The position numbers and the translations under genes were made by a program. The notes beneath the pieces are model-generated. The model had not been told where the DNA came from. It was given only the letters and a program-made list of their open reading frames with translations, and ran no database searches. From Terriglobia bacterium (GTDB taxonomy: Bacteria; Acidobacteriota; Terriglobia; Terriglobales; Acidobacteriaceae), in NCBI GenBank assembly GCA_020072845.1, contig JAIQGF010000011.1:414173-458018 (forward strand): a stretch of DNA of 43,846 bases, written 5' to 3'. The stretch's first letter is position 1. Each line of letters starts with the position of its first letter. This document shows, piece by piece, positions 1-43,846 of the stretch.

Positions 1-1
1 G

Positions 2-172
2 TCGACGGTCGACGGTCCCCTCGCTGCGCTCGGGGCAGGCTCTCGGTCGATGGCGGCTGCTGTTCTTGGCCGGCGACCGGCGACTGGAGCCTGGGGACTT
101 GTTGAGGAAGCGCCTCGCTGGTTACTAACCGAGGCAGCAGCAGAAGATGACAAACCAGCACTGCCGTGGTAA
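2..172 (+). CDS. Possible 3' end of a truncated gene
   Basis: The frame is open from the window edge to a TAA at 170-172 and ends in an acidic tail, EDDKPALPW. The last 25 or so codons read like a protein terminus. The earlier part runs through a ctcgctgcgctcgggg repeat of a kind found elsewhere in this window, so it may not be coding. I do not recognise a family, and the upstream sequence is missing. Confidence 0.22.
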   Translation, partial: STVDGPLAALGAGSRSMAAAVLGRRPATGAWGLVEEAPRWLLTEAAAEDDKPALPW

Positions 173-317
173 GGATTCGGGAGCGGAGTGTCATCAGCCG
201 TCGGTCTCGGGTGAAAAGGCAAGGTACCACGCGAGCCGCGCGATGAAAAGATTGTCGGGCGCGGAGGTTGGAACCGGCCAGTGAACTCCGCCGCTCTCGG
301 CGTTCTCCAACCCGGCG

Positions 318-1469
318 ATGTCGTGTCCCTTGTGCGGCGAAGGGTGTACGTGTTCCCACGCGGGCGCGGCTTCCTCCCTCATCGATCCCGAAGAATATGA
401 CTTGAGCGAGGAGCGGTTCTCCGCCAGCCTGGAAGACGTGCGCGCGTCCGGGGGGACGGCACGCGAACGGCAGCGCGAGCCGGAGTGGAATCTGGTGGCG
501 GCGATGGCGAGTGCGCCTCCCACGTATGCCGAAGACGGGCAGATCCGGGGCACCGAGTTGGCAGGAGCGCAGGGCGGAGCGGAATCGCGGGAGGCGAATC
601 GGGGCGTGGACGAAGGGGCATTCTGGAGAAACGAAGTGGCGTCGCGGGTGGAGAGTTACCGCGCGCGCCGGCGGCGTCCCATTCGCGAACGGTCGCTGCC
701 GCTGGATTTCGAGCGTGCCGTCAACCGCGAGATGACGCTTGGGGAACTCTCCGGCAGCCGGGAAGAAGAGTACCGAGTACCTGGTACCGAGTACCGAGCG
801 GAACCGGCCGGCGATGAGACCAGCGAGGTAGGACTCGGGGTGCAGGAGGTGGAGGAAGCTCAGGAATCCAAGATCATCGAGTTTCCGCGCCAGGCGTTGC
901 TGCCGGTGATGCCGCCGTCCATCGAGGAACTGGCGGAGCCGATCATGGACCGCCCGCGCATCCTGGAAGCGCCGGAAGAGGTCGATACCGCCTCACCGCT
1001 CTCGGATATCAGCGTGGCGCCGGAAGAAGAGCAACCGGCGGTCGAATTCGAATTGCCCCTGCAGGTCGCGCCCATGTCGCAGCGCGTCTTCGCCGGCCTG
1101 CTGGACGCCTTGATCGTGTTGGTGGGAGCGACGGTGTTCGTCGTGATCGTGCTCAAGGCGGGGGTGCCGATGCCGCCGGCGAGAGCCGGGTTCCTGTTCG
1201 CCATGGCCGCATCCTGCGTCTTCTGGGCAATCTACGAATACCTGTTCCTGGTCTATGCCGGCATCACACCGGGCATGCAGATGGCGCACCTGCGGTTGAT
1301 CACGTTTGACGGTGGGCCGGCGCGCCGCCACGCCCGCCGCGGCCGCTGCGTCGCCATGGTGCTGTCAACCCTGTCGCTCGGACTCGGACTGGTCTGGGCC
1401 CTGCTCGACGAGGACACACTCTGCTGGCACGACCGCATCACCAGAACCTACGTGGTGGCCGGGGGATAG
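318..1469 (+). CDS. RDD family membrane protein with cysteine-rich N-terminus
   Basis: The last 130 residues or so form an RDD domain: an R-x-x-A-x-x-x-D entry helix (QRVFAGLLDALIV), a second helix pair around 290-315, a G-x-x-x-M-x-L-R-L segment, and a closing helix before WHDRITRTYVV. RDD proteins are small integral membrane proteins of mostly unknown function; some act in ion transport. The N-terminus has CPLCGEGCTCSH, a candidate zinc ribbon or knuckle, followed by about 240 hydrophilic, acidic and probably disordered residues. The ATG at 318 is chosen because it places this motif at the start; no strong ribosome site is visible. The gene stands alone, with repeats downstream. Confidence 0.75.
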   Translation: MSCPLCGEGCTCSHAGAASSLIDPEEYDLSEERFSASLEDVRASGGTARERQREPEWNLVAAMASAPPTYAEDGQIRGTELAGAQGGAESREANRGVDEGAFWRNEVASRVESYRARRRRPIRERSLPLDFERAVNREMTLGELSGSREEEYRVPGTEYRAEPAGDETSEVGLGVQEVEEAQESKIIEFPRQALLPVMPPSIEELAEPIMDRPRILEAPEEVDTASPLSDISVAPEEEQPAVEFELPLQVAPMSQRVFAGLLDALIVLVGATVFVVIVLKAGVPMPPARAGFLFAMAASCVFWAIYEYLFLVYAGITPGMQMAHLRLITFDGGPARRHARRGRCVAMVLSTLSLGLGLVWALLDEDTLCWHDRITRTYVVAGG

Positions 1470-1479
1470 AAAACCATTT

Positions 1480-1507
1480 CCGATTTCCGATTGCCGATTG
1501 CCGATTG
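1480..1507. repeat. Short tandem repeat after the RDD gene
   Basis: Eight-base words of the type gattgccg are repeated about three times just after the RDD stop. The same word, in either orientation, appears at about 34885-34912 and 39088-39100. It is one of several unrelated word arrays filling intergenic spaces in this window. Confidence 0.5.
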
Positions 1508-1545
1508 AGCACGGTCACATTTTTGATTTCCGAATTGTGATCTAA

Positions 1546-1695
1546 GAGGCTGCTGAAAAACTCGCGTAGGTGGAACGAAAATGAGATTCCTCGGGGCTGA
1601 AGCCCCTCGGAATGACAGTGATAAAGGGCTCTTGCGGCGCGGCTGAAGCCGCGCCCTTTCAAAACGAGCTTCACTCGGAGTTTTTCAGCAGCCTG
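1546..1695. mobile_element. Palindromic MITE/REP-like element
   Basis: A perfect 17-bp inverted repeat bounds the element: left arm 1547-1563 (aggctgctgaaaaactc), right arm 1678-1694. Inside lie two further hairpins, ctcggggctgaagcccctcgg at about 1590-1610 and gcggcgcggctgaagccgcg at about 1634-1653. There is no coding capacity. The nested design, with terminal repeats around two gctgaagc-centred stems, resembles non-autonomous miniature elements common between genes in Acidobacteriota. It sits between the RDD gene and the permease and could also fold in RNA as a terminator-like structure. Confidence 0.65.
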
Positions 1696-1862
1696 CTAAA
1701 GCCTGGTCAATGCCGTCTGCAAATCGAATATCGCCAATCGAAAATTGCGTCCACGCGCCCACGGCGCCTCACACCGCGCAACTCTCTTGCAGTTTCCCTT
1801 ATCCGCCATTTTGATTTCTAATGCACCAAGGAATTCGCCAGGAAGCTGATAGTCACGATTTC

Positions 1863-4121
1863 ATGTCGCTAGCCGAGAATTCGAAGATCAAACGCCCGGC
1901 GGTTCCGGTGTTCATCGCCACCACGGTGATGCTGAGCTTCATCAGCTTCTGGCGAGTGGCGGCGGTGGTCCTGGCGGACCTCGGTTCGTCCGCGTATTAC
2001 GCCGGCGGCGACGCGGAGAAGGTGATCGGCAAGAGCGCGCCCTGGTTCATCCTGGCGGTGATGCTGTTCAGCTACGCCGTGCGCGCCATCTATATCGAAT
2101 CCAGCAGCATGTTCGTGCGTGGCGGCGTGTACCGCGTGGTCAAGGAAGCGCTCGGCCCCACGCTGGCCAAGTTCTCGGTTTCGGCCCTGCTGTTTGACTA
2201 CATCCTGACCGGCCCGATCAGCGCCGTATCGGCCGGGCAGTACCTGGCGGGCTTTGTTGAGGACCTGGCCAAGTACGCCGGCCACAGCGTCAAATTCAAC
2301 CAGGACTACTTCGCCGCCGGTTTTGCCGTCATTGTCTGCGCGTATTTCTGGTGGAAGAACATCCAGGGGATGCACGAGTCCAGCGACAAAGCCATGCAGA
2401 TCATGAAAATCACCACCGTCATGGTGGTGATTTTGATTGCGTGGTCGCTGATCACCATCATCAGCCGCGGCTCGCACCTGCCGCCGCTGCCGTCGCACGC
2501 CAATTTCAAGTTGGACACGGAAACCTGGGGCTGGTTGCGCGGCACGTGGGCGCAGAGCATTACCCTGATTATCCTGCTGGTCGGCTTCGGGCACTCCGTG
2601 CTCGCCATGAGCGGCGAGGAAACGCTCGCCCAGGTCAACCGCGAAATCGAGAGTCCCAAGCTCAAGAACCTGGAACGCGCCGGGCTGGTCATCTTCCTGT
2701 ACAGCCTGCTGTTCACCGGCCTGGTTTCGTTCTTCGCGGTCATGATCATCCCCGACGATGTCCGTCCTAACTTTTTCGCCAACCTCATCGGCGGCATCGC
2801 CATTTACCTGGCGGGGCCCGAGCTGCCCAAGCTGATCTTCCACGGCTTCGTGGTGCTGGTTGGAGCGCTCATCCTGTCGGGCGCTGTGAACACCGCGATC
2901 GTCGGCGCCAACGGCGTGCTCAACCGCCTGGCCGAAGACGGCGTCCTGATGCCCTGGTTCCAGCGCCCGCAAAAGCGCTACGGCACCAGCTTCCGCCTGA
3001 TCAACATGGTGGTCGGCCTCCAGATCCTGACCATCATTATCAGCCGCGGCAACGTGTACCTGCTGGCCGCGCTCTACGCTTTCGGCGTGATCTGGAGCTT
3101 CGCGTTCAAGGCGCTGGCTGTCCTCGTACTCCGCTATACCGAGCCGGAGAACCGCGAGTGGAAGGTGCCCGGCAACCTACGCATTGGCGGACACGAAGTG
3201 CCTTTGGGCCTGGTTGGCATTGCGCTGGTGCTGTTTGCCACGGCCATCGTCAACCTGTTTACCAAGCAGGAGGCGACCATCGCCGGAATCGCCTTCTCGC
3301 TGGTGTTTTTTGGCATTTTCACCTTCAGCGAGCGCCACACACTCCGCCAGCAGAAGGGCAGGCACGGGGTGCTCGAGCAGTTCCGCGTCTTTGCCGATCC
3401 CGAACTCGATAACCAGCAAGTCCGCGTCCGCCCCGGCAACGTGCTCGTCCCGGTTCGCGATCCCAGCCTCTATTACCTGCGCGACATCCTGCGCCGCACC
3501 GACACCCCCAAGCAGGACGTCGTGGTCATGACCGCGCGCCTCTCCCCGCGCGAACACTCCTTCAGCGGCAACCGCATGTACGAGGCCAAGGAGATCTTCG
3601 ATACCTATGAGCAGGAGCTGTTCTCGCGGGTGGTTGCCGTCGCGGAAAAAGAGGGCAAGCCGGTGTCGCTGCTGGTAGTGCCCGGCACCGACGTCTTCGA
3701 CACCATCATGCTGACGGCGCAGCGGCTGGAAGCATCGAAAATCGTCTGCGGCCTGTCCACCAGGCTCACCGCCGACCAGCAGGCCAAGCTGATTGGCGAC
3801 GCCTGGGAGCGCCTGCCCGAGCCCAAGCCGCGCGCCACCGTGGAGATCGTCGCGCCCGACGGCAGCCGCAAGGAATACCTGCTCGGCCCGCACGCGCCAC
3901 GCCTGCGGGATGAGGACTTGGCGCTCATGCACCAGCTCTGGCTGCAGCTTACCGGCGATGCCGGCTATTCCGGCCTGCACCACTACGACGTGGTCGGCCT
4001 GGCGTTGAAGGAACTGGAGCGCGAGTTGACCGGCCCCGATCGCGACCGCCTGCTCGCCCTGCTGCGCCAGGAAATGGAGAAACGCTCCGGCGGCGCCCCG
4101 GGAGCGCCAACGGATAGCTGA
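1863..4121 (+). CDS. APC-superfamily permease with C-terminal soluble domain
   Basis: A large amino-acid-permease-type transporter of 752 residues. About 12 hydrophobic helices lie between residues 20 and 490, starting with the conserved-looking RPAVPVFIATTVMLSFISFW and including GPISAVSAGQYLAG and the long SAVNTAIVGANGVLNRLAEDG segment. After the last helix a roughly 240-residue hydrophilic part resembles two universal-stress-like lobes (VLVPVRDPSLYYLRDILRR; SLLVVPGTDVFDTIMLTAQ). Such fused transporters probably move amino acids or related solutes; the substrate cannot be read from sequence. An in-frame ATG at 1821 is possible, but 1863 better fits the start of the conserved N-terminus. Confidence 0.8.
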   Translation: MSLAENSKIKRPAVPVFIATTVMLSFISFWRVAAVVLADLGSSAYYAGGDAEKVIGKSAPWFILAVMLFSYAVRAIYIESSSMFVRGGVYRVVKEALGPTLAKFSVSALLFDYILTGPISAVSAGQYLAGFVEDLAKYAGHSVKFNQDYFAAGFAVIVCAYFWWKNIQGMHESSDKAMQIMKITTVMVVILIAWSLITIISRGSHLPPLPSHANFKLDTETWGWLRGTWAQSITLIILLVGFGHSVLAMSGEETLAQVNREIESPKLKNLERAGLVIFLYSLLFTGLVSFFAVMIIPDDVRPNFFANLIGGIAIYLAGPELPKLIFHGFVVLVGALILSGAVNTAIVGANGVLNRLAEDGVLMPWFQRPQKRYGTSFRLINMVVGLQILTIIISRGNVYLLAALYAFGVIWSFAFKALAVLVLRYTEPENREWKVPGNLRIGGHEVPLGLVGIALVLFATAIVNLFTKQEATIAGIAFSLVFFGIFTFSERHTLRQQKGRHGVLEQFRVFADPELDNQQVRVRPGNVLVPVRDPSLYYLRDILRRTDTPKQDVVVMTARLSPREHSFSGNRMYEAKEIFDTYEQELFSRVVAVAEKEGKPVSLLVVPGTDVFDTIMLTAQRLEASKIVCGLSTRLTADQQAKLIGDAWERLPEPKPRATVEIVAPDGSRKEYLLGPHAPRLRDEDLALMHQLWLQLTGDAGYSGLHHYDVVGLALKELERELTGPDRDRLLALLRQEMEKRSGGAPGAPTDS

Positions 4122-4147
4122 CAATCGGGTCTCAGGTTTTGGGTTTC

Positions 4148-4188
4148 AGGTCTTAGGTGGCGGGGCTTCGCATGCCGGCCTAAGACCT
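4148..4188. terminator. Hairpin repeat downstream of the permease
   Basis: A 10-bp perfect inverted repeat, aggtcttagg (4148-4157) and cctaagacct (4179-4188), is embedded in a longer run of aggttttggg/cctaaaacct words covering about 4126-4246. It probably folds after the permease stop. There is no clean T-run, so the terminator role is inferred. Confidence 0.4.
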
Positions 4189-4248
4189 TAAGACCGAAAA
4201 CCTAAAACCTGCCGCCTGAAGCCTGCCGCCCGAAGCCTGAAGCCTCCG

Positions 4249-4254
4249 TATAAT
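4249..4254 (+). promoter_or_regulatory. -10 box placed for a leaderless mRNA
   Basis: A perfect TATAAT ends 6 nt before the ATG at 4261, so transcription would start at or next to the start codon. No ribosome site lies between them and no clear -35 is visible. The same arrangement recurs at 8905-8910, 12989-12994 and 27687-27692. Confidence 0.5.
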
Positions 4255-4260
4255 ACCGCC

Positions 4261-4788
4261 ATGCTTTCCCTTCGCCCGGCCACTCCTGAGGACATTCCTC
4301 TGATCCTGGCGTTGATTCGCGAATTGGCCGAATACGAGCGCGCGCCCGAGCAGGCCGTCGCGCGTCGCGAGGACTTGCTGCGCGACGGCTGGGGCGCGGC
4401 GCCGAAGTTTCGAGTTGTCATTGCCGACTGGGAACGCCAACCGGCAGGCTTCGCGCTCTTTTTCTACAACTACTCCACCTGGCAGGGACGTCCGGGGCTG
4501 TACCTGGAGGACCTGTTCGTGCGGCCGGGGTTTCGCGGACGCGGCATCGGCAAGGCTCTGCTGGTGCATCTGGCGAAAATTGCCGTCAAGGAAAACTGCG
4601 GCCGCTTCCAATGGCAGGTGCTCGACTGGAACCAGCCGTCCATTGATTTCTACGAGGCTCTCGGCGCCAAGAAATTGTCCGAGTGGCTCACCATGCGCGT
4701 GGATGGGGATGCGCTGAAGAAACTCGCAGAAAACGATCTAACCACGGAGGACACGAAGGAACACAAAGGGAAAGTTATCACTTCGTGA
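4261..4788 (+). CDS. GNAT family N-acetyltransferase
   Basis: A single GNAT domain of about 155 residues, closest in look to spermidine/diamine acetyltransferase-like enzymes. It starts LRPATPEDIPLILALIRELAEYE, has the acetyl-CoA loop FRGRGIGKALL at 91-101, and ends with the WNQPSIDFYEALGAKK strand-helix typical of the family. It would transfer acetyl from acetyl-CoA to an amine; the acceptor is unknown. The last 15 or so codons read into an intergenic inverted repeat (4740-4809), and the stop lies inside that hairpin, so the native C-terminus was probably shorter. TATAAT 6 nt upstream suggests a leaderless transcript. Confidence 0.85.
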   Translation: MLSLRPATPEDIPLILALIRELAEYERAPEQAVARREDLLRDGWGAAPKFRVVIADWERQPAGFALFFYNYSTWQGRPGLYLEDLFVRPGFRGRGIGKALLVHLAKIAVKENCGRFQWQVLDWNQPSIDFYEALGAKKLSEWLTMRVDGDALKKLAENDLTTEDTKEHKGKVITS

Positions 4789-4809
4789 TCCTTGGTGTCC
4801 TTCGTGGTT
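4740..4809. repeat. Intergenic inverted repeat overlapping the GNAT 3' end
   Basis: Arms 4740-4760 and 4789-4809 pair at about 19 of 21 positions (words accacggaggacac and gtgtccttcgtggtt). The hairpin overlaps the end of the acetyltransferase frame and stops 9 nt before the trmFO start. Related words occur at 30466-30480 and 30585-30600. Confidence 0.6.
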
Positions 4810-4818
4810 GAGGCTCTT

Positions 4819-6210
4819 ATGCCCGAACAGCGAGTAAGAATCATCGGGGCCGGTCTCGCCGGATGCGAGGCGGCGTGGCAGTGTGCCCGCCGCGGCATCG
4901 AGGTCGAGCTTTACGAGATGCGCCCGCGACGGACCACGCCCGCGCATCGGACCGCCGATTTCGCGGAGTTGGTCTGCTCCAACTCGCTCAAGTCGAATTC
5001 GGAATTCACCGCGCCCTGGCTGCTCAAGGAGGAAATGCGGCGCGCCGACTCGCTGCTCATGGAGATCGCGCGGCATGCCGCCGTCCCCGCCGGGCACGCC
5101 CTCGCGGTGGACCGCGCCCTCTTCGCGGCGCAGGTCACCGAGGCCGTCTCCCACCACCCGCACATCAAGATCATCCGCGAGGAAGTCACTACGGTTGACG
5201 AAAACGCCGGCGTGACCATTGTTGCCACCGGCCCGCTGACGTCGGACGCCCTGGCGCGCGAGATCGCCCGCCTCAGCGGCAGCGATCACCTGTTCTTTTA
5301 TGACTCGATCAGCCCCATTGTTGACGCCGACTCGATTGACCGGTCGCGCGTGTATCTCGCCGCCCGCTACGGCAAAGGCTCCGCTGACTACATCAATTGC
5401 CCCATGTCGCGCGAGGAGTACGACCGCTTCTACGACGCGCTCATCGCGGCCGAGTCGGTCGAGGGCCACGACTGGGAAAAGCTAAACTATTTCGAAGCCT
5501 GCCTGCCGATCGAGGAGATTGCGCGCCGTGGCCGCGACACGCTGCGCTTCGGCCCCATGAAACCGGTTGGCCTGGCCGACCCGCGCACCGGACAACGCTC
5601 CTACGCCGTGGTGCAGTTGCGCCAGGAAAACCTGCGCGCCGACTCCTACAACATCGTCGGGTTTCAGAACCATTTGCGCTTTCCCGAGCAGGACCGCGTC
5701 TTCCGCCTGATCCCCGGCTTGGAAAACGCCCGTTTCCTGCGGTACGGGCAAATCCACCGCAATACCTACCTGAACGCGCCCGCGCTGCTTACCCCGGCGC
5801 TGCAGATGAAGGCGCACCCGAGGGTGCTTTTCGCCGGACAGATTTCAGGCGTGGAAGGCTACGTCGAATCCATTGCCATGGGATTGCTGGCCGGCTTGCA
5901 CGCTGGCGCGCTGGCGCGCGGCGCCGATCCGCTGCCCCCGCCGCGTCCGACTGCGTTGGGTTCGCTGGTGAACTACCTTACGCAAAGCGACGCGCGCGAC
6001 TTCCAGCCCGGCAATATCACCTTCGATTTATTGCCGTCGCTGGAAAAGAAAGTCCGCGACCGCGCCGTCCGTCACCGCCTGCAATGCGAACGCGCCCTGG
6101 CGGAGCTGGATACCTGGCTGCATGAAGTCGAGAAGCGATTTCTACCGCAGCGCGCCGAATCTCCTACCCCCTTGGGCCCGACCCTCGTCGGGATGAACCC
6201 CCAACGATGA
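4819..6210 (+). CDS. trmFO: Methylenetetrahydrofolate-tRNA-(uracil-5-)-methyltransferase TrmFO
   Basis: TrmFO is an FAD- and folate-dependent enzyme that makes 5-methyluridine at position 54 of tRNA. The protein has 463 residues, as usual for the family. It opens with the Rossmann motif GAGLAGCEAAW (10-20), continues with the family block FAELVCSNSLKSNS (Cys53), and keeps ISPIVDADSID, the ARYGKG..YINCPM block, FGPMKPVGL and GVEGYVESIAMG near the C-terminus. The ATG at 4819 is preferred over an upstream one at 4792 because MPEQRVRIIGAG is the natural start of the flavin fold. The start lies 9 nt after a hairpin that could affect initiation. Confidence 0.96.
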   Translation: MPEQRVRIIGAGLAGCEAAWQCARRGIEVELYEMRPRRTTPAHRTADFAELVCSNSLKSNSEFTAPWLLKEEMRRADSLLMEIARHAAVPAGHALAVDRALFAAQVTEAVSHHPHIKIIREEVTTVDENAGVTIVATGPLTSDALAREIARLSGSDHLFFYDSISPIVDADSIDRSRVYLAARYGKGSADYINCPMSREEYDRFYDALIAAESVEGHDWEKLNYFEACLPIEEIARRGRDTLRFGPMKPVGLADPRTGQRSYAVVQLRQENLRADSYNIVGFQNHLRFPEQDRVFRLIPGLENARFLRYGQIHRNTYLNAPALLTPALQMKAHPRVLFAGQISGVEGYVESIAMGLLAGLHAGALARGADPLPPPRPTALGSLVNYLTQSDARDFQPGNITFDLLPSLEKKVRDRAVRHRLQCERALAELDTWLHEVEKRFLPQRAESPTPLGPTLVGMNPQR

Positions 6211-6313
6211 TTCGAGGTCACCTCAGCAAGTTACAGAGGCTCCCACCGGCCACTGGAGATATGTTGGAATTGGTAATTGCCGAGCTACACGAGCAGTAGC
6301 CGAGTCGCGGCGG

Positions 6314-6586
6314 CTACTTGCTTTTCTCCCGGTCGGCTGACCGCCTCGGTCGCCCTGACCGCCTAACATACAGGCTCCCTCGGTTCCACGCCAGAAGTAT
6401 CTGAACAGTGCCGATGAGGATCGGAGGGCCGAAAAACAGGATGATGAACCACACGATCTCATGCGTCGTTACAGGCTCAGACGGACCGCTAAGCGTCCAT
6501 CCGATAAGGACTACAACGACGAACCAGCCTAAGTAAAACGGGATGTTACGCCTTGCTGAAACCCATCCACGGGTTATGAGCTTCAT
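6314..6586 (-). CDS. Small two-helix membrane protein
   Basis: A 90-residue protein with two hydrophobic segments (about 16-33 and 44-66) and a basic tail rich in Arg and Ser (RRSGRPRRSADREKSK). The fold suggests two transmembrane helices with a cytoplasmic basic end. I do not recognise a family. It converges on trmFO, and an AAGGAG-like site lies upstream of its ATG. Confidence 0.5.
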   Translation of the reverse strand: MKLITRGWVSARRNIPFYLGWFVVVVLIGWTLSGPSEPVTTHEIVWFIILFFGPPILIGTVQILLAWNRGSLYVRRSGRPRRSADREKSK

Positions 6587-6713
6587 TTGCCTTCTCCTCG
6601 GAACAAAGATTGCACCACCGGCCCCGGTGAAGAATGGCTGCGTCTGCGGTCATCGCGCATTCTGACTTCTTAATGCTGCATTTCTCCGTGCCTCGGTGTC
6701 TCCGTGGTGAGTT

Positions 6714-7226
6714 TTACTGCGTCTGGATTCGCACAAACCGCAGCTCCGGGTATCCCTGGTCCCAGTCTGCCGAGATGTGTTCGAAGGTCAGCCGGAAGTC
6801 GCGGGTCTGGTTGGGCGTGAGCGGGGCGGCGCTGAGCGGGGCGACGTCGGGAATGCCTGCCAGCCCGGTGTGGTAGAGCATCAGCGGCAGGGTCTCGCGC
6901 TGGACGATCTGTCCCAGGGAATTGCGGAAGACCACCTCGACGGTCACTCCGGTCACGGTCTTGCTGCCGGCATTGGCAATCTTCCCGTCGAGGTAGCTGA
7001 CGCTGACGCCGACAAAGTTGGTCGCCGCGCTCAGCTTCAGCTCCGAGATGAGCAGGTACTCGGCGTAGGGATCAATCGCGGCTGCCGCGGGCCGCTTGGC
7101 CGGCCGGCCGAAGATCCATATCGCCGCCACCGCGACGACAATAATCACCGCGCCAATCGCCACCGGCAGCCAGCGCCGTCCCTCTGGCTCGACATGCGGC
7201 TGCGAGAAAACGCCCCCTGTGCCCAT
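6714..7226 (-). CDS. Membrane-anchored DUF2393-like protein
   Basis: After a short proline-rich start there is one transmembrane helix (about residues 20-37, LPVAIGAVIIVVAVAAIWIF). A beta-rich domain follows, with LLISELKLSAATNFVGVSVSYLDGKIAN, GVTVEVVFRNSLGQIVQRE and a closing LRFVRIQTQ. This matches my memory of DUF2393/FxLYD-like proteins that present an immunoglobulin-like domain at the membrane; function is unknown. The ATG at 7226 is chosen; a TTG at 7265 would extend it by 13 residues to within 3 nt of the regulator stop. It is probably the last gene of the two-component operon. Confidence 0.65.
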   Translation of the reverse strand: MGTGGVFSQPHVEPEGRRWLPVAIGAVIIVVAVAAIWIFGRPAKRPAAAAIDPYAEYLLISELKLSAATNFVGVSVSYLDGKIANAGSKTVTGVTVEVVFRNSLGQIVQRETLPLMLYHTGLAGIPDVAPLSAAPLTPNQTRDFRLTFEHISADWDQGYPELRFVRIQTQ

Positions 7227-7268
7227 ACGCGAAGGATTGTCGCTTGCGCGCGGCACCAAATGCAAACT

Positions 7269-7994
7269 TCAGTCCGGAGCGGGCACAAACCGGTAGCCCA
7301 GCCCGCGAACCGTGATCAGATGACGGGGCTTGGCGGGCTCTTTTTCGATGTAGCGGCGAAGGCGGACGATAAAATTATCGATGGCGCGCGTTTCCGTCTC
7401 TTCGCTCAGATCCCAGACGTTCTCCAACATCGCCTTGCGCGAAACGGGGCGGCCGCTGTTCTGGATCAGGTAGCGCAACAGGTCGCCTTCCATCATGGTC
7501 AGCTGGAAGACGCGCTTGCCGGAATTAATCTGAAGTTTGCCAAAATCAACCACGATATCGCCGAACCTGAAAACATCCGGCTCACGGGGCTTCGCGTTTT
7601 CCCCGTTGTCGGCGGCTTGCAGCCACTCTTTGCGCCGCAGCAGGCTTCGGATGCGAGCCTGCAGGATGTCAAGATTGAACGGCTTCGGCAAATAATCGTC
7701 GGCACCGGCTTCGAAACCTTTGAGCACGTCTTCGGGGCGGCCGCGGGCGGTCAGCATCAGCAAAGGAACGAAATTCTCCGCATCGCGCAGCTCGCGCGCC
7801 ACGGTGAACCCATCCTTGCCGGGTAACATGATGTCGAGGATGACGGCGTCGAAGGTCTTCTTATCCTCCAGCAGGAGCCGGAGCGCGCCCTCGCCGCTTT
7901 CGACGATTTCCACCGCGTGCCCTTCGGCTTCCAGGTTGAAGCGCAGCCCCTGGGCCAGGTGGGGTTCGTCTTCGACGATGAGGATTCGGCTCAT
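7269..7994 (-). CDS. OmpR/PhoB-type response regulator
   Basis: A 241-residue transcription regulator. The receiver domain (1-118) has acidic pocket E8-D9-E10, phospho-acceptor Asp54 in VILDIMLPGKDG, Thr82 and Lys104. A C-terminal winged helix (about 140-238) has LTMMEGDLLRYLIQNSGRPVSRKAMLENVW and VRGLGYRFV. The kinase upstream phosphorylates it in the usual scheme; its DNA targets are not visible here. Its ATG overlaps the kinase stop by 4 nt, so translation is coupled. The start is fixed by MSRILIVEDEP; the frame is open further upstream but overlaps the kinase. Confidence 0.94.
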   Translation of the reverse strand: MSRILIVEDEPHLAQGLRFNLEAEGHAVEIVESGEGALRLLLEDKKTFDAVILDIMLPGKDGFTVARELRDAENFVPLLMLTARGRPEDVLKGFEAGADDYLPKPFNLDILQARIRSLLRRKEWLQAADNGENAKPREPDVFRFGDIVVDFGKLQINSGKRVFQLTMMEGDLLRYLIQNSGRPVSRKAMLENVWDLSEETETRAIDNFIVRLRRYIEKEPAKPRHLITVRGLGYRFVPAPD

Positions 7995-8896
7995 GTGCGA
8001 TATACCCTGGGGAGGCGGATACTGAAGGTGCTGCCGCGCCCCTCGCCTGCGCTTTCGGCGATCACCTCTCCACCGTGACGTTGCACGATGGAACGCACGA
8101 TGAACAACCCCAACCCGGTTCCCCTGATTGCGCTGGTCACCTGCATGGGGATGCGGTAGAAGCGCTTGAAAATACGCTTCAGCTCGGAACGCGGAATACC
8201 GACGCCATTGTCGCGCACACGCAGCACGGCGGTGTCGATGTCGGGGGTCAGCACATCCACGACGATATCCTTTTCCGTGCCCGTGTACTTCACCGCGTTG
8301 TCCAGAAGATTGGCCAGCACGGTGCGCAGTTCCTCGCGGTTGGCGATCACCTCGATGCTGCCGGCAGGCACGTTGCCCAGTCTTAGCGCACCCGGCGGGA
8401 GTTGATGGCGCAGGTGGGCCACTTCGACCGAGTCCCTGACAACGCCACACAGATCCATGGCTTCGCGATGGCTCTCGCCGGTGCCGTGGCGCGCCTCCCC
8501 AGCCTTGAGCACCTGCTCCACCGTGCCCAGGAGGCGGTCGGTATCCTCCAGCATGATGCGGTAAAAATCGCGGCGTTCAAGGTCGCCCAACTCTCGCCGC
8601 TGTAGGGTCTGCAGGTACAGGCGGATGGAGGTGACCGGAGTCTTCAACTCGTGCGTGACGGCGTTCAGGAAGCTGTCCTGTTGCTCGTTGCGGCGGATCT
8701 CGCGGACCAGAAAGACGGTATTCAAGACGACGCCGGCGATAATGAAAGCGAACAAAATGATTCCCAGGACGAGGGCGCCAACTTCGCGCCATTTCAGGAC
8801 GATCCAACTGACGTTGAGCGCGATCGCCACGCCGATGAGGCATACGCCCAGGGTAATGAAGAAGGCGATTGTCTTGGTGCGGCTGGCGATGCGCAT
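7991..8896 (-). CDS. Membrane sensor histidine kinase
   Basis: Two transmembrane helices (about 9-33 and 39-64) with almost no loop between them, then a dimerisation domain with His82 in AVTHELKTPVTSIRL. The HATPase domain has NLLDNAVKYT (N box), VRDNGVGIP (G1), FKRFYR and GTGLGLFIV (G2). It is a compact 301-residue kinase with no sensing domain between the helices, so it probably senses within the membrane or through a partner. The stop overlaps the regulator start (ATGA). TACAAT ends 8 nt before the ATG, suggesting a near-leaderless transcript. Confidence 0.93.
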   Translation of the reverse strand: MRIASRTKTIAFFITLGVCLIGVAIALNVSWIVLKWREVGALVLGIILFAFIIAGVVLNTVFLVREIRRNEQQDSFLNAVTHELKTPVTSIRLYLQTLQRRELGDLERRDFYRIMLEDTDRLLGTVEQVLKAGEARHGTGESHREAMDLCGVVRDSVEVAHLRHQLPPGALRLGNVPAGSIEVIANREELRTVLANLLDNAVKYTGTEKDIVVDVLTPDIDTAVLRVRDNGVGIPRSELKRIFKRFYRIPMQVTSAIRGTGLGLFIVRSIVQRHGGEVIAESAGEGRGSTFSIRLPRVYRT

Positions 8897-8904
8897 TCGC
8901 CCAC

Positions 8905-8910
8905 ATTGTA
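8905..8910 (-). promoter_or_regulatory. -10 box for the two-component operon
   Basis: Reading the minus strand, TACAAT ends 8 nt before the kinase ATG, leaving a leader of only about 1-2 nt. No good -35 hexamer is seen. It has the same geometry as the boxes at 4249, 12989 and 27687. Confidence 0.4.
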
Positions 8911-9022
8911 GTGGATGGACCGCGGATCGGAAAAAGACCTCCGTCACGCCGGTTGGAATGGCTGGCATGTGAGAAGTTGCGGCAGTACACAATGCACCGC
9001 GTACCCGCGAAAAGGAGAAAAC

Positions 9023-9500
9023 GTGAAACCGTCTCTCCGGGAGGTCCTCGCTTACTCCCACATTGCGGCCGTGGCCATCGCGGTACTCCTCCTTTGGTCG
9101 CTGGGCGCGAAATCAGGGCTCTATGGGCCCCGCTTTCCCGTATCGTCAGCTTCTTATTCACTGCTGTGGCAATCTTTGATATTCCGTACTTTCCCCGAAA
9201 TCTCACTGTGGCGGACCACTTCATTTTGATCACTAGCTCTTCACATCTGTACGTCGCGATCATCAGTCTTTTCGCAGCTTGGCTTCTGTCCCGGTGGGTG
9301 TATGGTGTGGGGCCGCTCTGCGGCATAAGCGAATCCTACAGTCGATTAGCCGGGAAGAAACATACTTGAGCGGTTTAAGCCAGAATTTCCTTGTTGAACT
9401 CGGACTGGTTGCGCTTATGATCACGGACACAGCAGTATTCATGCGGCCTGAAGACCACGACATATTCACAGCGCCGAAGGAGCCACCTCAAGTCTACTGA
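9023..9500 (+). pseudogene. Frameshifted small membrane protein gene
   Basis: A strong ribosome site (aaaggag, about 9011-9017) precedes GTG 9023, which starts KPSLREVLAYSHIAAVAIAVLLLW. Around 9145 the coding look moves to another frame (VSFLFTAVAIFDIPYFP, then HLYVAIISLFAAWLLSRWVYGVG). Near 9330 it moves again (EETYLSGLSQNFLVELGLVALM to PPQVY, stop 9498-9500). Joined, these give about 158 residues with three or four hydrophobic helices. Two shifts of the same sense suggest a decayed gene, though sequencing errors cannot be excluded. The family is not recognised. Confidence 0.5.
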
Positions 9501-9576
9501 AATGCATTGCTGGCGAGCGACCCTCCAGGCCGTTCTTCGCTAACAGTATGGAAGCACCAATTAGTGGAGGAGAGAC

Positions 9577-10830
9577 ATGACAAGACTCATTTGCAGACTT
9601 TGTTGTGTTGGTATTGCTCTTTGTTGTTACTCAACTGCAGCGTTCGGCCAACTTCCAAGTCAGGTCTTCTTCTGTGATCCAGGACAGTGCTACGGTAAGA
9701 TTGGCGCGGAGTTTGAAGCGAATAACAATAAGCCCTCTGAATCTATTGTCCTACGGGGCGGCGTGATAGTCCGGGGCTGGATACAGGAGGTCCCATATGT
9801 GAACCACGTGCGCGAGAGGGGCGTTGAGGATCTGATATTCAACATAGTGGTGGATCCGGACGTTCCCGTAGAGGCAGCCTACCCTTCGTGGATCCCAGTT
9901 CCGCAGCCTATGCAGGATCGACTTTTGTCTGCAAGTCTGCCCGGAAACCCACGGACTCAGGCCACCAGGAGGATCCCGCTAATAACCGGGAACACCGCGA
10001 CGATCAATACTTTGTGGTTATTTGATGCCGTATTTCCGCGCACCCTGCATATAGAACTCAACGCCTGGCACGAAACTGGCAGCAAGAAATGGTGTAGCTC
10101 CTTGCCTTTTGGCTTATGCGGCCAAGTTTTTTACAATCTTTATAACGCGCGAGGGGCACATCCTAGCGGCTGGGTAGAGAAGGAAGTCCTCTATAACAGG
10201 CAGGTTGGCGACTTTACTACAGATGCAGCATCTACCTGGTGGCCGTTTGACCCAGAAAGCCCGGATGGTGCTGGACCACTCAAAATCGGCGATTACGTTC
10301 AGGTTGGGGGTACCCTGTGGCAAGATGGAGGACATCCACCGGACAATGGCAGCGGGTGCTGGTCGCAGGCAGGATTCCTCGGTCACGAGGGCTATCTCGA
10401 GCTTCACCCCATCGACTCCATTTCCAGACTTCCTGTGCCAACCCGAACCCAGCCGCCTGAGGTAACTGGATATGAGTATTGGGGTGGCAGAACGGTTGCG
10501 GTGCCCATGAGTGTTTGCGCTCGCGCATGGCAGACGCAAAATTCGGCAATGCGCATCTGCCCCGAGGGGTTGTCAGACCCTCGATCGCCGCGCACTGGCC
10601 CTGTGACTCAACTTGCTCCATTAATCCAAGAAATCGTGGATCCACGATTCACAAGCAGCAGCGCGCTTACGCATACGTTCTTCGCTAATGGAGACTGCGC
10701 GGAGGTAAGCATATCTGCTGTGGGTGGAAGCAGCCCCACGACATTCAAGGCCACATATCTGGTCAAATGGGAACGGGCCCTCCCTAAACGACCTGGTCGT
10801 CCTCAACCGCGCCCCAGACCGGTTCCATGA
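9577..10830 (+). CDS. Exported protein of unknown function
   Basis: A 417-residue protein with a clear signal peptide (about 1-25, cut after AAFG or FGQ) and a ribosome site ggaggag 6 nt before the ATG. The mature part is rich in aromatic residues, glycine and proline. It has several cysteines (FCDPGQC, WCSSLPFGLC, GCWSQAG, VCARAW, RICPEG, GDCAEV) that could form disulfides outside the cytoplasm. The stretch GDYVQVGGTLWQDG followed later by EGYLELHPIDSI looks like beta-sandwich strands. The C-terminus is basic and proline-rich. Its lower GC than neighbouring genes hints at transfer. I do not recognise the family. Confidence 0.7.
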   Translation: MTRLICRLCCVGIALCCYSTAAFGQLPSQVFFCDPGQCYGKIGAEFEANNNKPSESIVLRGGVIVRGWIQEVPYVNHVRERGVEDLIFNIVVDPDVPVEAAYPSWIPVPQPMQDRLLSASLPGNPRTQATRRIPLITGNTATINTLWLFDAVFPRTLHIELNAWHETGSKKWCSSLPFGLCGQVFYNLYNARGAHPSGWVEKEVLYNRQVGDFTTDAASTWWPFDPESPDGAGPLKIGDYVQVGGTLWQDGGHPPDNGSGCWSQAGFLGHEGYLELHPIDSISRLPVPTRTQPPEVTGYEYWGGRTVAVPMSVCARAWQTQNSAMRICPEGLSDPRSPRTGPVTQLAPLIQEIVDPRFTSSSALTHTFFANGDCAEVSISAVGGSSPTTFKATYLVKWERALPKRPGRPQPRPRPVP

Positions 10831-10900
10831 TGGCTTTCCAGGACCAAGAGGGAACCACCGATTCGGGTCCAGAACAAAGTCCTACCACCGATCTGGCTGT

Positions 10901-11836
10901 CTAGTCTCCGGAAGCGGCTTGCGCCAGGTCGTGAGCAACAGGGGCCTCTGCGGGCTGCGATGGTGACGGTTGCGGCTGCTCGTCGGTCTTGAGCTTCGGC
11001 AGCTTGACATCCCAAGCCAGGCCGAGCATGCGCAGCACCGAAATTCCGTACCAGTTCAAGTCGAATTCATACCAGGCCAGGCCGTGGCGCGCCGATTGCG
11101 GGTGGGCATGATGGTTGTTGTGCCAGCCTTCGCCCCAGGTGATCATGGCAATCCAGAAGTTGTTGGTGGAATCGTCGCCAGTCTGAAAACGCTGTGAGCC
11201 CCACATGTGGGTGGCTGAATTCACGAAGTAGGTGGCGTGCGAGCCGACAACGATGTGCAGGAAAATCCCCCACAGCAGGCACGACCATCCCACCGCCCAT
11301 CCGAACGTCAGACCGCCGACCAGCAGTACAGCCGCTGCCAAGGCAGCCAGCGGCACCCAATGCCACTTGCTGATCCAGAGGTGAAATTTGTCTTTACGCA
11401 GGTCGGGAACATAAGGCAGCAGTTCGGTGGTCCGGTTGTGATTCGCCGCGCCGGTGATGATCCATCCCATGTGCGCCCAGAAACCGCCGTCGTGGGGAGT
11501 ATGGGGATCGCCTTCCTGGTCGGAGTTCTGGTGATGGATGCGATGCGTCGCCACCCAGCCGATTGGTCCGCCTTGCAAACATAGGGTCGCGCAGACCGTC
11601 AGGAAATATTCCACCCACTTCGGACACTTGTAGCCGCGGTGGGTGAGCAGGCGGTGGTAGCCCATGCCAATGCCAAGACTCCCCGACAGCCACCACAGAA
11701 ACAAGAACAGCGCCAGCCCTTGCCAGGTGAAGAAGAACAACGCGGCCACGGCGCCGACGTGGCAAAGGCCGAGAAAGAATGCGATCGTCCAGTTCAGCGG
11801 CTGCGTAAATGTGCGGTCACGTGCGACCATTCTCAT
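10901..11836 (-). CDS. Acyl-CoA/fatty acid desaturase (copy 1)
   Basis: A membrane di-iron desaturase of the stearoyl-CoA delta-9 type, which puts a cis double bond into acyl chains. The three histidine boxes are present: HRLLTH (His61, His66), HRIHH (His98, 101, 102) and HNNHH (His239, 242, 243). Hydrophobic helices lie at about 15-57, 160-200 and near 125. It is 311 residues, with a charged C-terminal tail unlike that of copy 2. It lies 15 nt after the paralogue, probably in one transcript, with AGGAG about 12 nt upstream of the ATG. An electron donor is not encoded nearby. Confidence 0.92.
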   Translation of the reverse strand: MRMVARDRTFTQPLNWTIAFFLGLCHVGAVAALFFFTWQGLALFLFLWWLSGSLGIGMGYHRLLTHRGYKCPKWVEYFLTVCATLCLQGGPIGWVATHRIHHQNSDQEGDPHTPHDGGFWAHMGWIITGAANHNRTTELLPYVPDLRKDKFHLWISKWHWVPLAALAAAVLLVGGLTFGWAVGWSCLLWGIFLHIVVGSHATYFVNSATHMWGSQRFQTGDDSTNNFWIAMITWGEGWHNNHHAHPQSARHGLAWYEFDLNWYGISVLRMLGLAWDVKLPKLKTDEQPQPSPSQPAEAPVAHDLAQAASGD

Positions 11837-11851
11837 GAAAGTGGAATTCTC

Positions 11852-12763
11852 CTAGTCGCCGGATGTGACCGGCAGCAATTCTTTCTCGACCGCCGGAGTC
11901 TGTTTGGGCATGTGCTTGGCTGTCGTTTGCGCGTCGGTCATAAACCGCGGCAGCTTGATGTCCCACGCCAACCCGAGCGTGCGCAGGGCGCAGATCCCGT
12001 ACCAGTTGATGTCGAACTCATACCAGGCAAGCCCGTGACGCGCGGATTGCGCGTGCGCGTGGTGATTGTTGTGCCAGCCTTCGCCCCAGGTCAGCATGGC
12101 CACCCAGAAGCTGTTCTTCGACGTGTCGCCGGTCAGGAAACGCTGGCGTCCCCACATGTGCGTCGCTGAATTCACCAGCCACGTGGCGTGCAGGCCCATG
12201 ACGGTGCGGAAAAAAATTCCCCACATCAAGACGCTCACGCCGCCCACGGCGAGAAGGATCACTCCGAGCACGACCATCGGAACCCAGTGCCACTGGCTGA
12301 TCCAGGTGTGGAATTTGTCCTTCCGGAGGTCGGGGACGTAGGGCAGGTTGGCGTCGGAGTTGTTATGGATGGCTCGGCCGGTGAGGATCCAGCCCATGTG
12401 CGACCAGAAGCCGCCGTCGCGCGGCGAGTGCGGATCGCCCTCCTGGTCCGAGTTCTGATGATGGACGCGGTGGGTCGCCACCCAGAACATCGGTCCGCCT
12501 TCCAGCGCCAGCGCCCCGCAGGTGGTCAGGAAGTACTCCACCCATTTCGGGCACTTGTAGCCGCGATGCGTCAGCAGACGGTGGTAGCCCATCCCGATGC
12601 CCAGGCTTCCCGTCATCCACCACAACACCGCCGCCACCGCCAGCCCTTTCCAGGTGAACATGAACAGCGCAGCAATTGCGCCAACGTGGAAGGCCGCCAT
12701 GAAAAAGGTGGTCAGGAAACTAATGGGCTCACGAAACGTGCGGTCACGCACACCAATGCTCAT
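11852..12763 (-). CDS. Acyl-CoA/fatty acid desaturase (copy 2)
   Basis: A 303-residue paralogue of the next gene, with identical box layout: HRLLTH, HRVHH and HNNHH. Long identical runs around the boxes show a tandem duplication, while the central hydrophobic part (VVLGVILLAVGGVSVL) and the C-terminus have diverged. Both copies would act on membrane lipids; different regio- or chain-length specificity is possible but unproven. It is the first gene of the pair. A phased direct repeat of TGTAATAC at 12835-12853 lies about 75 nt upstream and may be the control site. Confidence 0.92.
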   Translation of the reverse strand: MSIGVRDRTFREPISFLTTFFMAAFHVGAIAALFMFTWKGLAVAAVLWWMTGSLGIGMGYHRLLTHRGYKCPKWVEYFLTTCGALALEGGPMFWVATHRVHHQNSDQEGDPHSPRDGGFWSHMGWILTGRAIHNNSDANLPYVPDLRKDKFHTWISQWHWVPMVVLGVILLAVGGVSVLMWGIFFRTVMGLHATWLVNSATHMWGRQRFLTGDTSKNSFWVAMLTWGEGWHNNHHAHAQSARHGLAWYEFDINWYGICALRTLGLAWDIKLPRFMTDAQTTAKHMPKQTPAVEKELLPVTSGD

Positions 12764-12834
12764 CTATGCCATCCTCAAGAAACCGTGGAGATTATTGCCT
12801 TGCATTGAAGGTATCAAGCGGCGCGGCGCGGCTT

Positions 12835-12853
12835 TGTAATACTTGTGTAATAC
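12835..12853. promoter_or_regulatory. Phased direct repeat upstream of the desaturases
   Basis: TGTAATAC occurs at 12835-12842 and again at 12846-12853, one helical turn apart (11 bp). It sits between the desaturase pair (minus) and the STAS gene (plus), closer to the desaturases. A head-to-tail operator is the likely reading; the binding protein is unknown. Confidence 0.45.
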
Positions 12854-12988
12854 CTCGATTCGGGGGCTGGCGCTGCTGGTGCCCCAACACCGCCGCGGCG
12901 AGTGCGGACCTCAACCCGGGATGCGGTGCGGCGGCAGACTCGGCGCCGTTTTAACAAGTTTTTAACAATGCGGTGGAAATGTGGTCAC

Positions 12989-12994
12989 TACAAT
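12989..12994 (+). promoter_or_regulatory. -10 box for the STAS gene
   Basis: TACAAT ends 6 nt before the ATG at 13001, which would give a leaderless mRNA. No ribosome site intervenes. Confidence 0.45.
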
Positions 12995-13000
12995 TCAGGG

Positions 13001-13351
13001 ATGCCCGATCTCCCGCTGCGCATTGCTACCCTACCCAGTGCAACCACCGGCCGTCGGGTGCTCAAGCTGGATGGACCGCTGACCCTCTCGAACTTCTTCG
13101 AGTTCCAAAACCTTGTCCGGGCAGACCACGCCGCCAGCCTGATCATCGATCTTTCGGGCGTGCCGTACATCGACTCGGCGGGAATCGGCAGCCTGGTGAA
13201 CGGCTACGTCTCGCACCAGAATGCGGGCAAAACCTTGTCGTTGGTGGGAGTCACGGAGCGCGTCCGCACATCCCTGCGCGTCGCCAACGTGGAACAGTTC
13301 TTTCCGATTTTTTCCAGCGTGACAGAAGCCGAACAAGCCGCCGGAAAGTGA
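13001..13351 (+). CDS. STAS-domain anti-sigma-factor antagonist
   Basis: A 116-residue single STAS domain like SpoIIAA/RsbV. The key loop is VPYIDSAGIGSLVNGY, with Ser59 at the position phosphorylated by cognate anti-sigma kinases in the family. The N-terminal strand (GRRVLKLDGPLTLSN) and the last helix (FPIFSSVTEAEQAA) complete the fold. It is expected to bind an anti-sigma kinase in the cytoplasm; no such kinase or sigma factor lies in this window. The ATG at 13001 is chosen over a frame-open start at 12902 because of the domain boundary and the -10 box spacing. Confidence 0.88.
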   Translation: MPDLPLRIATLPSATTGRRVLKLDGPLTLSNFFEFQNLVRADHAASLIIDLSGVPYIDSAGIGSLVNGYVSHQNAGKTLSLVGVTERVRTSLRVANVEQFFPIFSSVTEAEQAAGK

Positions 13352-13486
13352 AGATTCGTGCCTGGCCGGGCAATTTGGCGCAGGTCTTCAATTGTTACTG
13401 CCATGTTAAAAGATGCGCCGCAGGCTCCGTGCGGGCTTGACTTGTAGGATAATTGACTGTTTTAAGTTCCCCTCAGGGAGGATTCT

Positions 13487-13681
13487 GTGACCGCCAATGC
13501 CGACCAACGGATTTGGTTTCATCCGCCGAAATTCTGGGCAGCCACGAATCACATGCGCAAGGAAGAGGCCGACGAACTTCTCAACCGCGTAATCCGGTTG
13601 GCGGAGAATTCAGAATTGGACCGCCTCCGGCAATACACGTTTATCTCTGTAGGTGTGCCCAAGATCTCCCAAGAACAGTGA
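13487..13681 (+). CDS. Small hypothetical protein
   Basis: A 64-residue soluble protein starting at GTG 13487 behind a good ribosome site (agggagg, about 13474-13480). The centre is a charged helix (MRKEEADELLNRVIRLAENSELDRLRQY), and the ends are short and polar. I do not recognise it. It lies between the STAS and kinase genes on the same strand and may belong to the same signalling block. Confidence 0.5.
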   Translation: MTANADQRIWFHPPKFWAATNHMRKEEADELLNRVIRLAENSELDRLRQYTFISVGVPKISQEQ

Positions 13682-14019
13682 TCGCAGTAACGAACCAGGC
13701 TATTACCTGACCAACCAGACATCGAGCCCTGGTGGTGGTCCCAAGCCGCCCAGCGGGGTGGTGTGCCTGCGCCCCGGCCGGCAGTGTCGCGGTCTTTTGG
13801 TTGACAGCCCGCATGGTTTTTGGGACTATTTGAGTGCTCGTGGATGGCTGTGGGGGAAGTTCCGTTCGGGTTTTGTTCGCTTCATACCAGCGTTCATTCT
13901 GTTTGCAAGACAGCAACTTTTCGGATCCAAACGGTCCCAATCGGACCGTATGAGCGGGATAACTGTCTTTCATCGCGCGTTTCCAGCACGGTGGATTTCA
14001 GGGCTCGCTGGGGTGTCGC
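13682..14019 (+). promoter_or_regulatory. Leader region of the Ser/Thr kinase gene
   Basis: This 338-nt gap shows no convincing gene. A perfect -35 (TTGACA, 13801-13806) has only a weak partner 17 bp on (gactat, 13824-13829). Further down is a 7-bp perfect palindrome, ACGGTCC-CAATC-GGACCGT at 13931-13949, about 70 nt before the kinase GTG. It could be an operator or an RNA hairpin in a leader of roughly 180 nt. Confidence 0.35.
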
Positions 14020-17000
14020 GTGGGTAATCTGGGCAAATACGAGCTGCTGGGGGAACTCGGACGGGGCGCCTTCGGGATCGTGTACCGCGCCCGGGATCCC
14101 ATCATCAGCCGCATGGTGGCCCTGAAAACGATGACCAACAGCGTCGCCGGCAATCCTGCCCTGCTGCAGCGCTTCTATCGCGAGGCCCAGTCAGCCGGTT
14201 CTCTGCAACATCCCAACATCGTCACCATCTTCGACATGGGCGATCAAGATGGCACCCCATTCATTGCCATGGAATTGGTGGACGGGCAAACCCTCGACGA
14301 CGTCATCGTCAGCCGCGTTCCCGTTCCCCTGTCGCTGAAGCTGGTGTACGCCGTGCAGGCATGCCGCGCCTTCGACTACGCCCACAAGCGCGGCATCATC
14401 CACCGCGACATCAAGCCCGGCAACGTGATGGTCAACAAAGACGGGATTGTCAAGGTGGTGGATTTCGGCATCGCCCGCGTCCTGGAAAGCTCCAAGACGC
14501 AGACCGGCATGCTGATCGGCACGTTTTCCTATATGGCGCCCGAGCTGTTTCACGGCGAGCACGCCAACGAACGGTCCGATATCTGGTCTTTTGGCGTGCT
14601 GCTGTACGAACTGATCGCGTCCCGGCGTCCCTTTTGCGAAGAAACTCCCGCCGCGCTCATGAGGAGCATTTGCGAGCAAGAACATCTTCCCCTGCGCGAG
14701 GCGGCGCCGCATTGTCCCGCGGATCTCGAGGCGGTGGTGCACAAGACCTTGCGGAAATCCGACGCGGAGCGCTTCTTGTCCATGGAGGATCTGCTCCTTG
14801 AGTTGGACCCGATCTGCCGGCGGCTGCAGGCGGAGAACGTGGCCGAGTTGCTCGCGCAAGGCCGGGAACTCGTCGAACAGGGAGAATTCGCGCAAGCACG
14901 AGACCTGTTGCGCCAAGCCCTGCGGGTCGACCCGACCAACCTGCAGGTCAGGGTGCTGTCCGAGAAGGTCAATGTGGAGCTCCGGCGGATGTCGGTTCGC
15001 CCGCAGGTGCAGGAGCGTGTCGAAAAGGCCCGCGCGCTCCTCCAGGAGGGCAGGCTTCAGGAAGCCGATACCGAAGCCGGCAATGCCCTGGCGTTGGATT
15101 CTTCCTTCGAAATCGCGAAGGCACTCCAGCGCGAAGTGCAGGACCGGATTCGACGCGCCCAAACGATCAACGAGTGGCTGGACCTGGCCAAACAACATCT
15201 CGCGGAGGGGCTGCCGGACGAAGCGGACGCACTGCTGGCCAAGGTAGCGGAAGCGGATCCTTCCAATCGCGAGCTGCCCGGGCTGCGGCAGCAGGTCCTG
15301 GACGAACAGGAGCGCCGGCAGAGGCAAGCCCGGCTGCTGGAAGGTATGCAGCAGGCGCGCGCTTACTGGACGCAGCAGAATTACCAGGAGTGCATCGCCG
15401 TGCTCACTGAGCTGCAGAAAGATTTTGCCGGCGAGGAAGAGATCGAGAGACTGCTGGAGACGGCGCGCGAGGAACAAGCCGAGCAGAACAAGCAGGAAAG
15501 GTTATCGCAAGGGCGCAACTTGCTGGCGCTGCAGCAGTATGAGGAATGCGCCACGGCACTGGCGCAGCTCCAGGCGGAATTTCCTGGCGATGAGGAAATC
15601 CGGAGGCTGTTGGACGCAGCGCGCGCCGAAGAGGCCGAACAGCAAAAAGAGCGCCGGCTGGCGGACGCGCGCAAGCTGCTGGCCGCCCAGCAGCACGAGG
15701 AATGCATCGCGCTCCTGGTGTCGCTGCAACAGCAGTTTGTCGACGACGACGAGATTACCCGCTTGCTGGCGGCGGCGCGCGAGGATCAGGCCGAGCACGG
15801 CAAGAAGGACAAGGTTGCCGCAGCGCGGAGACTGCTGGCCGCGCAGCGCTTTGCCGATGCCCTGGCGCTGCTGGACGCCGTGCTGGCAACCGATCCCAAG
15901 GACTCGGCAGTCCTGAAGCTCCGCACCCTGGTGCAGCGGGAACAGGAAAAGCAGGCCTCGTTCGAGATTCTTCGGCGCGAATGGGAGGTTCTGAAGAAAC
16001 TTGTCGGCGAAAGGGCCTACCCCGACGTGGTGACCCGGGCCGAGAACCTTCTGCAACAGTTCCCGGGGGATGCCGCCCTGATGCGGGTCGTGGAGTTTGC
16101 CCGCAAACAACAGGCGCAAATCGAAAGTGGGTTGCGATTCCGGGCCGCCCTGGATGAAATCCAGGCACACCTGAACGCCAATCGTTTTCCGGAGGCCGCC
16201 GCGGCCGCTCAAAGCGCGCTCGAAGCCTTTCCGGGTAATACCCAATTCACGGCTTTACTGGAACAAGCGCAGGCCCGCGAAAAGAAGGAAGTCGTCCGCA
16301 AACTGATCGAGAGGCGTGTCCGGGACATCAAGGTCAAGATCAACCGTGGCGAGCTGAGCGAAGCCAAAGAGATGGCCCGCGAGGCGCTGACCACGCTCGG
16401 TCCGGATACCGACGTGAACCAGTTACTGGCGTCCGCCGAGGTCGAGTACGAGGCGCGCGAAAAAAAGAGGCGCCAACAAGAACAACTGGAAACCATCCGA
16501 ACTCTGATTCAAGGCGGAAAAATCGAGAAAGCCGCGACGACCCTGGACGAAATGGCCAGGAGTGGCGATTTCCATGCTCTCGATCCTCGTCTGTACCAGG
16601 TCGCCGATGCCCTGGAGGCCGCCCGGAAAGCGGCCGCCGCCTCTCCTTTGACCAACGTTGCAGCGGAACCGGCAGCCCCCGCCCGGGAATACGCCCTCCT
16701 CGAGGGCCCGCCCGTGGCTGGCGAAGGGGATGCCGCGGGGGCGGGCGCTCCTCAGGCAATGCAACCGCTTGCAGAAGCGGTCCCGGTAAGCGCTCCGGCC
16801 GGTGAGGGTGTCGCTGGGCAAAGCGAACCAATTCTGGACGTCGTCGAGAAGCAGCTCGCTGCCTATCTGGGACCCGTCGCCAAGATCGTCGTCAGGAAGG
16901 CTGCATTACGGGCGAGAAATGCCGAAGAGCTGTACGCGCTGTTGGCCGAGAATCTGGAACGAGAAGAAGACCGGAAGACATTTCTCGCGGGAAGAGTTGA

Positions 17001-17274
17001 AAGCCGGGCTCAGTTCAAGAGCGAATCGCCCGCCGAGCCCGTGGCACGCAGCGCTGCGCCCGCCCCTCAAACTGCGCTTCCGCGCGAGGTCATCGACCGC
17101 GCCGCCGCCATCCTGGCGCGTTACGTGGGCCCCATCGCGGGCGTTTTGGCCAAAAGGACGGCGCCGCGCGCCGACAGCGCGCGCGCGCTTCACCTGCTCC
17201 TCGCCCAACATGTGGAGACGGAAGCCGATCGTGCGCGCTTCCTGCGCGATGCCGGCGCGCCCGAGCGTTCGTAG
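14020..17274 (+). CDS. Ser/Thr protein kinase with long TPR-like region and duplicated C-terminal domain
   Basis: A 1084-residue PknB-like kinase. The catalytic domain (about 7-265) has the GRGAFG loop (14-19), Lys36, HRDIKPGN (Asp130, Asn135), DFG 148-150 and APE 173-175. No transmembrane helix follows. Residues 270-860 are helical repeats in TPR-like units rich in Glu, Arg and Gln; three near-identical units carry the theme LLALQQYEECATALAQLQ, ending in a charged coiled part. After a proline/alanine linker, two related 50-residue domains occur at about 932-985 and 1020-1075 (core YLGPVAKIVV/YVGPIAGVLA, then a helix with LLA.....E.DR..FL). I tentatively recall such a domain as DUF8082. The start is GTG with no strong ribosome site. 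Confidence 0.9.
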   Translation: MGNLGKYELLGELGRGAFGIVYRARDPIISRMVALKTMTNSVAGNPALLQRFYREAQSAGSLQHPNIVTIFDMGDQDGTPFIAMELVDGQTLDDVIVSRVPVPLSLKLVYAVQACRAFDYAHKRGIIHRDIKPGNVMVNKDGIVKVVDFGIARVLESSKTQTGMLIGTFSYMAPELFHGEHANERSDIWSFGVLLYELIASRRPFCEETPAALMRSICEQEHLPLREAAPHCPADLEAVVHKTLRKSDAERFLSMEDLLLELDPICRRLQAENVAELLAQGRELVEQGEFAQARDLLRQALRVDPTNLQVRVLSEKVNVELRRMSVRPQVQERVEKARALLQEGRLQEADTEAGNALALDSSFEIAKALQREVQDRIRRAQTINEWLDLAKQHLAEGLPDEADALLAKVAEADPSNRELPGLRQQVLDEQERRQRQARLLEGMQQARAYWTQQNYQECIAVLTELQKDFAGEEEIERLLETAREEQAEQNKQERLSQGRNLLALQQYEECATALAQLQAEFPGDEEIRRLLDAARAEEAEQQKERRLADARKLLAAQQHEECIALLVSLQQQFVDDDEITRLLAAAREDQAEHGKKDKVAAARRLLAAQRFADALALLDAVLATDPKDSAVLKLRTLVQREQEKQASFEILRREWEVLKKLVGERAYPDVVTRAENLLQQFPGDAALMRVVEFARKQQAQIESGLRFRAALDEIQAHLNANRFPEAAAAAQSALEAFPGNTQFTALLEQAQAREKKEVVRKLIERRVRDIKVKINRGELSEAKEMAREALTTLGPDTDVNQLLASAEVEYEAREKKRRQQEQLETIRTLIQGGKIEKAATTLDEMARSGDFHALDPRLYQVADALEAARKAAAASPLTNVAAEPAAPAREYALLEGPPVAGEGDAAGAGAPQAMQPLAEAVPVSAPAGEGVAGQSEPILDVVEKQLAAYLGPVAKIVVRKAALRARNAEELYALLAENLEREEDRKTFLAGRVESRAQFKSESPAEPVARSAAPAPQTALPREVIDRAAAILARYVGPIAGVLAKRTAPRADSARALHLLLAQHVETEADRARFLRDAGAPERS

Positions 17275-17311
17275 CCGCCGCCCAGCTCCCCGCCATCCCT
17301 GCTTCGGACAG

Positions 17312-18193
17312 TTACGGGGTTTCCAACATCTTGAGCGCCTCGGCCATGCTCTTGCGCATGCGGCCGAATGATTGCGACAACTTGGCGATTTCATCGTTGC
17401 CGGACAACTGGAACTTGGGCGCATCCATGTTGCCCAGGCTGACCTCGTCGGCGATGTGGGACAACCGTTGTACCGGGCGCGTGACCAGCAGGACGAGCAT
17501 GGCGTTGAGCGCCAGGAAGATGGCCGTGAAGACCGCCGCCACCGAAACCATGAATCCGGTGAAGGCAGTCCGTGCGCGCTGCACCGGCAATTGCATGGGC
17601 GCCGACACAATCTGCGCGGTGATCACGTCATTCAGTTTCCAGCCGAAGCCGTTGGCGCTGCCATAGCGCTCGATCAGCGTCCGAGGGGCTAACTCGGGCG
17701 TGTCGTGACAGGCCAGGCATTTCGCATCCTTGAGTTTCAAGGCGCGGGCTATGTACAGCACCCTGCCGTTGGGTGTATCGCGTTCGCCGACTTCTTCCGT
17801 CTGGGTGGGCGTCTGGCGGAAATAGCGAATGATGTCGGCTTCCCAGTCGGTCGCCCGGTTGACCGGATTGGTGGGATTCAGGGTCGCCTCTTTGTAGGAG
17901 TAATCAGGAAACGTCTTGCGCAGTTGATTGAAGTACTCGTTGGCCGAGTAGGCCGGCACGGATTGCGGCAGGAACGAATACTTGAGCTGCGTATCCAGCA
18001 GCGGCTTGATCTGGTTGCTGGTGTAGGCACGAACCGCCAGCGCGGCTTCCATCATGATGCGCGCGTTCTCCAGGATTTCCTGTTTGGCGTTGCGCTGTAG
18101 CAGGCGGTTGCTGAAGTAACCCACCACCACGAAGCCGATGGCGAAAACAAGCAGCAGTACGAGGTTGAATTTGATGATCAGTTTCATGTTCAT
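17312..18193 (-). CDS. c-type haem sensor protein with HAMP domain
   Basis: A 293-residue protein: N-terminal transmembrane helix (about 6-28), an outside domain with CLACH (a CXXCH haem-binding motif), a second transmembrane helix (about 210-235) and a cytoplasmic HAMP domain (RPVQRLSHIADEVSLGNMD...DEIAKLSQSFGRMRKSM). The outside part fits the Tll0287-like/DUF3365 family, including the GFGWKLNDVITAQIVSAPM end. It stops after HAMP, with no kinase, cyclase or methyl-accepting output, so it must signal through a partner or have been truncated. Its first ATG overlaps the upstream FecR-like gene by 4 nt. A second ATG at 18187 is also possible. Confidence 0.85.
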   Translation of the reverse strand: MNMKLIIKFNLVLLLVFAIGFVVVGYFSNRLLQRNAKQEILENARIMMEAALAVRAYTSNQIKPLLDTQLKYSFLPQSVPAYSANEYFNQLRKTFPDYSYKEATLNPTNPVNRATDWEADIIRYFRQTPTQTEEVGERDTPNGRVLYIARALKLKDAKCLACHDTPELAPRTLIERYGSANGFGWKLNDVITAQIVSAPMQLPVQRARTAFTGFMVSVAAVFTAIFLALNAMLVLLVTRPVQRLSHIADEVSLGNMDAPKFQLSGNDEIAKLSQSFGRMRKSMAEALKMLETP

Positions 18194-19113
18194 TCCCTGC
18201 CAGGTTGCGACTTGGGGTTGTCAGCCGGCGGCGGCGTTTTTGGCTCGTACTTCTCGGGGTGCAGAATGCGGTCCCACTCGGGATGTTCGCCCAGGTGAGC
18301 TTCAATGCCCTTGCGGAATTCGGCGTCGTGCAGGCGCGGCTCAAAGCGCTGGACAAACCCGCGGCGCCAGGCATGTCCAGTCGTGAGCCACGGTTGGATT
18401 TCGGGATAGGTGACCTCATGGTCGCGCCGGGGCTCGGCCGGTCGCTTGCCGGCAAAACGGGGCAGACGCGAGGGCAGCGTGTCTCGAAACGGGCGTGGCA
18501 TGGCATTGACGAAGCTGGGGTCGGGGCGCGGGCTGGTGGTCACACTCTTGCCGGCGCGCCGGGAGAAAAACTGTCCTGCCTTGGTGCTGCTCGAACTGCC
18601 CAAATTGCCGTCCGGGTTGACCACGCCGATCGCGGCTGATCCGGACTCGACGTAGATTTCGGTGACGGCCGCGGCATGCAGCACGACCGAGCCGTCCCTG
18701 GAGGTAGCTGCCAGCGCCGGCGTGGCATAACGGTACGCCCCGGCATTGGGGTTGATTTCGCCTTTCAACCAACCGCTGAGCAAGACCAGTTCCACCGCCG
18801 GGGTGGCCCCTCCCGTCTTCTCCGGGCCGCGCCCTGCCCGGTCGCTTAACAGGAAGAGGCGGCTCGATGAGCCAAGCGCCACGATGGCGCCCCCGGGGAA
18901 CTCCAATTGCGCAAATCCGGGATCGGCGCTTTCAAAGATGTCGCCCGGGCGAAATCGCATGCCTTCCACTGCTTGCAGGACAGTCGTGCCTCGGATCACC
19001 CGCAGCGCACCTTCCACGAAGGTAAGGGTGCCGGCCTCTTGTGTGCGGGCGGACAGCGGGAACGACAAAAACAGCGCCAACAATGCGAGCACACGCTTCA
19101 TTTGGAACCCCAT
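18190..19113 (-). CDS. Exported FecR-domain protein
   Basis: A 307-residue protein with a signal peptide (about 1-24, ending SARTQ). A FecR-like beta domain follows: GTLTFVEGALRVIRG, GMRFRPGDIFES, AQLEFPGGAIVALGSSSRLFL, later VLLSGWLKGEI and VVLHAAAVTEIYVESG. In iron-sensing FecR this fold lies in the periplasm and signals through a membrane partner; stand-alone exported versions are common and of unknown role. The C-terminal third is charged, rich in Arg and Pro. Its stop overlaps the start of the haem/HAMP sensor by 4 nt (ATGA), so the two are very probably co-translated and may work together in the periplasm. Confidence 0.8.
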   Translation of the reverse strand: MGFQMKRVLALLALFLSFPLSARTQEAGTLTFVEGALRVIRGTTVLQAVEGMRFRPGDIFESADPGFAQLEFPGGAIVALGSSSRLFLLSDRAGRGPEKTGGATPAVELVLLSGWLKGEINPNAGAYRYATPALAATSRDGSVVLHAAAVTEIYVESGSAAIGVVNPDGNLGSSSSTKAGQFFSRRAGKSVTTSPRPDPSFVNAMPRPFRDTLPSRLPRFAGKRPAEPRRDHEVTYPEIQPWLTTGHAWRRGFVQRFEPRLHDAEFRKGIEAHLGEHPEWDRILHPEKYEPKTPPPADNPKSQPGRE

Positions 19114-19434
19114 TACGTGGGAAGGGCAACCGCATCACCGCATCCAAACTGGCCTAACCCCGAACGCCAGGATGGATTGTAGGTGTGCGTACTGAGCAGA
19201 CTTGCGGCGCATTTTCCACAAGGTGGGTGCGGCGTGTCAAGCGTCATTTTGCTACCGTGCCTGCCGTGGATGAGAATGCAGATCGTTGCACTCCGCGATG
19301 CGACCCTGCTTGTGCACCCCCGAATTAGTTGATCGAAAGGCGCGATTTCTCGTACTCTCCCATGGAAACTGCAAAGTTTGCGACCCAGGCTCGTAGTGCG
19401 CCGCTTTCGTTGACGGCGGCTTGTCGTTGAATTC
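19114..19434. other. Divergent intergenic region
   Basis: 321 nt separate the FecR-like gene (minus) and the FHA-cyclase gene (plus), so promoters for both should be here. I see no convincing gene, no clear -35/-10 pair and no long inverted repeat. Confidence 0.4.
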
Positions 19435-21054
19435 ATGAGAATCGTAACCTGCTATCGCGATACCGAGAAAACCTGGGAAACTCGGGAACCGGACGTCGTG
19501 TTCGGACGAACCGAGGAACAGTCGGAAGCCGTCCTTAACCTTTTTCCCGACAAGAAAGTCTCCCGGTCGCACGGTCGAATCTGGGAAGAGGGCGGCTTCT
19601 ACTGGATCGAAGACCTCAACAGCAAGTGGGGGACTCGCCTCAATGGTCTGGAGATCAAGGGCGGAGGGAAACACCAACTCCGCATCGGCGATGTGATCGT
19701 CGCCGGCAATACCACACTGCGGATCGGACTGTCGGGGCCGCCGGACGCGCCCTCGCGAACCAAATACCTGGAACAGGGATCCATCCTTCTCCCCGACGCC
19801 CGGCAGGCCGAGGTGGCGATTGCCCGCGACGTGAGCGCGAACTTGCTCAATGCGGTGCCGGTCGAGGTGGTCGGCGAGGAGGCGGCGCGGCGCCTGAAGG
19901 TGATCTGCGACGTTCCCTTGCAATTGGCGGGCAAGACGGATCGGGAAGCTCTGCTGCGCGTCATCGTCGACCGCCTGGTCGAGCTGCTTCCCAACGCCAC
20001 CAGCGTTGGGCTGGTGCTGCGGGATGCGAAGACGGATGCCTTGTTGCTCAAGGCGTTTCACTCTGACAGGTTCTGCTCGGTGAGCGAGACGCTGGCTCGC
20101 CGCGCCGTGGAGAGCCGCAAGGCCTTCATCTGGAAACGAAGCGCCGCGGGCGACCTCAGCGGGACCCTCCTGGAAGGGCCGATCGCAGTCGGGATGTATG
20201 CTCCGCTGGTTTGGCAGGAGGAAGCGCTGGGAGTGATCTGTGCGGATAGTCACAAGCTGGACGCGGTCTTCACCGAGGACGACCTGCGCCTGATGGTGAT
20301 GATGGCACAGTATGCCGCCATGACGGTGGCCAACCACGATCTGCAGGAAACGCTGCGCCGCGAATCCGCCGTCAAGGCCAATCTGTTGCGCCAGTTCTCA
20401 CCCGCCCTTGCCGAGCGGCTGCTGGCGCATCGCGGCCAGTTGCAACTCGGCGGCGAACGCCGCGAAGTGACCCTGCTTTGCTCCGATATCCGCGGGTTCA
20501 CCATCATGTCCTCGCAGATGCAGCCGGACGAAATCCTGGGGACCTTGAACGAGTACTTCGGCTACCTCGTTCCCGTGATCTTCGCCAACCATGGAATGAT
20601 CGACAAGTTCATGGGCGACGCGATCCTGGCCGTCTTTGGAAGCCCGGAGCCGGATCCGGCGCATCATGAACACGCGGTCAGAGCCGCCCTGGAGATGCAG
20701 GCCGTACTGGCGTGGTTGAATGACACCCGCGGCGCCCGGGGCGCGCGCATCTGCCAGGTCGGCATCGGCGTCCACTGCGGAGAGGTGGTCCAGGGATTTG
20801 TTGGTACCGCCGACCGCATGGAATTTACCGTCATTGGCGACGTCGTGAACCGAACGGCGCGCTATACCGCCGGCGCCGCCGGCGAGCAGATTCTGATCAG
20901 TCCTGATCTGCATGAGCGCGTCTGGCGGCTGGTGGAAGCGGAAGCCACCAAGATTGCCACCAAACACGAAGGCGATTTGGCCGCCTATCGCGTTCTTGGC
21001 CTGAAGCCCCGGCGGCGCGACCAGAGTGGCGCCAGTTCAGCCGCCGGACGCTGA
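19435..21054 (+). CDS. FHA-GAF class III adenylate cyclase
   Basis: A 539-residue soluble cyclase. The FHA domain (about 20-98) keeps Gly24-Arg25, SRSH (43-46), Asn62-Ser63 and Asn70-Gly71, so it should bind phosphothreonine. A GAF domain covers about 150-305 (ALLRVIVDRLVELLP, VICADSHKLDAVFTEDDL). The catalytic domain (about 340-515) has metal Asp351 and Asp395 in LLCSDIRGFT and DKFMGDAILAVFG. The Lys before FMGD and Asp469 in VIGDVVN give the ATP-selecting pair, and Asn472/Arg476 are the transition-state residues. It would make cAMP. A phosphopeptide-binding domain beside a Ser/Thr kinase gene suggests a kinase-to-cAMP link. Confidence 0.93.
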   Translation: MRIVTCYRDTEKTWETREPDVVFGRTEEQSEAVLNLFPDKKVSRSHGRIWEEGGFYWIEDLNSKWGTRLNGLEIKGGGKHQLRIGDVIVAGNTTLRIGLSGPPDAPSRTKYLEQGSILLPDARQAEVAIARDVSANLLNAVPVEVVGEEAARRLKVICDVPLQLAGKTDREALLRVIVDRLVELLPNATSVGLVLRDAKTDALLLKAFHSDRFCSVSETLARRAVESRKAFIWKRSAAGDLSGTLLEGPIAVGMYAPLVWQEEALGVICADSHKLDAVFTEDDLRLMVMMAQYAAMTVANHDLQETLRRESAVKANLLRQFSPALAERLLAHRGQLQLGGERREVTLLCSDIRGFTIMSSQMQPDEILGTLNEYFGYLVPVIFANHGMIDKFMGDAILAVFGSPEPDPAHHEHAVRAALEMQAVLAWLNDTRGARGARICQVGIGVHCGEVVQGFVGTADRMEFTVIGDVVNRTARYTAGAAGEQILISPDLHERVWRLVEAEATKIATKHEGDLAAYRVLGLKPRRRDQSGASSAAGR

Positions 21055-21089
21055 TCGCCGGGCGCAACCTCCCGGCTGGCGCACCTCGA

Positions 21090-21611
21090 CTATGCAGCCG
21101 GGCGTTGGGAACGCCATAGGAGTCCGAGGCGCATGTACATCGTGGTCATGACGTCATACTGATCCAGGATCGGTTTGCATCGCGCTGTCGTCTGGGGAAA
21201 TGCGATACCGAGGGAAAGTCTTGCCAGCGCCAGCAGCGCCAACACGCGCGTCATCACAGCGACGGAAGCCAGACTTCGCCCCGCCGAAGCTACTTGAGCG
21301 TTGGCTGCCGTTCTCGCGCACTGACCCGCCCGAACCAGGATGCCGGCGTTTTGCGCGAGGCGCCAGAGGTATTCGGCGGCCGCGACCCGCCGGGCACGCT
21401 GCACCATCCGAAACGCTCTTCCCGTCAGGCGCCGGCGCAAGTACATGTCTTGTGCAGGATCGATGAGATTCTGAAACGACTGCAGGTCGATGGGCTGAAG
21501 AAACTTGCGCACTTCTTCGATGTCGTGGACCGGTCGTATGTTTCCGCGCACCGCCCACCATACGATCACCAGTGAAGCAATGGAAGCAAGAACAATGCCA
21601 ATTAAAAACAT
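21090..21611 (-). CDS. Membrane-anchored protein of unknown function
   Basis: A 173-residue protein with an N-terminal transmembrane helix (FLIGIVLASIASLVIVWWAV). It continues with an amphipathic, Arg/Ala-rich region with predicted helices (FQNLIDPAQDMYLRRRLTGRAFRMVQRARRVAAAEYLWRLA) and a mildly hydrophobic stretch near 118-138. It is not recognised. Its ATG overlaps the TAA of the seven-helix gene by 1 nt, so the two are co-translated. It is the last of three genes in a tight minus-strand unit. Confidence 0.65.
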   Translation of the reverse strand: MFLIGIVLASIASLVIVWWAVRGNIRPVHDIEEVRKFLQPIDLQSFQNLIDPAQDMYLRRRLTGRAFRMVQRARRVAAAEYLWRLAQNAGILVRAGQCARTAANAQVASAGRSLASVAVMTRVLALLALARLSLGIAFPQTTARCKPILDQYDVMTTMYMRLGLLWRSQRPAA

Positions 21612-22438
21612 TATCCACGCCTGCTCAGCAGCTTAGTAAGAGCTGTATTCCACTCCTGCAGCCGGAGGTCGTCGCCGTACACGGTGAACGGGACGGAAAC
21701 CTCGCGGCGCAGGAAATGAATCGTCCAGATGAGTACGCCACACAAGTATGCAACACTTTTCACCCAGCCATAGGTATTGGCGAAGATAATTCCATACCGG
21801 GTGGAAAGTGCCAACGCAACCACTTCGATACTGATGATAACCGCCATGCCGGCTGCGATACCGAACAGCTGCCGCTGCCATACCAGCCATAAGGATGAGG
21901 TCGCGACGAAGAGCAGAGTAATCAGGCCGAGTTGAACAATGGTCGCGCTACGATCCAGGGTCACAATACCCGCAGCGAGGCGACTCAGATCGGAACCCGG
22001 CGCGGAGGCTGCCGCGACCGCACCGACCAGCACCAGAAGCGCCGCCGACCACTTGAAAAGAATGGAGGCAAACATCGTCAGGCCCTCGTAAGCGCCCAAC
22101 CCAAGGATGTAAATTTCGTGAATCACCAGCAGAACAAACATGGCATCGATCAGTGCGAGCGACCAGTACACACAAAAATATTCGAACGACGCTCCGCCCA
22201 TCAGGTGGTATAAACCGAAACGAAGGAGAAACTTGGCGATCGAAAAGAGAAGATAAGCAAAGAACACCGGCGTTTGGGCCGCAATTCGATTGCGTACCAT
22301 ACGCGTTACCAGAATTGCCAGCAACGCTTGCGGAGCAATCCACAGCAAGTAATTCAGGAGTGTCTGCGCGTTCATATACCGACGGCGGGGCAGCATATCT
22401 CCCGCGCCGTCGGTGTTCAAGACATTTCTGGTCATCAT
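21611..22438 (-). CDS. Seven-helix integral membrane protein
   Basis: About 255-275 residues with seven hydrophobic segments, starting NAQTLLNYLLWIAPQALLAILVTRMV and ending YGWVKSVAYLCGVLIWTIHFL, then a 35-residue soluble tail. There is no signature of a known transporter or kinase. The ATG at 22438 overlaps the stop of the upstream small peptide gene (ATGATGA), which favours that coupled start. An ATG at 22375 (MNAQTL) would match the start of the hydrophobic region but lacks a ribosome site. The layout of peptide, seven-helix protein and anchored protein suggests a small envelope system. Confidence 0.75.
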   Translation of the reverse strand: MMTRNVLNTDGAGDMLPRRRYMNAQTLLNYLLWIAPQALLAILVTRMVRNRIAAQTPVFFAYLLFSIAKFLLRFGLYHLMGGASFEYFCVYWSLALIDAMFVLLVIHEIYILGLGAYEGLTMFASILFKWSAALLVLVGAVAAASAPGSDLSRLAAGIVTLDRSATIVQLGLITLLFVATSSLWLVWQRQLFGIAAGMAVIISIEVVALALSTRYGIIFANTYGWVKSVAYLCGVLIWTIHFLRREVSVPFTVYGDDLRLQEWNTALTKLLSRRG

Positions 22439-22587
22439 ACGGGAGGTACCAGAATGGGCGGCTTGCAGATCTGGGTCGACGGATCACACAGCGGAACCGG
22501 GTCCGAGTCCTTGAGAGGGGGCGGGTTGATTAGACTAGTTGTTGACAGAAGGAGTACAGCGGCGACAAACTTGATCCAGCATTTCAC
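22435..22587 (-). CDS. 50-residue exported peptide
   Basis: GTG 22587 lies behind a strong ribosome site (GGAGG, about 6 nt). It opens a 50-residue frame beginning KCWIKFVAAVLLLSTTSL, a short signal peptide. A small proline-rich mature part follows with two cysteines in CDPSTQIC and an end of PPILVPPV. The TGA overlaps the ATG of the seven-helix gene. The signal, the Cys-x6-Cys pair and the coupling are direct observations. A role as a signal peptide or small envelope component is inference. Confidence 0.6.
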   Translation of the reverse strand: MKCWIKFVAAVLLLSTTSLINPPPLKDSDPVPLCDPSTQICKPPILVPPV

Positions 22588-22670
22588 GGTGCAGCCTCCA
22601 TTGCGCTGTTCGCACCGTGGAAGGTGCCGTGTTTTTCGCCATCGGCCTGTTCTTAATGGAATTTGATCTA

Positions 22671-22688
22671 TGTTCCGAACTTAGAACA
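22671..22688. promoter_or_regulatory. Palindrome site 1 (TGTTCC-N6-AGAACA)
   Basis: This is the first of three copies in 2.1 kb. It ends 3 nt before the ATG at 22692 and lies about 84 nt upstream of the peptide gene on the other strand. Loose half-sites TGTTC occur at 22607 and 22648. It probably binds a dimeric regulator; the XRE protein encoded next door is the obvious candidate. Confidence 0.55.
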
Positions 22689-22691
22689 CGT

Positions 22692-23081
22692 ATGACTTTT
22701 TTGTCGGCTTACGAGGATTTTGTGGTTAGGACGCTGGCGTCGTTGCCAGGCTTACTCGCCAGGCTGGTTTATCTCGGAAGCCTGCGTGACGATGCCGGCG
22801 ATTACTGCCACTGGGGAATGTCGAGGACATTCGGCCCAACCCGTACGTCGGAAGCACTCGCCCAAGCGCATGCAGAGGCCTGGCTCGAAGTGCTGCGCAC
22901 ACCCCTCCCGGCCCTGTTCGCGCAAGATCTTGAGATGGGAAGTGAGACTTGGCGGGGACAAGGAGAGAAGCTGACGCCGCCCGAGATGAGCGGCGGAACG
23001 AAGCGCCACTTCAATTCAATTCTTTTGGCGCTTTCCCAGCTTTCGCAGGCGGCGAAGGAACCCAATCAGAGAGCCGCATAG
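22692..23081 (+). CDS. Small hypothetical protein
   Basis: A 129-residue soluble protein, largely helical: FLSAYEDFVVRTLASLPGLLARLVYLGSLR, then HWGMSRTFGPTRTSEALAQAHAEAWLEVLRTPL. It resembles a small acidobacterial family I remember without a function. The ATG at 22692 follows palindrome site 1 directly, with no ribosome site, so binding there would block its expression. The last 71 nt overlap the 3' end of the XRE gene on the opposite strand, so the two mRNAs would be complementary at their ends. Confidence 0.6.
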   Translation: MTFLSAYEDFVVRTLASLPGLLARLVYLGSLRDDAGDYCHWGMSRTFGPTRTSEALAQAHAEAWLEVLRTPLPALFAQDLEMGSETWRGQGEKLTPPEMSGGTKRHFNSILLALSQLSQAAKEPNQRAA

Positions 23082-23814
23082 CGACGCCCACCACTTGCCC
23101 GAGCACCTCGGCCTCCTGCTGGTCCTTTAAGATGCGCGGTTGCACCGGCGACAGCGGATGCGGCTGTAACATGATCTGGTTTTGCTTCAGGGCGCACCAG
23201 CAGCAGGTGAATCCATCCCTGGTTTCGACAAGGTAAATGGGGCGTTCATATTCCGAGCGCCACATCCCCTCCGCGACTTTGTTCCTCGTTTCATCGATCT
23301 GAACGAACGATCCCGGCAGCAACAGGGGATACATCGTGAAATCCTCCATCCCGATGTACCCGTAGGTGTAAGCGGATTCCGCGAGCTGCTGTAAATAGAG
23401 GAACGGGATGGCGCCCCACTTGTCGATCATGCGGCCGAGATTGGTGGTACGCCGAATATCGAAGCCCGGGTCCATGCGAACCGGGACCTCGACTTTGGCG
23501 GTACCGATGGTGGCGCGCAGGAGGTGGGTTTTCGGCGGGTCGAAGACGCTCAGATCATTGGCGGTTTGGGCCAGGTTAACTCCGTACCATGACAGCAGCT
23601 CCTCGAAACGGACGCGGTAAATGACGGATAAGGTGTACAGCCTGAAGATGCTGGGGATGATGCCCTTGGTCTCGATATCCGAGAGCCGGCTCAGAGGGAT
23701 GGTGTAATCCTCACTCTTATGCCTGGCAGCCAGGCGAACGCTGGCGGCCTCCACGTCTCGAATGGTCAAGCCAAGTTTGTCGCGAGCGGCTTTAAGTCTC
23801 TGACCGGCGTTCAT
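23011..23814 (-). CDS. XRE-family transcription regulator with C-terminal S24/LexA-like region
   Basis: A helix-turn-helix of the Cro/CI type covers about residues 3-70 (NAGQRLKAARDKLGLTIRDVE ... PLSRLSDIETKGIIPSIFRL). The C-terminal half has a strand-rich part (PLLLPGSFVQIDETRN, PIYLVETRDGFTCCWC, EVLGQVVGVAMRL) like the S24 peptidase/LexA dimerisation fold. I do not see a convincing Ser-Lys pair, so self-cleavage is uncertain. The ATG at 23814 is preferred to the one at 23820 because GGAG sits 6 nt before it but only 2 nt before the other. Palindromes lie on both sides of the gene. Confidence 0.82.
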   Translation of the reverse strand: MNAGQRLKAARDKLGLTIRDVEAASVRLAARHKSEDYTIPLSRLSDIETKGIIPSIFRLYTLSVIYRVRFEELLSWYGVNLAQTANDLSVFDPPKTHLLRATIGTAKVEVPVRMDPGFDIRRTTNLGRMIDKWGAIPFLYLQQLAESAYTYGYIGMEDFTMYPLLLPGSFVQIDETRNKVAEGMWRSEYERPIYLVETRDGFTCCWCALKQNQIMLQPHPLSPVQPRILKDQQEAEVLGQVVGVAMRLSDWVPSPPAKAGKAPKELN

Positions 23815-23843
23815 CGACATCTCCGAGCGGCCTATTAGACGAT

Positions 23844-23873
23844 AGTATGCTTGGTTCTACAAGGGAATTGCCA
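23844..23873 (-). promoter_or_regulatory. Candidate promoter of the XRE gene
   Basis: On the minus strand TGGCAA (rc of 23868-23873) and CATACT (rc of 23844-23849) are 18 bp apart. A half-site AGAAC (rc of 23854-23858) lies between them, as expected for self-repression. This is a moderate match only. Confidence 0.35.
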
Positions 23874-23951
23874 CACCGCACAATTTCTTTCAAAACTCGC
23901 CCGTTCGTATTAAGCTATTTCCCCACCCAGGAAAATTTAAAGGAGCCTACT

Positions 23952-24170
23952 TTGGATCTTAGCAAGATTCTTGATCAATTGAGAAGTGAACGCGCGCGAC
24001 TCGATGAAGCCATCATCGCACTTGAGCAAATCACTGGGAAACCAGGCCGGCGCGGTCGGGCGCCCGGAAGACCGCGGCGGAGGAGACTCTCGCCTGAGGG
24101 CAGAAGGCGGCTGTCGGAAATGATGAAGAAGCGCTGGGCGGAACGTAAGCGGCGCGCCAAGGCTGCCTAG
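23952..24170 (+). CDS. Small basic helix/AT-hook-like protein
   Basis: A 72-residue protein starting at TTG 23952, chosen because aaaggag lies 7 nt upstream. The N-terminal helix is LRSERARLDEAIIALEQ. The rest is extremely basic, with GRRGRAPGRPRRRR (RGR/GRP cores like AT-hooks) and LSPEGRRRLSEMMKKRWAERKRR. It probably binds nucleic acid. The next gene shares the N-terminal helix theme. I recall many acidobacterial proteins with this arrangement and no assigned function. Confidence 0.65.
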   Translation: MDLSKILDQLRSERARLDEAIIALEQITGKPGRRGRAPGRPRRRRLSPEGRRRLSEMMKKRWAERKRRAKAA

Positions 24171-24176
24171 GACGGT

Positions 24177-24194
24177 TGTTCCAAAATCAGAACA
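24177..24194. promoter_or_regulatory. Palindrome site 2 (TGTTCC-N6-AGAACA)
   Basis: It is 6 nt past the stop of the basic protein gene and about 69 nt before the next small gene. The pairing extends to GTTGTTC...GAACAAC, the best-formed of the three sites. An operator for the 24263 gene is likely. Confidence 0.55.
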
Positions 24195-24262
24195 ACTTCT
24201 GGTTTTGTCCGGCAGTGTGCGGCAACTGGCCGTAATCTCCTGTGAGGTTGCAGGGCTAGATC

Positions 24263-24493
24263 GTGGCCAAGAACGCACTGGTAATTCTCCGCAAGCAACG
24301 GGCCTCACTCGACCGCGCCATTCGGGCTTTGGAACAATTGCAAGAGCTCGGGTTCGCCGTCCCTCAGGACAGCAAGGATGCTGCCGTTGGGCAGGCTGGG
24401 GCGAGGGTGCTGCATCTGTGCAGGGAACTTGATCGAGAAGAACTCGATCAACCACCGCCTTTGCCAACAGGCAGCGATCCCGGCTACGAGTGA
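24263..24493 (+). CDS. Small helical protein related to the upstream gene
   Basis: A 76-residue protein from GTG 24263. Its first 25 residues (LRKQRASLDRAIRALEQLQ) repeat the L-R-x-x-R-x-x-L-D-x-A-I-x-A-L-E-Q theme of the gene before it. The rest is acidic (HLCRELDREELDQ) instead of basic, so the two may be partners or a duplicated pair with diverged tails. No strong ribosome site is seen. Palindrome site 2 lies upstream. Confidence 0.5.
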   Translation: MAKNALVILRKQRASLDRAIRALEQLQELGFAVPQDSKDAAVGQAGARVLHLCRELDREELDQPPPLPTGSDPGYE

Positions 24494-24738
24494 GGCGCTT
24501 GTTGGCCTGAGTGCGCGGACGCACCGGAATGCAACGGCGAATCGCCGGAACACCCTCATTGCGCTCGCGACAGCTTGAAGCGGCGCGCCGCCCACGCTGC
24601 GCCGCGCGCTGCCAACGCCGCAGCGCTGCCGCACGCTACCATGCCGGTCCGGCATAACCGCGCAACGTCTAATGCCCAGCGGCTTCGAGGCGAGGCGACC
24701 ACGGCCGGTCAATTCTCTCCTGGCCGATCGTTCCGCTG

Positions 24739-24756
24739 TGTTCCATTTCTAGAACA
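24739..24756. promoter_or_regulatory. Palindrome site 3 (TGTTCC-N6-AGAACA)
   Basis: It is identical to sites 1 and 2 at all 12 palindrome positions. No gene starts close by on either strand, so it may be a relic of a lost promoter or control something too small to see. Confidence 0.45.
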
Positions 24757-24803
24757 AGAAAGGCGTGCAGTCCCGGAATTTGGCACACCGGGCTGCCAGT
24801 GGG

Positions 24804-24818
24804 CTGGAGGCGCGGGTG
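24804..24818. repeat. tRNA-Cys 3'-end fragment
   Basis: CTGGAGGCGCGGGTG is identical to 24899-24913, the acceptor/CCA end of the tRNA-Cys gene, 95 bp away in direct orientation. It is a possible attachment-site half or a decayed tRNA copy. Confidence 0.4.
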
Positions 24819-24899
24819 GCGAAGCGAGGGGGAGAGCCCGCTGCCGAAATCCCGAGCGCAGCGAGGGATCTTTCGTGCGAGGGAATTCAGGGTAGAAAC

Positions 24900-24974
24900 T
24901 GGAGGCGCGGGTGAGAATCGAACTCACGCATAAAGGTTTTGCAGACCTCTCCCTTACCACTTGGGTACCGCGCC
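24900..24974 (-). tRNA. tRNA-Cys (GCA)
   Basis: The minus strand reads GGCGCGGTACCC..., anticodon loop CTGCAAA (GCA), T-arm GTTCGATTC and acceptor CCGCGCC-T with an encoded CCA. The seven-base acceptor stem pairs perfectly. It differs from the second tRNA-Cys at 25412 in the D- and anticodon-stem region. Confidence 0.93.
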
Positions 24975-25077
24975 CTCTCAAAGACAGATCCTTCGCCGTG
25001 CGGCTCAGGATTTCGCCTGCGGGCTCCCGCTCCCCCTCGGCTGCGCTCGGGGTCGCTCACGCTCGCAAAGCGGCTCA

Positions 25078-25096
25078 ACTTGGGTACCGCGCCCTC
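25078..25096. repeat. tRNA-Cys 5'-end fragment
   Basis: ACTTGGGTACCGCGCCCTC repeats 24959-24977, the 5' end and D-arm of the minus-strand tRNA-Cys, as a 19-bp perfect direct repeat 119 bp away. No tRNA remainder follows. Confidence 0.5.
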
Positions 25097-25209
25097 ACTG
25101 GGTTGTACTTTCAAGAATACGCGTGGGCAGATCGGGAGTCGAGGTGTCCTCCCGCAGGCCGAAATCCCGAGCACAGCAAGATGCTGACACACCGGCCGAG
25201 GTACCGGCG

Positions 25210-25239
25210 TTGACCCGGTTTTCTGCGGTTCGCTATAAT
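25210..25239 (+). promoter_or_regulatory. Promoter of tRNA-Gly
   Basis: TTGACC (25210-25215) and TATAAT (25234-25239) are 18 bp apart, 11 nt before the mature tRNA-Gly. This is the clearest sigma-70-type promoter in the window. Confidence 0.75.
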
Positions 25240-25250
25240 TGAAAAGTTGA

Positions 25251-25325
<75 letters not shown>

Positions 25326-25336
25326 GTTTTCCGCCG

Positions 25337-25360
25337 ACCCTCGCTGCTGGCGAGGGTTTT
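25337..25360 (+). terminator. Intrinsic terminator after tRNA-Gly
   Basis: The stem ACCCTCGC/GCGAGGGT (25337-25344 and 25350-25357) with a 5-nt loop is followed by TTT. It lies 11 nt after the tRNA, so the second tRNA-Cys may be read through or have its own promoter. Confidence 0.7.
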
Positions 25361-25411
25361 GCGCATGGAGCACCCCGCCGTAGACGCAGGATCTAGGATC
25401 GCAGGTTCAGG

Positions 25412-25485
25412 GGCGCGGTAGCCAAGTGGTAAGGCCGAGGTCTGCAAAACCTCCATCGCCGGTTCGATTCCGGCCCGCGCCTCCA
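25412..25485 (+). tRNA. tRNA-Cys (GCA), second copy
   Basis: The acceptor GGCGCGG pairs with CCGCGCC. The anticodon loop CTGCAAA gives GCA, the T-arm is GGTTCGATTCC, and CCA is encoded. It is in inverted orientation to the copy at 24900-24974. Confidence 0.94.
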
Positions 25486-25647
25486 GTTTCCACCCTGAAT
25501 TCCATACCGAAGTCCCTCGGCGCCAGGTCAAGATGCCCGGTGTACTCACGTTACTGACAAACTGAAAAACTGACTTACTGACCTGCTCATAAACCTGCCA
25601 TACTGTCGCACCAGCGCGTTGTATCGAGAACCGAAAACCCAAAACCA

Positions 25648-27543
25648 ATGACCTTCACCTTCCTCGACTGGGCCGCCATCGTCGCCTATCTCGGCATCAC
25701 CCTCGCGCTCGGACTCTACTTTCGCAGCCGCTCCGGCAAGACCGTGGACGACTACTTCGTCTCCGGGCGCAACGTGAATTGGTGGCTCGCCGGCACGTCC
25801 ATGGTCGCCACCACCTTCGCCGCCGACACCCCGCTGGTGGTCACCGGGCTGGTCTACCGCCAGGGCATCAGCGGCAACTGGCTGTGGTGGAGCTTCCTGC
25901 TCTCCGGGATGATGACTGTCTTCCTCTTCGCCCGGCTGTGGCGGCGTTCCGGGCTGCTCACCGACGTGCAATTCGCCGAGATTCGCTACAGCGGACGTCC
26001 CGCCGCCTTTCTTCGCGGATTTCGCGCGCTCTATCTCGGCTTGCTGATGAACTGCATCATCCTCGGCTGGGTGACCAAGGCGATGACATCCATTGTCAGC
26101 GTCACTCTGGGCGGCACGCCGCTGCTGAACTCGGTGAGCCGCGCGCTCACGCCCCTCGGCTCGCTCTGGTCCGGCCCCGACGGCGCCGCGCTCGCCATCT
26201 GCGTGCTCTTCCTGATTCCGTTTACCGGACTGTACGTCGCGCTTGGCGGACTTTGGGGCGTGCTCTGGACCGACCTGTTTCAGTTTGTCCTCAAGATGAC
26301 CATCGTCATCGCGGTGGCGTATTACGCGGTGCATGCCATCGGCGGCATGGATGTCATGCTCGCCCGCCTGCGCGCGATGCAGGCGTCCACGCCGAATTCC
26401 ACCAATCCCACGGCTCTGTTTCCCGACTTTTCGCACGGCCTGACCGCCGAAGTGATCTGGATGTACCCGGTCATCACTTTTCTGGTGAACATTGCGCTGC
26501 AGTGGTGGGCGTTCTGGTATCCGGGCGCCGAGCCCGGTGGTGGCGGCTATATCGCGCAGCGCATCTTCAGCGCCAAGGACGAGCGCCATGGCCTGCTCTC
26601 CGTCCTCTGGTTCAATGTCGCGCACTACGCCGTGCGCCCGTGGCCGTGGATCGTCACCGGCCTGGCGGTGGTCGTTCTGTATCCCGGCCTCGCCGAACCC
26701 GAGAAGGGCTACATGATGGTGCTCAATCAGCACCTTCCGCACGCCTTCCGCGGCATCGCCATCGCCGGGTTCCTGGCCGCGTTCATGTCCACCGTGGCCA
26801 CGCAGCTGAACTGGGGAGCTTCCTACCTGGTCGCCGATTTCTACCGGCGTTTCATCAAGCGCAACGCCTCCGAGCGCCATTACGTAGTCGCCTCCCGTCT
26901 CGCCACCGTATTCTTGGTGATCGCCTCGGCGTGGGTTTCGGTGCAGTTGACCTCGATCGGCGGCGGCTGGCAGGTGGTGCTGGAAATCGGCGCCGGCACC
27001 GGGCTGGTTTACCTGCTGCGCTGGTACTGGTGGCGCATCAATGCCTGGAGCGAAATTTCCGCCATGGCTACCTCGCTCCTCGTCAGCCTGCTGCTGAATT
27101 GGAAGGGTCTGTGGCTGCGCGTTAGCGGCAATGAATCTCTGTTTGTCGGCAGCGGCCCGGTGGTGTTCGCGAAAACCGCGCTGACCACGACGATCATCAC
27201 CACGCTGGCGTGGATCGTCGTGACTTTCCTGACCAAACCCGAACCCGAGCGCGTCCTGGTTTCCTTCTACCGCAAGACTCGACCCGACGTCCGCGGCTGG
27301 CGACCGATCGCGCGCCTCACGCCCGACGTTACCGCCAATCGCGACCTCGGCCGCAACCTGATCGCGTGGCTGCTGGGCTGCGCCATGGTTTACCTGGCGC
27401 TGTTTGGCCTGGGAAAACTGATTCTCAATCAGCCCGGACTTGGCATTGCGCTGCTGATCAGTTCAGTGGTGTGCGCGTTCCTGCTGTACAAAGAGCAGTC
27501 GAGCCGCGGTTGGGGAGCGGAACAGGATCAAGGGTCCGCATGA
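25648..27543 (+). CDS. Sodium:solute symporter (SSS family)
   Basis: A 631-residue transporter with about 13-15 membrane helices. The first is FLDWAAIVAYLGITLALGLYF, followed by the SSS-type block DDYFVSGRNVNWWLAGTSMVATTFAADTPLVVTGLVY, with GLYVALGGLWGVLWTDLFQF and an AFMSTVATQLNWGASYL helix later. SSS proteins couple Na+ entry to uptake of sugars, amino acids or similar solutes; the substrate is not decidable here. It is longer than the usual 500 residues because of an extra C-terminal helix pair and charged loop (530-590). Upstream (25540-25640) is a word array and no clear promoter. Confidence 0.9.
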   Translation: MTFTFLDWAAIVAYLGITLALGLYFRSRSGKTVDDYFVSGRNVNWWLAGTSMVATTFAADTPLVVTGLVYRQGISGNWLWWSFLLSGMMTVFLFARLWRRSGLLTDVQFAEIRYSGRPAAFLRGFRALYLGLLMNCIILGWVTKAMTSIVSVTLGGTPLLNSVSRALTPLGSLWSGPDGAALAICVLFLIPFTGLYVALGGLWGVLWTDLFQFVLKMTIVIAVAYYAVHAIGGMDVMLARLRAMQASTPNSTNPTALFPDFSHGLTAEVIWMYPVITFLVNIALQWWAFWYPGAEPGGGGYIAQRIFSAKDERHGLLSVLWFNVAHYAVRPWPWIVTGLAVVVLYPGLAEPEKGYMMVLNQHLPHAFRGIAIAGFLAAFMSTVATQLNWGASYLVADFYRRFIKRNASERHYVVASRLATVFLVIASAWVSVQLTSIGGGWQVVLEIGAGTGLVYLLRWYWWRINAWSEISAMATSLLVSLLLNWKGLWLRVSGNESLFVGSGPVVFAKTALTTTIITTLAWIVVTFLTKPEPERVLVSFYRKTRPDVRGWRPIARLTPDVTANRDLGRNLIAWLLGCAMVYLALFGLGKLILNQPGLGIALLISSVVCAFLLYKEQSSRGWGAEQDQGSA

Positions 27544-27686
27544 TCGCAAAAAGCAGCCACGGCCTTCTGTCTTGAAGTTCTGCAGAACGCGCAACTGGTG
27601 CTGAGACCAAACCCCGCCGACCGCAGCAGACACCGCATCCATTAACTCAACTCCTTGGCGCATGCACAAGCCAGATTCACTAAGAG

Positions 27687-27692
27687 TAGAAT
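27687..27692 (+). promoter_or_regulatory. -10 box of the protease gene
   Basis: TAGAAT ends 7 nt before GTG 27700, again leaving no room for a ribosome site. It is another candidate leaderless start. Confidence 0.4.
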
Positions 27693-27699
27693 CTCAGGC

Positions 27700-28779
27700 G
27701 TGAATCGCATTCTTGTCGCAATGATTGTTTTTCTCTCGTTTGCCTGTACTGCAAGCGCACAGGTGGCCTCTGAGCCCTCCGCGGTTATTGCTCGCGTCAG
27801 TGCTGCCACCGTTCTCGTCCTGTCCGGCGAGGGAGGGGGAAGGCTCAGTTCGATTAGCACTGGTGTCATCGTACGACCAAACGGTGTGTTCTTAACGGCG
27901 TATCACGCAATCAAGGAGGCACGAGAGGTTCAAGTACGCTTGAGAACGGGTGACGTTTACGACCAAGTTGTGTTACTTGGTGCCGATGAGCGCCGCGATG
28001 TTGCAGCATTAAAGATTACGGCCACAGGCCTGCCGACGCTGCCGGTAGGGTCGAGTGCAGATGCTAAGCCCGGTGGGGCCGCGTACGTAGTCTCCAACTC
28101 CAACGGCCTCGCTTGGAGTGCCAGCGCAGGTATTTTTGCGGCATCGAGGCTGGCCGATGAGATAAAGGGGGCGGGACAGGGATTCACAGTATTGCAATTC
28201 ACCGCCCCAGTAAGTGGGGGCGCAAGCGGAGGGCCGCTCGTCGATTCAGGAGGTGCTCTCGTCGGAATCATTACCAGAGGAGCAGCTTCTGGTGTGGGAT
28301 TCGCAGTCCCCATCGAAGCCGTAATCGGGCTGGCCGATGGGAACGTGAACCTGGCACTAGGGAGCGGCGCAGCATTACAGTTGCCCTCGAATCGACAGTC
28401 CCCGTCGTCCGCCGCCGTTGCCTCCTCCAATCCGCAAGAGATTGTTCGTGCCGCAAAAACAATCTGCATCAGTACCCGGACCATGTATTTCACGCCTGCA
28501 AGACTGGAAAGTGAATTTGTGCAGCAAAAGGACTTCGAAAATCTTGGCCTAATGCTTGTCAAAGACCCGCGTGTTGCGGACCTGCTCATCACCATCGACC
28601 GCCCCTCATTCACGTACACTTTCACGTATTCAGTGGCCGATTCGAGAACCTCACTAGTTCTTGACTCAGGAAAGGTTACTGCCATCGACGGGAACTCCGC
28701 GGCCGGGAAGATAGCGAAGCAACTGGTCAGCAATTGGGCAAAAATTCGTCGAGTAGCACCCGCCTCCAAGGCGAACTAA
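27700..28779 (+). CDS. Exported trypsin-like (HtrA-type) serine protease
   Basis: A 359-residue protein with a signal peptide (about 1-20, ending ASA). The chymotrypsin-fold domain has His69 in LTAYHAIKEA, Asp100 in RRDVAALKI and Ser177 in GGASGGPLVD: a complete triad with the HtrA-style serine loop. There is no PDZ domain. The C-terminal 120 residues form a separate domain (ICISTRTMYFTPARLE, DLLITIDRPSFTYTFTYSV) that I do not recognise. It probably acts in periplasmic protein quality control or processing. Start GTG 27700 is chosen from the signal peptide boundary and the -10 box; a longer frame upstream lacks support. Confidence 0.82.
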   Translation: MNRILVAMIVFLSFACTASAQVASEPSAVIARVSAATVLVLSGEGGGRLSSISTGVIVRPNGVFLTAYHAIKEAREVQVRLRTGDVYDQVVLLGADERRDVAALKITATGLPTLPVGSSADAKPGGAAYVVSNSNGLAWSASAGIFAASRLADEIKGAGQGFTVLQFTAPVSGGASGGPLVDSGGALVGIITRGAASGVGFAVPIEAVIGLADGNVNLALGSGAALQLPSNRQSPSSAAVASSNPQEIVRAAKTICISTRTMYFTPARLESEFVQQKDFENLGLMLVKDPRVADLLITIDRPSFTYTFTYSVADSRTSLVLDSGKVTAIDGNSAAGKIAKQLVSNWAKIRRVAPASKAN

Positions 28780-28830
28780 CGCCGCCATGAGTCTCTCTGG
28801 CTGGCGTGAAATCGCCAATCACTAGTTACG

Positions 28831-28857
28831 GCGCGGGCCTGCCGTGTCAGCCCGCGC
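28831..28857. terminator. GC hairpin after the protease gene
   Basis: GCGCGGGC (28831-28838) and GCCCGCGC (28850-28857) form an 8-bp perfect stem with an 11-nt loop about 50 nt after the stop. There is no T-run, so termination is only likely. Confidence 0.4.
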
Positions 28858-28967
28858 TCATGCTGGAGGCAGTCCAACAACTTCTCTCCAGACGTCCCCA
28901 CCCTTTTGTCACGTATTAACCGGTCCGGAATGCTTGCATACTGGGAAGCGCTGTTCGGAGAAAGAAG

Positions 28968-29630
28968 ATGGCTGTTCGGGAACAATCCGGCGGGTCTGGG
29001 AAAATCCGGCTCGGCCGCATCTTGAGCATTGCGACTCTGCTCATCGCAGTGGCCGCCCTCGTACTTGCGTTAAAGAAGCCGCAACCGGTGGCGCCGCCGC
29101 AGTCACCGGCTGCGATCGCCGCCAACGCCCAATCCTTTCAAGCGAAAGTGAGCCAGTTGGAACAGGCCCAGGCGCAAGGCCAAACCGGGTCTGAAGTGCG
29201 CCTGACGGCGGATGAAATTGTGGCTGCCATCGCTCAGGCAGAAAGAGCAATGCCGGCGCAGGGCAAGGCCCCAGGCTTCGCCGCCCCCTCGGCAGACACC
29301 GCTGCTGCTGTCGCGCCCAGTGCCGTTGAGATGGCTAACGTTGACGAACCGATTATCAGTTTTGAAGGCGACATAGTCCGGGGCCAATTCGTAAGCGAGG
29401 TGGCCGGGAAGAAGACTTACGTCACCGTGGCGGGCCATCTGGGATCGAAAAACGGATATGCGACTTTTGAGCCCACGGAATTCAAAGTGGGAGACCTGAA
29501 GGTGCCGGTATCGCTGGTCAACGACGCCCTACAGAAGAAAATGCTGGAACAGCAGGAGCGCCTGAAACTCCCGGATTTCGTCAGCGAGGTGCGGGTGGAG
29601 AACAGCCAACTGGTGGTGAAGCAGAAGTAG
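28968..29630 (+). CDS. Membrane-anchored protein of unknown function
   Basis: A 220-residue protein with an N-terminal transmembrane helix (about 18-36, LGRILSIATLLIAVAALVLAL) and an alanine/glutamine-rich linker with a short coiled region (FQAKVSQLEQAQAQG). The outside C-terminal domain is ISFEGDIVRGQFVSEVAGKKTYVTVAGHLG ... LPDFVSEVRVENSQLVVKQ. The closing segment resembles the V-E-N-G-x-L-V-V end of envelope proteins such as the DUF2993/LmeA type, but the match is loose. GGAGAAAGAAG precedes the ATG. It stands alone and converges on the receiver gene. Confidence 0.65.
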   Translation: MAVREQSGGSGKIRLGRILSIATLLIAVAALVLALKKPQPVAPPQSPAAIAANAQSFQAKVSQLEQAQAQGQTGSEVRLTADEIVAAIAQAERAMPAQGKAPGFAAPSADTAAAVAPSAVEMANVDEPIISFEGDIVRGQFVSEVAGKKTYVTVAGHLGSKNGYATFEPTEFKVGDLKVPVSLVNDALQKKMLEQQERLKLPDFVSEVRVENSQLVVKQK

Positions 29631-29646
29631 AAGTGATCACAAAAGC

Positions 29647-29705
29647 TTCAGGGTTTCAAAGCTCACCGGCGCCGCGCAGCGCAAGATGATCTTTGAAACC
29701 CTGAA
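29647..29705. terminator. Bidirectional hairpin between convergent genes
   Basis: A 15-bp perfect inverted repeat, TTCAGGGTTTCAAAG (29647-29661) and its complement (29691-29705), has a 29-nt GC-rich loop. It is followed by more gaaact words up to 29735. It lies exactly between two convergent stops and probably terminates both. Confidence 0.6.
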
Positions 29706-29739
29706 AACTAGAAACTAGAAACCCGAAACTGAAACTGTC

Positions 29740-30246
29740 TTAGTTAGTTCTTGCCGGCTGCTGCGCCAGCGGCTTCGGCGACCCCGCTGGTTTGGGCTTG
29801 CCGAGCAGGTCGCGCATCTTCTCCACCATCACGCCCGATACCGCTCCCACCACCCGCATGCTGCCTCCGCCCCTGGTCGTCACCGGCGCAGCCTCCATCA
29901 TCTGTTCGATCTGGTGTGCCAGATCCGCGGTCGGCCCGCCCTTGGTGACGAACACGTCGATGCACTCGCGCGGCGCATCTTTCGGCAGCCACGGCAATGC
30001 CGTCAGGATCAGCACCGGCACATCGGCGCGCATGTTTTTCATCTTCCGCGCCACTTGGCCACCGTTCATTTCCGGCATTTCATAATCGAGCACCACCGCA
30101 TCCACGTCGTGCGAGCGGAAATAACGCAGCCCTTCTTTCGCGCTGCTGGCGGTGGTCACATGGAAATCGAAGGTCTCGAGCAGAATCTTGCGCACCTGCA
30201 AGCTCTGCTCATCATCGTCAATGCAAAGGACTTCCCGTTGCCGCAT
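29740..30246 (-). CDS. Stand-alone response-regulator receiver protein
   Basis: A 168-residue CheY-like protein with acidic pocket Asp10-12, phospho-acceptor Asp54 in VVLDYEMPEMNG, Thr82 and Lys102 (VTKGG). After the receiver (about 1-120), a 48-residue tail rich in Gly, Pro and Lys replaces any DNA-binding or enzymatic output. It would act by protein contact; no kinase is adjacent. The upstream DNA carries stacked GGTGC/GCACC palindromes (30341-30376). Confidence 0.88.
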   Translation of the reverse strand: MRQREVLCIDDDEQSLQVRKILLETFDFHVTTASSAKEGLRYFRSHDVDAVVLDYEMPEMNGGQVARKMKNMRADVPVLILTALPWLPKDAPRECIDVFVTKGGPTADLAHQIEQMMEAAPVTTRGGGSMRVVGAVSGVMVEKMRDLLGKPKPAGSPKPLAQQPARTN

Positions 30247-30634
30247 GTAATCTCCTTTGGCGTGGGCCCCGTCAAAAGCGGCATTCGCGCCAACCGAGGG
30301 GAGACTGCTCCCTGGGAACGGGGGCAGCGATTGAACATAGGGTGCTATGGCACCTCATGTGCCACATAAATGGTGCATTAGGCTCAATTACTTAGAGCGC
30401 GGCTGAGGGAAACTTCCAGGGAATTTTTACCTGATTTGGCAAAATTGTGGCGGCAAGCGGGCTAGCCACGGAGGACACTGAGGCCAAAGAAAATCGCAAC
30501 ATGAGACGGAGAAAGCGTGACCTCAGACAAGCCGGAATGCTGGATGACCGATAGGTTTCCTTCGTGATGCTGCCCTGTTATTTCTCTGTGACCTCTGTGG
30601 CTAAAGCATGCAACTCGGCACTCGGAACTCGCAA
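30247..30634. other. Intergenic region with palindromes and a gene-free word array
   Basis: 388 nt between the receiver gene and the ggt 3' end. Part one (30341-30376) holds GGTGC-TATG-GCACC overlapped by TGGCAC-CTCAT-GTGCCA and a further GGTGC, a likely control site for the receiver gene. Part two (about 30466-30610) has gccacggaggacactgagg and ctctgtgacctctgtggc words that pair as a loose hairpin. I see no gene. Confidence 0.45.
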
Positions 30635-32431
30635 CTACCATCCCGCCGCCCAGCGGTGCCCGCGCACGTCCGCCCCGGCCTTGATCACTCTACTACGAGT
30701 GTCGTACTCGATCATGGTTGGCGAACTCGAGTTTTGCCAGTCGCCCTGCATGATCAGCTTGTGACCCAGCGCGCGCAGCTCTTCGAGCGTTGATTCGTGG
30801 AAGCGGCTCTCCACCTGCAGGCCGAGCGGATTGTCGCCGTGGTCGTCGAAGGAGCTGTACATGGCCACCGAGTTGAACCGCGGCGCCTCCACCGCTTCCT
30901 GGGGCTGCATGCCAAACTCCATCACGTTCAGGAAAACTTGCAGCAGCGTCTGGTCCTGGCTGTCGCCGCCGGGGGTGGAAAATGCCAGCCACGGCTTGCC
31001 GTTTCTCAGCGCCAGGGTCGGCGTCAGCGTGATGCGCGGCCTTTTGCGCGGCCCGATCTGGTTGGGATGTCCCGGCGTGAGCACAAATGCCTGCGCGCGC
31101 TGCGTCAACGGAATGCCGGTGTCGGCGGCCATCATCGCCGGAATCCAGGCGCCGCTCGGGGTCGCCGAAAACATGTTTCCGTCCTGATCCATCACGTTGA
31201 CGCAGGTGGTGTCCTGATGCTCCGCGTTGCGCATGCGCAAGCGGGCTTTGGCGAACTCCGCCGGCGCCTCCGCCTTCATCCGCTGCGGATCGCCGACGCG
31301 ATGATCGGGCGACGCCAGCTTCGCGTTCATTAGCCCCCGCCGCACATTCGCGTATTCCTTCGAGATCAGTTGCGCGGGAATTTTGCTGACGTGCGGGTCG
31401 CCGTAATACGCGTCGCGGTCGGCGTACCCCAGCTTCATCGCCTCCACCACCGTGTGCACGTACTGCGGCGAGTTGTGCCCCATGCTTCTCAGATCGAAGG
31501 CCTCCAGCAGGTTCAGGTTTTGCAGGAACACCGGGCTCTGGCTCCAGTAGCTGACCTTATAAACGTCTGCGCCGCGGTAGCTGGTGGTCAGCGGACGCTC
31601 GACTTGCGCGCGAAACGAATTGATATCGCGCTCGCGCAGCAGGCATCCCACTTCCTCGCAGTACTTGGCGATCTTTTTCGCGATCGGCCCGCGATAGAAA
31701 TAGTCCCGCACGGCATCAATCGCCGCCGCGCGCTTCCTCCGCTTGGCCTTTTTTTCCGCGTCCGCCATGGCTTGCAGCGTTTTTGCCAGCTCGGGCTGCG
31801 ACCACACCGCGCCCTGTTCCACTGCCTTCCCCTTCGGCTTGTACACGCGCTCGGACGTCTTCCACTTCGAGTACGTCGGCTCGTGCTGCTGCAGCGTGCC
31901 GGCCAGGCGCTGGTCGGCGGGAAATCCCTGCGCCAGTTCGATCGCCGGCTCGATCACCTCGCTGAAGCTCATCGTGCCGAATTCCTCGAGCGCCACCAGC
32001 AGCCCGTCGATCATTCCTGGCACGATCGCGCTCAGCGGCCCGTAGGCGGGAATAATTCCGTTGCGTCCCTGGATCATCACCGGAAACGGCCCGCGGCGCG
32101 GGTCGTTGGCCGGCAGGTTCAGATAGAACGACGCCGTTGCCAGTTCCGGCGCGACGCCGGTGCCGTTGACCGCCACCACCGGCTTGCCCTTGAGCTTGAT
32201 CAGGATTGGAACTTCGCCGCCCAGCCCGCAACTGGCCTGCTCCACCACGCCGGCCGCGAACACCGTCGCCACGCCCGCATCCACCGCGTTGCCGCCCTGG
32301 TGCAACATGCGCATGCCGGCCTCGACCACCAGCGGATGTCCCGCTACCACCACGCCTCGCCGCCCCATCACCTGCGGCTTCAGCGTGGTGGGTACAAAGC
32401 TGTGCGGCGTGTAGGAGCCCTTCTCGGTCAT
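30635..32431 (-). CDS. Gamma-glutamyltransferase family protein
   Basis: A 598-residue Ntn-hydrolase precursor related to gamma-glutamyltranspeptidase. The large part has VVVAGHPLVVEAGMRMLHQGGNAVDAGVAT and GLGGE. The cleavage/nucleophile region is QDTTCVNVMDQDGNMFSATPSG, with the Thr pair where GGTs self-process. Later come GPRKRPRITLTPTLAL and FSTPGGDSQDQTLLQV. Typical roles are glutathione or gamma-glutamyl cleavage outside the cytoplasm, yet no signal peptide is seen here, so a cytoplasmic relative acting on another amide is possible. The ATG at 32431 is chosen with AAGGAG 8 nt upstream. Confidence 0.87.
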   Translation of the reverse strand: MTEKGSYTPHSFVPTTLKPQVMGRRGVVVAGHPLVVEAGMRMLHQGGNAVDAGVATVFAAGVVEQASCGLGGEVPILIKLKGKPVVAVNGTGVAPELATASFYLNLPANDPRRGPFPVMIQGRNGIIPAYGPLSAIVPGMIDGLLVALEEFGTMSFSEVIEPAIELAQGFPADQRLAGTLQQHEPTYSKWKTSERVYKPKGKAVEQGAVWSQPELAKTLQAMADAEKKAKRRKRAAAIDAVRDYFYRGPIAKKIAKYCEEVGCLLRERDINSFRAQVERPLTTSYRGADVYKVSYWSQSPVFLQNLNLLEAFDLRSMGHNSPQYVHTVVEAMKLGYADRDAYYGDPHVSKIPAQLISKEYANVRRGLMNAKLASPDHRVGDPQRMKAEAPAEFAKARLRMRNAEHQDTTCVNVMDQDGNMFSATPSGAWIPAMMAADTGIPLTQRAQAFVLTPGHPNQIGPRKRPRITLTPTLALRNGKPWLAFSTPGGDSQDQTLLQVFLNVMEFGMQPQEAVEAPRFNSVAMYSSFDDHGDNPLGLQVESRFHESTLEELRALGHKLIMQGDWQNSSSPTMIEYDTRSRVIKAGADVRGHRWAAGW

Positions 32432-32477
32432 GTCGCCACTCCTTGAGAAAAATCTCAATTTACCACGATGCGCTTTT

Positions 32478-32566
32478 ACCACCGAGACACCGGGACCACC
32501 GAGACGCACCGAGAAAACTTCTACAGAATTCTCGGTGACCCTCGGTGTCCTCGGTGACTCGGTGGT
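32478..32566. repeat. Hairpin repeat upstream of ggt
   Basis: Arms 32478-32492 and 32552-32566 pair at 14 of 15 positions (words accaccgagacaccg). An inner CCGAGAA/TTCTCGG pair stacks on them. It fills the space between the ZIP stop and the ggt start, and may end the ZIP transcript. Confidence 0.6.
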
Positions 32567-32581
32567 GAATTGGAATGTGAG

Positions 32582-33316
32582 CTAGAAGGCGATCTTCGTC
32601 AGTACTGCCAGCAGGACGAACCCGGAAATCAGTCCCAGCGACGGCGATTTCGAATCCGACTGCGCGTGGCTCTCCGGAATAAGCTGGTCCGACGCCACAA
32701 AAATCATCGCACCCGCCGCCAGCGCCATGCCGAAGGGCAGCATGCCGTCGAGCTTGCTGGCGAACCACACGCCCACCGCGGCCGCCAGCGGTTCGGTCAA
32801 TCCCGATAGCGACGCCCACGCGATCGCCCGTGCTCGCGAGAACCCGGCGGCGCGCAGCGGCATGGCCACCGCCAATCCTTCGGGAATGTTTTGCAGCGCG
32901 ATCGCGATCGCCACAATTGCGCCCAAGCCTTTCGTCCCGCTACCGAATGCGACGCCGATGGCCAATCCTTCCGGCACGTGATGCAGCGTGAGCGCCGCTG
33001 CCATCAGTATTCCCAGCTGTTTGCTGCGCCCGGTGATTTGCGGCGCGAAGTGCGGCTCCAAGTGTGGCACGGCGAGTTCCAGAAGGTACACCAGCAACGC
33101 ACCGCACAGCAGTCCCAGTGCCGCCGGCACGATCCCTTTGCGCGACAGCGCCGGCCACAGCAGCGTGATCGAGCCGGCTGCCAGCATCACCCCCGCCGAG
33201 AATCCCAGCAGGGTGTCGTACAGGCGGCGCGAAATGCGCGGCAGCAGCGCGATCATCACGCCGCCCAGGCCCGTCGCCAGGCCCGCCAGCAAACTCGCTA
33301 CCAGCGCCGCTTTCAT
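32582..33316 (-). CDS. ZIP family divalent metal transporter
   Basis: A 244-residue transporter with eight hydrophobic helices. The signature helix HHVPEGLAIGVAFGSG and its partner LQNIPEGLAVAMPLRAAG carry the His, Asn, Pro and Glu metal ligands of the ZIP family (ZupT-like). It would take up Zn2+ or related ions across the inner membrane. The loop between helices 3 and 4 (LEPHFAPQITGRSK) is short. No metal-responsive site is evident. It lies between ggt and the oxidoreductase cluster, on the same strand but with repeats on both sides. Confidence 0.93.
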   Translation of the reverse strand: MKAALVASLLAGLATGLGGVMIALLPRISRRLYDTLLGFSAGVMLAAGSITLLWPALSRKGIVPAALGLLCGALLVYLLELAVPHLEPHFAPQITGRSKQLGILMAAALTLHHVPEGLAIGVAFGSGTKGLGAIVAIAIALQNIPEGLAVAMPLRAAGFSRARAIAWASLSGLTEPLAAAVGVWFASKLDGMLPFGMALAAGAMIFVASDQLIPESHAQSDSKSPSLGLISGFVLLAVLTKIAF

Positions 33317-33346
33317 GAATCCCTATTCCTCAGAATCACTCCTCGA

Positions 33347-33375
33347 CAAAAACGCCCGGCTTTGTTCGCCGGGCT
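33347..33375 (-). terminator. Intrinsic terminator of the oxidoreductase cluster
   Basis: On the minus strand a GCCCGGC/GCCGGGC stem (33354-33360 and 33368-33374) with a 7-nt loop is followed by GTTTTTG. It lies about 50 nt past the end of the beta-gamma gene, a classic position. Confidence 0.75.
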
Positions 33376-33387
33376 TACTTCCGCATT

Positions 33388-33430
33388 GGCTAATGGCTAA
33401 TAGCTAATAGCTAATGGCTAACAGCTAATA
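33388..33430. repeat. Tandem gctaatag/gctaatgg array
   Basis: Four to five copies of a roughly 10-bp word (gctaatag/gctaatgg) run into the last codon and stop of the beta-gamma gene, so the TAG stop is part of the array. Confidence 0.6.
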
Positions 33431-34873
33431 CGCAAACCCATCCGGCTGGCTCACGGCTCCGATCCTGACCTGGTGATCGATGTACACCCGCCCGGCGTGC
33501 AGCGCTTCTTCGTTCATCTTCACCAGGTTCGGCTTTTTCACCATCGTCTCGATCACCGCCATCGCGGTCTCCGGCGACAGGCACTCGGTTTCCTCCAGCA
33601 GCGCACCCAGCATGACCACGTTGGCCACCTTTGCGGACCCGAGCCGGTCGGCAATCTCCGACGCCGGCACGCAGACCACCCGCGCGTGCGTGATCACAAA
33701 ATCTTCCGGGAGACTGTCGCGGTTGTAGAGGATCAGTCCCCCGGGCGCCACTGCGGGCGCGAACTTGCGCAGCGACTGCTCGGTCATCGCCACCAGCACT
33801 TCCGGATGCGTGACCAGCGGCGATCCGATCCGCTCCTGCGACAGGCACACGTGACAATGGGCGCTGCCCGAGCGCATCTCCGGCCCGTATGACGGCAGCC
33901 AGCTCACCTCCATGTGCTCGCGCATGCCCATCTCCGCCAGCAGGACGCCCAGCAGCAGCACGCCCTGGCCGCCGAACCCGGCCACCTTGATGGTGCACTC
34001 CTTGCCATGGTGGTGGGGCTCGGGTCCCTGACTTGCGTCTTCTGTCAGCTCCAGCGCTTCAGCGACGCTCTTCTGCGGCACGTCGATCTTCGGGATCTCA
34101 ACTTTGCGGTCGCGCAACACGCCCAGCGGAAACACCGGAATCATTTTTTCCGCCACGAACTTGCGGGCTTCCACCGGGTCCTGTTTCCAGATCGTCGGGC
34201 ACGGTGACAAGATTTCCACCAGCGAAAATCCCGCGTTATCGCGCTGCAACTCCAGCGCCTTCCGGATCGCCTTGCGCGCCCGCATGATGTTCTTGTTGTC
34301 GGAAAGCGCCACCCGCTCGATGTACACCGGCGCTTCCAGCGTCGCCAGTAATTCCGAAACGTGCAGGGGGAAGCCTTCGTTCGACGGGCGCCGTCCCCAC
34401 GGGCTGGTGGTGGAGGTCTGCCCCACCATGGTCGTGGGCGCCATCTGCCCGCCGGTCATCCCATAAATCGCGTTGTTGATGAAGAACACCGTGATCTTCT
34501 CGCCGCGATTGGCGGCGTGCACGATCTCCGCCGTTCCGATCGCCGCCAGGTCGCCATCGCCCTGGTAGCTGATCACGATCTTGCCGGGGCAGGCGCGCTT
34601 GATGCCGGTCGCCACCGCCGGCGCCCGCCCGTGCGCCGCCTGCACGTTGCCGGTATTGAAGTAGTAGTAGGCGAAGACCGAGCAGCCCACCGGGCTGACA
34701 AAGATGGTCCGCTCCTGCAGCCCCAGTTGCTCAATCGCCTCGGCGATCAGCTTGTGCGCCACTCCGTGCCCGCAGCCCGGGCAGTAGTGGGTTTGGTGTT
34801 GCAGTTCGCCCTTGCGATCATAGCGGTCGTAGAAGACCGGCGACTTCTCGTGAAGAATCTCGTATTCCGCCAC
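33425..34873 (-). CDS. 2-oxoacid:ferredoxin oxidoreductase, fused beta and gamma subunits
   Basis: A 482-residue fusion. Residues 1-285 or so are the TPP-binding beta subunit: YCPGCGHGVAHK, the GDGDLAAIGTAEIVHAANRG cofactor motif and NNAIYGMTGGQ. Residues 295-480 are the gamma subunit: KVAGFGGQGVLLLGVLLAE and PSYGPEMRSGSAHCHVCLS. In most enzymes these are separate chains. With the alpha subunit and ferredoxin upstream it would oxidise 2-oxoacids (2-oxoisovalerate or 2-oxoglutarate type) to acyl-CoA with reduction of ferredoxin. Start GTG lies behind GGAGG 6 nt away. It ends in a tandem repeat and is followed by a terminator. Confidence 0.92.
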   Translation of the reverse strand: MAEYEILHEKSPVFYDRYDRKGELQHQTHYCPGCGHGVAHKLIAEAIEQLGLQERTIFVSPVGCSVFAYYYFNTGNVQAAHGRAPAVATGIKRACPGKIVISYQGDGDLAAIGTAEIVHAANRGEKITVFFINNAIYGMTGGQMAPTTMVGQTSTTSPWGRRPSNEGFPLHVSELLATLEAPVYIERVALSDNKNIMRARKAIRKALELQRDNAGFSLVEILSPCPTIWKQDPVEARKFVAEKMIPVFPLGVLRDRKVEIPKIDVPQKSVAEALELTEDASQGPEPHHHGKECTIKVAGFGGQGVLLLGVLLAEMGMREHMEVSWLPSYGPEMRSGSAHCHVCLSQERIGSPLVTHPEVLVAMTEQSLRKFAPAVAPGGLILYNRDSLPEDFVITHARVVCVPASEIADRLGSAKVANVVMLGALLEETECLSPETAMAVIETMVKKPNLVKMNEEALHAGRVYIDHQVRIGAVSQPDGFAY

Positions 34874-34955
34874 TGCTAGCCTCCGCCTTCAATCGGCAAT
34901 CGACAATCGGCAATGCTTTTACTGACCACTAGCCACTGACCACTGACCACTGTTC

Positions 34956-36008
34956 TCACACTTCCGCTCCCACGCACTCCAGCATGCGCGCGTGTACTTC
35001 CTCGACCGACGGCACGTTCCCGCCGATGCGCGAATACAATTCGACCGGCACCTTGCCGTTGACCGCCAGCCTCACGTCCTCCACCATCTGGCCGGTGCTC
35101 ATCTCTACCGTCAGCACCGTCTTGCAGCGCGTCGCCGTCTCCAGCAGCGCGTGCGAGGGGAACGGCCACAGCGTGATCGGACGGAACAACCCCGCCCTGA
35201 CCCCGCGGGCACGCGCCTCGTCCACCGCCGAGCGCAGCACTCGGGACACGATCCCGTATCCAACTACCAGGATCTCGGCGTCGTCAGTGCGGTAGGTTTC
35301 ATGCCGCGGCTCGAGCTGCTGCGCCAGCTTGTACTTCTGTTCCAGCTTGCGCTCGTGTTTCTCCAGGTCGTCGGGCTCGAGATAGATGGATGAGATCAGG
35401 TTGTGCTGCGTTTCCGGCGTGCCCTTCACCGCCCACGGCTTTGCCCGCTCCGTGCTCTCGATTTCTTCCAGCTCGATCGGCTCCATCATCTGCCCGACAA
35501 AGCCGTCGGTCATCACGATCACCGGGTTGCGATAGCGGTCGGCGAGATCGAAGGCGAGCATCGTCAAATCGGCCATCTCCTGAACCGACTCCGGCGCCAG
35601 CACCAGGTTGTGATAATTTCCGTGCCCGCCGCCCTTGACCATGGCGAAGTAATCGCTCTGCTCCGGCGCTATGTTTCCCAACCCCGGCCCACCGCGCACC
35701 ACGTCCACGATCACGCACGGCAGCTCGGAGCCGCACAGGTAGGAAATTCCCTCCTGCATCAGGCTCAGCCCCGGTCCCGAGGACGCGGTCATCACCCGCA
35801 CGCCCGCGGAAGCCGCCCCGTACACCATGTTGATGGACGCGACCTCGCTCTCCGCCTGCACGAAGGTCCCGCCGACCTCCGGGATGTAGAGCGCGGCGTA
35901 TTCGGCAATCTCGCTGGCCGGCGTGATGGGATATCCGTAATAGGCGCGGCAGCCCGCCAGCACCGCGCCCTTGACCACCGCCACGTTGCCCTTACACAGA
36001 TGCCGCAT
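34956..36008 (-). CDS. 2-oxoacid:ferredoxin oxidoreductase alpha subunit (VorB/KorA-like)
   Basis: A 350-residue alpha chain with the pyrimidine-binding part [17 protein letters not shown] and [38 protein letters not shown]. The second domain includes [26 protein letters not shown] and [17 protein letters not shown]. VorB (branched-chain 2-oxoacids) looks the closest type, but KorA is not excluded. The start overlaps the ferredoxin end by 17 nt, with GGAGG just upstream. An 82-nt gap filled with actgaccact and atcggcaatcg words separates it from the beta-gamma gene. Confidence 0.92.
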
Positions 36009-36261
36009 GGGTGGCCTCCACCGCGCGCGCAGGCGCCGGCATCCGGTACACCGTGATCGCGCCCGGTTCCGGGCAGCAGTAGAAGCAGATGCCGCACCCG
36101 GTGCAGCCCTCGCCGGCGTAGGCCGCCGGATGCGCTCCGTAGGCGTTCAGCTCCGCCGCCAGCGACAAGCACTTCGGCGGGCACGAATCCACGCACAAGC
36201 CGCAGCCCTTACATTCTTCAATGTTGATCTTCACCTTGCCGCGCGACACAGCCGCCATCAT
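35992..36261 (-). CDS. Two-cluster [4Fe-4S] ferredoxin subunit
   Basis: An 89-residue protein with two cluster motifs: [11 protein letters not shown] (Cys17, 20, 23, 27) and [15 protein letters not shown] (Cys53, 56, 59, 62/63). It serves as electron-carrying delta subunit or partner of the oxidoreductase. The extra 20-residue alanine-rich tail overlaps the alpha start. It is the first gene of the enzyme set, with AGG before its ATG. Confidence 0.93.
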
Positions 36262-36287
36262 TCACCTCGCCGTTAATCTGCTGATCT

Positions 36288-36369
36288 AGTGATTTGTGAT
36301 GGAGTGATTTCGATGGGGCCGCATCGCCGCGGCGCTGCGGCGCTGCCAATCGCTAAATCACAAATCACT
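36288..36369. repeat. Inverted repeat upstream of the ferredoxin gene
   Basis: AGTGATTTGTGAT (36288-36300) and its exact complement (36357-36369) bound 56 nt that contain a second, weaker pair. The hairpin separates the CoA-transferase stop and the ferredoxin start, and could end or attenuate the transcript. Confidence 0.65.
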
Positions 36370-36414
36370 AAATCACTCAATGCGTCCTGACAGCTTACTC
36401 CTGAAGCCCGAAGC

Positions 36415-37743
36415 CTAAGTCACCGCCGCCAGCGCCACGTGGTTCCTGTGCAGCCACTTGGTGCGCTCGCAGTATTCGAACAGCGAATTGCGGAACTTCG
36501 GGTGGGCAATCGAGATCAGCGCCTCAGCCCGCTGCCGGATCGTCTTGCCGTGCAGGTAGGCGATGCCGTACTCGGTCACCACGTACCTGGTCAGGCCGCG
36601 CGAGGTGACCACGCCCGCGCCCGGGTCCAACATGGGCGTGATCCGCGACACGGTATCACCCTTCGCCGTCGCCGGCAGCGCGATGATCGGCTTTCCGCCC
36701 TTGGACCGCGAGGCCCCGCGGATGAAGTCCACCTGCCCGCCGATCCCGCTGTAAAACTGCGTGCCGATGGAGTCGGCGCACACCTGCCCCGTCAAATCCA
36801 CCTGCAGCGCCGAGTTGATGGCGATCATTTGGTCGTTGCGCGCGATCTGCATCGGGTCATTAGTGAAGGCATTCGGCCGGAATTCGAAAATCGGGTTTTC
36901 GTTGACATAATCGAACAGCCGTTTGCTGCCCAGCACGAACGACACCACGATCTTGCGCGGCAACAGCGTTTTGCGCCGGCCGGTCAGGGCGCCCGAGTCG
37001 ATCAGCGCGATCACTCCGTCGCTCACCAGTTCGGTGTGCACGCCCAGGTCCTGGCGGTCGGTCAGGTAGGCCAGCACCGCGTCGGGGATGCCGCCGATGC
37101 CGGTTTGCAGCGTCGAACCATCCTCGATCAGCGTTGCCACGTGCTTGGCGATCGCCCGGTGCGTGGGCGTGATCTCGACTTTCGGCGCCTCGCACAGCGG
37201 GCGCGACGTTTCCACGAAGGCATCGATCTGGTCGATGTGCAGAAAGCAGTCGCCGTAAGTGCGCGGCATCTGGTCGTTGACCTGCGCCACGGAGTATTTG
37301 GCGCAGCGCACCGCCGTCATGGTGGTGTCCACGCCCACGCCCAGCGAGCAGTACCCATGCTGGTCCGGCGGCGAGACCTGGATCAGCGCCACGTCCACCC
37401 GCAGTTGGCCGCAGTCGATCAGCCCCTCGATTTCGCTCAGGAACACCGGCGTGTAGTCGGCGCGGCCGTCGTTGACCGCCTCGCGCACGTTCCCCCCGAT
37501 GAACATGGCGTTGTGGCGGAAGTGCCCCGCCATCTCCGGCGCGACATAAGGCGCGCTTCCCATCGTCATCAGGTGGATGATCTCGACGTCGCGCACAAAC
37601 GGGGCCCGTTCCATCAGCGCTTCCACCAGCACTTCCGGCTCGGCGCATCCCGGGTGGATGTACACCCGCATCCCCGATTCGACGCAGCGCAGCGCGTCCC
37701 CCGCGTTCATCAGCTTGCGTTTGAAATTAACGGACCATGACAT
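36415..37743 (-). CDS. Acetyl-CoA hydrolase/CoA-transferase family protein
   Basis: A 442-residue enzyme of the 4-hydroxybutyrate/butyrate CoA-transferase type. Features are IGGNVREAVNDGRADYTPVFLSEI, VSPPDQHGYCSLGVGVD, LQTGIGGIPDAVL, VSDGVIALIDSGALTG, GIGGQVDFIRGA and RYVVTEYGIAYLHGKTIRQRAEALI. It moves CoA between acyl-CoA and a carboxylic acid. Beside the 2-oxoacid oxidoreductase it may turn the acyl-CoA product into a free acid, or activate an acid. The start overlaps the upstream RsbRD-like gene by 17 nt, so co-translation is likely. Confidence 0.88.
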   Translation of the reverse strand: MSWSVNFKRKLMNAGDALRCVESGMRVYIHPGCAEPEVLVEALMERAPFVRDVEIIHLMTMGSAPYVAPEMAGHFRHNAMFIGGNVREAVNDGRADYTPVFLSEIEGLIDCGQLRVDVALIQVSPPDQHGYCSLGVGVDTTMTAVRCAKYSVAQVNDQMPRTYGDCFLHIDQIDAFVETSRPLCEAPKVEITPTHRAIAKHVATLIEDGSTLQTGIGGIPDAVLAYLTDRQDLGVHTELVSDGVIALIDSGALTGRRKTLLPRKIVVSFVLGSKRLFDYVNENPIFEFRPNAFTNDPMQIARNDQMIAINSALQVDLTGQVCADSIGTQFYSGIGGQVDFIRGASRSKGGKPIIALPATAKGDTVSRITPMLDPGAGVVTSRGLTRYVVTEYGIAYLHGKTIRQRAEALISIAHPKFRNSLFEYCERTKWLHRNHVALAAVT

Positions 37744-38200
37744 GTGCGACCTCGGCTTCCTCTTTGGCTGCCCTGGACTGTTCGTAACCCTGGGCCGCGT
37801 AGTACATCGCGCGGTCGAAGAACTGCTCCAGCAACTCCATCATTTCCAGCTCGCCCAACACTTGCTTCGGCTTCTCGATGTTCGCTTCGTGCTTCAGGAA
37901 GTCCCACAGGTGCTCCCGGGTGAGGATGATGGCGTACATCAACTCGCTCAGCAGCACGCCCTGCCGCTCGCGTTGCATGCCGATCTCGACGTAACGGCGC
38001 GCCACGTCTTCTTCCTTCTTGCTCAGCAGCCATTCCCCCAGGTGGTCGTACACTTCGTAGACCCGTTGCCGAAATTCTTCGCGCGGCACCCGCTTGAAGG
38101 TGGCGCACTTCTCGCAATTCTGCAGTTTGATCAGCATGGTTTCGGCCAGCCGGTCGGAATGGTTCTCAATCAGTTGCACCAGGTTTTTTGCCAGCGACAT
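37727..38200 (-). CDS. RsbRD N-terminal-like protein (copy 2)
   Basis: A 157-residue helical protein that resembles the RsbRD N-terminal (globin-fold, no haem) domain: LVQLIENHSDRLAETMLIKLQ, VYEVYDHLGEWLLSKKEEDVARRYVEIGMQR and LLEQFFDRAMYYAAQGYEQ. A Cys pair (NCEKCATF) occurs near residue 30. It lacks any STAS domain. Start ATG 38200 has GGAG 8 nt away; GTG 38203 is one codon upstream. The end overlaps the CoA-transferase start. RsbRD-type proteins gate stressosome or sensory modules; a regulatory role for this cluster is inference. Confidence 0.72.
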   Translation of the reverse strand: MSLAKNLVQLIENHSDRLAETMLIKLQNCEKCATFKRVPREEFRQRVYEVYDHLGEWLLSKKEEDVARRYVEIGMQRERQGVLLSELMYAIILTREHLWDFLKHEANIEKPKQVLGELEMMELLEQFFDRAMYYAAQGYEQSRAAKEEAEVAHVMVR

Positions 38201-38270
38201 CACTTCTCTCCTTCGTCGTCCCCGGAGAGCAGCCGTTGCGCCGCCTCCGTGTTCCAGCGTGCGCCGGCCA

Positions 38271-38747
38271 TCAACGGGACAGCGCGTGCTCCATCTTGTG
38301 CGCCGACTCGCCGGCGGCTTGCGCCTGTTCGTACCCCAGCGCGGCGTAGTACATGGCGCGGTCGAAGAACTGTTCCAGCAGCTCCATCATTTCCAGCTCG
38401 CCGAACACTTCCACCGGCTTCTCGATATTGGCTTCGTGTTTCAGGTACTCCCACAGGTGCTCGCGGGTCAGCATGATGGCCTCCATCAACTGGCTCAGCG
38501 GCACACCCTGCATCTGGCGCCGCTTCCCAATCTCGGTGTAGCGCCGCGCGATGTCCTCTTCTTTTTTCCCCAACAGCCACTCGCCCAGGTGGTCGTACAA
38601 TTCGTAGACTCGCTGCTCGAATTCCTGCGACGGCACCTTGGTGAAGTCGGGGCACTTGTTGGAAGTCTGCAGTTTGACCAGCAGCCCCTTGGCCAGCCGG
38701 TCGGCATGGGTTTCAATCAGCCTGACTAAGCGATACGCCAGCAGCAT
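38271..38747 (-). CDS. RsbRD N-terminal-like protein (copy 1)
   Basis: A 158-residue paralogue of the next gene, with the same length and the shared blocks VYELYDHLGEWLLGKKEED, REHLWEYLKHEANIEKP and LEMMELLEQFFDRAMYYAA. It has a single Cys (NKCPDF) where copy 2 has a Cys-x-x-Cys. The ATG has AAGGAGG 5 nt upstream, the best ribosome site in the cluster. It is the first gene of the run leading into the CoA-transferase. Tandem copies without a STAS part are unusual and suggest a hetero-oligomer. Confidence 0.72.
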   Translation of the reverse strand: MLLAYRLVRLIETHADRLAKGLLVKLQTSNKCPDFTKVPSQEFEQRVYELYDHLGEWLLGKKEEDIARRYTEIGKRRQMQGVPLSQLMEAIMLTREHLWEYLKHEANIEKPVEVFGELEMMELLEQFFDRAMYYAALGYEQAQAAGESAHKMEHALSR

Positions 38748-39192
38748 AACCGCCTCCTTGCTTCAAGAAAGGCCTGGTGAGCGGACCTGCTGCCTTCCGG
38801 TTCACCAAGACGGTTTTCATTTTGGGTGCCAGCGTTCCTGTTTCTGGGGCCCACATCCCTTAACATCAAAGTGTGGGCTGACACCGCGTTTTTGGCCGTG
38901 ATATTCATCACAAGTACTCGTGACAACGCTCACTTTTGGCCCTGCCCCTGACCCGAGACATCGTCATCTTCAGTCCTTGCAGTGTTTCTCAAAATGGGCG
39001 TGATCCCAAGTCCGCGCCCGGGGGGGGCAGCCTTGAGCTTGTCGAAGGGACGGGGGCGTCCCCCTTGCTTACTGGGACTACCGATCACCGATTGCCGACC
39101 ACCCACCAGACACAAATTGCGAGCCTCCTCGGCTCGCAATTCGGGACTCGGGACTGGGAACTTGCAACTCATGGCGAAGGCCCGTTCCATCC
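38748..39192. other. Intergenic stretch with repeats
   Basis: 445 nt with no convincing gene. It carries a cttgagcttgtcgaagggac repeat near 39031-39050, a gggactgg/aactcgg word array around 39120-39165 and the upstream region of the RsbRD-like genes. I see no clear promoter. Confidence 0.4.
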
Positions 39193-39864
39193 CTAGCTCA
39201 AGAAGAATTCCCGCGTCAGCTCGGTCCAGTTCTGCTCCGGCATCTGTGCCGTCAAGTTGTCCATGGCCACGCCGCCGTCCTGCGCCAGCGCGCCCAGCAC
39301 CGCCGGCACCCGCTTCTGCAGCCGGCTGGCGGCTTCTTCCGTCCACCACCGCGCCAGCGCCCCGCTCATCAGGTTGCGGAAGTTCGTCTTCGCATCCGGC
39401 GACTGCACCGTCACCAGCCAGCCTTCGCCGTACGGGTCCTGGCGCGCCAGTTCCGGCTTCAGCACCAGCGCATCGTTGATGTCCGCCACGCTGCCCTCGA
39501 TCGGCGACAGCATGTCCACCTTGGCGCCGTCGCGATACACGCTCGCCAGCTTCTGACCCTGCCGGATCCACTGCCCGCGCTGCGGGAGCGACAGCCGCTC
39601 CACCTTCCCCATCAGCTTGCTGGCGAAGTCGTCCACCCCGACCCGCACCAGGCTCGGGCTCTCGCTCAGCGCCCAGGTGTGTCCCGGGTGATAGCGCAGG
39701 TTGTCCGGCACCTTGAACCCGCCTACCAGGCTGGGCTGCAACGGCGCCACGATCTCGCGCGCTACTGCCGGCTGCACTGCAATCTGCAGCGCCGGCTTCT
39801 TGCTGAAGAAGTGATCGATGAGTAGGAACATGATGAAGGTCGAGAGAACCAGGATGACTGTCAT
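39193..39864 (-). CDS. Membrane-anchored glycine-cleavage-H-like protein lacking the lipoyl lysine
   Basis: A 223-residue protein: transmembrane helix (about 3-20), linker, then an H-protein fold from YHPGHTWALSESPSLVRVGVDDFASKLMG to PYGEGWLVTVQSPD, and a helical tail (residues 150-223). Ungapped alignment from memory to GcvH puts the lipoylated Lys at the Gly of RDGAKVDM; a Lys lies two residues later. The fold is thus kept and the canonical attachment residue lost. ATG 39864 has GGAGG 9 nt upstream; a longer open frame upstream is not needed. It is upstream of, and on the same strand as, the oxidoreductase cluster. Confidence 0.78.
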   Translation of the reverse strand: MTVILVLSTFIMFLLIDHFFSKKPALQIAVQPAVAREIVAPLQPSLVGGFKVPDNLRYHPGHTWALSESPSLVRVGVDDFASKLMGKVERLSLPQRGQWIRQGQKLASVYRDGAKVDMLSPIEGSVADINDALVLKPELARQDPYGEGWLVTVQSPDAKTNFRNLMSGALARWWTEEAASRLQKRVPAVLGALAQDGGVAMDNLTAQMPEQNWTELTREFFLS

Positions 39865-40385
39865 ATGCTTGCCTCCGGCGGGCCTTTCTTGCTCCGCTAC
39901 GGGCCGTTCGCCACTTTTCATTAAGGCAATCGCCATGCCACGACACACCAGGCCTGCCGAACCCTCCGCATCGTTTGTCTATGTACCGTAAAACGAATGA
40001 GTTGCGCGCTGCGGACGGGAGCGCATTGAACTACTGCTGATGATTTCTACAACGCCGCCTTGATGAGCTTTTCAGCGGCCATTTCGGCTACAATCTCCTT
40101 CGCGCATCCAGCAGTAACGGCGAATCAATGACTTACGCTTGTCCCGCCGCCTGCTGATTTCCTCTACAGCGACTGTTGCATTCTTCCGCAACGCAGAGCA
40201 CGAGCGTGTAATTCATTGCGAATCACAGAAAATAAATGTGATCCCGTCTATAACGACGTTCTCGGCGTCAACGGCGAAGTGTGGCCTGATCGCTCTTTGA
40301 CACCGGCGACATCGCTATAGACGGGATAACATCCGTTAGAATCCAGCATGCCCGGACACCCTGCAGTGATCGTCCGCATGCGATC
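39865..40385. other. Divergent region upstream of the chromate-type transporter
   Basis: 521 nt with no convincing long gene. A 12-bp perfect inverted repeat, ATCCCGTCTATA (40242-40253) and its complement (40316-40327), bounds 62 nt that include a TTGACA (40297-40302) without a well-placed -10. Past the repeat, TAGAAT (40337-40342) precedes a 22-codon frame. The layout suggests an operator pair or a folded leader. Confidence 0.45.
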
Positions 40386-40416
40386 GTGCAACCGGGCTCT
40401 CTCGGAATGGTGTTAG
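40348..40416 (+). CDS. Possible leader peptide of the transporter gene
   Basis: ATG 40348 lies 5 nt after TAGAAT and opens a 22-residue frame ending TAG 40414-40416, which overlaps the transporter start region in another frame. Two Cys and no signal peptide are present. It may be a translated leader that controls the overlap, or chance. Confidence 0.25.
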   Translation: MPGHPAVIVRMRSCNRALSEWC

Positions 40417-41567
40417 GTAACAACGCGACGGCGAAGCAGTCGGATATCCCGCCTCCCCACCCTCTGCGCGAGGTCGCGCTCGCGCTCCTGAAGATCGGCG
40501 TCACCGCGTTCGGCGGGCCGCCCGCGCACATCGCCATGATGGAAGACGAGTGCGTCCACCGCCGGCGCTGGCTCACCCGCGAGCGCTTCCTCGATTTCCT
40601 CGGCGCCGTCAACCTCCTCCCCGGGCCGAACTCCACCGAAATGGCGATCTATCTCGGTTACGTGCGAGGCGGCTGGGCCGGACTCATCCTGGGTGGGGCC
40701 TGCTTCATTGTTCCTTCCGCCATTCTTGTCACCGCGCTCGCCTGGGCGTATGTGCGCTTCGGGGCCCTGCCGCAGATGAACGCGTTCCTTTATGCGGTGA
40801 AGCCGGTGATCGTCGCCATCATCGCGCGCGCGCTGTGGCGCTACTCGGTCACGGCGCTCAAGACGCCCGTGCTGGTGACGATCGCCATTGCCGCTACCGT
40901 CGTCGGGTATTTCGTCCCGCACCCGTTTGGGCTGCTGGCTGCCGCCGCGCTGGTGGCCGCCGCGTTGGAAGCCATGCGCCACCCCATCCGCGATGTGCGC
41001 GCCGGGCTTCTTCTTCTGCTGCCGCCAGCCGCCGCCGCTCCCGCGGTCGGGCTGGCGCCGCTGTTCTTCTATTTCCTGAAGGTCGGCGCCGTGCTGTTCG
41101 GCAGCGGGTACGTCCTGTTCGCCTTCCTGCGCACCGACTTGGTGGACCGCTGGCACTGGGTGACCAACTCGCAATTGCTCGACGCCATTGCCGTCGGACA
41201 GGTGACGCCGGGTCCGATTTCCACTGCCGCGACCTTCCTCGGCTACATCCTGGCGGGACCGCTGGGCGCGCTGGTGGCGACGATTGCCATGTTTCTCCCG
41301 GCCTTTGTTTATGTCGCGATCAGCGAGCCGCTGGTGCGCGTGCTGCGCCGCTCGCGCATTGCCGGCGCAGCCCTGGACGGAGTCATCGCCGGGTCGGTGG
41401 CGCTGATCGCGGTGGTCACGCTTCAGCTCGGGCGGGCCGCCGTCGTCGACCTGCCGGCCATCCTGATTTTTCTCGTGAGCTTCGCCGTCCTGACCTGGAC
41501 GCGTCTGAACTCCGCGTGGCTGATTCTGGCAGCAGGAATATTCGGGATGCTGGTTCTGAAGCGTTGA
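40386..41567 (+). CDS. chrA: CHR-family chromate ion transporter
   Basis: A 393-residue two-domain member of the CHR family. The first half has ALLKIGVTAFGGPPAHIAMMEDECVHRRRWLTRERFLDFLGAVNLLPGPNSTEMAIYLGY. The second half repeats the pattern with FLKVGAVLFGSGYVLFAFL ... LDAIAVGQVTPGPISTAATFLGY. The paired FGG/FGSG and PGP motifs are diagnostic. Members export chromate or exchange sulfate-like anions. Start GTG 40386 is used; ATG 40407 is possible. The stop is followed within 3 nt by sequence that reads as an Rhs core, so the downstream DNA may have been joined here by recombination. Confidence 0.9.
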   Translation: MQPGSLGMVLGNNATAKQSDIPPPHPLREVALALLKIGVTAFGGPPAHIAMMEDECVHRRRWLTRERFLDFLGAVNLLPGPNSTEMAIYLGYVRGGWAGLILGGACFIVPSAILVTALAWAYVRFGALPQMNAFLYAVKPVIVAIIARALWRYSVTALKTPVLVTIAIAATVVGYFVPHPFGLLAAAALVAAALEAMRHPIRDVRAGLLLLLPPAAAAPAVGLAPLFFYFLKVGAVLFGSGYVLFAFLRTDLVDRWHWVTNSQLLDAIAVGQVTPGPISTAATFLGYILAGPLGALVATIAMFLPAFVYVAISEPLVRVLRRSRIAGAALDGVIAGSVALIAVVTLQLGRAAVVDLPAILIFLVSFAVLTWTRLNSAWLILAAGIFGMLVLKR

Positions 41568-41569
41568 CA

Positions 41570-42973
41570 GGGTCTATCGGTCTGTCCGACAGTTCTTCGG
41601 CGATCTCCAACACCGGCTGGGGATGCAGTTGGGACTACGACCGCTACGGCAACCGCTGGCACCAAAACGCCTACAACGGCTCGTGCCCGACGCCAACATT
41701 CAGCTTCACCCAGCAGAACAACCGTATTGACGGCTACAGCTACGATGCTGCGGGCAACCTGCTTTCGGGCGGCACGCATACCTATGTTTACGACGCCGAG
41801 AACCGGATCGTTTCGGGAGATAATGGCAGCTTCACATACGTTTATGACGCGCAGGGGCGCAGAGTGAAGCGGACCGGGACAGAGAACGTGGAGTACCTGT
41901 ACGACCTCGGCGGCAGCGCCGTAACGACGCTGAGCGCGTCGGATGGATCGTGGATTCGCGGCGAGATTTACGCTGGCGGGCACCATATTGGCACGTACGC
42001 GGACTCGACCACCTACTTTACCCATGCGGATTGGTTGGGGACCGAGCGCGCGCACACGCAAATGGATGGAGGCCTGCACCAATGGTGCACGAATCTGCCT
42101 TTCGGCGACGCGCAAAATTGCACAGGAAGCGATCCGAGCCCACGCCACTTCACCGGCAAAGAACGGGATAGCGAGAGCGGCTTAGACGAGTTTGGCGCGC
42201 GCTACTACTCGTCCTCGATGGGTCGCTTTATGACTCCCGACTGGGCAGCCAAACCAACATCCGTACCCTATGCAAACTTCGGCAATCCGCAGAGCTTGAA
42301 TCTCTACAGCTACGTTGAGAACAACCCGACAACAACCGGCGATCCTGATGGGCACGGAGAGTGGTACGACCCAAACGGTAGGCACTTGGGCACCGACGGC
42401 GTCAACGATGGGCGAGTCGTAATTCAGAACGCAAGTGCGGTGAGCTACAGCTCCGATCATTCGCTTGTCGATGTGGCAGGTAGTGGTATTCCGATGTACG
42501 ACATCTCGGGCCATGTGGGCAACGCGATTCAAGATTCAGTTAGCAGGACGTTGGGACGGACGGGGTCAGATACACAGGGAGGATTTCATGAAGAGGGATT
42601 CACGGTGGACTCAAACGGTGTGCACAATGCTGCGCCCGGCCCAGCTTACAGACCTGGCGATGACGAGGCGCACATAAACCTAACTATCAATTCTGGCACA
42701 ATAATCATCGAGCACACGCATCCCGCCGGCACAACGGACCCGAGTGTAGTTATGGGAGGCACGCACTTCAACCAAGAGCCCTCCACCATGCACAACGGAA
42801 AGCCTGGGGATATTCAGAATGTCAACAAGGACAACGAGGTCGCACCTGGGGCCATGCATATCGTCGCAGGTGCGGGAGACAACACGGTGCGCTTCTATAA
42901 TCAGAACGGCACGCAGGCAAGGGTCCCGCTGAACGCGTTTCCTAGGTGCGAGAACGGTAACAACTGCCACTAA
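41570..42973 (+). pseudogene. Orphan Rhs/YD-repeat C-terminal tip with JAMM-like end
   Basis: About 467 residues with no start codon, in frame from just past the chrA stop. The first part has YD repeats (DYDRYGNRW, YSYDAAGNLLSGG, YVYDAENRIVSGDNG, YVYDAQGRRVKR). The Rhs core end follows: HFTGKERDSESGLDEFGARYYSSSMGRFMTPDW ... LNLYSYVENNPTTTGDPDG. After DPDG comes a 200-residue variable tip with FHEEGF, a HTHPAG motif and PSxxxxGKPGDIQ, like JAMM metalloprotease-type domains; the second half of the JAMM signature is imperfect. The N-terminal 1000 or so residues are missing, so it is a displaced cassette or a silent store of tip sequence. Confidence 0.75.
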
Positions 42974-42993
42974 GGATTCGGAGCACGAAGAAC

Positions 42994-43512
42994 ATGAAAG
43001 GCATAGTCAGTCTGGTTATTCTTCTGCTCGTGACGGCTACGGCCGAGGCGCAGCGGCGTCCGCCAGAAATAGGCAGGAAACTGCCTGACCCCGGTCCCAA
43101 CCGAATCGAGGTAAGATTCGCTCTGGGCGAGAAAGCAGTCACGTGCGAGCAATTCCATCTGAGGGCGAAGGTTGAGGGCCGAGTCATCATGGAGGGCCAG
43201 TTCGCTTCCGGCTTCCAGGTCCCATCGGAAGTAAGGGCACTTCCCCGGAATGATGCCCTGCAGCTTGAGTTGAAATGTGGAGATCATCGCTGGCATTTCA
43301 CTAAGGTCCCGGAAACCGTCTTCCAGTCCAGTTGGTGGTGGGTCGGGACAGACTACCCGCCTTTCCAAGAAACGTTTCAAGGGTGGGCCATCTTTCAGGA
43401 CGCGGCTTGGATTCGCTACTTGATCGTAGACCCCCAGGGCTTCTTTGTTGAAAAACATTGCCCTACGAAGCTGAAGGACCAAAAACCCGGTCCGTGCTCC
43501 GACGAAGACTGA
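42994..43512 (+). CDS. Exported protein next to the Rhs tip
   Basis: A 172-residue protein with a signal peptide (about 1-19, ending ATAEA) 20 nt after the Rhs stop. The mature part is beta-rich (RIEVRFALGEKAVTCEQFHLRAKVEGR, ALQLELKCGDHRWHFTKVPETVF). It has three Cys (TCEQF, LKCGD, HCPTK) plus one close to the end. The position just after an Rhs tip is where immunity genes sit; an exported immunity protein would fit a toxin acting outside the cytoplasm. The family is not recognised, so immunity is inference from position. Confidence 0.6.
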   Translation: MKGIVSLVILLLVTATAEAQRRPPEIGRKLPDPGPNRIEVRFALGEKAVTCEQFHLRAKVEGRVIMEGQFASGFQVPSEVRALPRNDALQLELKCGDHRWHFTKVPETVFQSSWWWVGTDYPPFQETFQGWAIFQDAAWIRYLIVDPQGFFVEKHCPTKLKDQKPGPCSDED

Positions 43513-43525
43513 CGGGAGAGTCGGC

Positions 43526-43693
43526 GTGTTGGTGCTGTTTGCAATCAGCACCTACGTCGGCCTTCCCGCCCTGATGATCTGGGTGCGTTGGTTCAGTCGC
43601 ACGCAACCGCGAACTGTGCCCTCCATCCTGTCCCTGATCGGTTTTGCACTCGCGACGGCATCCGGGGCGGGTGGCTCACCCTTGAGCCATTAA
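43526..43693 (+). pseudogene. Truncated small membrane protein
   Basis: GTG 43526 opens a 55-residue frame with a hydrophobic helix (LVLFAISTYVGLPALMIWVRWF), then the start of a second (TVPSILSLIGFALATASG). After ASG it changes abruptly to a short polar end (AGGSPLSH). I recall a longer acidobacterial family that continues hydrophobic after this point, so the gene looks cut near 43668 by repeat-like sequence (gggtggctcaccc, ccaccggaaaggtgg). Confidence 0.4.
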
Positions 43694-43846
43694 CCCCACC
43701 GGAAAGGTGGGTGCCCCTCGATAAGAGCGAAGGCGTTGTCAAGGCGCACCCATCCGGTACGGTGCGCAAGCACCGTGGTGATGGTCGTGGCTGAGGGTCT
43801 GCAGACGCTGGCAGATTCCACGTTACGAATCACCTTGCGGTCGTTG

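Follow-up and report, generated by a model that had tools for sequence, protein, structure and literature searches.

A palindromic site family linked to an XRE-type regulator gene and a predicted secreted-peptide cassette: a probable activator-like regulon in an acidobacterial family

In an acidobacterial family, palindromic sites of the form TGTTCY-N6-RGAACA lie between genes throughout the genome, stand in about half of the cases at a fixed distance from a -10 element and are linked to the gene of an XRE-type regulator, which itself belongs to a conserved cassette that also encodes a predicted secreted peptide and two membrane proteins and includes a small convergent gene. These sites probably constitute a real, genome-wide and activator-like regulon run by the XRE protein, rather than a general damage or prophage switch. 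We consider it likely that this protein, with its putative XRE/LexA-type fold, binds the palindrome and, at about half of its sites, works as a class-I-like activator; we infer from sequence both that it is the binder and that its binding activates.

Results

Three palindromes and the cassette around the XRE gene

The window, as we call the whole stretch of 43,846 nucleotides analysed, holds three identical TGTTCC-N6-AGAACA palindromes at 22671-22688, 24177-24194 and 24739-24756, as a preliminary description of this DNA had reported. They are its only zero-mismatch matches; with up to three mismatches, 38 matches were found against a shuffle expectation of 22.3 (34 in the largest shuffle). The two arms of each of the three sites match at five positions but not at the sixth, where C stands against T, and the palindrome is therefore better written TGTTCY/RGAACA. 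The features are as follows.

21090..21611, minus strand: op173, second membrane-anchored protein of the operon, hydrophobic N-terminus
21611..22375, minus strand: op275, predicted helical membrane protein with about seven membrane-length helices (AlphaFold pLDDT 86)
22435..22587, minus strand: predicted secreted-peptide gene, signal-peptide-like N-terminus, two cysteines (CDPSTQIC)
22671..22688, no strand: site 1, TGTTCCGAACTTAGAACA, zero-mismatch pattern match
22692..23081, plus strand: small conserved gene convergent with the XRE gene, its ATG 3 bp past site 1
23011..23820, minus strand: XRE-type HTH regulator, C-terminal domain possibly LexA-like, with two in-frame ATGs (23820 and 23814)
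23952..24170, plus strand: 72-aa ORF, C-terminus basic, its end 6 bp short of site 2
24177..24194, plus strand: site 2, TGTTCCAAAATCAGAACA, zero-mismatch match, putative activator-type site for ORF 24263
24233..24238, plus strand: -10 element TAATCT, at +39 from site 2, reading into ORF 24263
24263..24493, plus strand: 76-aa ORF, likely target of site 2, its GTG about 20 bp past the predicted transcription start
24739..24756, no strand: site 3, TGTTCCATTTCTAGAACA, zero-mismatch match

Site 2 precedes the 24263 gene, as described earlier, with the GTG at 68 bp. It is also the only site in the window that carries a -10 element of the sequence TANNNT at 37 to 39 bp (hereafter a locked -10): site 1 has no TANNNT at +37 to +39 on either flank, and site 3 has no locked -10. 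The 18-mer of site 2 recurs in another genome (G001, contig 216), and site 1 has counterparts at other XRE loci, where 18 sites lie +300 to +450 past the XRE end among the 35 loci examined. A half-site claimed for the XRE promoter can be seen by eye, but it is weak, AGAACC agreeing at five of six bases.

The cassette is conserved. A homologue of the 22692 gene was present at all 35 XRE loci examined, and one of op275 at 28 of the 35, some of the remaining loci being cut at the locus end; op173 homologues were found at nine other genome loci or locus sets. By a simple rule, a peptide-type ORF was called at 29 of the 35 loci, compared with 0 of 35 for the opposite strand, and one in G140 was added by eye. 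The predicted peptide is encoded on the minus strand behind the XRE gene, is about 38-60 aa long and has two cysteines towards its end; in many loci the C-terminus reads C..CKP, with few residues in between. Neither op173 nor the 22692 product matched Pfam, NCBIfam or PHROG, and the 72-aa ORF matched neither NCBIfam nor PHROG. For op275 there was no Pfam or PHROG match, and the sole NCBIfam match, archaeosortase B, reached 10 bits where the cut-off is 150. Its model has seven helices, of which one of 55 residues may be two and one at the C-terminus is short; the best PDB matches were seven-helix receptors and rhodopsins at E > 0.05, and we therefore assigned no fold. The gene of an FHA-GAF-guanylate cyclase protein (19435-21054) adjoins the cassette, and three clustered tRNA genes lie at 24900-25485, where two tRNA-Cys(gca) genes on opposite strands flank a tRNA-Gly gene.

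The sites form a genome-wide intergenic family

The preliminary description had proposed a local regulon. In the window's genome, TGTTCY-N6-RGAACA occurs 19 times against none for the reversed control, and the shorter TGTTC-N8-GAACA 28 times against 2, which places the sites genome-wide instead. At least one match to the longer pattern was present in 26 of the 41 genomes searched, with a maximum of 19 copies per genome; the highest counts were 19 (G000), 18 (G010), 15 (G001), 15 (G004), 11 (G002) and 8 (G006). Relatives within the same acidobacterial family had 0-18 matches per genome and members of a sister family 0-2. Counts vary with the pattern used, G001 having 15 or 9 sites and G010 18 or 17.

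A position weight matrix trained on 20 G000 sites, in which the -10 played no part, yielded 103 sites with a score of at least 20 in ten genomes. Their conserved unit is TCT-TGTTCYGAATTCRGAACA-AGA, and information drops to background 2-3 bp beyond the 18-mer, so that 18-24 bp are conserved; a half-site variant, TGTTACGAA, is common in G003, G009 and G024. Ninety-eight of the 103 sites lie outside called ORFs, in sequence whose coding fraction is 0.79 by the same caller. Genes were called with a simple purpose-written ORF finder, and the distances and targets given here are thus approximate.

A -10 element is locked to the site

Of 206 flanks, 60 have a TANNNT that begins at +37, +38 or +39 relative to the site (8, 37 and 15, respectively), compared with about one per position elsewhere. 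Counted by site, 59 of 103 have a locked -10 and 44 lack one, sites 1 and 3 of the window among the latter. By genome, the numbers were 14/21 in G000, 4/12 in G001, 5/10 in G002, 0/2 in G003, 10/17 in G004, 2/5 in G006, 4/10 in G009, 15/18 in G010, 2/3 in G016 and 3/5 in G024. The same distance was found in four genomes that had played no part in its discovery (G093, G137, G067 and G110), where 40 regions covered 15/15, 14/15, 11/12 and 5/12 of the listed sites, respectively, 11 sites of G252 being left out. There, 44 of 46 matrix sites lie outside called ORFs and 23 have a locked -10; counted by flank, the lock is present in 23 of 92, compared with 0.41 per position elsewhere.

Aligned on the -10, these promoters show, besides the site, a T-rich stretch but nothing that is clearly a -35. 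If transcription starts 7 bp past the -10, the centre of the site falls near -59, which fits class I activation. In class I promoters of the CRP type, a palindrome centred about 59-62 bp before the start is followed at a fixed distance by a sigma70-type -10, and the -35 is poor. About half of the sites described here share this arrangement, with a fixed distance to the -10 and a position upstream of the -35 region; unlike in the CRP-type case, the linked protein is of the putative XRE/LexA fold and not CRP/FNR. A -10 locked 37-39 bp beyond the site corresponds to activator geometry and not to a repressor operator, and a repressor-like switch is accordingly not what the promoters indicate. The XRE gene's own promoter appears to be arranged differently, since sites less than 150 bp upstream of it have TANNNT at +55 to +59 (15 occurrences in 18 flanks), which places the -10 about 57 bp away, roughly two helical turns further.

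Site number follows the XRE gene

We surveyed 300 genomes of the family, of which 145 had some match to the XRE protein and 111 a strong one (E <= 6e-56), and counted sites with the pattern TGTTMYGAATTCRKAACA at up to two mismatches. Genomes with a strong match had a mean of 4.04 sites (control 0.26), compared with 0.71 (control 0.18) in the 189 without; at least three sites were present in 59 of the 111 and in 11 of the 189 (Mann-Whitney p 1e-28, uncorrected for kinship). Within 1.5 kb on each side of the gene, 35 XRE loci contained 65 sites against none in shuffles, and 31 of the 35 had at least one. In a partly overlapping set of 80 XRE loci from named genomes, 113 sites were found near 64 loci, with none in the reversed control. 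Recurrent positions are near -225 and -112, counted from the XRE start, and near +360, counted from its end. The named relatives are MAGs of Candidatus Sulfotelmatobacter, Candidatus Angelobacter and Candidatus Korobacter, together with MAGs called Terriglobales, Acidobacteriaceae and other Terriglobia; the order is presumably Terriglobales.

These counts make it probable that the protein at 23011-23814, named in the preliminary description as the controlling one, is indeed the regulator: sites recur beside its orthologues and their number tracks its presence. Neither an even spread of hits unconnected with promoters nor an absence of sites beside XRE orthologues was observed.

Several observations count against control by the XRE protein. 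Two site-rich genomes, G001 and G010, lack an XRE orthologue; 12 of the 111 genomes with an orthologue have no site at the survey pattern; 44 of 103 sites are without the lock; and the targets share no function. The sites might instead be bound by another, unlinked activator, of which the XRE cassette would be the best-conserved target. This would fit G001 and G010, where the lock is present at 4/12 and 15/18 of the sites. In addition, the promoter spacing at the cassette sites is unlike that at the remaining sites, and other regulators lie near sites, among them sigma-70 family genes within 0.8 kb in G004, G006 and G010 (one each). We consider such an activator unlikely, in view of the difference in mean site number given above and of the clustering of the two nearest genes on either side of the sites, in which the XRE family appears in eight genomes compared with three for the sigma-factor cluster; moreover, binding to a palindrome is not what one expects of a sigma factor.

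The individual exceptions are of several kinds. Relative to G002, G001 lacks the XRE gene together with half of op275, the first, while its sites are kept, which looks like a local deletion. In G010, an assembly 89% complete, no XRE orthologue was found even by profile, the search returning only a distant S24-type match. Of the 11 genomes without a strong match but with at least three sites, three (G067, G104 and G289) hold XRE fragments cut at contig ends. The other eight of the 11 (G001, G010, G021, G136, G157, G220, G253 and G295) are unexplained or incomplete: G295 has six sites and no XRE match, though other surveyed genomes of its genus match, and G021, G136, G157, G220 and G253 have 3-4 sites each and no full XRE orthologue.

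The regulator may resemble LexA, and the sites are unlikely to be a general damage or prophage switch

The XRE protein has no family above cut-off in Pfam, NCBIfam or PHROG; HTH_3 of Pfam comes closest (E 7e-4, 20 bits, under the 23-bit cut-off). In the AlphaFold model, residues 1-80 have a pLDDT of about 85-94, residues 1-70 one of about 90 or more, and the C-terminal part, with predicted strands, is mostly below 50. The N-terminal domain is a lambda-repressor-like HTH, for which Foldseek returned the HTH domains of SinR, TP901-1 CI and DdrO at E 0.04-0.2. Overall LexA came first (E 0.002 upward, with the C-terminal model of low confidence), followed by proteins such as CI, SinR and DdrO, with no match at E <= 0.001; when the XRE profile was run against the sequences of solved structures, the best E was 0.21. 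Across 16 aligned orthologues a C-W-C motif is invariant, and 15 of the 16 read CCWC. Behind K49 the alignment has no invariant or near-invariant lysine, and the putative serine position, placed by eye, is mostly Thr. Without an invariant lysine the C-terminal domain has no self-cleavage dyad, and self-cleavage of the LexA type is unlikely. An HTH relative of the XRE protein, with a similar site, TGTTCCGAAAACGTATCA, about 200 bp upstream, occurs in both G001 and G002 (L060 and L066).

The earlier suggestion of a damage- or prophage-type switch, under which the sites would be operators or would mark a DNA-repair regulon, draws some support from this weak LexA-like match and from repair genes behind locked promoters: recA and recX in G010 (L140 and L137), dprA-topA in G004 (L153), ruvA in G016 (L145) and xseB in G024 (L177). 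In these loci recX and ruvA are the second gene behind the promoter, and topA follows dprA. The identities of RecA, DprA, RuvA, RecX and XseB were checked protein by protein, and each repair gene was found in this position in one genome only; they may have drifted into the regulon or stand there by chance. A competence regulon was also considered and rejected, since dprA-topA and recA each occur in a single genome and general support is absent.

The recA loci themselves speak against a damage switch. The site lies upstream of recA at one of 13 loci (G010), whereas all 13 genomes have a direct repeat, TTCGC-N6-TTCGC, 92-217 bp before the RecA match (L338-L350); this repeat is likely an SOS box of this acidobacterial family. 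No full-length RecA match was found in G004 and G016, rated 90% and 100% complete. On the strength of the single recA locus with a site, we put DNA damage aside as the general function. Nor do the proteins point to a prophage: the XRE protein, the 22692 product, op275, op173 and two small cassette or adjacent proteins gave no PHROG match at E 0.01 (0 of 6, the peptide being left out), and two further proteins of the window match PHROGs of unknown function. With sites spread genome-wide, we therefore rejected a local or prophage regulon. Together with the missing lysine and a -10 lying 37-39 bp beyond the site rather than under it, these results make a damage- or prophage-type switch very improbable.

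Targets are functionally mixed

Fifty of 83 locked promoters yielded a target set of 81 proteins, which was compared with a control set of 138 of 139 proteins, the window's own XRE protein being omitted. Pfam matches in the target set included Y1 transposases (Y1_Tnp, 5/81), TPR, PilZ, RecA, DprA, topoisomerase I and others. No common function was visible from the clustering of flanking genes or from the Pfam tallies (best 25 of 115 and 25 of 232 families); exceptions to this scatter are the cassette itself, the Y1 transposases, sigma factors and genes common to two or three genomes. A defence regulon was considered as well: PADLOC matched 117 families in the target set and 94 in the control set, and, judging from the 25 commonest families of each set, this apparent excess is at least partly due to many type I methyltransferase models with one member each. 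Targets in G000 include a DUF3857-TPR protein and, beside a phage-tail-sheath gene, a membrane protein whose homologue lies behind a site in G009. An alpha-amylase gene stands behind a site without a locked -10 in both G000 and G002. At one G000 locus (L025, near 238900 of contig 7), a pair of sites with 85 bp between them separates a phage-tail-sheath operon from a divergent membrane-protein operon, possibly part of a contractile injection system.

RAYT or IS200-like transposase genes lie 51-123 bp behind sites at six loci in G010 and G004 (L127, L129, L131, L137, L138 and L155). Such genes and the five Y1_Tnp proteins would fit repetitive extragenic palindromes tied to RAYT (IS200-like) transposases, elements that have a longer palindrome and a high copy number. 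With conservation ending 2-3 bp beyond the 18-mer (18-24 bp in all) and no more than 19 copies per genome in 41 genomes, we rejected this origin; the fixed distance to the -10 contradicts it, and the other named targets are without a transposase, so that it can be regarded as highly improbable. Chance matches do occur as background (0-2 per genome in controls), but they are a practically negligible explanation of the site counts, the -10 lock in two genome sets and the sites in XRE loci that shuffles lack.

Discussion

In the mechanism that we propose, the putative XRE/LexA-fold protein (23011-23820) would bind the palindrome upstream of a sigma70-type promoter without a clear -35 and, centred about 59 bp before the transcription start, would recruit RNA polymerase. 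It would switch about half of its sites in this way, the richest genomes having 10-20 such sites, and would additionally bind around its own gene. The predicted secreted peptide and the two membrane proteins of the cassette may produce or sense a signal, the role of the peptide being suggested by its linkage.

The WYL activators PafBC and SiwR are described as having regulons beside that of LexA (PMC6789036, PMC10693628). Unlike PafBC and SiwR, the XRE protein has no WYL match in Pfam, and no link to damage is shown here. Among the matches listed from the open-licence literature, there was no such regulon or peptide system in Acidobacteria.

Two other groups of regulators come closer. Like the LexA/CI repressors, which combine an HTH with an S24 domain, the XRE protein has an HTH, followed by a C-terminal domain that may be LexA-like (low-confidence Foldseek match); unlike them, it has no conserved lysine there, its sites have activator geometry, and recA is not generally a target. 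The RRNPP regulators, among them ComR, Rgg and PlcR, carry a TPR domain behind the HTH and are linked to a small exported peptide that is imported and bound by the regulator. The present system is similar in that an XRE-type HTH is encoded near a gene for a small, predicted exported peptide (29 of 35 loci). It differs in that the XRE protein has no TPR match (Pfam up to E 1) and a possibly LexA-like domain instead, in that the peptide has two cysteines and membrane proteins are linked to it, and in belonging to a Gram-negative phylum.

The co-occurrence of this regulator with membrane proteins and a small peptide predicted to be secreted may point to a signalling system not described before. 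We tentatively suggest a new form of peptide signalling in this acidobacterial family, in which the XRE/LexA-fold activator would be controlled by a secreted peptide with two cysteines and by two membrane proteins, one of them polytopic. If so, an XRE activator would switch up to 10-20 promoters by class I contact, and the system would be a Gram-negative counterpart of ComRS and Rgg built from other parts.

Soils are rich in Acidobacteriota, about whose regulation little is known. What can be read from sequence here is a DNA site together with its probable regulator, a rule for the promoters (the site, 36-38 bp and TANNNT) and a conserved predicted secreted peptide, all of which can be tested in a cultured relative. 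If the proposed link holds, an XRE/LexA-fold activator tied to a secreted peptide would widen our knowledge of both groups.
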